Assembly: GCA_030149525.1 (NCBI GenBank)
Contig: JASBRJ010000058.1
Span: 1-47,443, forward strand
DNA from: a bacterium
Lineage (GTDB): Bacteria > Vulcanimicrobiota > Xenobia > Xenobiales > JADMJV01
DNA length: 47,443 bases
Direction of reading: 5' to 3'
Shown here: positions 1 through 47,443 of the stretch, piece by piece
Numbering within the stretch: the stretch's first letter is position 1
Layout of the letters: the number at the start of each line of letters is the position of its first letter
Position numbers and translations under genes: made by a program
The notes under the pieces: model-generated
What the model was told of the DNA's origin: nothing
The model's input: the letters and a program-made list of their open reading frames with translations, nothing else
Databases searched by the model: none

Positions 1-237
1 CAAACCCGCAAACACTCAAGCCTTGTGGTTCCGCTTTCAGCGGTCACGGAGGTGGAGGGCAAGCAGTGTGTCTACATTGCTGGCCGAGAGCGGACCTTTC
101 ACCGACGGGAAGTGAAAACGGGGGTCAAGTCCACCGATGCGATAGAGATTCTCCAGGGTATTGAGGCTGGAGAGAAGTGCGCGACGGAAGGCGTCTTTCT
201 CCTGAAGAGCTATGATCTCGGAACGGAGGGCGAGTAG
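1..237 (+). CDS. RND efflux periplasmic adaptor (CzcB-like), C-terminal end only
   Basis: The frame is open from base 1, so only the last 78 residues are seen. They carry the typical end of an HlyD/CzcB-family membrane fusion protein: VPLSAVTEVEG, then a short VYIA strand, an F-x-R-R-x-V-x-x-G strand, an EI-x-x-G-I-x-x-GE turn and the terminal G-V-F-L-L-K-S. In this family the domain docks onto the inner-membrane RND pump and links it to an outer-membrane channel. The stop codon is followed directly by the start of the CzcA-type pump, as expected for a czcCBA-type operon. Metal specificity cannot be read from this fragment. The family assignment is firm because pump and adaptor are adjacent. 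Confidence 0.85.
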   Translation, partial: QTRKHSSLVVPLSAVTEVEGKQCVYIAGRERTFHRREVKTGVKSTDAIEILQGIEAGEKCATEGVFLLKSYDLGTEGE

Positions 238-3200
238 TTGAGTGGACTTCTAGCATTCTGTCTGCGCCATCGCCCCCTCATCCTTTTCATGTCGCTCTTG
301 TGGCTGATAGGCGGACTGGCCTCGTTACGCTATCTTCCCATAGATGCTGTACCCGACGTGACCAACGTTCAGGTTCAGATCAATACCAACGCCCCGGGAC
401 TCTCTCCCCTTGAGGTGGAGCAACTGATCACCTTCCCTTTGGAACAAGCCATGAGCGGCTTGCCCAAACTTGAGAAGGTTTGGTCACTCTCAAAGTACGG
501 CCTCTCTCAGGTGACGGTCGTTTTCGAGGACTCCACCGACATCTACTTCGCCCGTCAACTTGTCTTTGAGCGAATTCAGCAAGCTCGCTCGCAGATTCCG
601 GAGGGGCTTGGAGAGCCGGAAATGGGCCCAATCTCCACCGGACTGGGTGAAGTCTATCAGTACGAAGTCCGAGGAGATCGCTCTCCCATGGAATTGAGGA
701 CCATTGAGGACTGGATCGTAAAGCGCCAGATGCGAAAAGTGGAGGGCGTGACCGAAGTCAACAGTTTTGGAGGGTTTGAGAAGCAGTTTCAGGTTCTCAT
801 GAACCCCGAAAAGCTTGCCGCATTCAATCTCACCCCCAGAGACGTAGCCCGGGCTATCTCTTCTAACAATCGTAACAGCGGTAACGGCTATATCGAACAC
901 CTGAGCGAGCAGTACGTTCTCCGAGGAATCGGTCAGATCAAGAACATCAAAGAACTGGAAGACATCTCTATCGCCGATATGGAAGGCAAGAATGTTTTCC
1001 TTCGGGATGTAGCCGACGTCGTGGAGGGCCCCGCTCTGCGCCAGGGGGCCGTCACCCGCGACGGACGTGGTGAAGCGGTCATCGGTATAGTCATGATGCT
1101 GGTGGGAGAAAACAGTCGGGTCGTCTGCCAGAATATCGAAGAGAAGAAAAACGAGATCAACAAGTCTCTTCCCAAGGGCGTCTATCTGGAGACTTTCTAC
1201 AATCGGATGGATCTGGTGGAACGAACGGTCAACACCGTCAAGTCTAATCTCTTGGAAGGCGCAATTCTTGTTATCGTCGTCTTGCTGCTTTTCTTGGGTA
1301 ATCTGCGAGCGGCGCTCCTGGTGGCTATGACCATCCCCATGTCCATGCTCTTTGCCGTTGTGGGGATGGTTGGCTTTGGAGTCTCGGGTAACCTTATGAG
1401 CCTCGGGGCCATCGACTTCGGCATCATCGTGGACGGCGCGGTGGTGTTGGTGGAGAACACTATGAAGCGTCTGGAAGACTGTCAGGACCGAAAACAAGTC
1501 TTGCCCATCGTTCTTTCATCCGCAAAGGAAGTGGTAAGGCCAATTGTCTTCGGGGTCCTCATCATCGGTGTGGTCTACGTCCCTCTTCTGGGACTCCAAG
1601 GGATGGAAGGAAAGACTTTTCAACCCATGGCTTTCACCGTTGTTGCCGCCTTGCTCGGCTCTCTAATCCTCTCCCTCACCTTCGTACCTGTGCTGGCCAG
1701 TATGGTTTTGAGACCGGCCGGAGAATCCGGCTCCCATGAACCGGCTTTTGTAGAAAAGCTTCGAAAAGTCTACCGCCCCGCTCTTCGCTGGTGTTTGGAT
1801 CACACAGTTCCGCTGGCGGGTGTTTCCGTGGCCTTGTTCGCTCTCAGTCTCCTCATTCTCAGCCGCCTAGGCTCGGTCTTCTTGCCCCGACTGGACGAGG
1901 GGGCCCTAGCGATTCAACTCTCTCGCCTGCCTTCGGTGTCTCTCACCCGCTCTTTAGAGATGGCTCAACAGGTGGAGCAGGCCCTGCTGGAGTTCCCCGA
2001 AGTGGAGACTGTGGTGAGCAAGACCGGTCGACCGGATATCGCCACCGACCCCATGGGGGTGGAACTCACCGACATGGTGATTACCCTTAAACCCCCGGCA
2101 GAGTGGAAACACAGTTCGAGAGAGAGTCTGGTTGAGGATATGGAAGCTCGGCTTCAACAGATCCCGGGAGTCGGCCTGAGTTTCTCTCAACCGATCGAAC
2201 TTCGGGTCTCCGAACTGATTTCCGGAGTTCGTTCCGACGTGGCCATGAAGATCTTCGGCGACGATCTGGAGGTGCTCAAGGAGACCGCCGACAAGGTGGC
2301 GCGAAAACTTTCCAAAGTTCCCGGCGCGGCCGACGTGAGGGTCGAACCGGTAGCCGGCCTCCCCTATATCAATCTTGAAATCGACCGTGATGCGGCTTTC
2401 CGTCTCGGACTGACGGTAGAAGATATCCTCCAGATCATGGAGCACTCCTACGGCGGACAGCGAGTTGGCCTCCTCTATCAAGGCGACCGTCGATTTCCTA
2501 TCGTCACCCTGATGAAAGGTGCCTCAACCGCTGATATCAGCACCTTGGGAGAGGTGAGAGTGCCTCTCCCCAACGGTAAGACCGTCCCTCTCAGAGAGGT
2601 CACCAGAGAAGTTCGGGAGGCCGGTGTGGCCCAGGTGAGCCGGGAGAACGGTCAGCGACGGATCGTGGTGGAAGCTAACGTGCGAGGTCGAGACCTGGTG
2701 GGATTCGTGGAGGATGCGAAAAAGGCCACTGAATCTCTCTTACCTCCCGGCTACTTTCCCGAGTGGGGCGGGCAGTTTGAGAACTTCGAAAGAGCACGCA
2801 CCCGCCTCTTACTTCTGGTACCGCTCTCTCTTGCTATGATCTTCTTCCTCCTCTTCTCCAGCGTGGAATCGGTAGGTGTAGCGGGTCTCATCTTCTTTAA
2901 CGTACCTTTCGCCATCACCGGCGGGGTGTTCGCACTGGCCCTTCGTGACCTCCCGTTCTCCATCTCTGCCGGAGTCGGCTTCATTGCCCTCTTCGGAGTG
3001 GCGGTCTTGAACGGATTAGTCATGGCCAGTCAGATTCGCCAGTATCGAACCGACGGTCAGAGCAATCGGGACGCAGTAGAGAACGGGGCCATCGACCGCC
3101 TTCGGCCGGTCCTGATGACGGCAACTGTGGCAAGCCTTGGTTTCTTACCTATGGCTCTGGCAAGCGGTGCGGGCGCCGAAGTTCAGAAACCTCTGGCCAC

Positions 3201-3306
3201 GGTGGTCATAGGGGGGCTCTTGACCTCAACAACCATGACACTCTTCGTCCTACCCACTCTCTTCCAGTGGGTCGAAATGGGAGGTAAGCTCATCAAAAGA
3301 GATTGA
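238..3306 (+). CDS. czcA: CzcA-family heavy-metal RND efflux pump
   Basis: A complete 1,022-residue inner-membrane proton/metal antiporter of the heavy-metal efflux (HME-RND) group. The first transmembrane helix is at about residues 12-30, followed by the usual YLPIDAVPDVTNVQV. The helix-4 signature DFGIIVDGAVVLVEN lies at residues 393-407. D393, D399 and E406 keep the spacing of the proton-relay acidic residues D402, D408 and E415 of CzcA from Cupriavidus. A second half with a repeat of the porter and membrane domains follows, with helices near 860-1015. Length is normal for the family (about 1,020-1,060). The start is a TTG immediately after the adaptor stop, so translation is probably coupled. 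The signature favours divalent cations (Zn, Co, Cd) over the Cu/Ag group, which has a different helix-4 motif. This is a family-level inference. Confidence 0.93.
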   Translation: MSGLLAFCLRHRPLILFMSLLWLIGGLASLRYLPIDAVPDVTNVQVQINTNAPGLSPLEVEQLITFPLEQAMSGLPKLEKVWSLSKYGLSQVTVVFEDSTDIYFARQLVFERIQQARSQIPEGLGEPEMGPISTGLGEVYQYEVRGDRSPMELRTIEDWIVKRQMRKVEGVTEVNSFGGFEKQFQVLMNPEKLAAFNLTPRDVARAISSNNRNSGNGYIEHLSEQYVLRGIGQIKNIKELEDISIADMEGKNVFLRDVADVVEGPALRQGAVTRDGRGEAVIGIVMMLVGENSRVVCQNIEEKKNEINKSLPKGVYLETFYNRMDLVERTVNTVKSNLLEGAILVIVVLLLFLGNLRAALLVAMTIPMSMLFAVVGMVGFGVSGNLMSLGAIDFGIIVDGAVVLVENTMKRLEDCQDRKQVLPIVLSSAKEVVRPIVFGVLIIGVVYVPLLGLQGMEGKTFQPMAFTVVAALLGSLILSLTFVPVLASMVLRPAGESGSHEPAFVEKLRKVYRPALRWCLDHTVPLAGVSVALFALSLLILSRLGSVFLPRLDEGALAIQLSRLPSVSLTRSLEMAQQVEQALLEFPEVETVVSKTGRPDIATDPMGVELTDMVITLKPPAEWKHSSRESLVEDMEARLQQIPGVGLSFSQPIELRVSELISGVRSDVAMKIFGDDLEVLKETADKVARKLSKVPGAADVRVEPVAGLPYINLEIDRDAAFRLGLTVEDILQIMEHSYGGQRVGLLYQGDRRFPIVTLMKGASTADISTLGEVRVPLPNGKTVPLREVTREVREAGVAQVSRENGQRRIVVEANVRGRDLVGFVEDAKKATESLLPPGYFPEWGGQFENFERARTRLLLLVPLSLAMIFFLLFSSVESVGVAGLIFFNVPFAITGGVFALALRDLPFSISAGVGFIALFGVAVLNGLVMASQIRQYRTDGQSNRDAVENGAIDRLRPVLMTATVASLGFLPMALASGAGAEVQKPLATVVIGGLLTSTTMTLFVLPTLFQWVEMGGKLIKRD

Positions 3307-3410
3307 ACATCTTGTAACATTTTTTCAACATATTCGGGCGATCTGTGCAAATCGGCAGAACGGCACTTCCTATAGTCATCTACAAGACAGACGACCAATA
3401 GGAGTGCAAC

Positions 3411-4754
3411 GTGCCATCAAAAACAAGTACCGTCAAACAAACTCGCAGCATAAGCAGCCCCCCTTCCCGACAGGCGGTGGGAACGGGTAATAAACCGATC
3501 TCCCGCCCGAACACTTCTCGCGCGGACGCCGGTAATAGCAGCAGCAGAACCAGTAGCATAGCAGCCCGGAGCGACAGGGCTGAGGTCTCCAGGGAAGCCC
3601 ACAGACCGGAGCCGCAGAACAGGGGGATCGAAAACCTCCTCTCGGGAGTCAGAGACTGGAGCAGCGATCCCGCTGAGCAGACGGAACAACAACAGCAAAG
3701 CGGCTTGGAACTCGGTGAAGGACAGACTCTGCGCCAAAGTGCAGACGGGCAAAACCCGGAGCAGGTCACCCAGCTTCAGGAGATGCTCCGTGCCGGTGGA
3801 CAACAGATTGAAGCCGACGGGGTCTTCGGGCCTCAGACCGCCGAAGCTGTACGCCGCTTTCAAAGAGACAACAACCTCACTGTAGACGGTGTGGTGGGAC
3901 CTCAGACCCTGGCCGCTCTCAACGGTGGAAGCGGTATGGAACGCGCTCAAGAGGCCGCTCCTTCGGAAACGGGTGAAGCGGCTCCGTCCGGGGCAGGAGA
4001 AACCAGCGAGCAGAGTCCTGGTGCCACCAGCACTACCCGGCTGGAGGGGATTCCGGATCGGGCAGAAGACGCCATGAGCGGACGAGAATTCATGGAGTCC
4101 ATCGCCCATCTGGAATCGGGACCCCAGCGCGATCGAGCCATTCTCCACGAGATTCTGGGCGGCAACATCCCCGACGCCTCCCGAAACTTACAGGAGCTTG
4201 TCTACAATCAGAACGGTCGTGAAATAAGACTTCACGCCATGCCCGACTATCTGGCCATAGGCTCCAACGAAGACAACGTTCGAGTCCCCATGACCCCCGG
4301 GGTGGCTCAGGCCATCGCCGACCGAACCGGCACCAGCCTCCCCACCGACGGCATCGTCGATGCGATTCACAGTCAGGCTCAGCAACTTCATATGCCTACC
4401 CGCTCCAGCGACCGAGGCGGAATCCGAACCTACATGTCGGTGGACCAGTCCATCGACGAGCAATTAGGAACCGGCGCGGCTCCCACCAATTTTGTCTCCG
4501 GACACAAAAAGGATATGGTCATCCCCCATAGCGGGGGGACTCTTGCCATCTACGGTGGTCGGTACGCCGACGGAAGGCGTATTCAACGTTACAACGTCGA
4601 CCACGACCAGCGCTATGAAGACTATAGCCACGGCGCCCGCCTGGTCTCCCAACAGATCATGATCGACGGTCAACCTATGCAGCTCTCAGAAGCTCTGCAA
4701 GACCCGAATCTCGCTCGTCTGTTCACCCAACATCGCGGCTCGTTCAGCTACTAA
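3411..4754 (+). CDS. Peptidoglycan-binding protein with conserved uncharacterised C-terminal domain
   Basis: A 447-residue protein starting at GTG with AGGAG seven bases upstream. Residues 1-110 are Ser/Thr/Arg/Gln-rich and probably disordered, with no signal peptide and no membrane helix. A PG_binding_1 domain spans about 115-170 (NPEQVTQLQEMLR, then DGVFGPQTAEAVRRFQ and VDGVVGPQTLAALN). After a linker, residues 225-447 hold a compact domain with MPDYLAIGS, VPMTPGVAQAIADRTG, LPTDGIVDAI, VSGHKKDMV and YEDYSHGARLV. I recognise this motif series as a recurring uncharacterised bacterial family; its conserved His residues (GHKKD, YSHG) look catalytic, but no activity is known to me. The next gene is a paralogue in the N-terminal half (shared VSREA and LLSG motifs plus the peptidoglycan-binding domain). 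A cell-wall-acting or exported role is inferred. Confidence 0.8.
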   Translation: MPSKTSTVKQTRSISSPPSRQAVGTGNKPISRPNTSRADAGNSSSRTSSIAARSDRAEVSREAHRPEPQNRGIENLLSGVRDWSSDPAEQTEQQQQSGLELGEGQTLRQSADGQNPEQVTQLQEMLRAGGQQIEADGVFGPQTAEAVRRFQRDNNLTVDGVVGPQTLAALNGGSGMERAQEAAPSETGEAAPSGAGETSEQSPGATSTTRLEGIPDRAEDAMSGREFMESIAHLESGPQRDRAILHEILGGNIPDASRNLQELVYNQNGREIRLHAMPDYLAIGSNEDNVRVPMTPGVAQAIADRTGTSLPTDGIVDAIHSQAQQLHMPTRSSDRGGIRTYMSVDQSIDEQLGTGAAPTNFVSGHKKDMVIPHSGGTLAIYGGRYADGRRIQRYNVDHDQRYEDYSHGARLVSQQIMIDGQPMQLSEALQDPNLARLFTQHRGSFSY

Positions 4755-4790
4755 AATTTTCATCCAACTATCATAAGGAGTCTCATCATC

Positions 4791-6077
4791 ATGCCCGTAA
4801 AACCCACTTCCTCTCGCGCCAACAACCAGCCCTCCAGAACGCGATCTGCTGTCAGCAGCAACTCCCGCCCTCAACCATCAAAGCCCCAAGCTGCTTCCGG
4901 TTCAACCTCCAACACAGCTCGTCAATCGGCAACCGGCAATGTTCGCGACTCAGCCGGCGTTTCTCGCGAGGCCCAAAATCCGGACCGAGACAGTAACATC
5001 GGCGGGCTTCTGTCGGGCCTTGCCGAATGGGGCGTTGACAATCGGCAAACCGGTCAGAATCCGGTGGGCCCCGCTCAGGACAACTCCGGTGAGCAAACTG
5101 CTCCTCAGGGTCTCTCCCTAGAGAGCGGTCAGTTTCTCGGCACGCAACACGACTCTAGTCCCGAGCAGGTGACTCAGCTTCAGGAGATGCTCAATACCCA
5201 GAGCGGTGGTCAGCTCGAAGTGGACGGACGCTTCGGACCGCGAACAGAAGAAGCGGTTCGAAGCTTTCAAGAGCAGAACGGGCTCACAGTCGACGGTGTT
5301 GTGGGGCCTGAAACGCTTGCTGCCTTGAACAGATCGAGAGGCAACGAGGAGACCTCAGCGTCCGCCCCTGCTACTCCCGCCGAGCAGACCTCACCCGCCG
5401 CGCCCGGGGAGCGAGGCCAGGTGAGCCTTGCCGACCCAAACCTGAGTCCCGCCGAGCAATACGAACACTATCGTCAACTGATCGAAGCCAACGGTGGACA
5501 GATCAACCCTGACGGAGCCACCGTGCTGGGGTTGAGAGGCCTCGGAACCGATGGGGAACGCCACGACGGACGTTCCAATATCGGAGGCTATGACGATAGT
5601 TTCATCGTTCTCAATCGGGGAGAAAACGGAACTCCCTCCGTGCAGATGTTCCAGGGAGCCACCCACGCAAATCAATACACCAGTAGAGACTCCTCAGGGC
5701 CGGATGCTCAAGGAAACACTATCCGAGGTGTAGCCATGATAGCACCCGGCAACTTCACCGTTGTCCCACACTCCAACAACTATCGCAGTCGGGGTCCGAG
5801 CTATCATGTCAGAACTCTTGGCGGAAGTGGAGACCTCCCCGCTTACCGCGACCGAAACGGTGACGGTGAGATCTCTAGTCAGGAACGATCTCAGGCTGAG
5901 GCTGGAGGCTACACCGCCGACCAGATTCTCTTCCACGGTGGTCGCGACGATGCGCCCAGTTCTATCGGCTGCCAGACCCTGACCCCCTCCGACATGAGAG
6001 CGTTCAGCCGAGCCATCGGCGGCGGAGGGTTCAACTATACCTTGTTGGATGCCAACGACTCTTTTCTACCGGCTTAG
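4791..6077 (+). CDS. Peptidoglycan-binding protein with LD-transpeptidase-like C-terminal motif
   Basis: A 428-residue protein. The ATG has AAGGAG ten bases upstream, 36 nt after the preceding paralogue, so the two are probably cotranscribed. Residues 1-120 are Ser/Asn/Gln-rich without a signal peptide and share VSREA and LLSG with the neighbour. A PG_binding_1 domain lies at about 125-182 (SPEQVTQLQEML, DGRFGPRTEEAVRSFQ, VDGVVGPETLAALN). The C-terminal part differs from the neighbour: it ends in H382-GG...SIG-C394-Q, which resembles the His...SxGC active site of YkuD-type LD-transpeptidases and related phage-like enzymes. The His-Cys spacing (12) is shorter than the usual 14-17. A DRNGDGEISSQE segment at 354-365 looks like a calcium-binding EF-hand loop. 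Peptidoglycan cutting or cross-linking is inferred, not shown. Confidence 0.78.
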   Translation: MPVKPTSSRANNQPSRTRSAVSSNSRPQPSKPQAASGSTSNTARQSATGNVRDSAGVSREAQNPDRDSNIGGLLSGLAEWGVDNRQTGQNPVGPAQDNSGEQTAPQGLSLESGQFLGTQHDSSPEQVTQLQEMLNTQSGGQLEVDGRFGPRTEEAVRSFQEQNGLTVDGVVGPETLAALNRSRGNEETSASAPATPAEQTSPAAPGERGQVSLADPNLSPAEQYEHYRQLIEANGGQINPDGATVLGLRGLGTDGERHDGRSNIGGYDDSFIVLNRGENGTPSVQMFQGATHANQYTSRDSSGPDAQGNTIRGVAMIAPGNFTVVPHSNNYRSRGPSYHVRTLGGSGDLPAYRDRNGDGEISSQERSQAEAGGYTADQILFHGGRDDAPSSIGCQTLTPSDMRAFSRAIGGGGFNYTLLDANDSFLPA

Positions 6078-6090
6078 GTCAAGATAGACG

Positions 6091-6777
6091 CTACTTCTTG
6101 TTTTCAAGGATGGCAGTCACGTTGGGGTGCTGTTGCAGCCATTTTCGCTGGGCCGCAAATTCCTTGGGATTGTCCTCAAGGTTTGCCAGTTTTCCGAGCC
6201 AGCCTTCAGCATTTCTGGCCTGAGACAGCTCTTCGAGCAGGGAGAGTTCTTTACGCATATCGCCTGTGGCCACAGTCTCGGTGGGGTCCATCAAGAACAA
6301 GGAGTCCTGGCCGAAGCTTTCCTGCTCTTTCAGGTAGCCCCATCTTTTGGAGGTCGCGTCGGACACACCCTGATCGCCGATAGAACCCAACAGCGCGTCC
6401 CTAAACTCCTCCCGCTTGGAAACGTAGTTCTCGTGGGCGTTCTGATAGGTGGGAAGTGTTGTCTTTTTGACCATGTGCTTCGACACCAACTTGGAAACCC
6501 CACCAAACCCAGCCACTCCCAAGATTAAAGGGATTGCCCCCTCAACTCCGTGCTGAATCTGCCCATTGAGAAACAAAGTGAGAGCCGCTCCAAATCCAAG
6601 GACACCACCTATGGTTGCGGCAGTAGTATCTCGACGATTGTATTTCTCGATGTTTGCGAAATGTTCATCGGTCTTTGATTGGAGTTCTGCTTCGGCTTTC
6701 ACGAATTGCTTTTTGGCTGCAGAAAATCTGGAAGTTGTACTGCTTGTAGTTGTTGTGATAGATGAGCGAATGTTCAT
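6091..6777 (-). CDS. Hypothetical protein with Ser/Thr-rich N-terminus and two hydrophobic segments
   Basis: A 228-residue protein of unknown family. The ATG has AGGAGGG eight bases upstream, so the start is firm. The first 20 residues are almost all Ser and Thr (MNIRSSITTTTSSTTSRF), followed by a helical, charged stretch (about 20-50) likely to form a coiled coil. Two hydrophobic segments lie near 53-72 and 80-98 (TIGGVLGFGAALTLFL and AIPLILGVAGFGGVSKLV); both are rich in Gly and could be a membrane hairpin. The C-terminal half is soluble and charged. There is no signal peptide. It converges with the peptidoglycan-binding gene (13 nt between stops). The N-terminus resembles that of the protein ending at 18015 (MNIQT...), which may be an export signal. 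No function can be assigned. Confidence 0.7.
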   Translation of the reverse strand: MNIRSSITTTTSSTTSRFSAAKKQFVKAEAELQSKTDEHFANIEKYNRRDTTAATIGGVLGFGAALTLFLNGQIQHGVEGAIPLILGVAGFGGVSKLVSKHMVKKTTLPTYQNAHENYVSKREEFRDALLGSIGDQGVSDATSKRWGYLKEQESFGQDSLFLMDPTETVATGDMRKELSLLEELSQARNAEGWLGKLANLEDNPKEFAAQRKWLQQHPNVTAILENKK

Positions 6778-6798
6778 AGTGAGACCCTCCTAAAGGTC

Positions 6799-6816
6799 GG
6801 ACGCTTTCTGGCGTCC
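6799..6816 (-). other. 6-bp hairpin in the leader of the 6777 gene
   Basis: GGACGC and GCGTCC form a perfect six-pair stem around a six-base loop, just upstream of the AGGAGGG ribosome site of the minus-strand gene. It could be a leader hairpin or the end of the transcript from the channel gene at 6895. There is no T-tract. Confidence 0.35.
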
Positions 6817-6831
6817 CCTGAGAACCTGAAG

Positions 6832-6860
6832 CTAAACTCAGAGTGTTAAAACGCTGTCAA
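6832..6860 (-). promoter_or_regulatory. Possible sigma-70 promoter for the 6777 gene
   Basis: On the minus strand a perfect TTGACA (6860-6855) is followed after 17 bases by GTTTAG (6837-6832), a poor -10. The perfect -35 and the correct spacing, placed about 55-80 bases before the start codon, make it a fair candidate only. Confidence 0.4.
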
Positions 6861-6894
6861 ATCCGACCGTCAAAAAGACCTGCAAAATCCGGGT

Positions 6895-7791
6895 TTAGGT
6901 CACACCGGGGAACGGGCGATTCTCGAGATGTCCCGTGGTCCGGCACTCGGTCTCTACGACGTCGGACCCGTCTTCGCCGTGATTGGCGTCAAAACGTATC
7001 TGGGCGTGGTGAAGGGCCGAGACCAGGGCGACTCCGCCCAAGACGTTGCCGATAAGGGCCGGAATGATAAATCCTGACAGGGCGGCACCCAATGAGAGAG
7101 CGCCAATGAAGACGGCATAGAAGGCTTCCACCGAGCCGGCAATGACGTGAGCCAGATGACCTATGCCGATCATGTAGGTCATGACGATGATAATCCAAGG
7201 TCTTGCGGTCTCCGCAAAGGGCAGCAGCCAGACCAGAAGAGCAATGAGCCAGCCGCCCAGGATTCCGCGCAAGAAGTTAGCGTAGGCGCCCGGCTCAAAG
7301 ATGGACAGGGCAACTTTGCTCAGTGTCACTCCCATTTCGTGGGAGAAGACGGGAGTTAGGGCTAAAAAAGCCGCGAAGATAGAAGCTCCAGCAAGATTGG
7401 CTAACAGAACGATAAGCCATAATCGGGCAACTCTTTGGGCCACTTTCCGTGTAGGGGAACTAAAAAAGGTGAGAATCGGAGTGAGTGTGTTCTCGGTGAA
7501 CAACTGTTGACGACCGAGTATGACGATCAAGAAGCCGACGGAGTAACCGAATTTTGTCACCAAGGGCGTCCAGTCGGCCTCGGGAAGCGCGTGTTGCAGG
7601 CTGGCTTGAGCCAGAAAACTAAAACCGAGGCAGAGTCCGGCTGCAAGTCCCGAGACCGCTAACGCCTGGACGGGTCGCGACAGTTCATGCTGCCCTTCCA
7701 CTCGAATCGCTTCGTGGATCTCCAAAACGTTGGGGGCGGATCTTTCTCGACCCTTAGAGAGGGCACGTGCTTCTAAATCTTTACAGTCCAT
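6895..7791 (-). CDS. Formate/nitrite transporter family channel (FocA/YfdC-like)
   Basis: An inner-membrane channel of the FNT family. From ATG 7791 (MDCKDLEARA) the protein is 298 residues, the usual FNT size. The frame is open upstream to 8010, but that part lacks family features and is probably untranslated. Family landmarks are EIHEAIRVEGQHEL, the first helix SGLAAGLCLGFSFLAQA, GFLIVILGRQQLFTENTLTPIL, NLAGASIFAAFLA, and the segment GIGHLAHVIAGSVEAFYAV, which holds the pore histidine. A final helix, FIIPALIGNVLGGVALVSAL, precedes a His/Asp-rich tail. The wording of the N-terminal motif and LGRQQLFTEN is closer to the poorly characterised YfdC branch than to FocA or NirC, so formate or nitrite as substrate is uncertain. 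The ribosome site at 7791 is weak. Confidence 0.88.
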   Translation of the reverse strand: MDCKDLEARALSKGRERSAPNVLEIHEAIRVEGQHELSRPVQALAVSGLAAGLCLGFSFLAQASLQHALPEADWTPLVTKFGYSVGFLIVILGRQQLFTENTLTPILTFFSSPTRKVAQRVARLWLIVLLANLAGASIFAAFLALTPVFSHEMGVTLSKVALSIFEPGAYANFLRGILGGWLIALLVWLLPFAETARPWIIIVMTYMIGIGHLAHVIAGSVEAFYAVFIGALSLGAALSGFIIPALIGNVLGGVALVSALHHAQIRFDANHGEDGSDVVETECRTTGHLENRPFPGVT

Positions 7792-8066
7792 AGTAAAAGT
7801 GTACGTCGATTCTCCGAAGCGATGGCTATACCGTAGGAGCCAACATGGGTATCCTGGTGGGATTAGAACCACGAGTAGAGGAAGTTTGGCCGCTCCCACT
7901 GCCGTGGTTGAAACTCGGCGAAAAAGAAGGTCCGGTGTAGAGAGAATCAAATGAAGTAATCCGGGGAAAGCCGAGTCGTCGGCTGAAAAATTGGGGGTCT
8001 GTCTTCTCATCCAACCTTCATCTGCAAGAAGACTCCTGATTCACCCATTGTCGAAAGGTTGTCCAT

Positions 8067-11000
8067 ATGGGATTCGTGAGCACTGCTTGTTGGAAAATGA
8101 AGAGAATAGGATTGACGCTTGGAATCGGCGTCTTATTGTCGGGGACTGCTGTCTCCAACCCGAACGGCCCCCAAGTCCGCCACGGACAAGTCAATTATAG
8201 TCCTGGCTCCCAGGCTCAAATTCAGCAACTCACCGATAAGGCGATCGTCGACTGGCAGTCTTTTTCTATAGGAGCGTCCGAATCCTTACGGATTCTTCAA
8301 CCAGGTCAACTGTCCGTGCTTCTCAATCGAGTTACCGGGGGCGATCCTTCACTCATTCTCGGCAGCCTAACTGCCAACGGCCAGGTCTTTCTCATCAATC
8401 CCGGCGGAATTCTTTTCGGGCCGAATTCTTCGGTCAATGTGGGTGGGTTGGTCGCTTCCACCCTAAACATCACGGATCAAGACTTTCTAGCCGGCAAGTA
8501 CGACTTCTCCGCCGTCTCAGGTCAAGACCTGGCCGCTGTCGTCAACCAGGGAAGAATTGAGATAACCAACGGAGGCTATGCTGTCCTGATAGGCCCCACC
8601 GTCCTGAACGAAGGCACCATTATCGCCCGTGCGGGGAACGTGGTTCTGGCCGGAGGTGAGCAAGCCACCCTAAACCTCGACGGCCAAGACCTCGTTCACT
8701 ACGCCCTCAAAGAGAAAGTGGGAGAGGGTACGGTTCTTTTGGCGCCGGGCATGTTAAGCGACACAATGGCCGATATCTTTGGAGTGAATCCTTCCTTACG
8801 AGCCGACTCCCTGGTCCGACTCCCGGACGGCTCCGTCAAAATGCTCCGCTCCTCGGGCACCGCCGTGCAGGCCGGGACCGTGAATGTCGATGGTACCGAC
8901 GGCCAGAAAGCCGGCTCGATTGCCCTGGATTCTACCGATGTCACGATTGTAGGACGGGATTCGGTGACCACGGCGTCAGGTCATGGCAAACTCAGCAGCG
9001 GGGGAGAAATCCTGGTGCTCTCCTCTATGGACGGATTGGAAACCTCGCGAGGATTTACCGACGTTCAGTCCGGGGCTCTTCTGTCTGTGGCCGGTGGGCA
9101 GTCAGGCGACGGCGGATTCGTGGAGGTGAGCGGAGACGGAGTCAATCTCCTGGGCGAGGTCGATCTGTCGGCAACCGACGGCGCGGTCGGAACCTTCTTA
9201 CTCGACCCGGTGGTGGTAACCATCGTGGATGGGAACAACGCTCCCACCAGCAACCCTGCAACCGCCAACACGACGATCGGTGACCAGTGGTTCAGCACCC
9301 TGACCGGTGACCTCGTCCTTCAGAGCACTGGAGATATCATCTTCGATGCCTCTGCCCCCGGCGGAGTGGCAGGCGACGGTCAGAACGTAGTGGCTTTCGG
9401 CAACGACCTGACCCTTCAAGCAGGAAATGACGGACTCAACGGCCCCGGCGTCATCGAATTCAAGAATGACGGATGGCGTATAACCGGAAACGGAGGGAAC
9501 GCCCTGGACAATCTCAGGATAATCGCACCGGGCAACATTTCCCTTGGAGACGCGACCCTTGAGATGGGCGACAGCTTTTTTGTGCTGGATTCCGAGGCCG
9601 CCATCGACATGGGCACAGCGACTGTGACCATGGCACCTATTTCGAACGTCAATGCGTTGGTCTTAGAATCGGTCGGACTGCTCAACATGAACGCCTCGAA
9701 CATCGTTGTCAACGGAACGGGTGGCGGAGGCAACAAAGGTCTCAGAATAACCTCAAGCGCCGGAGACATTGAGCTGGGAAGCTCCGTCCTGAACTATAAC
9801 GACAGGCTCACCAACTCAGGCTCAAAAGAAAGTCGAATCAGTGCGGCCGGAGACATTCGCGCAAGTGGGACCCCGGACTGGTCTATTCTGGGCCGGGCGG
9901 ATATCGCGGCGGGCGGAAGCATCAACCTCCCCAACTTTGCCTTCGATAACCCACGCGATAGTGGAACCTCGACCAATTTTCGAACAACGACCGGAAGCAT
10001 CACGCTCGGCAACGGAGGCATCAACAACGGGCTGGATCTGACCGCCGTCACCACCCTGGATATCGTCCTGGAGTCGGCAGGAGGGGTGACCCTGAACAAC
10101 TTCGATATTAAGGTCAACGACCGATCCGATGTGAGCGTGACCGCAGTCGGCGACATCAACTTTTCGAACGTCAAGATCAACGAAGGTGCTCTGAACAACT
10201 CCACCGGCTTCGTGAGGCTCGACTCCACCGGGGGAGCCCTGAACCTGGGGAACTCGACCATCAGGGTAGAGCCGGTCAGTGAGTTCAACTCCCTGTTTCT
10301 TCAATCGGCAGGCACCTTAGATTTCGGGAGTTCAGACATCCGAGTGAATGGAGGCGGGGGCGGTTTTAACAAAGGGCTCAGGATAGCGTCCATCGGCTCC
10401 GACATTGACCTGGGCACCTCCAGCTTGTTCTTCAACGACGTGGTGACCTCGTCCGGCTCCTTGCTCAACCAAGTAACGGCCGCAGGCGACATTCGCTCGT
10501 CGGGAGCGGCCAACTGGCACATCGGCGGAACGACCACTTTCTCCGCTACAGGAAGTCTCGATCTCCCCAATTTCTCCTTGGACAACCCCGTGGCCGGCGG
10601 CTCATTTCAAAACTCCACCCGCCTTCAGGCCACCAACGGCAGCATCAATCTCGGCAACGGCGGCATCAACACCGGGCTAGATCTCACCACCTCCAACGCT
10701 TTGGACATTATTCTTGAGTCCGGCGATCAGGTCACGCTGAACAATTTCGATATGAAGGTCAACAACCGCAAGGATGTCAACATCACCGCAGCCGGTGACA
10801 TCCGCCTCACCGACGTGAACGTCAACGAGGGGGCGCTGGACAACTCCACCGGTGTGGTGAGCTTCAACTCCACCGGCGGAGCCCTGAACCTGGGGAATTC
10901 CACCATCAGGGTGGAGCCGGTCAGTGAGTTCAACTCCCTTTTCCTTCAATCGTCCGGCACCTTGGATCTGGGCAGCTCCGACATCCGAGTCGACGGAGTC

Positions 11001-14000
11001 GGTGGGGGCTTTAATAAGGGCCTCAGAATCGTCTCCACCACCTCGGACATCGACCTGGGCACCTCCAGCTTGTTTTTCAACGACGTGGTGACCTCGTCCG
11101 GCTCCTTGCTCAACCAGATTACGGCGTCGGGTAACATACGCTCTTCCGGGGCGGTGGACTGGCACATCGGCGGAACGACCACTTTCTCCGCCACAGGAAG
11201 CCTTGACCTCCCCGATTTCTCCTTCGACAACCCCGTGGCCGGCGGCTCCTTTCAAAACTCCACCCGCTTTCAGACCACCAACGGCAGCATCAATCTCGGC
11301 AACGGCGGCATCAACACCGGGTTGGACCTGACCACTGCCGACGCCCTGGATATCATCCTTGAGTCCGGCGACCAGGTGACACTGAATAATTTCGATATGA
11401 AGGTCAACAACCGAAAGGATGTCAACATCACCGCAGCCGGCGACATCCGCCTCACCGACGTCAACATCAACGAGGGGGCGCTGGACAACTCCACCGGTGT
11501 GGTGAGCTTCAACTCCACCGGCGGAGCCCTGAACCTGGGGAATTCCACCATCAGGGTGGAGCCGGTCAGTGAAAATATTGCTCTCTCTCTTCAATCGTCC
11601 GGAACCTTGGATCTAGGCAGCTCCGACATCCGAGTCGACGGAGTCGGAGGCAGCTTCAATAAAGGGCTCAGAATCGTTTCCACCGGCTCAGACGTTGACC
11701 TGGGGAGTTCTCAACTCGTCTTCAATGACGTGGTCACCTCCTCGGGCTCCTCTCTCAACCAGATAACAGCAGCCGGGGATATCCTCACAACCGGGGTCGC
11801 CGATTGGCAGGTTGGCGGCAGGGTCGACTTTGTGGCCAATGGGGCTATCGATCTCGACGGTTTCTCCCTGGACAACCCTTATGTAGGTGGAACAGGTAAC
11901 GGTCCCAGCAGATTCAGGGCTACCAACGGAGGCCTCAGCCTGAAAAACGGTGGCATCAACACCGGTCTCGACTTCACTACCGTGAACACCTTGGGCCTCA
12001 TCTTCGAATCGGGCGGAGTCACCAATCTCTCGGAATTCGACATCAATGTCGACAACGGCAACACCATCTCGCTCACTTCAGCCGGGAACGTCAGCATGAA
12101 CGGGGCGGATATCAATAGAAACTCTCCACCAGGCGGTGCCGGAGATATCAGCGTGTTTTCCGAAGCGGCTCTCAGTCTGGGTACGGGAACTCTCCGCTCC
12201 GACCGAGACATCGACCTCAAGGCGAGCGGAGTGCTCGATCTGGGAACCAAGGAGCTTTTCACTCCCCAGGTTCTGTTTCTATCTTCCAACACGGAAGTAC
12301 GGAGCAGTTCTAGTCATTTTCAGGCCCGAGACATCGAAATCTTCGGATTCAACCCGTCGACCAATGTGCGCGATCCTAACCGCGCGATTCCCAACGGAGT
12401 GGGGATCGGTTTGGCCACCCAAAACACCTCCGACACTATCGACCTAACCATCTTTAGCGACTCCGACATTGAAGTCATTCACAGTGGAAACGGGACACTC
12501 AACCTCGTGACAGCGGGTGGACCGCAGGCCATCCGTTCCACCGGCGGCGGAGTAAACATCGACGCAGGCAACGGAACCGTTCGCTTGAACAGTGCGGGCT
12601 CGGGGTTCGCCACAGTGCATGCGGACTCCGATGCGGTGGTTCAGGTCAAAGCGGCGCAGATCGTGGAGGCGAACGGTGGCAACCTCGATCTCTTTTCGGG
12701 GGGCGAGGTGATCGTCGGAGCAACCGTGTCAGCGGGGACGGCAGGCTCCGAACTGGAAGTCCAGGGTCGGAGTATCACCCTCGATCTCTCTCAGGCCGGT
12801 GGAGCGCAAGGTGCCCTTCGGATCATAGGGCCTAATGAGTTTCTCAAAGCCATCGGCAACAACTCAACAATATCCATCACCGACACCAATACAACCAACA
12901 GACTGAGTGTGGTGGACGATGCCGGGCGAGGCAGTCTCGATCTGGGTGAGCTCACCGCAACCGATATTCACTACGTCGACATGAACGGCGTGAAGATCAA
13001 CAGTGTCGTTCCCGGAAACGGAAAGACGCTTGCCATCGAAGTCCTGAACAACGGTGATATTATTGGCGGGGCAACCGTAGGCGCGGATCTCGATTTCGAT
13101 GGAAACCTGCTTCTCAAAGCCGACGGCGACATCGGCACCCAAGCGGCCCCTATTCGAGTGGAAGCCGGGACCGTCTCGGTTCAGGCCGGTTCGGATTCGG
13201 GGGACGAGATTCATCTCTCCAGTCGAAGTGATGCTTTGGTGATTGCGGATGTCCAACTGCAGAATCATCGTAATGAAGTTGTGGCTCAAGGCCAAGGAGT
13301 TCGCGGAGGCGGTGATATCGAAATCCGCATGGAGGGAACGAGTCAAGCTCTCCTGGATCAGCGAAGTACTCTTCAATCCACCAACGGGAGTGTGGGGATT
13401 TCTTTGCAAAACGGGAGCATTTCCCAACAGGCCGGAAGCACCATTGCGGCCGGGAACACGGTGGCCTTCAGCCTGCCCGGTGACGTGGGCACCTTCGATT
13501 CCGGAACCGCCTCGGAAGTCTCCATCCAAGCTTCTTCAGTCGTTCTGGACGTCGGCGGAGACGCCATTCTGCAGCAGGCGTCGGGCGATTTGACCGTGGA
13601 GTCTCAAGCCGTTGTGGGAGGCACCACATACACCGCCTCTGCCAACGGTCAGGACCGGCGCATACGGGTGGCAAACGGTTCTCTCACAGTGAATTCGGAT
13701 ATCACCGCCACCGGTGAGACTGCGCTTGTGACCGGCACCGGCTCCGTTCTTTCTCAGGGAACCGGGGGCGGGAATATTGTTTTGAACGGCAACGTCACAT
13801 CGGGAACCAGTCTGGTCGTTCTGGCTGGAGGTGATGTGACTCAACAATCGGGCAACCTGGTAGCCCCACAACTCGGTTTAGGAAGTGTGACCGGAACGAT
13901 CGGTTCGAACGCCGATCCAATCAATATTCAAACCGACCAGCTGGCCATCAACCCGCTGGCTGGTTCTGTGGCCGATCCGAACGGCTTTGTGAACGTTGCT

Positions 14001-14333
14001 CAGGTTGGGGCTGTGGGAGTGACCGTCCAACAAGGAGCGCCCTTGCCCGATCCACCGCCAACGCCCCAGCCTCCAACTCCCGGACCGCCTCCAACTCCCA
14101 CACCCGAGCCGGGAGAGATCCTAAGCCCCGGCAATTCAGTAGGCTTCGACAACCTTCCTGAACTGGGAGTGAACGAGAGTCCGGTTCTTGCTCAAAACAA
14201 CACTCAACTCATCGATGAGGCGTTGCAAATACTCCTGGAACTCGATGTCGCGACCGTGGTAGAGGTGGACCCAACCATTCCGCCCATCCAGATCACCGAC
14301 GAGGACTATCTTCAGAAAAAGTTTCGACGTTAA
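8067..14333 (+). CDS. Giant FHA-like two-partner-secretion exoprotein with tandem repeats
   Basis: A 2,088-residue predicted exported beta-helix protein. A signal peptide is visible (KRIGLTLGIGVLLSGTAVS). The start may be ATG 8067 (GAAAGG eight bases upstream) or ATG 8097 (MKRIG). Residues about 31-160 are a haemagglutination-activity/TPS domain, with NRVTGGDPS near 88 and VFLINPGGILFGPNSS and VNVGGLVAST near 108-133. Such domains guide export through a TpsB outer-membrane pore. The rest is Gly/Ser/Asn/Asp-rich repeats with almost no Cys, including four long tandem units (9606-12173). Residues about 1,990-2,015 are Pro-rich, followed by a short acidic tail ending KKFRR. No TpsB gene is in the window. 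A role as a surface adhesin is likely from the family but unproven. Confidence 0.88.
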   Translation: MGFVSTACWKMKRIGLTLGIGVLLSGTAVSNPNGPQVRHGQVNYSPGSQAQIQQLTDKAIVDWQSFSIGASESLRILQPGQLSVLLNRVTGGDPSLILGSLTANGQVFLINPGGILFGPNSSVNVGGLVASTLNITDQDFLAGKYDFSAVSGQDLAAVVNQGRIEITNGGYAVLIGPTVLNEGTIIARAGNVVLAGGEQATLNLDGQDLVHYALKEKVGEGTVLLAPGMLSDTMADIFGVNPSLRADSLVRLPDGSVKMLRSSGTAVQAGTVNVDGTDGQKAGSIALDSTDVTIVGRDSVTTASGHGKLSSGGEILVLSSMDGLETSRGFTDVQSGALLSVAGGQSGDGGFVEVSGDGVNLLGEVDLSATDGAVGTFLLDPVVVTIVDGNNAPTSNPATANTTIGDQWFSTLTGDLVLQSTGDIIFDASAPGGVAGDGQNVVAFGNDLTLQAGNDGLNGPGVIEFKNDGWRITGNGGNALDNLRIIAPGNISLGDATLEMGDSFFVLDSEAAIDMGTATVTMAPISNVNALVLESVGLLNMNASNIVVNGTGGGGNKGLRITSSAGDIELGSSVLNYNDRLTNSGSKESRISAAGDIRASGTPDWSILGRADIAAGGSINLPNFAFDNPRDSGTSTNFRTTTGSITLGNGGINNGLDLTAVTTLDIVLESAGGVTLNNFDIKVNDRSDVSVTAVGDINFSNVKINEGALNNSTGFVRLDSTGGALNLGNSTIRVEPVSEFNSLFLQSAGTLDFGSSDIRVNGGGGGFNKGLRIASIGSDIDLGTSSLFFNDVVTSSGSLLNQVTAAGDIRSSGAANWHIGGTTTFSATGSLDLPNFSLDNPVAGGSFQNSTRLQATNGSINLGNGGINTGLDLTTSNALDIILESGDQVTLNNFDMKVNNRKDVNITAAGDIRLTDVNVNEGALDNSTGVVSFNSTGGALNLGNSTIRVEPVSEFNSLFLQSSGTLDLGSSDIRVDGVGGGFNKGLRIVSTTSDIDLGTSSLFFNDVVTSSGSLLNQITASGNIRSSGAVDWHIGGTTTFSATGSLDLPDFSFDNPVAGGSFQNSTRFQTTNGSINLGNGGINTGLDLTTADALDIILESGDQVTLNNFDMKVNNRKDVNITAAGDIRLTDVNINEGALDNSTGVVSFNSTGGALNLGNSTIRVEPVSENIALSLQSSGTLDLGSSDIRVDGVGGSFNKGLRIVSTGSDVDLGSSQLVFNDVVTSSGSSLNQITAAGDILTTGVADWQVGGRVDFVANGAIDLDGFSLDNPYVGGTGNGPSRFRATNGGLSLKNGGINTGLDFTTVNTLGLIFESGGVTNLSEFDINVDNGNTISLTSAGNVSMNGADINRNSPPGGAGDISVFSEAALSLGTGTLRSDRDIDLKASGVLDLGTKELFTPQVLFLSSNTEVRSSSSHFQARDIEIFGFNPSTNVRDPNRAIPNGVGIGLATQNTSDTIDLTIFSDSDIEVIHSGNGTLNLVTAGGPQAIRSTGGGVNIDAGNGTVRLNSAGSGFATVHADSDAVVQVKAAQIVEANGGNLDLFSGGEVIVGATVSAGTAGSELEVQGRSITLDLSQAGGAQGALRIIGPNEFLKAIGNNSTISITDTNTTNRLSVVDDAGRGSLDLGELTATDIHYVDMNGVKINSVVPGNGKTLAIEVLNNGDIIGGATVGADLDFDGNLLLKADGDIGTQAAPIRVEAGTVSVQAGSDSGDEIHLSSRSDALVIADVQLQNHRNEVVAQGQGVRGGGDIEIRMEGTSQALLDQRSTLQSTNGSVGISLQNGSISQQAGSTIAAGNTVAFSLPGDVGTFDSGTASEVSIQASSVVLDVGGDAILQQASGDLTVESQAVVGGTTYTASANGQDRRIRVANGSLTVNSDITATGETALVTGTGSVLSQGTGGGNIVLNGNVTSGTSLVVLAGGDVTQQSGNLVAPQLGLGSVTGTIGSNADPINIQTDQLAINPLAGSVADPNGFVNVAQVGAVGVTVQQGAPLPDPPPTPQPPTPGPPPTPTPEPGEILSPGNSVGFDNLPELGVNESPVLAQNNTQLIDEALQILLELDVATVVEVDPTIPPIQITDEDYLQKKFRR
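9606..10241 (+). repeat. Tandem repeat unit 1 of the exoprotein (212 codons, diverged)
   Basis: Begins at the D-M-G-T-A-T-V-T-M-A-P version of the unit and runs to the next N-L-G-N-S-T-I. It shares GGGNKGLRI, NLPNF, LGNGGIN and LNNFDIKVN with units 2-4 but has diverged most. Confidence 0.8.
10242..10886 (+). repeat. Tandem repeat unit 2 (645 bp, 215 codons)
   Basis: Starts NLGNSTIRVEPVSEFNS and contains GSSDIRVNG, NKGLRI, FFNDVVTSSGS, WHIGGTTTFSATGSLDLP, LGNGGINTGLDL, LNNFDMKVNNRKDVNITA and NEGALDNSTG. It lies in phase with the reading frame and is nearly identical to unit 3 over long stretches of DNA. Confidence 0.92.
10887..11531 (+). repeat. Tandem repeat unit 3 (645 bp, 215 codons)
   Basis: Same motifs and exactly the same length as unit 2. 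Most differences are synonymous or conservative, which suggests recent duplication or continuing gene conversion. Confidence 0.92.
11532..12173 (+). repeat. Tandem repeat unit 4 (642 bp, 214 codons)
   Basis: Begins NLGNSTIRVEPVSEN. The first quarter is close to unit 3 and the remainder is diverged (WQVGGRVDF, LKNGGINTGLDF). The array ends at LGTGTLRSD. Confidence 0.85.
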
Positions 14334-14406
14334 GTCCAGATTTTCGAGACCCGATGATTGGAGAGGGTCATTTCCGTGAGGGTCTTAAAAATCATATAAA
14401 TCAACA

Positions 14407-14435
14407 TTGAACAAAGTCCTCGTTTGCCGTATACT
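14407..14435 (+). promoter_or_regulatory. Sigma-70-type promoter for the 97-residue protein gene
   Basis: TTGAAC (14407-14412), a 17-base spacer and TATACT (14430-14435) match the sigma-70 consensus well. The expected start of transcription near 14442 leaves a 24-base leader with the ribosome site GGGGGAT before ATG 14466. Confidence 0.65.
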
Positions 14436-14465
14436 GGTTAAGCCAAAGAGATCGGGGGATTTAAA

Positions 14466-14759
14466 ATGGCTTATCGTCAGTTTCTACTCAAAGAGAGCGG
14501 TCATACTGTCCTTTGTGAATGGGATGCCCGGAGAGGGCATTGGAGGTGCAGCGCCGGTCCGGGCTCGCCCTATAACTTGCAAGTGGACACCCTGTCCGAG
14601 ACCGTGAGATCTATGAAAGCCGACGGCTTTGAAGAGCTGACGCCCAATTTGAGAAAAAGTGTCCGCTTTTCCAAATCGGAGCACACTTACGTGCCTATTT
14701 CCGATAGGGAACTTCCCGCGCCGCCTTTAGAGATACCGGTCTCTAGAAAGAAGCTCTAA
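14466..14759 (+). CDS. Hypothetical 97-residue protein
   Basis: A small soluble, basic protein of unknown family. It starts at ATG with GGGGGAT about eight bases upstream and a good promoter just before. The sequence begins MAYRQFLLKESGHTVLCEW and later has RGHWRCSAGPGSPYNLQV, a beta-rich look, then a helix (VDTLSETVRSMKADGFEEL) and a Pro-rich basic tail ending SRKKL. There are no membrane segments, and the only cysteines are single ones (C17 and C28), so a zinc site is unlikely. It converges on the Zn-ribbon gene, with the two stop codons overlapping by four bases. The clear promoter and ribosome site are the main reasons to accept it as a real gene. Confidence 0.7.
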   Translation: MAYRQFLLKESGHTVLCEWDARRGHWRCSAGPGSPYNLQVDTLSETVRSMKADGFEELTPNLRKSVRFSKSEHTYVPISDRELPAPPLEIPVSRKKL

Positions 14760-14962
14760 TTCTTCCGCATAGCGGAGAACTCGAGGGTCATCTCTTGCTT
14801 GAGGATCTGCTCTATCATCGACTGGTCTTTAAACAACTTAACGTTCCCCTCAACCATCCAAAATCTCTCTCCGCAGCACATACAGGCGAATTCTTTCACC
14901 TTCTTAGGGAGATCGAACATGGGAACCTTATGAAGAGAATTTCCACATCGAGCGCAGTCCAT
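14756..14962 (-). CDS. Small Zn-ribbon-like protein
   Basis: A 68-residue protein with C3-x-x-C6 near the N-terminus (MDCARCGN) and a second cluster C27-x-C29-C30-G (FACMCCGERFW). This matches a small zinc ribbon of the kind found in uncharacterised bacterial proteins. The C-terminal half is helical and charged. There is no clear ribosome site before ATG 14962, so the start is less certain than the gene. The stop overlaps that of the convergent 97-residue protein. It may act as a small nucleic-acid- or protein-binding factor, but this rests only on the cysteine pattern. Confidence 0.6.
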   Translation of the reverse strand: MDCARCGNSLHKVPMFDLPKKVKEFACMCCGERFWMVEGNVKLFKDQSMIEQILKQEMTLEFSAMRKN

Positions 14963-15105
14963 GAGATAAAGTTTCGGACTTGTTGCTGATGTCCCTGTTT
15001 AAGAGTCAAGCCCGGCCCTTGCCTATGCGGTTCAGAAACAAATACCGACCTCGGTAGGTCCAATAGGGGAAACCCGAAGGCTAAGTCAAAAGCGTAACAG
15101 ACATC

Positions 15106-15852
15106 ATGAACAACAAGACTTTCTTTCTCGTGGCCCTCCTCTTGCTGAGCTTGGTTCTCCCGGCACCGGCACAATCAGCCTGCTTTATCTGCGGCTCGCA
15201 AAAATCGCTTCGAAGAATTCAGGTCGAAAAGCAAAACAAACTGATCTGTCACGACTGTCGAAACCAAGAGCAGAGATGCGATCTTTGCCGTCGAGCCTGC
15301 ACCCCGGAATACATGAGAGACGGTCGTCGCATCTGCCCCACCTGCAAAAACACCCGCATCCTGACTCAGGAACAGCTAGACGGTCTTTACGACAACGTGA
15401 AAAGCTTTCTCTCCCGAGACCCAGCGGGAGTAGTGGTCAACTTCACGCTCCCGGTCCAACTTGCCGACAAAGACGAGATTCAAACAAAGATGATTGAGGG
15501 CGGTCGTGCCATGGCCGTCCTGGGCTTCTACAGCCCTTACAATCCCGAGAAAATCTACATCCTCAGCGGGCAAACCGAGATCGATTCCGGGGCCACCATG
15601 GTTCATGAGTACACTCACGCCTGGCAGAGCCGCAATTGCCCCAGCCAGGACCGTGCCCTCAAGGAAGGCTTTGCTTCTTACATGGAATACCGCTATCTCG
15701 TTTCCAGAGGCCAGAAAAACAAAGCCATGAGTCTGACCAGAAAGAACGATCCCGACTACGGTGAGAGCCTGGCGAAACTTCTGGAAATGGAGAAAAAAGT
15801 GGGCGTTGCCGGGGTGGTGAAATACGCAACCACTCAGAAAGCCCTGCCTTAG
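15106..15852 (+). CDS. Exported DA1-like protein: LIM-type zinc domain plus HExxH peptidase
   Basis: A 248-residue protein with a Sec signal peptide (MNNKTFFLVALLLLSLVLPAPAQSA). Residues 26-86 carry a run of CxxC, HxxC and CxxC zinc ligands (CFICG, CHDC, CDLC, CPTC) arranged like the last LIM-like module of plant DA1. A linker with LDGLYDNVKSFL follows, then H167-E-Y-T-H171 and, 15 residues on, E187 in LKEGFASYMEY. This is a gluzincin-type metallopeptidase site, matching the DA1 signature HEMMHAW...EEG. Plant DA1 proteins are ubiquitin-activated peptidases; bacterial versions are known as a family but their substrates are not. The signal peptide predicts work outside the cytoplasm. The ribosome site is weak. 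The downstream convergent gene overlaps the stop by four bases. Confidence 0.85.
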   Translation: MNNKTFFLVALLLLSLVLPAPAQSACFICGSQKSLRRIQVEKQNKLICHDCRNQEQRCDLCRRACTPEYMRDGRRICPTCKNTRILTQEQLDGLYDNVKSFLSRDPAGVVVNFTLPVQLADKDEIQTKMIEGGRAMAVLGFYSPYNPEKIYILSGQTEIDSGATMVHEYTHAWQSRNCPSQDRALKEGFASYMEYRYLVSRGQKNKAMSLTRKNDPDYGESLAKLLEMEKKVGVAGVVKYATTQKALP

Positions 15853-16616
15853 CCCGGGAAAGGACAGTAGTAAACGTCGCCCCGTCGCAGGTTTCTCACT
15901 AGCAAAGGATGGGTTTCGGAGTCGGGCCAAAGCTCATTGATCCTTCGCAGACTTCCTTCAGGGTCGCCACACACTTCGGCTGAGGCGATTCTTGCCAGTG
16001 TCTTGAGATCGGCCTGGTGAGTTTCACCTAAAAACTGACTCAGAACCTGAGCCTTCACCGTGGAATGAACTCTCGCCAGGGCGGAGTAAGCCGCTTCAGA
16101 GTATCGAACCGTCGTGGCTGGAAGAAGAAACAGAAGTCGCACAACAGCTTCGAAGGTGAGAGACTTTAGAAAAATTCCCAACAGATGATGATCGAGAAGA
16201 GCGGTCAGATCGATAACGTCATGTTCTTCCAGAAGCTCATCTAGAACCCGGGCTACTCGGAGAGTCTCTTTGCTCGCCATTTCCGTCCACTCCTGGATCG
16301 GATCGGAGGTTTCGTCCCCGCCTAGAATGGCGACCACTTGAGAAATCCACTCCACGCGAACTTCCTCGTAATTGAAAGGAAGATTGCAGATCCCCAAAGT
16401 GATCATGGAGATACTCTCGGAATGCATATGCGAGAAAAGTCTGGCGGACAGGACAGGATCCAGAGCCATGAAGGCCACCGCCATCTTTTTCACGGCGGGC
16501 TCGGTAATCCAGTCTCTCTGAAGCTCAAAATACTCCGCGAGTGCGCTCCGCGTTGAGGTGTCTCCACCCATCACCAGATAAGCAGAAAAGTCCTGGGGCG
16601 ACGATTCAAATAGCAC
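15849..16616 (-). CDS. Hypothetical helical protein
   Basis: A 255-residue, all-helical, acidic protein starting at GTG with GGGAGGG five bases upstream, so the start is firm. It contains KKMAVAFMALDPVLSARLFSHM followed by SESISMITLGICNLP. This looks faintly like the N-terminal segment of FliG (KAAILLLxLGEDxAAEVLKHL...EV), and a second helical block (LLDHHLLGIFLKSLTFEAVV) could be a FliG- or HEAT-like repeat. The resemblance is too weak to name it, and no flagellar genes are nearby. It has no signal peptide and no membrane segment. A minus-strand TATAAT lies 25-30 bases before the start. Function unknown. Confidence 0.65.
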   Translation of the reverse strand: MLFESSPQDFSAYLVMGGDTSTRSALAEYFELQRDWITEPAVKKMAVAFMALDPVLSARLFSHMHSESISMITLGICNLPFNYEEVRVEWISQVVAILGGDETSDPIQEWTEMASKETLRVARVLDELLEEHDVIDLTALLDHHLLGIFLKSLTFEAVVRLLFLLPATTVRYSEAAYSALARVHSTVKAQVLSQFLGETHQADLKTLARIASAEVCGDPEGSLRRINELWPDSETHPLLVRNLRRGDVYYCPFPG

Positions 16617-16640
16617 AGCGACCCTCCCTTAGATAGCCCC

Positions 16641-16646
16641 ATTATA
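16641..16646 (-). promoter_or_regulatory. Perfect -10 hexamer before the 16616 gene
   Basis: The minus strand reads TATAAT here, which would start transcription near 16634, 18 bases before the start codon and just before the GGGAGGG ribosome site. The -35 region is only T-rich, without a good hexamer. Confidence 0.45.
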
Positions 16647-16718
16647 GCTTTCACGGAAACTAAAAAATGTGATCTGTGATACAAAGGTACCAACTGGTGG
16701 AGGCCTAATCTTTCGAAG

Positions 16719-17153
16719 GTGGACTACTGTGAACAATTCTTCTACAGCTTGAGGATGGGTAAGAACTCCCAAGCACGCGCGCTGCTGGACAACAATCCCG
16801 AACTCACCAACATGAAAGAAGACGGCATCGTGACGCCGCTCCATGTGGCTTCGAGGTATGGCCGCACGGAGCTTGCCGAGGTGCTGCTGGACCGGGGGGC
16901 CGATCTGGAAGCCCGAACCGGAGACACCGGTTCAACACCTTTGAAGTATGCCGTCTTCTTTGCTCAGACTGAGATGGTGAAGCTCCTACTCAAACGAGGA
17001 GCCGATGTGGAAAATCCGGGAGGGGGCTCTCGTACCCCATTGGAGTTGGCTCTGGGTGCCACCACACCCATGTTTCGCTCCATGGGAACGCCTGGGACGG
17101 ACCTGGACTACGCCCGGATTGCCAACATCCTGCGAAGTCGCTCGGTGCGTTGA
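16719..17153 (+). CDS. Ankyrin-repeat protein
   Basis: A 144-residue protein built of about three to four ankyrin repeats. The clearest are TPLHVASRYGRTELAEVLLDRGADLEAR and its successor beginning STPLKYAVFFAQTEMVKLLL and ending KRGADV, then TPLELAL. Each has the TPLH-type turn and the GAD loop that stack to make a protein-binding surface. There is no signal peptide. The GTG start at 16719 gives a complete cap helix (MDYCEQFFYSLRMGKNSQARALL); the ribosome site is not clear. It converges with the peroxygenase-like gene (four bases between stops). The partner protein is unknown. Fold assignment is secure, function is not. Confidence 0.85.
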   Translation: MDYCEQFFYSLRMGKNSQARALLDNNPELTNMKEDGIVTPLHVASRYGRTELAEVLLDRGADLEARTGDTGSTPLKYAVFFAQTEMVKLLLKRGADVENPGGGSRTPLELALGATTPMFRSMGTPGTDLDYARIANILRSRSVR

Positions 17154-17157
17154 AACC

Positions 17158-18015
17158 CTACTCCAATCTGTCGGAGTGTTGTTTGGCGGCTTCGGCTAGA
17201 TCGAACGGCTGACCGCTCAGAAAGGGACAAGCCTGCTTGGCGGATCCCTTGGCCGGAGCAGCCTCCGAGGCTACGGCTTCTTTGGCCTCACCGATCTTGT
17301 CGTCCATAGAGAAATACTCGTTGACGGATTGGGCTACGGTTAGGAAATTGGTGCTGCCGGCTTTAGGAGGCTCCCAGCCTTCGGGCCACTTATTGTCTTT
17401 GAAGATCGTGGTGAAGTCTTTGTTGCTGATAAACTTGGTCCCGGTTCCATCGGTACGACCGAACACTTTCACCAGAAGGGCCAGTTCCGCCGCACCGAAG
17501 ATTTCCCCGTGACGGCCGGGCTCTTCTTCTAAATTGCTCTTTTGAAAACGACGAAGATCTTCCAAGGTGAGGCGCTCTCCATCGGAACTGAAACTGAGTG
17601 CTTTGTCGAGTCGCTCCTGGTTGAAACCGCCGCGCAAGATTTGCGTGTCGGCTTTGTGGTCGAGACTGCTTCCCTCAAGATCCTGAAGATTGTAGCTGTC
17701 TGCCCACAGCGCTTGCCAGTGGCTGCCGTCGGTGGAGAGACGCTTTGCAGCGTGATTGGCCACCTTGGTCAAACCCCAACCCGCACCGGCATACTCCTTG
17801 AGGACCTCGGGAAGGTTGGTGGCGTTGCCGTTCTCATCGACTTTGAGGACGCCTTCGTTGTAGGCTACCCGTTGAAAGGGGCAAATGATATCGTCGATGG
17901 TGAATTTACCATCTTCGGAGGGGGGAACGGGCTTCTGCTCTTGCTCCGTTCGGGGAAGAGAGTCCATGGCGTGAGCGGCCGGTGTGTAAGTGTTTAAGCG
18001 AGTTTGGATATTCAA
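17158..18015 (-). CDS. Heme-thiolate peroxidase/peroxygenase-like protein (tentative)
   Basis: A 285-residue protein starting at TTG with GAGGT six bases upstream. By eye it follows the plan of the chloroperoxidase/unspecific peroxygenase family. It has I-C45-P46-F, where those enzymes have the heme-ligand PCP, followed by an AYNEGVL turn, and YNLQDLEGSSLDHKAD, where they have the EHD motif. Next come RLTLEDLRRF and a C-terminal FTTIFKDNKWPEGWEPP, resembling their FFxxxRxPxGW segment. The EHD equivalent is LDH (119-121), so the acid/base residues may have changed. A second CPF occurs near the end (C263). The first 35 residues are polar and disordered without a signal peptide and begin MNIQT like another gene here. 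The ankyrin gene converges on it. Heme binding and activity are inferences. Confidence 0.55.
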   Translation of the reverse strand: MNIQTRLNTYTPAAHAMDSLPRTEQEQKPVPPSEDGKFTIDDIICPFQRVAYNEGVLKVDENGNATNLPEVLKEYAGAGWGLTKVANHAAKRLSTDGSHWQALWADSYNLQDLEGSSLDHKADTQILRGGFNQERLDKALSFSSDGERLTLEDLRRFQKSNLEEEPGRHGEIFGAAELALLVKVFGRTDGTGTKFISNKDFTTIFKDNKWPEGWEPPKAGSTNFLTVAQSVNEYFSMDDKIGEAKEAVASEAAPAKGSAKQACPFLSGQPFDLAEAAKQHSDRLE

Positions 18016-18062
18016 TTTTGTTACCTCGATGTAGAGTGGTGGTTACTTCAAGGATGAGTCAT

Positions 18063-18068
18063 AGTATA
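18063..18068 (-). promoter_or_regulatory. Possible -10 element before the 18015 gene
   Basis: The minus strand reads TATACT here, about 48 bases before the TTG start. No good -35 hexamer is seen at the expected distance. Confidence 0.3.
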
Positions 18069-18108
18069 ACGATGATTCTAGTCAGCCAGGCTCGGTGAAC
18101 TGTTAACG

Positions 18109-18990
18109 CTAAATAAACGGGTGGGCAATTCCTGAGGAAAAACAACGCAGAGGAGGACGGCTCTTAAACCATGAGTCCCAGGTCTGCTGCTCCACGTCGG
18201 CTGGTTTGACGGAAAGAGGCTTACCAGTGAGCCTCCCCCAGAAGCCTCGCTCGTCGTCACCTAACGTTCCTTGCCAGAGTAGGCCGCCTTCGTGGTCAAA
18301 AATCTTGAGTCGCGCTCCAACCTTCAGTCGATACATACCGGCTCGATCCCAGCCCGTCCGGTGGTTTCGACAAAACCTCTGGTCTTGAAAAATGAGCCAC
18401 GGTCGCTCCTCCATGCCTTGCTCCCAGAAATCGGAGAGAAAACCCCGCAACCGGTTATCGGGAGCCGCCGTCAAAGAATGAACGAACGGCCTCTCGATCA
18501 ACGTTTCCAACCGAGATCTCTCATCGGCGGTGGCAAGGAGGGCCACGTTAGGCATCCCCAGGACATCCAAACACTCGAACTGCTTGGCCCCCATGATGGC
18601 CCAATTGACCACCTGAAGAATTCTCATATCGAAGGCTTCCCCGGCGGCCGGTTCAAACAGGTAGCGATATTCGTGGCTGTGAAACGAAACCCGTCCGGCA
18701 GCCGCCTCAATCTGGCGAGGAAGGAAGAGCCCATGGGAAACAGCACTCAGCTCTTCCAAAAGCCGTCCATAACAGCCGGGACTCTCGATCAGATTGCTCT
18801 GACCATGCCACACTCTGCTTTTATCGAGGCAAAGAAGCATGACAAGGGCCTGGCTCCTGGTATCGCACTCGTAAGGAATGTCCACGCCCCAATAAGCTTG
18901 AGCGTTCTGCGCGCATTCCTCCCAAGAACGACCTTCCAAAAAACCCAGCGACTGCAGCCCTAACAGAAGGTCTGCAAGGCTCTCAGACAC
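18109..18990 (-). CDS. Hypothetical protein coupled to the HPr-kinase-like gene
   Basis: A 293-residue protein of no family I recognise. The GTG start lies inside the end of the upstream gene (8-nt overlap), so the two are almost certainly translated together. The N-terminal third is helical (SLADLLLGLQSLGFLEG). The middle has a Trp/His-rich part (RVSFHSHEYRYLFEP) and ILQVVNWAIMGAKQFECLDVLG, which might be a substrate pocket. The C-terminal part is beta-rich (GMYRLKVGARLKIFDHEGG) with many Trp and Phe. There is no signal peptide or membrane helix. HPr-kinase-like P-loop proteins in other bacteria often sit beside genes for peptide-modifying or surface-polymer enzymes, so a substrate or partner of the neighbour is a reasonable guess. 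Confidence 0.65.
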   Translation of the reverse strand: MSESLADLLLGLQSLGFLEGRSWEECAQNAQAYWGVDIPYECDTRSQALVMLLCLDKSRVWHGQSNLIESPGCYGRLLEELSAVSHGLFLPRQIEAAAGRVSFHSHEYRYLFEPAAGEAFDMRILQVVNWAIMGAKQFECLDVLGMPNVALLATADERSRLETLIERPFVHSLTAAPDNRLRGFLSDFWEQGMEERPWLIFQDQRFCRNHRTGWDRAGMYRLKVGARLKIFDHEGGLLWQGTLGDDERGFWGRLTGKPLSVKPADVEQQTWDSWFKSRPPLRCFSSGIAHPFI

Positions 18991-19765
18991 GGGTCGCGGT
19001 AGCCTTCATCCAGTCGAGAATCTGCTCCGCCGCCTCTTCCACCTCACCTCTCACAGACTCCACGCAAAAAGTTTTTTCTAGAGCCAGCGAGATGTAACCC
19101 AGCGCCCTGGCCGGTGCCGTCTGGGCACACACGGTATTCTCCAGCAGCTTAAGAACAGCTTGACCTCGGGTCAGAGAGACCGGGTTCCAGCTTCCCCCCT
19201 CTTCGAAATGGGCAACAACAACAAACTCAAGAGGGGAACTTCCCTGGGACGGAGACCATCCCAACTCCTCAGCCGGAGTAAACCGGATCTCTCCCCCAGG
19301 CATCCTCTCACTGAGGGCACGAGGGAAGGGATGCACCTGACCCATCTTATCCAGAACCGCGTACTCGTCTGAAAAGTAGACGGCACCCCGCTTTACCAGA
19401 GCTTTCACCAGGGTCGACTTGCCCGCAAAACTCCGCCCCGGCAAAGCCAGCAATCCATACTCCGTGAGAACAGCACCCGAGTGAACGAAGACCAGTCCGG
19501 GAGCGTGAGTGGCCAGGTCTATGTGGGAGTGGACTTTGAGATTGTGCCTCAGATAATCAAGACTGTCGACACGGCTCTTCAGTGCACCGTCTTGTTCAAC
19601 ATGGATATAGTCTTCCGAGCGGCGGAGAGTGAAAACAACCTCACCCGGTTCCTCCACTCGCGTCCAATTCGGCAGAATCACTCCCTTGACTGCGGCGGCG
19701 TGCTCTTCTTCTTCCCAGCGGAATTCCATACGATACCCGTAGGCTTCGTAAGTCTGCTTAAACAT
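18983..19765 (-). CDS. HPr-kinase-like P-loop protein
   Basis: A 260-residue cytosolic protein resembling the C-terminal half of HPr kinase/phosphorylase and its orphan relatives. A Walker A loop G110-RSFAGKS-T118 sits in LLALPGRSFAGKSTLVKALVKRGA, followed by a Walker B-like YFSDEYAVLD (130-139) and then HPFPRALSER, the usual layout of this fold. The N-terminal HprK sensor domain is absent and there is no HPr gene here, so the substrate is unlikely to be HPr. It overlaps the following unknown gene. Directly upstream of the ATG there is no ribosome site, but TATAAG lies only six bases away, so the message may be leaderless. The kinase fold is likely; the target is unknown. Confidence 0.75.
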   Translation of the reverse strand: MFKQTYEAYGYRMEFRWEEEEHAAAVKGVILPNWTRVEEPGEVVFTLRRSEDYIHVEQDGALKSRVDSLDYLRHNLKVHSHIDLATHAPGLVFVHSGAVLTEYGLLALPGRSFAGKSTLVKALVKRGAVYFSDEYAVLDKMGQVHPFPRALSERMPGGEIRFTPAEELGWSPSQGSSPLEFVVVAHFEEGGSWNPVSLTRGQAVLKLLENTVCAQTAPARALGYISLALEKTFCVESVRGEVEEAAEQILDWMKATATRV

Positions 19766-19776
19766 GGGGGCTTATA

Positions 19777-19790
19777 CTTGTTGCAACAAG
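19777..19790. promoter_or_regulatory. 14-bp perfect palindrome between divergent genes
   Basis: CTTGTTGCAACAAG is a perfect dyad located between the starts of the HPr-kinase-like gene (minus) and glyoxalase I (plus). It is immediately flanked by TATACT (plus, 19774-19779) and TATAAG (minus), both possible -10 elements. Position and symmetry fit a repressor operator controlling both genes. Confidence 0.5.
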
Positions 19791-19821
19791 GATGACCTCT
19801 CCTGAGAGTAAAGAGAGACCT

Positions 19822-20262
19822 ATGGAATATTTACACACCATGGTTCGAATCTCGAACGTAGAAGAATCCCTCAACTTTTACTGCAATCTGCTGGGCATGA
19901 CGGAAGTTCGACGCAAAGAGAGCGAAAAGGGTCGCTTCACCCTCATCTTTTTAGCCGCAGACGGCGATAAGGTGAGGGCCGAAAGCGAAAAATCCCCACT
20001 TCTGGAACTCACCTACAACTGGGACCCGGAGGAGTATACTGGAGGACGCAATTTCGGGCATCTGGCCTTTCGCGTGGAGAACATCTATGAAACCTGTCAG
20101 AAACTTGCCGATGGAGGGGTTACCATCAATAGACCCCCTCGCGATGGCTACATGGCGTTTGTAAAAAGCCCCGACGGAATCTCCGTGGAGCTTTTACAAA
20201 AAGGCGATCCCCTGCCCCCTCAGGAGCCCTGGGAGTCCATGGCAAGCACCGGAAGCTGGTAG
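19822..20262 (+). CDS. gloA: Lactoylglutathione lyase (glyoxalase I)
   Basis: A 146-residue enzyme that turns the hemithioacetal of methylglyoxal and a thiol (glutathione in well-studied cases) into lactoyl-thiol. ATG 19822 gives MEYLHTMVRI, which aligns with MRLLHTMLRV of Escherichia coli GloA, so this start is preferred over ATG 19792. The four metal ligands are visible: H5, E62 (LLELTYNW), H80 (FGHLAFRV) and E123 (SVELLQK), in the same order as in E. coli GloA (H5, E56, H74, E122). The short loops indicate the bacterial Ni/Co-type size rather than the longer Zn type. It stands alone, convergent with the TPR gene. Whether this organism uses glutathione is unknown. Confidence 0.92.
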   Translation: MEYLHTMVRISNVEESLNFYCNLLGMTEVRRKESEKGRFTLIFLAADGDKVRAESEKSPLLELTYNWDPEEYTGGRNFGHLAFRVENIYETCQKLADGGVTINRPPRDGYMAFVKSPDGISVELLQKGDPLPPQEPWESMASTGSW

Positions 20263-20268
20263 TCTAGG

Positions 20269-23200
20269 CTAGTGGAGGCTTTCGATTCGCCGGGCAACGT
20301 CGCGATAGTCGGGCCGAATCGCCTGACAAGCCTTCCATTGCTCCAGAGCGGCTTGCAAGGACCCCTCTCTTTCAAGAACCTCGGCCATGTTGTAGCGTAA
20401 GAGTAGCCGGTCTTCCGTGCTCACCTCTGCCTCCATGGCGAGGGCTTTGGAGAATTGATTCAAGGCCAGGTTGGTCATATTAAGACCCTTCTTTTCAGCA
20501 AAGCAGAGCCCCAGAAGTCGGTAGGAGTGAAATCTCAGCTCGGGTAGGCGTCGAAGTTTCTGAAATTGTTCGATGGCAAGGTCGAGAGAACCCAGTCCGT
20601 AGCAGAGTTCTCCCCAGCCGAAATGCAGGGTATGGTTGTGAGGCTGTTCGGCGAGAGCTTGTCGGCACTTTCTGAGAGTTTCTTCTTTCATTTCCTCACC
20701 GAAATCATAATCCGCCACCTCGTTGAGGACGCGGCCGACCTCGGCCATCAGTCCTGCCGAAGTGAGCATCTCCAGAAAGCTTGAGACAAACCTTTTTTGT
20801 TCAGGACGAGCCCGAAAGAGTGCCCGCATATCCTCCAAAGCGTCCTCGGGCCGGCCCAGTCGGTCTGACTTAAGTCGAGCCAATCTATAACGCCAATCCC
20901 AGTTGTCGGGCTCAAGCTCAAGAGCTCTCTCCAAAGCGCGAGCCGCCCGTGGAAAGTCACCCTGGCTTTGGTGAGTTTCCGTTACCAGTAGCCACTCCAT
21001 TTTGGCCCCTTCCTGGTCGCCGCTGAGTTGGTAAAACTGAGCCAGACGCTCTCGAACCCGAGCACTGGTGGGCGCCTGACCGACCCAGGACTCAAACAGT
21101 TCCACACCGGCCGCATAGCTCTTCTGCTCCAGAAAACGCTCGGCCAGATTCTCGGCGTGTTGTTCGGCGACCGAAACATCTCCCACCTGGAGATAGAGTT
21201 CGATGAGAAGCCGCTCGGTACGGGGCGAACTCTGTCCTTCTCTTTCCAAATCTCTGAGGAGCTGGATAGCTTTTCCGTAGTCCCCAACACCCCGGTAGTC
21301 TTGAGCGAGAAGAAGCTTCTGGTCAACCGAGTCTTCCGTTCGCCCCAGCCGCTGATAGATCTCAACCAGAGCCCGGCGATCCTCGGCCGTTGAGTCGCCC
21401 AACTCAACGGCATGCTCTCCGGCTGCCGCCGCCCGTTCCCAATCCTCTTCCTCCTGATAGCGAAGACACAGTTCACGATACAGTTGCAGGGCCTCCTCAT
21501 GATTGCCTCGCCGCTGGTGCAGAGCAGCGAGCCTTTCTTGAACCGCGTATCCGGGTGAAAGCTTGGCCAGCTTTTCCAGGGCACCGAGGGCGTGCTCATC
21601 CTCACCCTCTTTGAGCCAGTTCTCCACCATTTGGCTAAGATGCCAGGAGGCCAGCTTGTCTTTTCCACTGACCAGAAAAATCTCCACCATCAGTTGGCGA
21701 GCGTTTTTGTGATCCGGTTGTAGCGACAACAGCTCTCCCAGGCGGTCCTGGCAACTCTCCAACTCGCCTCTCTGGAACTGAAGGCTCGCCAACTCCCAAA
21801 GCTCGGATTTCACCAGGTCATAGTCTTCCATCCAAAGGGCCGTCTTCACCACTCGCGGTGCGAACTCGCTGGAACCTGGGTTGAGGCGCTTCAGTGCCTG
21901 ATAGTGTTTGAGGGCTTCATCCAAAAGCCCGTGTCGCAAACAGAGGTCGGCCGCTCTTAAAGTCTTCTCCTCATCGGTGGGTGCCAGAATTAAGTCATGT
22001 CTGAAGCCTTCGAGTGTGGCACCGACATCCATATCCTCCTGGGGGAACAACTCCACTGCCGCAGGAGAGGGAAGCTCCGACGGCTCCAAGTCCTCTGCGG
22101 GCCCCCACTCAACGATAAGCTCCTCTCCTTGAGGGATTTCGTTGCTATCGCGCCCCTCCGCCTCCGGTGAGAGGGGCGCGGCGTCAGGCAAAGTGGTGTC
22201 GAGGATCCTGGACAGTTCATCCGACTGTGCCGGCTCGGAGAGCGCGCCGTCTTCCAGCTTGGAAACTTCTTCGGCGCGAATATCCTCGAAGCTCAGACTC
22301 GGCGTTTCGTCCGGGTCCGGGATATCGAACTCAATGGACTCGAAATCGAGTTCCGACCATTCGAAGATAGAAAGTATCTCCTCTTCTTGCCGGCAAGCTT
22401 CAGAAGGCTCTTCGGTGAGTGTTTCAGCTCCCGCCGTTTCCACAACTTCCGGCTCTTCCTCAATAAGCTCTTCGGGAGATGTCGTCAGCGGATTGGGTTC
22501 TTCACTTTCCGGAAAAAGCTCCTCGACGCCGAGCCCCAGGACCTCCGTCCAATCGGAGTCCAACTCGTCTTCGGTGGGAAACAGCGTGTCAAGCGGCAGA
22601 GGTTCCACGGGAAAGAGATCGTCGACCGTACCAGGTGGCTCCTTCGTGACCTCAGATGCCCGGCCTAAAGAATCAGCGACCTCCTCGACCGGCTCTTGAT
22701 CCCTTTGCTCCGTTTCAGCGATCACTTCCGTAATCGCACCGATCTTTTCGAAGTCTTCAAAAAGATCCGGACCCATCTCCGAGGGAAACAGCTCGCCTTC
22801 CAAATCGTCCTGGAAAACCTTCTCGAAGTCGAACTCATCCTCAGGCTCTTCCAACTGAGGAACCTGGGTCTCCATCTCCTTGCTCTCGGGCGGATCCACC
22901 TGGGCGGACTCAGCGTCTTCAGGCCGGCCCCCTCCTTCCTCACGAACGTCTCGAAAAACTTCCTCGAAACCGGGAATGTCAAGTTCCGCCTGGGGACCCT
23001 TGTCTTCTTCCGGCTCTGCCAACGAACCCTGCTCGACCGAATCCTTCGGCTCCACCGGCTCAACCATCTCCGGAGAAGGCTCAGACTTTGCGGCCACGGG
23101 CTCCTGAGAAGGCATCACTTCTTCTTCAACAAGAGGTTCTGGAGCCGGATACACGGGCTTGGCTTTGCTTCTGGCCGTCGTCGTCTTAGGTGTCAATCCC

Positions 23201-24447
23201 GGACGAAGTGGACCGGACGCCGTCCCGGGCATTCGCTTTTTCTTGCAGGCGCGAGCGGAGCCGACCTTGTGGGTGAACTCGCTCTTTCGAACCATAGCAG
23301 GTCTCACAAAGCGAGTGCGATCGATAGCCGGGGCCGCTTCGCTCTCCACAGGTTCAGGCTCATCCAATGTCTCAACGTCAGACAACTGAGGTTCTTCGGC
23401 TGGACGCTCCGGCACAGAAACACAGTCTTCTCTGGGCACAGTGGGCTCCACACCGAGACCGAGAAGTCCATTTGTCGCCGAGGAGTCGGACGGATCCATT
23501 TTCAAAAGACCTCGGTAGGCCTCAATGGCTTGGTCGGTCCGCCCCTCGTCCAGAAAGATTCGCGCAGCCTTTTCAAAAGCCGGCTTAGCCTTCTCCAAAT
23601 CCCCCATCCCCGCGTGCAGCTCTCCCATTCGGCAATGCCCTTCGGCGGATTCCGGATGCAGTTGAAGCAATCTGTTGAGAGCTAACATGCCGTTTCGAAA
23701 CTTGCCCTGGAGACGACAGGTTTCAGCCAGAGAAAGAAGTGCCTCCGTACTGTCAAGATCGAGCTTCAGCACAGCTCGAAACTGCACTTCCGCCTCCTCC
23801 AAACGACCGCACTCAAGGTAGGCCTGAGCAAGTTCAAGAGATGTCTCAACCCTATCGGGACGGAGCATCGTCAATCTTTGCAAGGCCTCCACCTTACGGT
23901 CCGGCTCTCCTGCAGCTTGAAAGCGCTCGACACATTCTTTGAAGGAGCTGACCGCAGCGTCGATTTGCCCCAATGAGACCTGCATTTCTGCAATACGAAG
24001 AGGCAGGCTCCGGTCATCGGGCTCCAATCCGGCTGCTTCTCTCAGCAGGGCCACAGGTCTCTCTCCATCACCCTTCTCCAGCAACAGAAAGGCAAGCTCC
24101 TGAAGTTTTGCCGAGAGAACCTTTTCATCACCCCGAGCCCGGGCCAATCGAATATCGAGATCGTGAGCCTCAAGAGACTCCGGGTTGAGAGCTAAAGCGT
24201 ACTCGAGAGCTCGTTCTGCCTGATCCAACAAATTCTGTTCAAGAGCTTCGGTGGCCCATTCAAGATAGATGGACAACACTGTCAGATAGCGCCCTCGCAC
24301 AGCAAAGGCCTGGGCCAACTTCGAGTAAACACTGGTAGGGCGGTCCTCTTCGCCTTTCAGGGCCTGGAGTGTCTCAATAGCACGATCCCAGTCCCCCGAT
24401 TGCATCGATTCGTCGGCTTCCTGAAGTAAAGCGGTGGTTCGGCTCAT
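20269..24447 (-). CDS. Very large TPR protein with acidic central region
   Basis: A 1,392-residue protein. ATG 24447 has AAGGGAG seven bases upstream and is preferred to an upstream ATG at 24510. Residues about 1-340 and 830-1,392 are tandem TPR/TPR-like helical hairpins (repeated A-x-x-x-x-x-A-L-x-L-x-P patterns). Between them, roughly 350-830, lies a long Glu/Pro/Ser-rich, very acidic, low-complexity stretch with a short Lys/Arg-rich segment near 410-440. There is no signal peptide or membrane helix, so it is probably a cytosolic scaffold. A good promoter lies upstream at 24501-24529. It could organise a complex, for instance one of the pilus or secretion systems here, but nothing in the sequence shows which. 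Confidence 0.85.
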   Translation of the reverse strand: MSRTTALLQEADESMQSGDWDRAIETLQALKGEEDRPTSVYSKLAQAFAVRGRYLTVLSIYLEWATEALEQNLLDQAERALEYALALNPESLEAHDLDIRLARARGDEKVLSAKLQELAFLLLEKGDGERPVALLREAAGLEPDDRSLPLRIAEMQVSLGQIDAAVSSFKECVERFQAAGEPDRKVEALQRLTMLRPDRVETSLELAQAYLECGRLEEAEVQFRAVLKLDLDSTEALLSLAETCRLQGKFRNGMLALNRLLQLHPESAEGHCRMGELHAGMGDLEKAKPAFEKAARIFLDEGRTDQAIEAYRGLLKMDPSDSSATNGLLGLGVEPTVPREDCVSVPERPAEEPQLSDVETLDEPEPVESEAAPAIDRTRFVRPAMVRKSEFTHKVGSARACKKKRMPGTASGPLRPGLTPKTTTARSKAKPVYPAPEPLVEEEVMPSQEPVAAKSEPSPEMVEPVEPKDSVEQGSLAEPEEDKGPQAELDIPGFEEVFRDVREEGGGRPEDAESAQVDPPESKEMETQVPQLEEPEDEFDFEKVFQDDLEGELFPSEMGPDLFEDFEKIGAITEVIAETEQRDQEPVEEVADSLGRASEVTKEPPGTVDDLFPVEPLPLDTLFPTEDELDSDWTEVLGLGVEELFPESEEPNPLTTSPEELIEEEPEVVETAGAETLTEEPSEACRQEEEILSIFEWSELDFESIEFDIPDPDETPSLSFEDIRAEEVSKLEDGALSEPAQSDELSRILDTTLPDAAPLSPEAEGRDSNEIPQGEELIVEWGPAEDLEPSELPSPAAVELFPQEDMDVGATLEGFRHDLILAPTDEEKTLRAADLCLRHGLLDEALKHYQALKRLNPGSSEFAPRVVKTALWMEDYDLVKSELWELASLQFQRGELESCQDRLGELLSLQPDHKNARQLMVEIFLVSGKDKLASWHLSQMVENWLKEGEDEHALGALEKLAKLSPGYAVQERLAALHQRRGNHEEALQLYRELCLRYQEEEDWERAAAAGEHAVELGDSTAEDRRALVEIYQRLGRTEDSVDQKLLLAQDYRGVGDYGKAIQLLRDLEREGQSSPRTERLLIELYLQVGDVSVAEQHAENLAERFLEQKSYAAGVELFESWVGQAPTSARVRERLAQFYQLSGDQEGAKMEWLLVTETHQSQGDFPRAARALERALELEPDNWDWRYRLARLKSDRLGRPEDALEDMRALFRARPEQKRFVSSFLEMLTSAGLMAEVGRVLNEVADYDFGEEMKEETLRKCRQALAEQPHNHTLHFGWGELCYGLGSLDLAIEQFQKLRRLPELRFHSYRLLGLCFAEKKGLNMTNLALNQFSKALAMEAEVSTEDRLLLRYNMAEVLEREGSLQAALEQWKACQAIRPDYRDVARRIESLH

Positions 24448-24500
24448 GTCTCTCCCTTTCTGAGCCGCCCGGGACGAACCGAGAGCTTGGCTCATAGACC

Positions 24501-24529
24501 AAATTAACACTGTCGTTTTACACTGTCAA
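24501..24529 (-). promoter_or_regulatory. Sigma-70-type promoter for the TPR gene, with direct repeats
   Basis: Minus strand: perfect TTGACA (24529-24524), 17 bases, TAATTT (24506-24501). The sequence GACAGTGT occurs twice, 13 bases apart, overlapping the -35 and the spacer, as a regulator binding site might. A second TTGACA lies about 40 bases further upstream. Confidence 0.55.
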
Positions 24530-24594
24530 CAAAATAGTATGAAAGGACTAGCTAGAGGTCTGTCAATGAAGTTTTTTGGAGTTGAGGTTGGGTT

Positions 24595-26667
24595 CTATCG
24601 CAGGAAGGTCTTGAGAACTTCTTCCAGGTTTTTGCGACGGAGAGGCTTGCTGAGATAACCGTTCATGCCGGCATCCAAGCAGAGTTCCCGGTCATAACTC
24701 ATGGCGTTCGCGGTAAGAGCCACGATAGGGACATTGTTGCCGGCTTCTCTGAGCTGACGAGTGGCTTCATAGCCATCCATAATCGGCATCTGACAGTCCA
24801 TAAGAATGAGATCGAAGGCTTCCTTCTGACAAATCTGGAGAGCCTGCTGACCGTTTTCCGCTACAGTGTGATGAAGCCCGAACTTTTCCAACATTCGAGT
24901 GGAAATCAATTGATTGGGCTTGGCGTCTTCAACCACGAGGACATGGCCCTCAAAAGAGGGGAAGTCACTCACCTGAGCACCGGAAGTCTCACGCTCTCTA
25001 CCGGCCCGTTCTTCACAGGCTCTCTTCAAAAAATTGCTGAGTTCGCGAATTCTGATAGGTTTAAAAAAGCTTTCCGAATAGGCGGGAAACTGTTCTTTTT
25101 GTTGCTCCGGCAACAGCAGCGCCACCCGACAACAACTCTCCGGTAAGAGGGGAAGAAGCTCGAGAAACGGACTATCTACCAAGACAACAGTGTCTCCCTG
25201 GCTCCAACTCATAGCTTCCTCAAGCTCAGCCACCGTGTCAACTGCGGAAAACTTGAGTCCCCACTCCCTACACCAATCTTCTAGGAAGGCCCTTCTCGCC
25301 GTCGAGTTGGAATAGAGAACGAGCAAACCGTGACTGAGTGTGAGTTTGTCCTCACTATTTTTCCCATGGACGACGGGCGAAAAGCTGAACTCGAAAGTTG
25401 ACCCCACTCCTATCTCACTCTCCACCCTGAGTTCCCCGTTCATAAGGGAGGCAAGACGAGAAGCGATAGAAAGTCCCAGGCCGGTGCCGGCATGACGCCT
25501 GGTATGGCTCCCGTCAAGCTGTTCGAAAGGTTCGAAAATCCTGGTCAGATCTTTTTCAGGAATTCCGCACCCTGTATCGCTCACTCGGACCGTGAGCTTC
25601 TCCCCCTCCGACCAGACCTTGACGACCACGGCTCCCTCATCGGTAAACTTAACCGCATTTGAGATAAGGTTCATGAGAATCTGGCGAAGCCGCAGTGGAT
25701 CCGCCTCAATGCTTACGGGAGTCGAAGGCGAAATGTGACAAACGTAATCCAGGCCCATTCTCGCAGCCGCCGGACTGTGAAGCTCAGAGAGTTCTTGCAG
25801 CAGGGTATAGAAATCGAATTTCCGCTCCCGCAGACTCAGCTCTCCCGCCTGGATTTTACTAATATCCACGATGTCGTTCATGATATGAAGCAACGATTCC
25901 GCAGAGTTCTGGATGAGGAGAGCAAAATCGCGACTTTGCCCCTCAAGACCGGAGGACAAAAGCAGGTCACTGGTCCCCAGAATTCCGTTCATGGGAGTTC
26001 TCACTTCATGGCTAAGATTAGCCAAGAACTCAGACTTCAAACGGGCGGCTTGTTCACTTTTCTGAAGCGCCTCTTGCGTCTTTTTTTGCTGGTTCTCCAG
26101 ATTCACGATAGTCTCGCTGAGCGCGCCGGCAAGAGGTCTAAAGATTATGAAGATCTCCGCTACCAATACCGCCAAGAGAAAACCGATGATTAAGAACTGC
26201 TGAGTTCTTTGGCGGGCAAGGCGCTCTCGAGCCTCAGACTCGAAAGACTCCACCAGCTTCTCCATCAGACCTAGAAAGCGCGGTTCCAACTCCAGCACCC
26301 TGGCTAAAGACTCCGGCTCTCTCCCTTTGCTGTAGCGTAATCCAGCCTCGGCGATCTCATCAACCAGAGGCGTCAGTTGACTGAGAAGTTCGGTGGATTG
26401 CGGCGAGACCGAATATCGAGCAATGGTGTCGTGAGCCTGAGTCCATTGATTGACAATGTGAAGAATTTCCCTGTGATGTCCCGCCTGCGCGTCTTTCAGA
26501 AGAAGAAGTTCTTTGGTGAGTCGCTGACTCAGCATTCTTTGACGGCCGGCAAGGTTGACAAGATGGGCATCTTGTTCCTGGAAAACCAGAGAGCGCTGGC
26601 TCAAAAGACCTTGCCCCACCAACAAAAGAGCGATCAAGCCCAAAGCTAGAACGTAGCTCCGCCTCAA
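24595..26667 (-). CDS. Hybrid sensor histidine kinase with PilJ-like sensor and receiver
   Basis: A 690-residue inner-membrane two-component protein. Helix 1 (about 5-24) and helix 2 (about 153-180) enclose a periplasmic PilJ-type sensor with NLAGRQRMLSQRLTKEL near 38-54. Then come a coiled linker and a HisKA domain with FLANLSHEVRTPMN, phospho-acceptor H220. The HATPase domain follows (LMNLISNAVKFTDEG, VSDTGCGIPEKDL, HAGTGLGLSI), then a degenerate receiver at about 445-560, and a true receiver (VLVVEDAKPNQ, acceptor D624 in LILMDCQMPIMDGYEATRQ, conserved FLSKP-like YLSKP). No HPt domain or partner regulator is nearby. The only start in frame is a TTG without a clear ribosome site, so the first residues are uncertain. 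PilJ-type sensors in known cases govern twitching chemotaxis. Confidence 0.88.
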   Translation of the reverse strand: MRRSYVLALGLIALLLVGQGLLSQRSLVFQEQDAHLVNLAGRQRMLSQRLTKELLLLKDAQAGHHREILHIVNQWTQAHDTIARYSVSPQSTELLSQLTPLVDEIAEAGLRYSKGREPESLARVLELEPRFLGLMEKLVESFESEARERLARQRTQQFLIIGFLLAVLVAEIFIIFRPLAGALSETIVNLENQQKKTQEALQKSEQAARLKSEFLANLSHEVRTPMNGILGTSDLLLSSGLEGQSRDFALLIQNSAESLLHIMNDIVDISKIQAGELSLRERKFDFYTLLQELSELHSPAAARMGLDYVCHISPSTPVSIEADPLRLRQILMNLISNAVKFTDEGAVVVKVWSEGEKLTVRVSDTGCGIPEKDLTRIFEPFEQLDGSHTRRHAGTGLGLSIASRLASLMNGELRVESEIGVGSTFEFSFSPVVHGKNSEDKLTLSHGLLVLYSNSTARRAFLEDWCREWGLKFSAVDTVAELEEAMSWSQGDTVVLVDSPFLELLPLLPESCCRVALLLPEQQKEQFPAYSESFFKPIRIRELSNFLKRACEERAGRERETSGAQVSDFPSFEGHVLVVEDAKPNQLISTRMLEKFGLHHTVAENGQQALQICQKEAFDLILMDCQMPIMDGYEATRQLREAGNNVPIVALTANAMSYDRELCLDAGMNGYLSKPLRRKNLEEVLKTFLR

Positions 26668-26869
26668 ACGATCTAAAATGTCGTTCTTGCTCTCGGGACT
26701 CAGATAACCCGCCCTGCCTTCCTCATGCTTTCCCTTCTATTCCACCCGGACTCCGTGGATCTTGTTTCGACAACGGAAACAATTTGCTCCATCGAGCTTC
26801 TCATGGACCTGAAATCGTCTTGAGCCGTTCTTTCTTTAGCTGTTGAGCGGCAGCAGCTTTTTACAATTG

Positions 26870-26893
26870 GTAAAATCATTTTACTACTATACT
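26870..26893 (+). promoter_or_regulatory. Dyad operator with -10 for the OB-fold-like gene
   Basis: A perfect 7-1-7 inverted repeat, GTAAAATcATTTTAC (26870-26884), lies directly before TATACT (26888-26893), about 38 bases upstream of ATG 26931. The -35 is poor. The dyad occupies the promoter spacer, the usual place for a repressor. Confidence 0.5.
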
Positions 26894-26930
26894 TGAAACA
26901 CAGAGACAAAGAGAGAGGATACAAAGATTT

Positions 26931-27371
26931 ATGACCCGCAAAAACCTTCTGATGAGTCTTCTCATCACAGCTTTTCTGGCTACCGGAGCCCTGGCCGACG
27001 GCTGGGACTTCGGAAGCGACTATAATCGGCAATACAATCCCCAGAGCGTTCAAACTCTTCACGGAACAATCGTGAAGGTGGAACGGAATCTGGTGCTGGA
27101 ACCGGGGATGGCTCCCGGCGTAGCAGCCCTTGTCGACACCGGAACCGAGCTCGTTACAGTGCATGTCGGCCCCCGTTGGTTCACAGAGTTCTATCGTGAT
27201 CAATGGCAGCTAGAGTCCGGCGACCTCGTTGACATCACAGGGTCTATGGTGGACTTCGACGGAGCCAAGACCATGCTTTTGCGCTCCGGGAAAAAGGGCG
27301 AAATGGAAATGGTTATCCGCCAGAAAGACGGAGCCCCCGTTTGGGACGCTCAGCGTGGACACCAGTTTTAA
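26931..27371 (+). CDS. Exported OB-fold-like small protein
   Basis: A 146-residue protein with a clean Sec signal peptide (MTRKNLLMSLLITAFLATGALA). The mature part (about 125 residues) is beta-rich: LHGTIVKVERN, VTVHVGPRWF, GDLVDITGSMVDFDG, MLLRSGKKGEMEMVIRQKDG. This recalls periplasmic OB-fold proteins of the type that bind small molecules or nucleic acid, but the pattern is generic. There are no cysteines in the mature part. A purine-rich ribosome site (AGAGAGGA) precedes the ATG. It is transcribed away from the histidine kinase, across a 263-bp divergent region holding the dyad operator. A hairpin follows the gene. Function unknown. Confidence 0.7.
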   Translation: MTRKNLLMSLLITAFLATGALADGWDFGSDYNRQYNPQSVQTLHGTIVKVERNLVLEPGMAPGVAALVDTGTELVTVHVGPRWFTEFYRDQWQLESGDLVDITGSMVDFDGAKTMLLRSGKKGEMEMVIRQKDGAPVWDAQRGHQF

Positions 27372-27391
27372 ACGGCCTTTGACATAGAGAC

Positions 27392-27432
27392 GAAAGACAG
27401 CCACCTTCTCAAGAAAGAGGGTGGCTGCTTTC
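27392..27432 (+). terminator. Hairpin after the OB-fold-like gene, weak terminator
   Basis: GAAAG-a-CAGCCACC (27392-27405) pairs with GGTGGCTG-CTTTC (27420-27432), giving 13 pairs with one bulge. It lies 20 bases past the stop. A long T-tract is missing, so termination strength is uncertain. Confidence 0.5.
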
Positions 27433-27488
27433 TCAGCTTTCAAAGGAAAACTCTTGCCAAAGTGACATATCCAAGGCGGAGTAAAAAC

Positions 27489-28067
27489 ATGGTGGACTAT
27501 CCGCAAGATCCGAAGTCTCGACTGACTCTGTTCAAGAATGAGCAGGACATTCAGCACTGGGGACTGGTCGTTGTCGTCGACAATCAGCTAATTGAATTAC
27601 AATCCTGGAGCGGCGACTCCAAAACCGGAACGACGAAACCACCGGAAGGACTCTTCGTCGACTTCAAACCGGACGGCAATTATTTGCTTCTTTACATGCG
27701 GAAAAAGATTTGCACCTGGAACCCCGCCACCGGTTCCATCACCGAGCGCCCCTACAAGAAGGGAGAGACCCGGGGAATCACGCCTTTCCAGGCGGTTGCC
27801 GGTGAGCCTCAATTTCGGGGCAAGAACTCCTGGTGCGCGGTGGTCATCGACGGGGATGTCAAGGCCTGCCCACCCAATCAGCTCTTTCGTTCGTCCCAGC
27901 AACGATGGCAAGCCCAACCTCTGGGCAGGAAGCTTTCCCTGCTCTCCGGACCGATCATGGTGGTCATGGGCCAACACGGCCTTTTTGCCGTTAAGGCTGC
28001 TCTCGTCACGGCCATGAGCGGCATTCTCCTTCTCGCCCTTGCCCTTCTAGTCGACCGCTATTTCTAA
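27489..28067 (+). CDS. Hypothetical C-terminally anchored membrane protein
   Basis: A 192-residue protein starting at ATG 27489 with GGCGGAG about nine bases upstream. In-frame sequence before this start lacks features. Residues 1-160 are soluble and beta-rich (HWGLVVVVDNQLIELQSW, NYLLLYMRKKICTWNP, WCAVVIDGDVKACPP), and the protein ends with a hydrophobic helix (about 168-190) and RYF, typical of a tail anchor. There is no N-terminal signal. It stands between the OB-fold-like gene and the pilin-assembly operon, in the same direction. I do not recognise the family. Confidence 0.65.
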   Translation: MVDYPQDPKSRLTLFKNEQDIQHWGLVVVVDNQLIELQSWSGDSKTGTTKPPEGLFVDFKPDGNYLLLYMRKKICTWNPATGSITERPYKKGETRGITPFQAVAGEPQFRGKNSWCAVVIDGDVKACPPNQLFRSSQQRWQAQPLGRKLSLLSGPIMVVMGQHGLFAVKAALVTAMSGILLLALALLVDRYF

Positions 28068-28187
28068 ATGGCCGGGGCTAACTCTCACCCCGTTTCAGGA
28101 GTGATATAGGTCTTTTTCGCTTTTCAGGGAACTTTGTCCGACCACACAGCGTCTGGCAAACCGAAGGGGACGCAACCTGAAGAGACC

Positions 28188-29420
28188 ATGTCAAAATTTC
28201 AATATAAAGCTATGACCGAAGACGGCCAGTTCGTCACCGGAGAAGTGGAGGCCAAGGATCGCCTCACCGCCATCGAAAAGCTGGCCGACCAGAAGAGAAC
28301 GCTCTTCGAGCTCTCCGACCCGGATGGAACTCTAGGCTTTTTTAACTTCCCCAAAATACCGTTGAGCGGGATATCCCCCAACACGGTGGCCGTTTCCACG
28401 CGGCAACTGTCGGAGGTATTGGGAGCGGGGATGCCGTTAGTAGAGAGTCTTGGCGCGCTGGTCAATTCGGGAACAAATCAGAAAATGACGGAGGTCTGGC
28501 AAGAGGTTATTCAGTCCATTCTGAAGGGCCAGACCCTCTCTCACGCCCTGGCCCAACATCCCAAGGTGTTCTCTCAACTGTACGCCAATCTGGTGAAAGT
28601 GGGAGAGGCCACGGGGAGACTCCATGAGATGATCGGGGAGGCGGCCGGCCATCTTGAGCGAGAGGTGGAGATCCGTAGACAGGTGCGCTCGGCACTCACC
28701 TACCCGGTGTTCATCCTCATCACTTGTAGTGTTCTGTGCTACGCCCTTGTATCGTTTCTTCTTCCCGAATTCGAGCCGGTATGGAATCAAGCCGGAATGG
28801 ATCTGTCGGCCTATCCTCTGACGGAGTTTCTGATAGCCCTGAGCCGGTTGACTCACAGCTTCTGGGACGAACTCCTTTTGGCGCTTATCGTGGGTGGCTT
28901 GGGATTCGGCCTACACAGAATGTTGTCCACCGCAGACGGCGCTCGTAGAGCAGGCAAACTGCTCTTCAGCCTCCCGATCATCGGCGGCTTGGCCCAGGTC
29001 ACCGTCACAGCCAGGGTGGCCAACACCTTGGCGACTCTCACGGAAGCCGGAGTCTCTCTGCCTGTCGCCATCAAATTGACTGCCGAAGCCAGCGGGTCGC
29101 TGGTCGTTCAAGATGCTCTTACCAATGTGGCCGGGGGAGTGGAACAGGGCAAAACTCTAGCTCAGTGCCTCAAGGGAGCTAATATCTTTCCTCCGCTGCT
29201 GATTCAAATGGTGGGAATCGGTGAACAATCGGGACGACTGCCGGATATGCTCGCTCGGATTCGAGTCTATTATCAAAGACAACTCGACGATACGGTAAAA
29301 ACAGTGTCCTCCCTCATAGAGCCGGTCACGATGCTAGTCGTGGGCGGAGTTGTGGGAGTTTTCATTATGGGAGTGATCCTTCCAATTTTGGGTGTGGTGG
29401 GGAACATTGGCCCTTCCTAG
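28188..29420 (+). CDS. gspF: GspF/PilC-type inner-membrane platform protein (first copy)
   Basis: A 410-residue protein. ATG 28188 (MSKFQYKAMTEDG) fits the family's N-terminus better than an upstream TTG at 28134. It has two related GspF domains of about 130 residues, with the typical SARLLSEVLGAGMPLVESL-like segment (STRQLSEVLGAGMPLVESL). The others include GEATGRLHEMI, EVEIRRQVRSALTYPVFI, the second domain VANTLATLTEAGVSLPVAI, GIGEQSGRLPDML and a final helix. GspF and PilC are polytopic proteins that link the assembly ATPase to the growing pseudopilus. No ATPase gene is next to this copy; the GspE near the window end could serve it. The following gene starts 14 nt inside its end. Confidence 0.9.
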   Translation: MSKFQYKAMTEDGQFVTGEVEAKDRLTAIEKLADQKRTLFELSDPDGTLGFFNFPKIPLSGISPNTVAVSTRQLSEVLGAGMPLVESLGALVNSGTNQKMTEVWQEVIQSILKGQTLSHALAQHPKVFSQLYANLVKVGEATGRLHEMIGEAAGHLEREVEIRRQVRSALTYPVFILITCSVLCYALVSFLLPEFEPVWNQAGMDLSAYPLTEFLIALSRLTHSFWDELLLALIVGGLGFGLHRMLSTADGARRAGKLLFSLPIIGGLAQVTVTARVANTLATLTEAGVSLPVAIKLTAEASGSLVVQDALTNVAGGVEQGKTLAQCLKGANIFPPLLIQMVGIGEQSGRLPDMLARIRVYYQRQLDDTVKTVSSLIEPVTMLVVGGVVGVFIMGVILPILGVVGNIGPS

Positions 29421-32370
29421 ACAACGCGGCTACATCTTGCCGCTCGCCTTCGCTTTTCTGTTCGTTCTTCTGGTTCTGCTCTTGAGTTTGGCCCGCTCCG
29501 GCCAGTTCGGAAGTCGGGTCTTTCTTCAAGAAGAGCTGACCTTCCAGGAGACTTTGCTGAGCTTCGACGCCCAGAATCGCCTGGGACTAAAACTGAGTGG
29601 ACAGAGCGGTCCGGAAGTCGGGAACGCCGATTTCCAGAGGGACTTCTCCAGCAGTCATCAGCGCGCAGAACTGCGCCTACGATGGAACAAAGAATCCAAG
29701 CATCGAGAGGTGGGTCATTTATGGGCGAACTACGACGCCCTGTTCACCGACAAAGAAGAGTTGCCACCTGCCAACTATTCGAATTTAGAGCACACGTCCC
29801 AAGGCATGCCTGTGGCTCCGGATCATACTCTCGCCGATTTCCAGATGAACGGCAAGGCGAGTAAGACGGTTGTTTACTCCGCCGGTTTCCCCTATGGCGC
29901 CTACGCACCGTCCGGTGACATCGTCTTGGAAAAAGCTTACTCCTGGCGAAACCCTTCCTTGGAAGAGACCTATCAAAAGACCGACTACCAACGATACACC
30001 GGCCTCCCCGTCGACCTGTGGGCTCAAGGCCGAATCTCCGTTGAGCATGAGTACCCGGCGGGCTCGGCCTACAGCGACGAAGGCCCCGTCCATCTGCCCC
30101 GGAATTCGGGTGCCGTGGGCTACACATGTCGCCGTGGTGACGAGTCTTACACCGACAGACTCACGGAGCAGATCAACAATCGTTTCTACGCTATTGGACA
30201 AGATCAGATCGACAAGTCCCACCTCTTTGGTCGAGCGATACTCGACGGGGAAGGTCTCTTCCGCTTGTTTACAGGCCAACTGGACTTTCGAGAGATCCTC
30301 AGCGTGGGCCAAGCCTGTAAAATCCCCTTCTTCCCTATCCCAACCGTGCAGGAAGACATCGTCGTCACACTCGTCATCCTTCATCATCCATGGCCTGTCG
30401 ATTTCTCCGGCGACTCCCACAGCGCCGAGTTGGCCGAACAGCTCCATAAGCTCACCGAGGAACTTCAAAAAGCCAAGGACGAACTGGCCAAACTCCAGGA
30501 CGAGAAAGCCAAGCTCGATCCAAAAAGCAAATCGTACGACGACGATCTGGAAGCCATAGAGCAAAAAATCAAAGGCCAGCAATCCAAGGTCGACGACCTC
30601 GAAAAGGCTGTCGCCAAAGTCAAGGATGAAATCGCTCAAGACAAGCAAGACATGGACGGCAACATCGCCGACTCCGGAGTGCCGACGAATGCTCAAGAGG
30701 AGAAAGAACAAACCACCAAGGGCTGGGCTATCGTCAAGATCGTATCGCTGATCCCAGAGATGATTTCCGATATCATCGCCGGCAAAGATCCCACTCGCCG
30801 CATCGCCGTGCCCACAAGAGTCGTCAACCTTGGTGATCAGGACCCTCAATGGGAGTGGACATCCAGTCAAACGGAGGTCGGTGGAACAATGACAATTCCT
30901 CGCGGCCGAACGCTCCTCATCAACAGGGACCTGGAAATTTCCGGCGACCTCTGGATTCAGAAAGGGGCCACCTGTTACCTCAAAGGCTCCAACCTCACCG
31001 TGAAACCTCCCGCCGATTGGCACGACTTTGACGGAAAAGAACAGTCGGCCACAGACTTCGCTGCCTACCCCTCGGGCCGAATCATCTTGGAGCCGGGAGC
31101 GACTCTTCTGGTCGACGGAGATCTCAAAGCCGAGGGTGGAAGCTTCGAACTTGGCTCGGTTTCCCTGGTTGGTCCCATCGGTCCCACTCAGGCCATTGAG
31201 AGGGCCATCCTGTGTCGAGGCAACATCGAGATTGCACACGGGATTCACCCGGGGATGGGAGTCGACGATCTGGTCTTGGCCCTGGCCAAAAACGACAAAA
31301 CTCTCAGGGGCTTCGTTAAGGATTTTTACGACCCGCTTATGGTGGAGGGCTTTCCCTTTATCGCTAAGATGCCTTATATCGGCCCCTGGCAGTCCAGGAA
31401 ATGCTGGTTTGCCGAGTACTCCACAACACTCGTAGTTCCCAATGAGTTTCCGGTCCCTATTCCGGCAACTCTCCCCTTTCCGAACTGTCTCAGGAAAGTC
31501 TTCAAATACGTCACCTTCGCCTTTGCCACCGAACTGAATTTCACCACGGGGGAAAACTTTTACACCCAATCTCCCTTCTGGTTCTTCGGTCGAGGGATGA
31601 CACCGGTCTTCACCAAGACAGACCCTCAACTGGTCCAATCCGCCTTCGCTCACCTCAAATGGGAGAAGATCGCTCTCGACGCTCTGGAAGAAGAAGGCGA
31701 GAAATTTCTCAAAGAGATACTTCCCGACCTGGTCAAAGACGTTTTATTGGAGGCGGTTCGAGATATCCTGGAAGCGTTACTTGAAGATCTCATTCCTTTT
31801 AAGCCTCCCAGTTGTGGCAAGTCTGAAGAGTCCGGACATAGCAAGAGCGACATCAAAGAGAAGATCGAAGAGAAAATGAAAGAGCTGATGGAAGAAACCA
31901 TGAAAGATCTGGGCAAGAATCTTTTCAAGAGCTGCCGGGATTGTCTCTATACCATCAGAAACAGTGTGCTAAGCCAGGTCGGCAACGACTCCAAGGCTGC
32001 CACCATCGTAAGGGAGCTTCCAGGCGTTCTCATTTACTCCGGGCGACGACTGACCATCGGAGAAAAGGGCGCAGTCTGCGCTAGCGGGATGTTTTATGCT
32101 GAAGAGAGTGTGACCTCGGAGGCCCGTTACACGGTGGGCTGCCTTTTGAGCGCCAACGGGACGGTTGAGGCTAGAACCCTGTATCACTTCCCCTATTACT
32201 CCCGTGCCTCCCTCTACAACCCGCGCAAACCCAAAGACTATAAGCTCAACGCCCTGGACGACTTCTTCCGCTCCGCCTTTCAGGTGGCCGTTCCCAACCC
32301 CGAAAAGAACACGGCAGGCGACGTTGGGCTTCCCACCTATCATGTGACCGCCCAGGGGTGGGGTCGATGA
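29407..32370 (+). CDS. Giant PilX-like protein of the pilin-assembly operon
   Basis: A 987-residue protein starting at TTG 29407 with GGTGGGGA four bases upstream and inside the GspF gene. The N-terminus (RQRGYILPLAFAFLFVLLVLLL) is a single helix like that of PilX/GspK-type proteins of pilus operons. Residues about 335-418 form a long coiled coil, 500-620 a beta-rich repeat region (GRTLLINRDLEISGDLWI, GATLLVDGDLKAEGG), and about 770-840 a highly charged helical part with a few Cys. Such a size is far above ordinary PilX (about 200 residues). A large extracellular or periplasmic accessory to the pseudopilus is the likely role. The next gene starts in an ATGA overlap. Confidence 0.7.
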   Translation: MALPRQRGYILPLAFAFLFVLLVLLLSLARSGQFGSRVFLQEELTFQETLLSFDAQNRLGLKLSGQSGPEVGNADFQRDFSSSHQRAELRLRWNKESKHREVGHLWANYDALFTDKEELPPANYSNLEHTSQGMPVAPDHTLADFQMNGKASKTVVYSAGFPYGAYAPSGDIVLEKAYSWRNPSLEETYQKTDYQRYTGLPVDLWAQGRISVEHEYPAGSAYSDEGPVHLPRNSGAVGYTCRRGDESYTDRLTEQINNRFYAIGQDQIDKSHLFGRAILDGEGLFRLFTGQLDFREILSVGQACKIPFFPIPTVQEDIVVTLVILHHPWPVDFSGDSHSAELAEQLHKLTEELQKAKDELAKLQDEKAKLDPKSKSYDDDLEAIEQKIKGQQSKVDDLEKAVAKVKDEIAQDKQDMDGNIADSGVPTNAQEEKEQTTKGWAIVKIVSLIPEMISDIIAGKDPTRRIAVPTRVVNLGDQDPQWEWTSSQTEVGGTMTIPRGRTLLINRDLEISGDLWIQKGATCYLKGSNLTVKPPADWHDFDGKEQSATDFAAYPSGRIILEPGATLLVDGDLKAEGGSFELGSVSLVGPIGPTQAIERAILCRGNIEIAHGIHPGMGVDDLVLALAKNDKTLRGFVKDFYDPLMVEGFPFIAKMPYIGPWQSRKCWFAEYSTTLVVPNEFPVPIPATLPFPNCLRKVFKYVTFAFATELNFTTGENFYTQSPFWFFGRGMTPVFTKTDPQLVQSAFAHLKWEKIALDALEEEGEKFLKEILPDLVKDVLLEAVRDILEALLEDLIPFKPPSCGKSEESGHSKSDIKEKIEEKMKELMEETMKDLGKNLFKSCRDCLYTIRNSVLSQVGNDSKAATIVRELPGVLIYSGRRLTIGEKGAVCASGMFYAEESVTSEARYTVGCLLSANGTVEARTLYHFPYYSRASLYNPRKPKDYKLNALDDFFRSAFQVAVPNPEKNTAGDVGLPTYHVTAQGWGR

Positions 32371-32822
32371 AGAAGGGATTCACTCTGATTGAGGTTCTTG
32401 TGGCCGCAGGAGTCTTGCTCATTGCTGTGTTGGTTCTGGTAACCTCCTACAGTCAAAGCCTCAGGCAGGCAACCCAAACCAGGGAACGTCAGTTAGCCTT
32501 GATTGTGGCGGACAACCTGTTGGAAAGGGTGCACGCTCACTCTTACGGCCAGAGCAAGCCGAGCGATTGGGGCAGCGAGAAGAATCCGCGTACCGAAACG
32601 TTCTTCCTGGTCATAGACGGTCGTAAGGTTCAGGCGGCCTATCAAACGTTGGTGGAGATTTCTGCGGAGGGCAACGGGAGCTTTTTTGGTCGATCGGACA
32701 AACCGTTCGACAAACTCAAGTATACCGTGCTTTGGAGAGAGCCGAGGCCCGACGGAAGCTGGGAGCCGAAAAACCTTACCTTCGAAACCGTTGTGTGGAG
32801 GCAAGCCGATGTTCAGAAGTAG
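32367..32822 (+). CDS. Type II/IV minor prepilin, GspI/PilV-like
   Basis: A 151-residue prepilin. The ATG overlaps the previous stop (ATGA) and has a G-rich ribosome site (GGGGTGGGG). MKKG-FTLIEVLVAAGVLLIAV is a class III signal: prepilin peptidase should cut after G4, and E5 of the mature protein is the conserved glutamate. The mature protein has the GspI/PilV look (VADNLLERVHAHSY, then a beta-rich half). It is a minor pseudopilin by order, between the PilX-like protein and a GspJ-like protein. Confidence 0.85.
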   Translation: MKKGFTLIEVLVAAGVLLIAVLVLVTSYSQSLRQATQTRERQLALIVADNLLERVHAHSYGQSKPSDWGSEKNPRTETFFLVIDGRKVQAAYQTLVEISAEGNGSFFGRSDKPFDKLKYTVLWREPRPDGSWEPKNLTFETVVWRQADVQK

Positions 32823-33534
32823 AACTGGTGGATTCACCTTGGTGGAGATTCTTATCGCCTCAGCTCTCGCACTTGTGGTCTTTGGAGCGCTCCTTTCTGT
32901 TTTTCTCAACAGCCGAAAGATTGGACGCACCGCCCGGGAATCGTTCTATTTGAGCGAGGACATGAGTATCGCCTTGAGAACGCTGACAACCGATCTGAAG
33001 AGCACCAGCTTGAGTTCCATCAAAGTCGAGAGCGATGGGTTTAGCCTGGCCTCCCCTCATACTCCCGGCAGAGAAGACGGCTTCGAAGTGACCCCATACG
33101 GCGGAGTGAAATGGAAAAAGTGGGTCCACTACAGACTGGAACCCGGTGACGATGTCCGAGAGCGATTGGTCCGGAGCGAGAGTGACATAGGCGAAGACCT
33201 CTATCCCCTGGCGCCTCCCACTCCACCGGCCGCTTCGGGCAAAGTTCTTCTGAATAACATTCTGCGAAGAGACAAAGCTGTCGAGAAGAGCTCAGACGGA
33301 CGCTACCGAGTCATCGACAAGGCGGGCACTCCACCTGGATTCACTCTTCGCTTCGTGGGGCGTGACGGCACTAGACTGGAGGAGAATCCGGCAGAGCACA
33401 GCGATGAAGACCGCCCTGGCTGGACTCAGAACACAACCCCCTTGGTCGAACTCTGTCTGCAAATCGTGGACACTCCATCCGACTCAAAGGTCGCCACTCT
33501 GCAGATCTATCGGCAGCTGACACCTCGCAACTAG
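32809..33534 (+). CDS. Type II/IV minor prepilin, GspJ/PilW-like
   Basis: A 241-residue prepilin starting at ATG 32809 with GGAGG eight bases upstream; it overlaps the previous gene by 14 nt. RTGG-FTLVEILIASALALVVFGAL gives the cleavage site after the second Gly and E5. A helix with DMSIALRTLTTDLKS follows, as in GspJ/PilW, then a beta-rich part. Together with the preceding gene it forms the minor pseudopilin pair that usually starts pilus assembly. Nothing downstream in the operon is a pilin. Confidence 0.85.
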   Translation: MFRSRTGGFTLVEILIASALALVVFGALLSVFLNSRKIGRTARESFYLSEDMSIALRTLTTDLKSTSLSSIKVESDGFSLASPHTPGREDGFEVTPYGGVKWKKWVHYRLEPGDDVRERLVRSESDIGEDLYPLAPPTPPAASGKVLLNNILRRDKAVEKSSDGRYRVIDKAGTPPGFTLRFVGRDGTRLEENPAEHSDEDRPGWTQNTTPLVELCLQIVDTPSDSKVATLQIYRQLTPRN

Positions 33535-33575
33535 ACCCGGTCATACTTCAAGCGCTCCTTACTTTTTTGGTGAAA

Positions 33576-33600
33576 GGTCCGAAATATATCATGGCGGACC
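33576..33600 (+). promoter_or_regulatory. Leader hairpin covering the ribosome site of the stress-protein gene
   Basis: GGTCCG (33576-33581) and CGGACC (33595-33600) pair perfectly with a 13-base loop. The right arm overlaps GGCGGA, the likely ribosome site before ATG 33605, so folding would hide it. Confidence 0.35.
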
Positions 33601-33604
33601 GATC

Positions 33605-34501
33605 ATGAATCAAGTGAGCAAAAAGACCGACTCGGGGATACCTCCCGGACCCTCTCCTCGCAAGGAGAAGCTTCCCTTGCCGTTCCGCTCGATACTGCAC
33701 CCCACCGACCTTGCTCCGGAGAGGATGAACGCCTTTTACCACGCGCTTCTCTTTAGCCTGACCAGTCGTTGTCAGCTGGATATCCTCAATATCACCAGTC
33801 CCACCTATAGTCAAGAAGCGTCCCCTTTCCCGAGTATCCGAAAAACGCTTGTGGACTGGAAGAAGATTCCTCCGGGAGACGTCACCACGGATGTTTGCGA
33901 CCTTGGAATCATACCTCGAAAAATGTCCACCACAGGAAGCCTGATTCCAACCGTTGTGGAGGCCATGAAAAGGGAAGCCTACGACCTCCTGGTTCTCTCC
34001 ACTCACAACTACAAGACCCGGAGCAAGAGCTTTGTCGGCTCCAAAGCGGAAATCATCGCCCGAAGAAGCGAGATAGCGACCCTGTTCATTCCGTGCGACT
34101 GTCCGGGCTTCATCCAACCGGACAGCGGCGAGGTGACCCTCAAGCGAATCCTCATGCCGGTCGCCGAAAACCCTCACCCGCAACTTGCAGTCTCAAAGCT
34201 TTCCGCCCTACTCCAGCAACTTGCGCTCACCCACTGCGAAGTGGTTCTTCTGTTCATCGGCAAGCCCCAGAAGTTTCCTCGACTTCAGTTGACCGGCATG
34301 GTGGGGGTGCAATGGTTGCAGCTCTGTCGCCGGGGGAGCCTTACTGAAACCATTCTTGAGTTCTCAGAAGGTTGGAATCCAGATCTCGTGGTCATGCCCA
34401 CGTCCAGCAATCTCAAAAGCGAGGGGTCGGTCTTTGCCAGCCAAACCGAACGAGTTCTCCGAGATTGCCACTGTCCTTTGTTGGCGCTTCCCGTGCGATA
34501 G
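33605..34501 (+). CDS. Tandem universal stress protein
   Basis: A 298-residue soluble protein with two Usp domains. Domain 1 (about 25-165) opens PFRSILHPTDLAPERMNAFYHALLF and contains YDLLVLSTHNYKTRSKSFVGSKAEIIARR. Domain 2 (about 178-298) has LKRILMPVAENPHPQLAVSKLSAL, PDLVVMPT and VLRDCHCPLLALPVR, the usual end. The Gly-rich ATP loop of ATP-binding Usps is incomplete in both domains, so these may be non-ATP-binding. The ribosome site (GGCGGA) is inside a possible hairpin. It converges on the SLC13 permease gene with two bases between stops. Its stress signal is unknown. Confidence 0.85.
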   Translation: MNQVSKKTDSGIPPGPSPRKEKLPLPFRSILHPTDLAPERMNAFYHALLFSLTSRCQLDILNITSPTYSQEASPFPSIRKTLVDWKKIPPGDVTTDVCDLGIIPRKMSTTGSLIPTVVEAMKREAYDLLVLSTHNYKTRSKSFVGSKAEIIARRSEIATLFIPCDCPGFIQPDSGEVTLKRILMPVAENPHPQLAVSKLSALLQQLALTHCEVVLLFIGKPQKFPRLQLTGMVGVQWLQLCRRGSLTETILEFSEGWNPDLVVMPTSSNLKSEGSVFASQTERVLRDCHCPLLALPVR

Positions 34502-34503
34502 GT

Positions 34504-36255
34504 CTAAAAAGACCAGAACCGGGGGATCAAAATCGAGGCGAGAATCCAAAAGAGAAGATTCAGAGGAACTCCCACTCTCAGATAATCCGCGAACCGATAT
34601 CTGCCCGGCCCCTGAACCAGAGTATTGGTCTGATAACCTACCGGCGTCATAAAGCTTGCGGAAGCTGCGAAAGTGATGGCCATGAGAAACGGCTTGGGGT
34701 CAACGTTCATGTTCTGCGCTGTGGCGATAGCGATGGGAGCCAGCAAGACTGCTGTGGCACTATTGGAGAGCACTTCCGTCAGGATCGAGGTCAACAGATA
34801 GAGCACCGATAGCGTGACCCACGGCCCGTACGCGCCCGCTCGACCCAGCAAGTTCTCGGCCAGAACCTTATCCAAACCCGAGGCCTCCACCGCCGAACCC
34901 AGGGTCAGCATTCCACCGATGAGGATAATGACTTTCCAATCGATAGCTTCATAGGCCTCGTCAGGAGTTACGCAACCGCTAAGAAGCATCAGGACGCATC
35001 CCACCAGAGCCGCCACGACCAGAGGCAACGTACCCGAACCGATGAGGAAGAGGGTTATGGCAAGAATGGAGATGGACAAGGAACGAAGGTGAGGCCTCGT
35101 ATTCGAAGTTTTCAATTCTCGAATCAAGACGAAAGCCGAACTGCTGTTAAGTTCCGCCAAAGATTCCGGGGAGACAGCTAAGAGGAGCACATCCCCCACC
35201 CGGAGGATCGTGGTGGCCAGACCTTTATGAACGGTGTTGTTAGAGCGTCGAAGGGCCACCACGGTAGCGGGGAGATGCTCTCGAAATCTGTAGCTCTTCA
35301 GGGACTGTCCCACCAACGGAGAGCCTGGTCCAACCACGGCCTCGGTGAACACTGTACAGTCGGAAGACTCCATCTTTCGAAAGGCAACACCGTAGGTTTG
35401 AGTGAGGTTGACAAGCTCCGACACCGCACATCTCACCTTCAACGAATCGCCTGCCTGAAGTTTGAAATGAGGGCTTGGGTGGAGAAAATGCTCACGCCCT
35501 CGGTAGACTTCCAGGATATCCATGTCCAGGTCTCGGGTCAGGGGCGCGTTCTTGAGCGTCCGACCGCAACTGGAAGAGGTCTCCTCCAAAACGAGTTCAC
35601 AAACGAAAGGGTGATCGGCCGGCTGGACCTCCTCCATCACTCCGTTGTCGGGCAGTAAGAAACGGCCCGGTATTAAGAGATAGATTATCCCGACCACGGC
35701 CAGAATGACACCGAGAGGGGCCATCTCAAAGAGAGTAAAACCACCTAACCCGTGGCGTTGGGAGATGGAACTGACAAGGATGTTGGTCGAGGTTCCCACC
35801 AGACTGCAAGCCCCTCCAAAAAGCGAGGCGAAGGACAGCGGAATCAGCATCTTTGAGGGACTCTCGCCGCATCTTCTGGCAAGCTCGATAGTGACCGGCA
35901 AGAACACCGCGACGGCTGCGGTATTGTTCATAAAAGCCGACACAAAACCCACCACCAGCATAAGAAGAAAAGTTGACCAGAACGCGCTCCCTCTGCCCCA
36001 CCGGCTCATGAGATCGGCCAGGCGATCCAAAACACCGGTCTTATGGAGTCCTGCGCTCATCACAAACATAGCCGCCACCGACACCGTGGCCACGTTGGAA
36101 AAACCTGCGATCCCTTGCTCCGGTGTGAGGACACCGGAGACCAGCAGGGCTGTCATAACAAGAGCGGCCACCACATCGACCCTCAGTCGTTCGGAAACAA
36201 AGAGATAGATGGTGCCCAAAACGACACCGGCCGTGAATATCATTTGAGTCGTCAC
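34504..36255 (-). CDS. SLC13-type permease with RCK_C (TrkA-C) domains
   Basis: A 583-residue inner-membrane transporter of the divalent anion/sodium symporter superfamily. N-terminal helices carry SAFMNNTAAVAVFLPV (re-entrant loop with NNT) and SFASLFGGACSLVGTSTNILV; the mirror motif in the C-terminal half is EVLSNSATAVLLAPIAIA with ASASFMTPVGYQTNTLV. Between the halves lie two soluble RCK_C/TrkA-C-like domains (about 205-375), with VGQSLKSYRFREHLPATVVALRR and VGDVLLLAVSPESL, which bind ligand in relatives. The start is GTG 36255 or ATG 36243; no strong ribosome site favours either. In this branch known substrates include sulfate, but no sulfur gene is nearby, so substrate is open. Confidence 0.88.
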   Translation of the reverse strand: MTTQMIFTAGVVLGTIYLFVSERLRVDVVAALVMTALLVSGVLTPEQGIAGFSNVATVSVAAMFVMSAGLHKTGVLDRLADLMSRWGRGSAFWSTFLLMLVVGFVSAFMNNTAAVAVFLPVTIELARRCGESPSKMLIPLSFASLFGGACSLVGTSTNILVSSISQRHGLGGFTLFEMAPLGVILAVVGIIYLLIPGRFLLPDNGVMEEVQPADHPFVCELVLEETSSSCGRTLKNAPLTRDLDMDILEVYRGREHFLHPSPHFKLQAGDSLKVRCAVSELVNLTQTYGVAFRKMESSDCTVFTEAVVGPGSPLVGQSLKSYRFREHLPATVVALRRSNNTVHKGLATTILRVGDVLLLAVSPESLAELNSSSAFVLIRELKTSNTRPHLRSLSISILAITLFLIGSGTLPLVVAALVGCVLMLLSGCVTPDEAYEAIDWKVIILIGGMLTLGSAVEASGLDKVLAENLLGRAGAYGPWVTLSVLYLLTSILTEVLSNSATAVLLAPIAIATAQNMNVDPKPFLMAITFAASASFMTPVGYQTNTLVQGPGRYRFADYLRVGVPLNLLFWILASILIPRFWSF

Positions 36256-36278
36256 ACATCAAAATTACACAACCTATC

Positions 36279-36284
36279 AGTATA
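36279..36284 (-). promoter_or_regulatory. Possible -10 element of the SLC13 permease gene
   Basis: The minus strand reads TATACT about 24 bases before the GTG start. No convincing -35 hexamer is present. Confidence 0.3.
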
Positions 36285-36342
36285 GAAAATCCACCTCAAG
36301 AGCCTTTGTCGGGTATACCAATGGCCACAAGGCGGATCGTAT

Positions 36343-36404
36343 CCCTTCGGGGCCCGTTGCTCTACTCGGGGGGATGGCCTCGAACCGCTGCGGTTCTTGT
36401 AGAG
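36343..36404 (+). ncRNA. Structured leader of the Zn-ribbon membrane protein gene
   Basis: CCC-TTCG-GGG (36343-36352) is a stable tetraloop hairpin. CTCTAC (36360-36365) pairs with GTAGAG (36399-36404), enclosing a perfect hairpin GAACCGC-t-GCGGTTC (36382-36396). The structure ends about ten bases before the AAAAGGAG ribosome site of ATG 36429. It may be a cis-acting leader or the terminus of a small RNA. It matches no riboswitch class I can recall. Confidence 0.4.
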
Positions 36405-36428
36405 TGAAGCTTGAAAAGGAGCAGGTTT

Positions 36429-36881
36429 ATGTCCGATGTATCATGCCGGTATTGCGGTGAATGGAACTGTGTTGGAGCCATCTTTTGCCGGTCGTGTCTT
36501 CGTAGTCAGGAAGACCACACCGTTAGGACTCTTGTCGCTGCCGCCGGCGGAGCGTTCGCTCTGACTCTTCTTTTCTGCCTTGTAAGCCTTGGACTCACCT
36601 ATAGTAAGCCTTCGAGCCAGGAGAGAAGACTGGAACTCGTTCAACCCCGCTACTCCCGTCTTGCAGTGACTGAGGACGCTACCTCTAAGCCGGAGTGGGT
36701 CGAGGTCTCCAGAGAGACTCTGGTCTACGACTCTCGTTCTCAGCTAATCCCCGCCCACAAAGCTTGGCAGAGTCTGGTAGCTGTTGCCGGGCGTCGCTTG
36801 CGGGTCAAAGCCGACTGGAATGCAAGTCCGGTGAGGGCTGCAGAAATCTACCTACCGGAGGTCAACGATAGGCTACGTTGA
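36429..36881 (+). CDS. Zn-ribbon single-helix membrane protein
   Basis: A 150-residue protein starting at ATG 36429 with AAAAGGAG seven bases upstream. It opens with a compact zinc ribbon, C6-x-x-C9 (CRYCGEWN) and C21-x-x-C24 (CRSCLRS), followed by one membrane helix (about 36-57, LVAAAGGAFALTLLFCLVSLGL). The soluble C-terminal part (VSRETLVYDSRSQLIPAHKAWQSLVAVAGRRLRV) is beta-rich. There is no signal peptide, so the ribbon is cytoplasmic and the C-terminus outside. Its last 20 bases overlap the convergent CDF gene. Family unknown. Confidence 0.75.
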   Translation: MSDVSCRYCGEWNCVGAIFCRSCLRSQEDHTVRTLVAAAGGAFALTLLFCLVSLGLTYSKPSSQERRLELVQPRYSRLAVTEDATSKPEWVEVSRETLVYDSRSQLIPAHKAWQSLVAVAGRRLRVKADWNASPVRAAEIYLPEVNDRLR

Positions 36882-37809
36882 GATCGTGTATGAGGTGAAA
36901 TTTGTCTTCGATCATGTCGGCCAACTCTTCTTCCTCTATGGAATCCACCCGGTCCACAGACAAATAACCGGTAAAAAACAGACCGATAGAACGGAGCCTG
37001 AATTCTACTATCTCAAGCCCCAAATCTTGACTCACGTATTTCCGAATATCCTCAATGATCGGGTGAGGCAAGTGCTCTTCACCCATCTGAGAAGGAGCCT
37101 TGTCCATGATTGCCCCAACAGCGTTTCGCAGGTAGACTGTACCATCTCGAACAATGTCGATAGAAATCATCAGGGCCATGGTGGCGTCGGCCCACCACCA
37201 ACCCACTCCAATTCCCAAAACGCCCAGTGCCGCAGCGAGTCCGGTGAGCCAGTCGGCTCGGTTGGTCGCCGCATCGGCACTCAGAGTGGGGTCTTCCAGT
37301 TTCTTTGCTAGGGCTTCCTTCTTGCGTCCAAGGAACACTGGGGGGACGGCCGAGTACAAGATGGCCATAAGCATCAACCAACCTTCCCAAATTTCATATC
37401 CGAAGACCGAAACAAGACCCAGAGTGGGTCTGCTCCCTGAGATGAGAGAAGAAGAGGACTCGTAAAATGCGAAAAGCCCAAGACCCATCAAAGCCACAGA
37501 AGCGGCAAGGTAAGCCACCAAAGTTGCTCTCCGATAGCCGTAGGGGAACCAGTGATCGGGCTCTCGGGCGGCCATCCGGCTTCCGATAAGAAAAGCCGCC
37601 GGCGGGATGAGAGAGAGAACGTCTTCCAGTAAAGCCGTTTTCATGGACTCCGACTGGCCGGCGGTGAGATACATAAACACCACCACGGTGATCATGAAAA
37701 GGATCGTCCACCATTCCAGCTTAGCCGCCTGACGAATGAACTCAACCCTGTCATCTTCGAGCTTGAACGCCTCAAGCGGCGTGAGCTTAGGGGTGCGACT
37801 ATCCATCAT
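36862..37809 (-). CDS. Cation diffusion facilitator family transporter
   Basis: A 315-residue inner-membrane cation/proton antiporter with six helices. It has TALLEDVLSLIPPAAFLI in helix 2, where common CDF proteins have the HxxxD-type metal site. It also carries PDHWFPYGYRRATLVAY, NRADWLTGLAAALGVLGIGVGWWWADATMALMIS in helices 5-6, and a cytoplasmic C-terminal domain starting at DKAPSQM. The helix-2 site is E-D rather than His-Asp, so the metal may not be zinc. Length is normal. Two ATG codons follow AGGAGG directly (37809 or 37806). The start lies inside the end of the preceding lipoprotein gene, so the two are coupled. Confidence 0.87.
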   Translation of the reverse strand: MMDSRTPKLTPLEAFKLEDDRVEFIRQAAKLEWWTILFMITVVVFMYLTAGQSESMKTALLEDVLSLIPPAAFLIGSRMAAREPDHWFPYGYRRATLVAYLAASVALMGLGLFAFYESSSSLISGSRPTLGLVSVFGYEIWEGWLMLMAILYSAVPPVFLGRKKEALAKKLEDPTLSADAATNRADWLTGLAAALGVLGIGVGWWWADATMALMISIDIVRDGTVYLRNAVGAIMDKAPSQMGEEHLPHPIIEDIRKYVSQDLGLEIVEFRLRSIGLFFTGYLSVDRVDSIEEEELADMIEDKFHLIHDLNVAYR

Positions 37810-38401
37810 GCCTCCTCCTAAGAAGCCGACGGTCTATCTCCACCAAAAGCCTGTTCTCACCGGGTGGAAGAGCCAGTACGTATTCAATGGGGTCTCCGAT
37901 CTTCATAGCGGACTCATACTTGCCGGTTTCGTCTGTAATGAGTTTGTAGGGAGATGTCTTTACCGGCTCCTTTCCGGAGACCAGGACGGCATGGAGGCGT
38001 TCCTCCTCGCTTTCCACCCTCACTCCTACCTTCCGAATCTCTTCCTCAGAAAGCTCCTCGCCGCCACCAAGAACCAGGGCTTGGGCCTTATGGTAAGGTC
38101 GCGAACCGGCAACCCCTTTGAGGAAGGGAGAGGTCGTATCCAGCTCACCGTACACAACGTGGAGCTTGGCTTCACGAAGACCTTGGTGGAGTACTTTCGG
38201 TGAAGCATCAAAGAAGACGATCTCGGATCCGATCTCCTCGGCAAATTCGGTCAGAAACTGCTCCGCTCGCGGGTCCTCTTTCAGCCGACCCACCCGAAGT
38301 TCACCGTTCTTCGCGGCTTGGAAACTGTCTTCTGCATCGTAAGGGAGTCCACATCCGGTCACTATAAAGACTGCCAAAAAAAGTAACAGACGAACTTTCA
38401 T
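37799..38401 (-). CDS. Solute-binding-like lipoprotein coupled to the CDF transporter
   Basis: A 200-residue lipoprotein from ATG 38401: MKVRLLLFLAVFIVTG-C with a lipobox before the cysteine. The mature part looks like a shortened type 2 periplasmic solute-binding domain: GELRVGRLKED, RAEQFLTEFAEEIGSEIVFFD, REAKLHVVYGELDTTSPF, SRPYHKAQALVLGG and a final LPPGENRLLVEIDRRLL, the last being typical of this family. No ABC transporter is adjacent; the gene ends 11 nt inside the CDF gene. I recall this pairing as a recurring one in other bacteria. The protein may present a cation or chelate to the CDF exporter or regulate it, which is a guess. Confidence 0.8.
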   Translation of the reverse strand: MKVRLLLFLAVFIVTGCGLPYDAEDSFQAAKNGELRVGRLKEDPRAEQFLTEFAEEIGSEIVFFDASPKVLHQGLREAKLHVVYGELDTTSPFLKGVAGSRPYHKAQALVLGGGEELSEEEIRKVGVRVESEEERLHAVLVSGKEPVKTSPYKLITDETGKYESAMKIGDPIEYVLALPPGENRLLVEIDRRLLRRRHDG

Positions 38402-38443
38402 GAGACCACAATGACGGTGCCGAACTCTTGGCCGAAGGTACAT

Positions 38444-38468
38444 CTTGGGGTGGACACCCTATCCCAAG
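38444..38468 (-). other. Hairpin between the EEP gene and the lipoprotein gene
   Basis: CTTGGG and CCCAAG form the outer arms, with GGGTG and CACCC inside. It lies after the stop of the EEP-family gene, as a weak terminator or RNA-processing hairpin would. There is no T-tract. Confidence 0.4.
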
Positions 38469-38496
38469 GTATCCAAAAATCGGCGAATCTACGATC

Positions 38497-39600
38497 TTAA
38501 TCCTCTCCCAGTTCCTCGCGACGCTCCTCCTGGAAGCCCTCCTTGATAGTCTTCTCAGTGCGCTCTTCGGTTCCCGGAGTGGGAGTGGGAGTCGGTTGAA
38601 ACAGAGGGGCCGAGTCTTCCAGGCTCAGATTGATGAGAATGGGAAAATGATCGGAGCCGATATCCGGTCGGACTTCCAATTGGGCCAGGCGAAAGTGGGA
38701 ACTGTGAAAGACATGATCGAGGGGGAATCTCAGAAAAGGTATCTTTGCATGGAACGTACTGTAGAGTCCACGTCCCACTCGAGGATCCAGTAGACCACTT
38801 CTGCTCTGGAAAAGCGCCGTGGTAGGCGACCAGGCCACGTCGTTCAGGTCGCCCATAACGATGACCGGCATATCCAATTTGCCCGTTTCCTTGGCCACCA
38901 GAATCAACTCCGCATCTCTTTGGGCCGTGGAATCAGACTCTTGAGGAGCCGGAGGCCTGGGGTGAAGACAATAGAGCTTGACCATCTCTTGTGACGGTAG
39001 GACAAGCTTCGTATGAATTGAGGGGATGTCGTCTTCAAGAAGAAATTTGATCTCCGGTTCCACCAACTCGAACTGACTGTACAAAGCCATGCCGTAAGTA
39101 TTGGAGATGGGCTTCTCTACTTTGTAAGGATAACTGTCTGTGACCGGCTTGAGTTCTTTCAGCCAGCGTTCATCACACTCTGTAAGAAGCACAAGTGACG
39201 GCTTGAGCGCCTCAATCTGCCCCGCCAACTTGCTGCTGTCCTCGTTCGACATAAGAACATTGGAACAGAGCATGGTCACGTTTCTGTCCGACTTCAGTCG
39301 ATCCGTCGACTGGACCTGTCGGGAATTGAGAGGAGTGAAGGGGACCACTTTCCAGGCTTGGGCAACGAGCACTGCGAGTAAGACAGCGGCCATACCAATC
39401 TTCACCGCTTTGCGTGAAAATTTGATAAAGAGAACCACCGGAAAGAGAATCAGAGCCACTGAAAAAATCTGCGGCCTTGGAAAGTCCCACATCCTGACCC
39501 ACCACGAGTTAGCCGGAACCATAGGAAGCAGGGTCAGGACCCCGAGCAGCCCGCAAAGAGCCGTGGCCGTTCGGGAGATAATAAGTTGTTTTTGACTCAA
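38497..39600 (-). CDS. Membrane-anchored endonuclease/exonuclease/phosphatase-family protein
   Basis: A 367-residue protein. Three hydrophobic helices fill residues about 10-85, after which the EEP fold begins. Catalytic residues are visible: N114 (LCSNVL), E141 (LLTECDERW), D251 and N253 (VMGDLNDVAWS), D295-H296 (FPLDHVF) and D317-H318 (GSDHFPI). The C-terminal tail is Pro/Thr- then Glu-rich. The family cuts phosphodiesters in nucleic acids, phosphoinositides or sphingolipids; this exported-domain type in bacteria has no fixed substrate. The TTG start overlaps the stop of the protease gene in TTGA, so the two are translated together. Confidence 0.85.
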   Translation of the reverse strand: MSQKQLIISRTATALCGLLGVLTLLPMVPANSWWVRMWDFPRPQIFSVALILFPVVLFIKFSRKAVKIGMAAVLLAVLVAQAWKVVPFTPLNSRQVQSTDRLKSDRNVTMLCSNVLMSNEDSSKLAGQIEALKPSLVLLTECDERWLKELKPVTDSYPYKVEKPISNTYGMALYSQFELVEPEIKFLLEDDIPSIHTKLVLPSQEMVKLYCLHPRPPAPQESDSTAQRDAELILVAKETGKLDMPVIVMGDLNDVAWSPTTALFQSRSGLLDPRVGRGLYSTFHAKIPFLRFPLDHVFHSSHFRLAQLEVRPDIGSDHFPILINLSLEDSAPLFQPTPTPTPGTEERTEKTIKEGFQEERREELGED

Positions 39601-42227
39601 GACTTCTTTGCCCTCGCTTGCAAAGAGTTATGAATTTCCTCCGTAAAGTCTTTCTTTGTCTCTCCCTCAGTGACGTAGGGGAAGTACTGTACGTCCTGTA
39701 GGGAGAGTTGGAAGCTATCCTCAGCTAGCGAATAACTCCAACGTTCAGGATTGATGTTCAGGTTCTTATCCAAGGAGAGTTGACTCAGGGAAGTTGGTAA
39801 TCGACCCGTTTGAAGCCGGTGGAGCTTTATGCTCGTCACCAGGAAACCCGCCGTCTGAATATCGTGGAGGACCTTGAGCCTTTCCAGTCGGATGCTACTC
39901 AAAAGCCAGGTATCGAAGTCCGTGGGGTCGCTCACGATCGGCCATTTCTCGCCGACCTCTTCGCGGGAACGACCGTAGAGAGCGTACTGGTGCCGCAGAT
40001 TTCCTGTAAAGAATATCTTAGATGTGGACTCCATGTCTTGAAACCGCCGGGATTGCTCGTTCATATCGAGGTCAAGTACGACAAGAGCGTCGCTGGAGCC
40101 AAACCAGCCCGCTCGTTGCATATTGAGAAGCATCTCATATTCCGCAGGCTTAAATTGGTAGTGAGTGAGAAGCAAACGAAGAAACTCTCTAGGTCGGTTC
40201 AAGGAGAGAAGACGAAACGCTACCATTTCGGGCTCCACAAAAAGATACTTTTGAGGAGAACCATACCACTGAGCGAGAAGCTGAAGGGCTTCTTCGGTAC
40301 GCCCTTTCTCCAAGTCATGGATGACCAGGATTTGAGTCAACTTGTTGAGGTCTCGTTCAACCATCACGTGACTCGGTTTTCTCAACGTTAGGAGTGGGCG
40401 AGAATGCGCCTGTCTCACCTTGTCTCGTTGACTCGCTATCTGCTCCCACTCCGTGTCGAACTGCTCAAACTCAAGAGCTGCTTTCATACCTTGGGGATGA
40501 GCGGCCGAGCCGAAACCCGACAAGAATCTCTCGACATTCTCAGGAACGTCTTCCTTCTCGAACCACTCCCTCAGCACTTCAAATCCGTCACCATCAGGTC
40601 CAATCTGCTCCCTGTATTCCACCACCGAGCGATACCCCTCATCGGTCAACCGAACCAACTCTGTGGGAATAGAAAGATAGTTTACCAACGGCACACAGAC
40701 AGAACCGCCTACCAGGCAAACGAGGTACAGACTCAACCATCCCAACAAACCTCCCCAACCGGCGGGCGTAGAGCTCACCCTGGGGAAAATCTGACCCAGA
40801 GTGGTCAGCCTGGTTGGATAGTGACTGGTCTCCGGATAACGGCGATAGATTTCTCTTGCCACCATGATGTCCGGCGGTGCCCCGTGAGGAACTTGAGAGC
40901 GAATCGCTTCAGCAATCTTTGTCTGTTTCCAGTTGTGGGAAGCCCCGAGCAGAAGAACGACAAACACTGTCTTGAGTATGAAATCTCCTGAACTCCAACC
41001 TGACCATCCCGCAAGAACAAGGGCGGACAAATAGAAAGCCATCTCTGCCCAGGGTCTCTTAGAAAAGAGGAGTGTCTGGACAATCTTGCCCCCATCCAAC
41101 GGGACGATAGGGAGAAGATTAAGGGCATTGATCACCCATAGCATCATGACACTGAGACCCTGCCACGACAGTAGAGGCGGATTCCAAATCCCTGTAATGA
41201 CGGTAGCCAGGATGAGACCCGGAACAGGTCCCGCCAGCAAAACGAGCATCACCTGGTGAAGTTCCGGAGACTTCTTCCTGCCCACCGCTGCCCCACCAAA
41301 AAAGGGAAGAAAGAAAAAGCGAGTGTTCTCATATCCAAAAACTCGCATGGCGGCCCAGTGACCGATTTCGTGTAAGAAAATCACTCCAGCAAGTATCAAA
41401 GCCGTCACCACATCCATCAGAAAGGAAAAGGACACCATGAAAGCCATCAGGCTCAGAGGTAGCCACCACCAGGACTTTCGTGAAGCCTTTTTCATCTGCA
41501 GTCTTTCGTAGGCGATAAGATCCAGTCGAGCGGAGAGCTCGTCGTCGGAAAACATGTGACCTATGTTGTCGTCGTCAGGTTCTCCTAGTGGGGAACGGGT
41601 CGCAACCACAAGCTTTTTGTCCCGAGTACGGATAACCCCCGGTGCTTTGGCGGAAAAGCTTTGAAGGACCAGCCGGATAGCCGACCACCATGAGAGCTTC
41701 CTCCGGTCACCGCTGGGAACGGTATAACAGGCTATCATGTCGGCGGCCTTGTCTTGCGTGTAGCGTCCGACCATTTGGACCGCTTCGTCGGAAGTCAGCT
41801 CATTCGGCTCATCGGCGAGTCCTGCCGAGGCATCCTCCCAGGTCTTTCGCCAGGAATCCGTCTCCTGCGGAATCTCTTCCACCCTCTCTCCAGACCGACG
41901 CAGAACTGCCACACGCAGCTCGGCCCCGCGCGGCGAAAGACTGAACCAAAGATAGAGCGGTTTGCTGGAATGGGTGTAAAGGAAGATTCTGGAGGCCCAA
42001 TCACTAGCAACGATGGTTGGCCGTTCCAAATATGCACCCAGAAACTTCACTTCAACGTCCTGAATCATCAGGTCGAGCGTCGACTTAAAGTCCGGGTCGG
42101 GCTCCACTGAGTGAAAAGCATTGGGACCGGCTGTTTCTCCTCTGATTTGGTGAGCTTGCTTGAGAATAAGCCAGGCGTAAACAGCCCCTATGATGAGTAG
42201 GAATTCGATTTCTAACGGTTCGTTCAT
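39597..42227 (-). CDS. Large M50 (site-2-type) membrane metalloprotease
   Basis: An 876-residue protein from ATG 42227 (MNEPLEIEFLLIIGAVYAW); a TTG directly before it is also possible and better placed after GGAGGG. It has an N-terminal helix and a soluble domain of about 250 residues. The M50 core follows: H286-E-I-G-H290 (FLHEIGHWAAMRVFGYEN) and NLLPIVPLDGGKI with D378, the third metal ligand. These are the HExxH and LDG motifs of site-2 proteases that cut membrane proteins. A further helix and a long soluble C-terminal part (about 500-876) have no match known to me. The size is about twice that of ordinary M50 enzymes. The EEP gene is coupled to it (TTGA overlap). Confidence 0.85.
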   Translation of the reverse strand: MNEPLEIEFLLIIGAVYAWLILKQAHQIRGETAGPNAFHSVEPDPDFKSTLDLMIQDVEVKFLGAYLERPTIVASDWASRIFLYTHSSKPLYLWFSLSPRGAELRVAVLRRSGERVEEIPQETDSWRKTWEDASAGLADEPNELTSDEAVQMVGRYTQDKAADMIACYTVPSGDRRKLSWWSAIRLVLQSFSAKAPGVIRTRDKKLVVATRSPLGEPDDDNIGHMFSDDELSARLDLIAYERLQMKKASRKSWWWLPLSLMAFMVSFSFLMDVVTALILAGVIFLHEIGHWAAMRVFGYENTRFFFLPFFGGAAVGRKKSPELHQVMLVLLAGPVPGLILATVITGIWNPPLLSWQGLSVMMLWVINALNLLPIVPLDGGKIVQTLLFSKRPWAEMAFYLSALVLAGWSGWSSGDFILKTVFVVLLLGASHNWKQTKIAEAIRSQVPHGAPPDIMVAREIYRRYPETSHYPTRLTTLGQIFPRVSSTPAGWGGLLGWLSLYLVCLVGGSVCVPLVNYLSIPTELVRLTDEGYRSVVEYREQIGPDGDGFEVLREWFEKEDVPENVERFLSGFGSAAHPQGMKAALEFEQFDTEWEQIASQRDKVRQAHSRPLLTLRKPSHVMVERDLNKLTQILVIHDLEKGRTEEALQLLAQWYGSPQKYLFVEPEMVAFRLLSLNRPREFLRLLLTHYQFKPAEYEMLLNMQRAGWFGSSDALVVLDLDMNEQSRRFQDMESTSKIFFTGNLRHQYALYGRSREEVGEKWPIVSDPTDFDTWLLSSIRLERLKVLHDIQTAGFLVTSIKLHRLQTGRLPTSLSQLSLDKNLNINPERWSYSLAEDSFQLSLQDVQYFPYVTEGETKKDFTEEIHNSLQARAKKS

Positions 42228-42309
42228 CAATCTACTAGCCCTCCGGGTCTCATTGGGGAGGTCGCCAAGCGCCCTCACAGGAACTCGGAACAGGTGAGGA
42301 GAGAATAGG

Positions 42310-43089
42310 ATGCAGAACACCGCACTCATTACTGGAGCGTCGGCCGGGATCGGGCGCGAGCTAGCAATCATCCATGCAGAGAAGGGTGGGGACCTTGTGG
42401 TGGTAGCCAGGAGGCAAGAGCAGCTTGAGGACTTGAAGGCGGAGCTAGAGTCTCGCCACGGAATTAAAGTCAGAGTCCTGGTTTTTGACCTCACGGATCG
42501 AGGTGCCCCCTCGGCGGTTTATCAGCAACTCAAGGACGAAGATATCGAGATCGAGATTCTCATCAACAATGCCGGATTCGGCGGAGTGGGCAAATTCCAT
42601 CAGAGAGACTGGAATGAAGACCTGGCCATGATCCACCTCAACGTCCTGGCCCTCACCGAACTCACTCGATTGTTCCTGCCCGATATGATCACTCGACGGT
42701 CGGGAAAGATACTGAACGTCTCCAGCACCGCAAGCCTTATGCCCGGACCACTGCAAGCTGTTTACTTCGCCACCAAAGCCTTTGTCACATCGCTAAGCAA
42801 CGCCCTGGCCTATGAGCTCAGAGGGACGGGAGTGACCGTGAGCGCTCTTCTGCCGGGTGCTACCGGCACCGAGTTTGCCCGGGTCTCCGGAATGGAACGG
42901 TCTCCTCTCTTTCAAAAAACAGCCTCCGCTCGGAGAGTCGCCGAAGAGGGGTACAACGGAATGCTCTCAGGACGACTCAATATCATCTCCGGACTGAGTT
43001 TGTGGCAGCGCTTCCGCCTGGCTTTTGTGCCGTTGTTGCCGAAGAGCATCGTCATGAGTGAAGTCAAAAAGCTTCAGCAAACCCGGTAG
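42310..43089 (+). CDS. Short-chain dehydrogenase/reductase
   Basis: A 259-residue classical SDR. The start ATG has GAGGAG about ten bases upstream. The nucleotide loop is TGASAGIG (8-15), NNAG is at 86-89, and the catalytic set is S139, Y152 and K156 (YFATK). Asn at 111 completes the usual tetrad. The segment after the first strand (VVVARRQEQL) has Arg residues, which points to NADP(H). The order of motifs resembles the DltE/YqjQ-type branch that acts on lipids or short-chain substrates. Transcribed away from the protease gene, and followed by a terminator. Confidence 0.9.
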   Translation: MQNTALITGASAGIGRELAIIHAEKGGDLVVVARRQEQLEDLKAELESRHGIKVRVLVFDLTDRGAPSAVYQQLKDEDIEIEILINNAGFGGVGKFHQRDWNEDLAMIHLNVLALTELTRLFLPDMITRRSGKILNVSSTASLMPGPLQAVYFATKAFVTSLSNALAYELRGTGVTVSALLPGATGTEFARVSGMERSPLFQKTASARRVAEEGYNGMLSGRLNIISGLSLWQRFRLAFVPLLPKSIVMSEVKKLQQTR

Positions 43090-43170
43090 TGGGACAAAGC
43101 TCCAACGAGTGGCAGCGCCGGAACGCTCTCTCTGTTAGCCCGCAACGATTGAGAGTCGTTGACCGTTAAG

Positions 43171-43188
43171 GCCCTCACGGGCGTTTTT
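43171..43188 (+). terminator. Rho-independent terminator after the SDR gene
   Basis: GCCC-TCAC-GGGC followed by GTTTTT, 82 bases past the SDR stop. An outer pairing of GCCCG (43138-43142) with CGGGC (43178-43182) around a CAACGA/TCGTTG hairpin would compete with it. Confidence 0.7.
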
Positions 43189-43197
43189 CGTTAATGG

Positions 43198-43317
43198 CTA
43201 AAGGACAAAGGTCAAAACCCAAACGGCTATGAGTGTCATAGCGCCAACGAGCATCGGAGTGAGTCCGAGAGACCAAATGAATGCCTGAGATTCTTTATCT
43301 GTTAAAGGTATTCCCAC
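43198..43317 (-). CDS. 39-residue single-helix membrane peptide
   Basis: A gene too short to be called by length. The minus strand has AGGAGG (43330-43325), seven bases, GTG (43317), and 39 codons to TAG at 43198. The peptide begins MGIPLTDKESQAFIW, is soluble for 15 residues, then runs as one hydrophobic helix (SLGLTPMLVGAMTLIAVWV and on to LTFVL). A perfect ribosome site and a sensible helix make translation likely. It lies downstream of a 370-bp stretch of palindromes and alone between convergent transcripts; no partner is apparent. Small membrane peptides of this size are often subunits or regulators of larger membrane proteins. Confidence 0.65.
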   Translation of the reverse strand: MGIPLTDKESQAFIWSLGLTPMLVGAMTLIAVWVLTFVL

Positions 43318-43691
43318 GGGACAGCCTCCTTTCTGAAACCCCATTCACACGTGTGTATTCTATGCCTTACGGCAGGGGAAATCAATAATCCGTTCGGGTA
43401 GTTCTAGAGGTGGTTGTGGGCTCACCGGTTTTTCCGCGGCGTGCCTGGCCGCACGTGAGGAAAGATCGGCGAGGCCACAACCACCTCTGGAACGCCCTCG
43501 ACTCCAAAATCTTTATGTGACAAACCACTAGAAGTCCGACCGGAAAGTGCCTTGACAGATTGCGAAGGGCATTTTGTTCCTATGGAATTGGACATTTTTG
43601 AGTAATATCGGGAATATTTCGCAACAAATGGACAATTTCATAGGGACAATAATGAACGAGCAAGATGTCGAGGCACTTTCCGGTTGGGCTT
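43318..43691. other. Intergenic region without genes, holding two long palindromes
   Basis: No frame of believable composition lies in this stretch apart from the ribosome site of the small peptide. It contains the two palindromes described separately and, between them, a 34-base AT-rich stretch (43494-43527). Confidence 0.6.
43401..43493. repeat. 93-base imperfect palindrome (RNA hairpin or element)
   Basis: The 14-base arms AGAGGTGGTTGTGG (43406-43419) and CCACAACCACCTCT (43475-43488) are perfect, and outward pairing continues to 43401 and 43493 with one mismatch. Inside, GGCTCACC...TTTCC pairs loosely with GGAAAG...GGCGAGGCC, and CGTGC with GCACG, so the whole folds to one rod. Confidence 0.75.
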
Positions 43692-43695
43692 CTAG
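43528..43695. mobile_element. MITE-like element with 29-bp terminal inverted repeats
   Basis: The ends 43528-43556 and 43667-43695 are inverted copies matching at 26 of 29 bases (CTAGAAG...CCGGAAAGTGCC). A second inner pair (TTGTTCCTATGGAATTG and its partner with CATAGGGACAA) continues the symmetry to an AATATcgggAATAT centre. The ends begin and finish in TA, as in Tc1/mariner-IS630 elements that duplicate TA. No transposase is encoded. The right end includes the stop codon of gspF. Confidence 0.6.
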
Positions 43696-44867
43696 ACCTG
43701 GAGTTGTGAGGAAATTTGGGCCAGCGGCAGCAGAACGCTGAGAACCAGAACGCCCACGATACATCCCATCAAAATGATGAGAGCAGGCTCCAAAAACTTA
43801 GCCAACATTCCTCGACGCCGTTCCAATTCGCGCTCATAGAAGGCCGCTGCCGACATGAGCATGGCCTCCAGCTCGCCGGTCCGCTCACCGGTTCTCAGGA
43901 ATTGATGGAGCAGGGGGGGGATGGCAGCCACGCGCCCAAGAGCCTTTGCCAAACCGTCGCCGCGCTCCACGGCCCTTTCGGCCGACTCCAGATCGGACCT
44001 CACGGCTTCATTGTTCAGACTCTCTCGAGAAAGCTCCATAGCTCTCACCAGGGGCACTCCCGCCTCGTGAAGCATCCCCAGGGTTCTCGACCACTGCTCC
44101 ATCAGGCCACACCGGAGCATCGTACCCACCAACGGCAAGGACAACTTCATCCTGTCCAGAGCCCTACGCGGAAAGACTTTTAAGAAAAAGTAGCCGGCTA
44201 AAATCAGGGCCGGCACAGCAAAAGGACCGAAGGTCCCTACACCCTCGCCCACCGTGATCAAGACAGAGGTGATCCAGGGCAAATCAAGGCCCATGGAGCC
44301 GTACATCTCTTTGAGCACGGGAGTGAGGAAATAAAGGAGGCCGCTCATCAAGACGAGGGACAAAACAACCAGCGCCACCGGATAGCTGAGAGCGGAGACC
44401 AGGGCCCGGCGATGTTCGATATCGCGCTTGAGAAACTCGGCATATTTACCCAGGATCTCGGCCGACTGTCCGGACTCCTCTCCCGCTTGAACCATACGGA
44501 TCAGCATAGGTGGAAAAGCCTGCTCTTCCACCATCGCCGCCGTCATAGTGGTTCCCTCACGAAGGCGCACACGCACTCGCTTGAGGGCCGCTCTCATGGA
44601 AGCATCTTCGTCGAACTCCGCGATGGACTCCAGAGCTTCATCGAGAGGGATACCCGCTCTCAGCAAAGCCGATAGCTGAAGCAAAGAGTAGGCTAGAGAT
44701 TCGCCTGCCACGGCTTTGGAGGCGCGAGAGACATCCTGATCGAGCCTGGTGGGGAATAGGCCCCGCGCTTTCACCTTCTGATAGGCAACGGACTTGGAGG
44801 CTGCATCGATGTAGCCCTGAACCTTCTTTCCGGTTCGGTCGGTCGCTATGTAGGCGTAGAGTGGCAC
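43692..44867 (-). CDS. gspF: GspF/PilC-type inner-membrane platform protein (second copy)
   Basis: A 391-residue protein with two GspF domains: YSLLQLSALLRAGIPLDEALESIAE with MVQAGEESGQSAEIL, then MEQWSRTLGMLHEAGVPLVRAMEL with FLRTGERTGELEAMLM, and a last helix VLVLSVLLPLAQISSQ. It ends where GspF proteins normally end. GTG 44867 is three bases after the GspE stop. With GspE and the secretin upstream this is a classical gspD-E-F block. It differs strongly from the other GspF in the window, so the two likely serve different systems. Its stop codon lies in the end of a MITE-like palindrome. Confidence 0.93.
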   Translation of the reverse strand: MPLYAYIATDRTGKKVQGYIDAASKSVAYQKVKARGLFPTRLDQDVSRASKAVAGESLAYSLLQLSALLRAGIPLDEALESIAEFDEDASMRAALKRVRVRLREGTTMTAAMVEEQAFPPMLIRMVQAGEESGQSAEILGKYAEFLKRDIEHRRALVSALSYPVALVVLSLVLMSGLLYFLTPVLKEMYGSMGLDLPWITSVLITVGEGVGTFGPFAVPALILAGYFFLKVFPRRALDRMKLSLPLVGTMLRCGLMEQWSRTLGMLHEAGVPLVRAMELSRESLNNEAVRSDLESAERAVERGDGLAKALGRVAAIPPLLHQFLRTGERTGELEAMLMSAAAFYERELERRRGMLAKFLEPALIILMGCIVGVLVLSVLLPLAQISSQLQV

Positions 44868-44870
44868 GGC

Positions 44871-46325
44871 TTATATCGCTTTCGTCACTCGCATGGCTTC
44901 TTCACGGCTGGTAACACCTTGAACCACCTTACGAGCGGCGTCTTCCATAAGGGTTCTCATACCGTGCTTTCGAGCGGCGGCACGCAAGGTTCGAGCGTCT
45001 TCCGAACGAGCCACAAGCGAGGCCATTTCTTCTCCCACATTCATGAGTTCGAACACGCCGGTTCGGCCACGATAACCGGTCTGCAGACACTTCTCACAAC
45101 CTCCCGGCTCGTAGATCGTTCGACCGGCCAGGTCGTCTCTCAAACCTAGGCGCTTCACGTCGACCTCGGTAAGGGTGGAGGCTTGCTTACAGTCGCTACA
45201 AAGTTTTCTCACCAAACGTTGAGCCAGAACGCCCACCAGACAGGAACTCAAAAGATAAGACGGGACGCCCAAATCCACCAGACGACTAGCTGCCGCGGGA
45301 GCGTCGTTGGTGTGCAAAGTGGAGAGTACCATGTGACCGGTGAGCGCCGCGTGGACGGCGATCTCGGCCGTTTCCGGGTCACGAATCTCACCCACCATCA
45401 GAACATCGGGGTCTTGACGCAGAACCGAACGAAGTCCGGAGGCGAAGGTTAATCCGATCTTGTCGTTCACCTGAATCTGACCTACGCCCTGAACTCGATA
45501 TTCTACCGGGTCCTCAATGGTGATAAGGTTACAGGTGGGCGAGCGGAGCTTGTCCAGCACTGAATAGAGCGTGGTTGTCTTACCGGAACCGGTCGGCCCG
45601 GTGACTAAAAAGAGACCGTAGGGGTGCTCCAGAATTCCGTTGATGGTCTTCTCGGTGTCGTTGAGCATTCCAACTTGCTCAAGCGACAGAAGCTCCATGT
45701 TCTTCTCCAGAAGGCGCATCACCAGGCGCTCCCCGTGGAGAGTGGGCACGGTGGAGAGACGAACATCGATGTGACGCTCTCCGGAGTGGACATGAAGGCG
45801 ACCGTCCTGTGGTCGGCGACTCTCGGCAAGATCAAGCTTCGACATCACCTTAAGGCGAGCGGCTATTTGAGAGTGCCGGGAGCGGGGCACCCGGGTGGTT
45901 TCGTGGAGAACACCGTCGATTCGCATCCGGACAACCGTGTCGTCTTCGAACGGCTCGATATGAATATCGGACGCTCCTGTTTGCATAGCCCGGAGAAACA
46001 TGGAGTTGATAAGGCGTACCACAGGAGCGCCGGCCGCATCTCCCATCAAGTCGGAAGAGGCGTCCAGGCTGACGCTGCCCTCCTCGTCGTCTTCCTCGAT
46101 ACCGGGAGAATCGGCATTGAGAACCAGGCGACGAAGAGCGTCGTCGATCTCTTCGGCCGACATCCGCACAGGACGCACGTCCTTGTTCAAAGTCAGACGA
46201 ACATCTTCAAGCACCTCCATGGGGGTAGACTCGTCCACCCCAAGAGTGATTCGACCGTTCTCCTGACCGATGGGCACCAGACGGTGCCTCTGCCAGAATT
46301 CGACCGGTATATCAAGGTCCATCAT
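44871..46325 (-). CDS. gspE: Type II secretion/type IV pilus assembly ATPase
   Basis: A 484-residue hexameric cytosolic ATPase. A short N-terminal GspE_N domain (1-70) is followed by APVVRLINSMFLRAMQTGASDIHIEP and the Asp box (RLKVMSKLDLAESRRPQDGR). Walker A is GPTGSGKTTT (242-251, K249). Then come ITIEDPVEYRVQGVGQIQVN, the Walker B VLMVGEIRDPETA, the His box TGHMVLSTLHTND, and a zinc site CSDC/CEKC in the C-terminal part. The N1 domain that docks on GspL is absent, so the protein is short for GspE and close to the minimal form. ATGA overlap with the secretin gene shows coupling. Confidence 0.95.
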   Translation of the reverse strand: MMDLDIPVEFWQRHRLVPIGQENGRITLGVDESTPMEVLEDVRLTLNKDVRPVRMSAEEIDDALRRLVLNADSPGIEEDDEEGSVSLDASSDLMGDAAGAPVVRLINSMFLRAMQTGASDIHIEPFEDDTVVRMRIDGVLHETTRVPRSRHSQIAARLKVMSKLDLAESRRPQDGRLHVHSGERHIDVRLSTVPTLHGERLVMRLLEKNMELLSLEQVGMLNDTEKTINGILEHPYGLFLVTGPTGSGKTTTLYSVLDKLRSPTCNLITIEDPVEYRVQGVGQIQVNDKIGLTFASGLRSVLRQDPDVLMVGEIRDPETAEIAVHAALTGHMVLSTLHTNDAPAAASRLVDLGVPSYLLSSCLVGVLAQRLVRKLCSDCKQASTLTEVDVKRLGLRDDLAGRTIYEPGGCEKCLQTGYRGRTGVFELMNVGEEMASLVARSEDARTLRAAARKHGMRTLMEDAARKVVQGVTSREEAMRVTKAI

Positions 46326-47443
46326 TTGACCTCAATCCTTTCCGGTACGGAGAGGCGACCCAGCATCTTATTGTCCTGCCAGACCGCCAGGTCGACTTCA
46401 TACACGCCCGCTCCCGACTTGAAGTCGATGGGAGGGAGCAAAATCTCACGTTCGTCTCCCGCCTTGAGCATCACGGCGTCGCCCCGTACCTCGCCTTTAG
46501 ACCCGTCGGGGTTGGTTACGGTTCCGATCACGACCAACTCTTTATTGCTGGTGGAGTCGTTGGCGAGTCGAACAGAGGCGCGCGCCCTTCCACCCCTGCG
46601 AGGGGTTTGAGAAAAACGCAGATCGCTCAAAGAAACCCGACTCACCGTCCCGGCAGGCGCCTTGATGGTTCGCATGGTGGTGTTCTCCCGTCGATCTGTG
46701 CGAGTCGATGCCTCCTCCGTCTTCTCTTCACTGGAGTAGGGCGATTTGAATTTCTCACGGGTGGGACGCTTCTCAACCTGGTGGTCCGAGGGGCGACGAT
46801 CGCCTTCCAGGAACTCTTTGTAGGGCTTGTCGATGCGCTCAATCTCTTGAGGGACATCCACGATATGCGGCGTGAGGGAGATGAAGAGAGTGGTTTTCGC
46901 CTCTTCTTTTCTCAATTCACGGAAAAGGTTTTGAATCAGCGGAATATCGCCCAGAATGGGAACCTTTCTCACCGTCTCCACCGTTCGCTTGGAAATGAGA
47001 CCACCGATCATCAAGGTCTGGCCATCTTTAACGCTGATGGTTGTTCGGACATCGCGGTTGGAAATCAACGGCACGGTGAATCCGGTACCTCCGAGGTTTT
47101 GTTCCAGAAAGTCGGTCACTTCTTGAATCTCTTGTTCCAGTTCAAGCTTAATCGTGTCGGACTGGCTCACATGAGGGGTGACCAAAAGTTTAATGCCCAC
47201 GTCGCGATAGTCGTAGGTGACGGTGGGTTGACCGAAAGCGTTGAACTGCGCACCGGTAGGAAACGGAACGACGTTTCCAACGTTGATCTCTGCCTCTTTA
47301 TGATCTTCGGTGAGTATTCGAGGGGCCGAAATCAGGTTGAAGTCCGAGTTGTTCTTCTCTGCAGAAATGAAACCGAAAAGCTCGGGCACCTCCACATCAC
47401 GACTGTTGACATCGATGGTTCGTGTCCCCGATCCGGCCGCACC
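46322..47443 (-). CDS. gspD: Secretin (GspD/PilQ-type), C-terminal part, cut by the window end
   Basis: The frame is open from 47443, so 373 C-terminal residues are seen. The secretin core is clear: SDFNLISAPRILTEDHKEAEINVGNVVPF, YRDVGIKLLVTPHVS, IQEVTDFLEQN, SNRDVRTTISVKDGQTLMIGGLI and VPILGDIPLIQNLFRELRKEEAKTTLFISLTPHIV. After it comes a charged linker (about residues 195-270 of the fragment) and then a separate C-terminal beta-sandwich-like domain (ASVRLANDSTSNKELVVIG...), which ordinary secretins lack. Secretins form the outer-membrane channel. It overlaps gspE. Confidence 0.93.
   Translation of the reverse strand, partial: GAAGSGTRTIDVNSRDVEVPELFGFISAEKNNSDFNLISAPRILTEDHKEAEINVGNVVPFPTGAQFNAFGQPTVTYDYRDVGIKLLVTPHVSQSDTIKLELEQEIQEVTDFLEQNLGGTGFTVPLISNRDVRTTISVKDGQTLMIGGLISKRTVETVRKVPILGDIPLIQNLFRELRKEEAKTTLFISLTPHIVDVPQEIERIDKPYKEFLEGDRRPSDHQVEKRPTREKFKSPYSSEEKTEEASTRTDRRENTTMRTIKAPAGTVSRVSLSDLRFSQTPRRGGRARASVRLANDSTSNKELVVIGTVTNPDGSKGEVRGDAVMLKAGDEREILLPPIDFKSGAGVYEVDLAVWQDNKMLGRLSVPERIEVK

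Follow-up and report, generated by a model that had tools for sequence, protein, structure and literature searches.

A predicted exported bacterial relative of plant DA1 with a LIM-like zinc module and a gluzincin-type peptidase domain

The DA1-related gene lies on the forward strand of the window, the whole stretch of 47,443 nucleotides that was analysed, and its parts are listed in Table 1. Its GC3 of 0.65, compared with 0.60 and 0.67 in two other genes, indicates a neighbour-like composition. An Rfam scan of the window gave no match, and a promoter and terminator scan returned signals at chance level. Upstream, at 8067-14333 on the forward strand, a gene encodes an exoprotein of 2088 aa that contains internal repeats and a domain for TPS secretion (PF05860, E 1e-31). 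It ends 0.77 kb before the DA1-related gene, and this neighbourhood is not conserved in relatives. A 68-aa ORF with two CxxC pairs (14756-14962, reverse strand) is divergent from the DA1-related gene and may encode a small zinc-ribbon protein. On the downstream side, an ORF on the reverse strand (15849-16616) shares 4 bases with the end of the DA1-related ORF; its product matches FliG_N below the threshold (22.9 of 25 bits). An ankyrin-repeat protein is encoded at 16719-17153 on the forward strand.

Table 1. Position of the DA1-related gene and its predicted parts in the window.
Feature	Coordinates	Strand	Basis and remarks
DA1-related ORF with predicted export, LIM-like and peptidase parts	15106..15852	+	248 aa plus stop; ATG start; 7 orthologues aligned
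Predicted Sec signal peptide, residues 1-22	15106..15171	+	Sequence by eye; home-made hydrophobicity rule, 7/7 orthologues
Putative LIM-like binuclear zinc module, residues 26-80, 6-residue linker	15181..15345	+	Alignment; LIM domains first among weak fold matches
Zinc-module pairs C26/C29, C48/C51, C58/C61, C77/C80	within 15181..15345	+	Sequence
Predicted gluzincin-type peptidase domain, residues 85-248	15358..15849	+	AF2 model pLDDT 86; VIA-align 2 Z 10.5
HEYTH, putative zinc/catalytic motif, residues 167-171	15604..15618	+	Sequence and alignments
E187, putative third zinc ligand, 15 residues after HEYTH	15664..15666	+	E in 105/105 aligned relatives
DPDYG motif, residues 215-219	15748..15762	+	Counterpart of DPIYGEG in bona fide bacterial DA1 proteins

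The N-terminus of the 248-aa protein, MNNKTFFLVALLLLSLVLPAPAQS, looks by eye like a signal peptide of the Sec type, probably cut after A22, between APA and QSA. A signal peptide had been claimed in a sequence-only reading of this DNA, and this claim is borne out by our reading by eye and by the hydrophobicity rule, which scored 7/7 orthologues as positive. On these features the protein is likely exported, a call we make with high confidence. The peptidase signature described earlier, HEYTH and a glutamate separated by exactly 15 residues, is present as claimed. Of the proposed ladder of CxxC and HxxC motifs, four CxxC pairs remain; HxxC is not a separate motif, because H49 lies within the second CxxC pair.

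Direct orthologues were found in 7/7 genomes of families f1 and f2, one per genome, and form one branch in two trees (SH-aLRT 98 and 96, the second tree lacking some of the seven). The single copy per genome, seen in all 7 genomes of these two families, suggests that the gene is resident and passed on vertically. In the alignment, all eight Cys, an RDGR motif, H167, E168, H171 and E187 are invariant in 7/7 orthologues, and the active site and Cys pattern are thus more than chance. Identity is 17-20 of 58 positions in the zinc module, with Cys and RDGR fixed, and 67-86 of 164-165 in the peptidase part. The low conservation of the module apart from Cys and RDGR fits a recognition surface.

The source genome (8.27 Mb, 97% complete) contains five family members, the window gene included. 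A family match at E ≤ 0.001 was obtained in 28/58 genomes (the source and 57 relatives), with 1 to 7 copies each; the family is present in 28/29 genomes outside families f10, f12, f15 and f16 and in 0/29 inside them. Further named relatives belong to Omnitrophota, Chloroflexota, Armatimonadetes and Planctomycetota. In the latter phyla that were sampled, 18/101 Chloroflexota and 7/99 Planctomycetota genomes have the family at E ≤ 1e-10, both samples including the genomes via which the phylum was reached. For the wider family we aligned 105 unique members out of 131 matches in loci. HExxH is intact in 104 of these, E168 and E187 are present in all 105, and the spacing from HExxH to E ranges from 12 to 22, mostly 15-18. 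The sequence-only reading had named a mutated HExxH in most close homologues as an argument against itself; HExxH is lost in 1/105, and this argument fails. Because the triad is conserved, the window protein is very likely a zinc peptidase. The lone exception, L048, reads RELGN with both active-site glutamates kept and, judged from this sequence, is likely a pseudo-enzyme. It belongs to an array of three DA1-related genes (L048/L070, G018:C40), the one in the array without HExxH.

The relationship to DA1 became apparent in profile comparisons. The window protein alone scored 12.5 bits (E 0.096) against the DA1-like family PF12315 and did not reach the curated cut-off of 25 bits; orthologue L009 scored 12.7 bits and L054 had no match at E 0.1. 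Its top single Pfam match was DUF6782 (21.2 bits, below the cut-off of that family). PF12315 matched 54/105 relatives at E ≤ 0.01, being the commonest Pfam family among them, and its cut-off was reached in 9/58 genomes. The search with the DA1-like family that had been proposed as a check thus picks up relatives and leaves the protein itself under the cut-off. The canonical LIM family (PF00412) matched 19/105 relatives at E ≤ 0.01 (best 8.1e-17) and had no match in the window protein at E ≤ 1. Pfam families up to E 1 included no UIM in the protein, and there is no space for one N-terminal of the module.

As a reference we used four bona fide bacterial DA1 proteins (L126, L147, L153 and L155) that match both LIM and PF12315 (58.6-71.5 bits). 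Using hhalign, the profile of the seven orthologues aligned to this reference at 98.7% (E 2e-16, 189 columns) over residues 52-248, i.e. from the last zinc pair(s) through the whole peptidase to the C-terminus, with the DPxYG motif near the C-terminus included. A 12-row profile gave 99.9% (E 7.3e-33, 314 columns). As a control, an M1 aminopeptidase of the same genome gave 83.9% (E 7.7e-6, 145 columns); note that this control is somewhat shallow because it is a single sequence. The linker between the two zinc sites has 6 residues in the query, in 9/9 module rows and in 4/4 bona fide bacterial DA1 proteins. In canonical LIM domains the two zinc sites are separated by 2 residues, and the zinc module is thus of the LIM-like type of DA1. 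In contrast to the window protein, which is probably exported and has one zinc module, the reference proteins carry a canonical LIM domain and no signal peptide by eye.

By profile, then, the link is real but distant: we place the window protein in an exported sister branch of DA1, not in DA1 proper. This outlying and presumably ubiquitin-free branch of the superfamily (gluzincin type, clan MA) is part of a large, little-described bacterial branch. Its earlier identification as DA1 holds as far as kinship, a LIM-like two-zinc module and an intact gluzincin peptidase are concerned. It does not hold for plain DA1, given the PF12315 score, the missing canonical LIM domain and UIM, and the predicted export.

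The AlphaFold2 model of the protein (12 rows) reached a pLDDT of 86.2 and a pTM of 0.76. With the whole model, Foldseek returned no strong match, the best being a weak match in fold to MATCAP (tubulin-tyrosine carboxypeptidase; E 0.029, VIA Z 9.2), a eukaryotic tubulin enzyme. VIA-align 2 on the Foldseek candidates placed the catalytic domains of M1 aminopeptidases and leukotriene A4 hydrolase (LTA4H) first (Z 10.5; 3q7j, 1h19), with an rmsd of 2.9-3.0 over 145-147 residues. The peptidase domain is thus predicted to be a gluzincin core, with HExxH...E on a thermolysin-like catalytic core. M1 enzymes have 18 residues between HExxH and E, in contrast to 15 in the window protein, which also lacks the M1 N-terminal domain; M1 enzymes in turn lack the zinc module. 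Modelled alone, the module reached a pLDDT of 78 and a pTM of 0.48. LIM domains led its Foldseek matches at E 0.085 and above, and its VIA-align LIM rows had Z 3.2 or less, which is consistent with a LIM-like fold but no proof of it. No DA1 structure was among the matches in PDB sequence and fold searches, a result that excludes nothing about a DA1 fold. Single-sequence PDB matches to FGF23 were dismissed as chance (E 0.19 or worse).

A comparison of the window neighbours with the loci of relatives revealed no conserved neighbour that would name a substrate. The orthologue in relatives from genus g2 has TatD and ThiF genes and a weakly PAD-like gene next to it, which look like housekeeping genes. 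These are not adjacent to it in the source genome or in G006, and a link between ThiF and a ubiquitin-like system was dropped as unsupported. Nothing is concluded from a search of the genome for E2 enzymes (PF00179), since its controls gave no match anywhere. Another locus of the source genome (L111, contig C11, 427-3092) holds a further DA1-related gene, whose product is exported and has six CxxC/H; ~60 bases behind it follows an M1 aminopeptidase ORF that points the same way.

From these features we infer an exported zinc metallopeptidase with a docking and/or gating module that works without ubiquitin, and with proteins of the bacterium itself as probable substrates, a reading that we favour with some reserve. 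The Sec signal peptide would carry the protein out of the cytoplasm. The catalytic zinc would be held by H167, H171 and E187, and E168 would activate water. The LIM-like module, with two putative zinc sites formed by eight Cys, may dock a substrate or partner and/or hold the peptidase latent, acting like the LIM-like domain of plant DA1 minus ubiquitin. Cleavage would most likely affect envelope or secreted proteins of the cell itself, at limited sites. A passage in Dong et al. 2017 (PMC5322733) reports that plant DA1 loses both ubiquitylation and peptidase activity when a Cys of its LIM-like domain is changed to Tyr, and for this reason gating or docking by the zinc module is the function that we moderately prefer. 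Activation by ubiquitin, however, does not transfer, because the protein has no UIM and is expected to be extracytoplasmic. Note that the CxxC pairs, if placed in an oxidising compartment, could be disulfide-bonded rather than zinc-bound.

An exported peptidase might instead serve peptide nutrition as a general scavenging enzyme, with the zinc module merely stabilising the fold. The proximity of the peptidase fold to M1/LTA4H aminopeptidases would suit this role, as would the position of the ladder-bearing paralogue of the same genome just upstream of an M1 aminopeptidase gene in the same orientation and the existence of module-less exported relatives. We nevertheless regard it as unlikely: no other part of an M1 enzyme is present in the window protein, and the retained eight-Cys module together with one copy per genome better suits a specific processing role. 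It is also conceivable, with rather lower probability, that the CxxC pairs switch between zinc-bound and disulfide states outside the cytoplasm and gate the enzyme as a zinc or redox sensor. The four pairs are kept in 7/7 exported orthologues, and the number of CxxC/H knuckles reaches 17 among relatives, of which some with a ladder are exported. However, the same module is found in Chloroflexota forms without a signal peptide, where no oxidising compartment is expected.

The sequence-only reading had suggested a host or prey target, and we found nothing in favour of one. A secreted effector acting on such a cell would be in line with the signal peptide and with the unrelated two-partner-secretion exoprotein gene 0.77 kb upstream. 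Yet Sec export alone crosses only the inner membrane, relatives do not share the exoprotein neighbour, neither an injection signal nor a polymorphic-toxin context was observed, and the orthologues are vertically kept, one per genome, with no patchiness. We therefore consider an effector highly improbable and, because of the vertically kept single copies, favour exported proteins of the cell itself as substrates. That the protein is no protease at all but binds zinc or serves as a scaffold, its gluzincin domain being a relic, is barely credible: pseudo-enzymes do arise in the family, as the L048 protein illustrates, but the other 104/105 relatives have an intact HExxH.

Plant DA1, known from the DA1/DAR family of Arabidopsis, limits organ size. 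It shares with the window protein the order of parts, a LIM-like region with four CxxC/H pairs and, after it, a clan MA peptidase with HExxH-x15-E. The window protein differs in having a signal peptide and neither UIMs nor a canonical LIM domain, in its PF12315 score below the cut-off and in that no activation by ubiquitin is expected. A passage in PMC8643629 places DA1 in MEROPS M102, and one in Dong et al. 2017 (PMC5322733) gives the active site of plant DA1 as HEMMHX15EE; the second Glu of the terminal EE is Gly in the window protein. The same paper notes, citing Burroughs 2011, a high similarity between the conserved C-terminal region of DA1 and proteins of Roseiflexus that have four CxxC/H pairs. 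Bacterial relatives of DA1 were thus already known, although a passage in a plant paper terms the DA1 family plant-specific (PMC4432951). Among titles and abstract openings we found no report of exported bacterial DA1-like proteins, and the exported, multi-copy radiation with a zinc ladder of none to 17 knuckles looks new. With the bacterial set the family becomes much wider, and it includes one bacterial lineage with multiple copies and many exported members. The latency of plant DA1 and the role of its LIM-like domain are left open in PMC5322733. A bacterial relative of ~226 residues in its mature form, having a single zinc module and lacking UIMs, would provide a simple test system for gating of the peptidase by the module and a candidate for the first structure in the DA1 superfamily.

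Across the family the ladder ranges from 0 to 17 CxxC/H knuckles, and some ladder-bearing relatives are exported. The survey of bacterial homologues for signal peptides that had been proposed extended beyond the seven orthologues: the hydrophobicity rule, which is crude and misses cases clear by eye (e.g. L018, L027, L030 and L063), detected a signal peptide in 28/48 members with ≥ 4 knuckles and in 31/57 with fewer, L002 being misclassed because the ladder counter gave it 0 knuckles although six CxxC/H are present. The same rule detected a signal peptide in 18/116 neighbouring ORFs with one start each, and the contrast to family members is inflated because these were allowed several starts. 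Many exported relatives are without any zinc module; the fold thus does not require the module, and the role of the module in gating is a putative one. The ladder-bearing Chloroflexota relatives among those displayed had no signal peptide by eye. A branch represented in the source genome by L005 lacks both the module and, by eye, a signal peptide, and begins with a conserved TGQSDF-like start. With 23 tree rows, it is represented in the majority of those genomes of the phylum that have the family, and is possibly a core gene.

Both trees nest the query among module-less exported relatives. In an AU test on a tree of 98 rows, from which 27 long or near-duplicate rows had been removed beforehand, a single module-less clade was not rejected (p 0.485). 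As this leaves one module-less clade standing, we make no claim that the zinc module was regained inside it. In a broader and tentative proposal, which we hold to be possible rather than probable, DA1-type peptidases would be an ancient bacterial radiation, largely extracytoplasmic and ubiquitin-free, with a zinc ladder as a modular regulator that can be expanded or lost in exported and cytosolic forms alike, and plant DA1 would derive from a cytosolic LIM-bearing bacterial branch. On this proposal, the window protein would exemplify ubiquitin-free gating, in which an extracytoplasmic LIM-like zinc module controls the peptidase. A DA1-related protein with 12 knuckles and no signal peptide (L061) is encoded by Candidatus Uabimicrobium amorphum, a phagocytosis-like planctomycete. 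In another locus (L078, G028:C41), one strand carries a cluster of four DA1-related genes, of which three are arranged almost head to tail.

What the first reader, a model, noticed from the sequence alone, without database searches (positions are those of the whole stretch)
17158..18015. Possible bacterial heme-thiolate peroxygenase relative with altered EHD site
Seen: ICPF (C45), YNLQDLEGSSLDHKAD and FTTIFKDNKWPEGWEPP, in the order and spacing of chloroperoxidase/unspecific peroxygenase motifs. Known: those enzymes are mainly fungal, secreted and use PCP and EHD. Here there is no signal peptide, the acid/base region reads LDH, and a second CPF lies near the end. If heme-bound it would be a new branch of a biocatalytically valued family.
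Basis: inference. Interest (0 to 1): 0.65.

Follow-up and report, generated by a model that had tools for sequence, protein, structure and literature searches.

The report
Bacterial heme-thiolate peroxygenase with caleosin ties
This gene encodes a likely cytoplasmic bacterial relative of the fungal heme-thiolate peroxygenases, a family only recently shown to exist in bacteria, and its small sequence family also resembles the plant peroxygenases called caleosins, hinting that the two enzyme groups share one origin.

Summary
The motifs are real; the gene lies on the minus strand (window 18015→17158, TTG start, 285 aa) and is under purifying selection. On its own it hits Pfam Peroxidase_2 only sub-threshold (17.7 bits, cut-off 26.9). 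Its template-free AlphaFold2 model, of low confidence (mean pLDDT 48), matches UPO/chloroperoxidase crystal structures and nothing else convincingly: the first 16 Foldseek rows, then VIA-align Z 8.7–11.8 against 5.0 for the next unrelated chain. Cys45, His120 and the acid/base Glu177 are invariant in six family members; the fungal Mg2+-site acids (EHD) are lost, as in the bacterial UPOs (BUPOs) published in June 2026 (PMC13394420). Best reading: a cytoplasmic H2O2-dependent heme-thiolate peroxygenase/peroxidase, a narrow Eremiobacterota branch. Unexpectedly, the family also aligns with caleosins (His-heme, EF-hand peroxygenases): profile P about 1e-5; a sister protein weakly matches both Pfams over one stretch; a caleosin occupies the sister gene's syntenic slot in a related genome; a caleosin-only model overlays UPOs over 161 of 186 residues. 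Common ancestry of caleosins and UPOs is the novel, unproven reading. Heme binding and activity are untested.

The parts
17158..18015 (-). gene for the 285-aa peroxygenase-like protein (TTG start at 18015, stop ends at 17158)
   Evidence: ORF; 66% identical homologue L002; purifying selection; UPO/CPO fold match
17881..17883 (-). Cys45 codon, proposed proximal heme thiolate (I-C-P; P-C-P in sister subfamily B)
   Evidence: invariant in 6/6; aligns with the PCP cysteine of fungal UPOs in the joint alignments of family and UPOs
17656..17658 (-). His120 codon, proposed charge-stabilising partner (His of EHD)
   Evidence: invariant in 6/6; same column as the UPO EHD His and the caleosin KHGSD His when all three groups are aligned; without caleosins the aligner puts the UPO His 7-11 columns away
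17485..17487 (-). Glu177 codon, proposed acid/base catalyst
   Evidence: invariant in 6/6; same column as the UPO/CPO acid/base Glu with or without caleosins
17659..17661 (-). Asp119 codon, in place of the Mg2+-site Glu of EHD (Lys121 stands in place of the Asp)
   Evidence: sequence; loss of this site is typical of bacterial UPOs (PMC13394420)
17800..17844 (-). EF-hand-like loop 1 (residues 58-72, KVDENGNATNLPEVL)
   Evidence: equivalent stretch hits EF-hand_6 in sister proteins, best 7.8e-4, sub-threshold
17416..17460 (-). EF-hand-like loop 2 (residues 186-200, GRTDGTGTKFISNKD)
   Evidence: equivalent stretch weakly hits EF-hand_1 and EF-hand_7 in L004
17161..17229 (-). conserved C-terminal tail CPFLSGQPFDLAEAAKQH... 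(C263-E285) after a divergent linker; function unknown, possibly a heme-sensing CP motif
   Evidence: conserved with L002; subfamily B has GCPFH at its N-terminus instead

Best explanation
The gene makes a soluble, cytoplasmic bacterial heme-thiolate peroxygenase/peroxidase with the chloroperoxidase/short-UPO fold. Proposed mechanism: Cys45 (ICP) ligates heme b from the proximal side; on the distal side Glu177, positioned by His120, shuttles the proton that breaks the O-O bond of H2O2 or a lipid hydroperoxide and gives compound I, which then inserts oxygen into, or takes electrons from, a small hydrophobic substrate. The Mg2+ site of fungal enzymes is missing; the fold is held without it, as in BUPOs, perhaps helped by EF-hand-like loops. 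Shown: ORF, selection, fold match, conservation of Cys/His/Glu, loss of EHD acids. Inferred: heme binding, Cys ligation, peroxide use, substrate, role of the loops and of the terminal CPF tail.
For: Foldseek against PDB: ranks 1-16 are all UPO/CPO (best 7zcl, E 4.8e-4, prob 1.00), then a drop to E 0.8. VIA-align: UPO/CPO Z 8.7-11.8 with 169-184 residues aligned, next unrelated chain Z 5.0. PF01328 hits in 5 of 6 members, best 2.1e-5, and in the window protein 0.0052 over residues 123-218. Invariant C45, P46, H120, E177. Profile comparison with fungal UPOs is colinear from PCP to the C-terminal GW, P 0.0018. Ten of 13 tested BUPOs, whose conserved Cys, Glu and basic partner match this set, gave active protein in E. 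coli, and three were purified and characterised (PMC13394420).
Against: The window protein misses Pfam's cut-off (17.7 against 26.9 bits) and its closest relative L002 gives no Pfam hit. The structure model is low confidence (mean pLDDT 48, residues 80-132 under 50). Only one proline flanks Cys45. Sequence-only support for the UPO link from small profiles varies with settings (P 0.0005-0.023). No heme, activity or expression data. Fungal UPOs are secreted; this is not.
Confidence: 0.72

Rival explanations
1. A caleosin-like peroxygenase: heme is held by histidine rather than by Cys45, calcium binds the EF-hand-like loops, and the conserved Cys has another role.
For: Family profile resembles caleosins more strongly than fungal UPOs (P 1.3e-5 against 0.0018); H120 and E177 sit in caleosin columns with nearly the same spacing (57 against 57-58); EF-hand hits. 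The BUPO study set aside two fold hits whose heme was predicted to be His-coordinated (PMC13394420).
Against: The ICP/PCP cysteine is invariant and aligns with the UPO ligand; the window protein has no PF05042 hit; structural matches are to UPO/CPO, Z up to 11.8.
Confidence: 0.13
2. A non-catalytic descendant: a UPO-fold, EF-hand-like calcium sensor or scaffold that no longer binds heme.
For: EHD acids lost; divergent sequence; EF-hand-like loops; small, patchy family.
Against: Cys, Pro, His and Glu of the active site are invariant while much else varies, and selection is strong.
Confidence: 0.1
3. Chance resemblance of a helical protein to UPO motifs.
For: Single-sequence Pfam hit is sub-threshold; solved-structure sequence searches found no UPO.
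Against: Sixteen top fold hits all from one superfamily, a clear Z gap, and family-level Pfam hits.
Confidence: 0.05

Closest known systems
Bacterial unspecific peroxygenases (BUPOs; AgeBUPO, KalBUPO, HydBUPO; PMC13394420)
   Same: Bacterial; fungal-UPO fold; proximal Cys in a PCP-type motif; distal Glu with basic partner; Mg2+-site residues absent; several lack signal peptides or have disordered N-termini.
   Different: From Eremiobacterota, which the paper's main text does not mention; window protein has ICP, not PCP; EF-hand-like loops and conserved terminal CPF tail. BUPO sequences were not at hand, so clade placement is untested.
Short (family I) fungal UPOs and Leptoxyphium chloroperoxidase (PF01328; 7zcl, 7o1r, 7zbp, 1cpo)
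   Same: Predicted fold; order Cys-Pro, His, Glu, then a C-terminal element ending in GW or similar.
   Different: About 12-21% identical in the structural alignments; no secretion signal; EHD reads DHK (MHT or MHN in the sister subfamily); His-Glu spacing 57 against 70-72; below the Pfam cut-off.
Caleosin/peroxygenases (PF05042, EC 1.11.2.3)
   Same: Colinear profile match; H120 and E177 columns with nearly identical spacing; calcium-loop-like element before the first long helix; caleosin-only model overlays UPOs over 161 residues.
   Different: The Eremiobacterota caleosins have no Cys at the ligand position; caleosins have a full EF-hand and two heme-associated histidines; the window protein itself does not hit PF05042.

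Membership tests
Heme-thiolate peroxidase (peroxidase-peroxygenase) superfamily | Chloroperoxidase-like helical fold | tested here: met
   Foldseek and VIA-align: UPO/CPO far ahead of all else; model confidence is low
Heme-thiolate peroxidase (peroxidase-peroxygenase) superfamily | Proximal Cys followed by Pro at the PCP position | tested here: met
   C45-P46 invariant and aligned with PCP
Heme-thiolate peroxidase (peroxidase-peroxygenase) superfamily | Distal acid/base Glu with basic partner | tested here: met
   E177 and H120 invariant; E177 aligns with the UPO Glu in every set, H120 with the UPO His only when caleosins are included
Heme-thiolate peroxidase (peroxidase-peroxygenase) superfamily | Thiolate-ligated heme b | not testable with these tools
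   needs spectroscopy or structure; no ligand modelling or coordinates available
Pfam PF01328 Peroxidase_2 | Score above the curated cut-off of 26.9 bits | tested here: not met
   17.7 bits; best family member 25.5-26.1 bits
Fungal UPO/CPO | Complete PCP | tested here: not met
   ICP in the window protein and L002; PCP in the four subfamily B proteins
Fungal UPO/CPO | EHD/EGD (Mg2+ site) | tested here: not met
   D119-H120-K121 in the window protein, MHT or MHN in subfamily B
Fungal UPO/CPO | Secretion signal | tested here: not met
   no hydrophobic N-terminal segment
Bacterial UPO (BUPO) | UPO fold, Cys, Glu plus His/Lys/Arg, Mg2+-site residues absent | tested here: met
   against the description in PMC13394420
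Bacterial UPO (BUPO) | Sequence placement in clades I-VI | not tested
   BUPO sequences and the supplement were not available
Bacterial UPO (BUPO) | H2O2-dependent peroxygenase activity | not testable with these tools
   needs assay
Caleosin (PF05042) | Score above the curated cut-off of 27 bits | tested here: not met
   no hit for the window protein; L005 14.4 bits
Caleosin (PF05042) | Canonical EF-hand | tested here: inconclusive
   sub-threshold EF-hand_6 hits in sisters; loop is irregular
Caleosin (PF05042) | Two invariant heme-associated histidines | tested here: not met
   only the KHGSD His has a clear counterpart, H120

The most novel reading that the evidence does not exclude
Caleosins (His-heme, EF-hand lipid peroxygenases of plants, fungi and some bacteria) and the Cys-heme UPO/chloroperoxidase superfamily descend from one ancestor, and this Eremiobacterota family is a living intermediate. 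It keeps the UPO cysteine together with caleosin-like His-Glu spacing and calcium-loop-like elements. A consequence is that one of the two 'heme-ligand' histidines of caleosins is really the distal partner of an unrecognised catalytic Glu.
Probability: 0.55. Interest if true: 0.78.

Novelty: new variant of a known kind. Interest (0 to 1): 0.58.

Why it matters
Bacterial UPOs are sought-after catalysts that express easily in E. coli, and this adds a compact, signal-free branch from an uncultured phylum. More broadly, if caleosins and UPOs are one superfamily, two peroxygenase classes studied apart (plant oxylipin biology and fungal biocatalysis) gain a shared fold and mechanism. How caleosins activate hydroperoxides then becomes directly testable by mutating the conserved Glu.

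Tried and rejected
Searching solved structures by sequence gave no UPO hit from the single protein or the family profile. NCBIfam gave none. Genome contigs with the single protein found nothing; with the profile only the same Eremiobacterota genomes. Viral contigs and plasmids gave no relatives. The weak hits L006 (stop inside) and L018 (a frame antisense to another long ORF) were rejected as chance. A direct caleosin-to-fungal-UPO profile match was not significant (P 0.05-0.1; reversed controls as good); the link needs the family or the fold. Foldseek with the caleosin model lists EF-hand proteins first and no UPO in the 50 rows shown; only VIA-align brings UPOs to the top, at Z 7.4-8.3, tied with EF-hand proteins that align just half as many residues. 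In one search my text pattern for the Glu picked a wrong residue in cal1 and fam5; those two entries are artefacts. Upstream DNA of the G137 caleosin gave no consistent similarity to that of subfamily B. An operon-based function was sought: neighbours show no metabolic theme. No sigma-70 promoter-like site was found.

Full report
OBSERVATION. The finding's coordinates are right but the gene is on the minus strand: 18015 to 17158, TTG start, 285 aa; the plus-strand reading has stops. A homologue with 66% identity exists in a related genome; pN is 0.27 against pS 0.80 for this pair, and dN/dS is near 0.11 among the sister genes, so the ORF is a gene under purifying selection. No hydrophobic N-terminal segment is seen, so a cytoplasmic location is inferred.

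DISTRIBUTION. The organism belongs to Candidatus Eremiobacterota, judged from the titles of the relatives' records. In 149 genomes of the phylum the family occurs only in the window's own taxonomic family. There are two subfamilies. A: the window protein and L002, with ICPF, SLDH and a conserved C-terminal CPFLSG tail. B: L003, L004, L005, L007, with a full PCP, a (S/E)LMH motif and an N-terminal GCPFH. C45, P46, H120 and E177 are invariant in all six. Searches of viral contigs and plasmids found nothing.

FAMILY. Pfam Peroxidase_2 (PF01328) is the only family hit by the window protein, sub-threshold at 17.7 bits. Five of six members hit it, best 2.1e-5 and up to 26.1 bits against a cut-off of 26.9. 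An AlphaFold2 model from six sequences without templates is low confidence (mean pLDDT 48). Yet Foldseek against all solved structures returns UPO or chloroperoxidase in ranks 1-16 and nothing else with E below 0.8. VIA-align gives Z 8.7-11.8 over residues 39-245 for the UPO/CPO chains and 5.0 for the next chain. A low-confidence model is a caution, but a chance model would hardly select one superfamily so cleanly.

ACTIVE SITE. In fungal short UPOs and CPO the motif set is PCP, EHD and a separate acid/base Glu (PMC6417270; HspUPO Cys39, His110, Glu180 in PMC13394420). The family keeps the Cys, the His and the separate Glu, and loses the Mg2+-binding acids. The published bacterial UPOs show this same pattern, and ICP-MS found negligible Mg in the three tested. 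So the altered EHD site is not an anomaly.

MECHANISM (inferred). Cys45 ligates heme; Glu177 with His120 breaks the peroxide; compound I oxidises a small hydrophobic substrate. Cytoplasmic location suggests detoxification or lipid-peroxide metabolism rather than extracellular attack. Neighbouring genes (metallopeptidase-like, FliG_N-like, ankyrin, two proteins without Pfam hits, glyoxalase, TPR protein) give no substrate hint.

CALEOSIN LINK. The profile search turned up a weak match in genome G137 that is in fact a caleosin (PF05042, 139 bits). It sits exactly where subfamily B sits in the sister genomes, between an M20-type peptidase (76-79% identical in the complete copies) and a channel-like protein (73%) (the names of these two neighbours are by eye). 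Two further Eremiobacterota caleosins were found. Sister protein L005 matches PF01328 over residues 68-236 and, weakly (E 0.037), PF05042 over residues 68-228. Profile comparison of the family with caleosins gives P 1.3e-5, with fungal UPOs 0.0018, caleosins with UPOs 0.1. Column-shuffled controls give z of 10.9, 8.8 and 3.3; restricted to the part after the first calcium loop, 6.1, 5.8 and -0.9. Reversed controls are clean for family-caleosin but not for caleosin-UPO. In joint alignments the UPO EHD His, caleosin KHGSD His and H120 share a column, as do the UPO acid/base Glu, the caleosin AEF Glu and E177; the caleosin-UPO pairing of both residues holds without the family in three alignment modes, but family plus UPO alone misplaces the His by 7-11 columns. 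His-Glu spacing is 57 in the family, 57-58 in caleosins and 70-72 in UPOs.

A model from three caleosins only has pLDDT 80. VIA-align pairs it with UPOs over 158-162 residues (3.6-3.9 Å, Z 7.9-8.3) and with CPO over 164 residues (Z 7.4), whereas EF-hand proteins of similar Z align only 66-81 residues. Z about 8 is modest for helical proteins, and Foldseek alone ranks EF-hand proteins first. No held paper contains both 'caleosin' and 'chloroperoxidase', and the one with 'caleosin' and 'unspecific peroxygenase' draws no such link in the passages read; most subscription journals and preprints were not searched. Bacterial caleosins were known in Sorangium (PMC5957377).

VERDICT. A real gene, most likely a bacterial heme-thiolate peroxygenase of BUPO type; a new variant of a recently known kind. 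The possible unification of caleosins with UPOs is the part that would surprise specialists; I rate it at a little better than even.

Noticed in passing
L026:1483-2043 (minus strand), genome G137: The caleosin at the syntenic slot begins ATG AAC ATC TAA: an in-frame stop at codon 4, then an open caleosin frame. The start MNI* recalls MxIQ of the window family, so this may be a recent nonsense change or an assembly error.
   Followed up: partly
L025, L026, L027: Clear caleosins (135-142 bits) in three Eremiobacterota genomes; G135 carries both a caleosin and a subfamily B peroxygenase.
   Followed up: yes
window 17161-17229; N-termini of L003, L004, L005, L007: A short CPF motif flanks the enzyme domain at the C-terminus in subfamily A and at the N-terminus in subfamily B; it resembles CP heme-regulatory motifs, from memory only.
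   Followed up: no
window 8067-14333: A 2088-aa protein with a filamentous-haemagglutinin-like N-terminus (by eye) and several long near-identical internal repeats.
   Followed up: no
window 15849-16616 (minus strand): A 255-aa protein with a weak FliG N-terminal domain hit (E 1.4e-4, sub-threshold); its surroundings were not checked for flagellar genes.
   Followed up: no
window 18983-19765 and 18109-18990 (minus strand): Overlapping gene pair just upstream of the peroxygenase gene with no Pfam hit; the first looks like an HprK-type kinase by eye.
   Followed up: no
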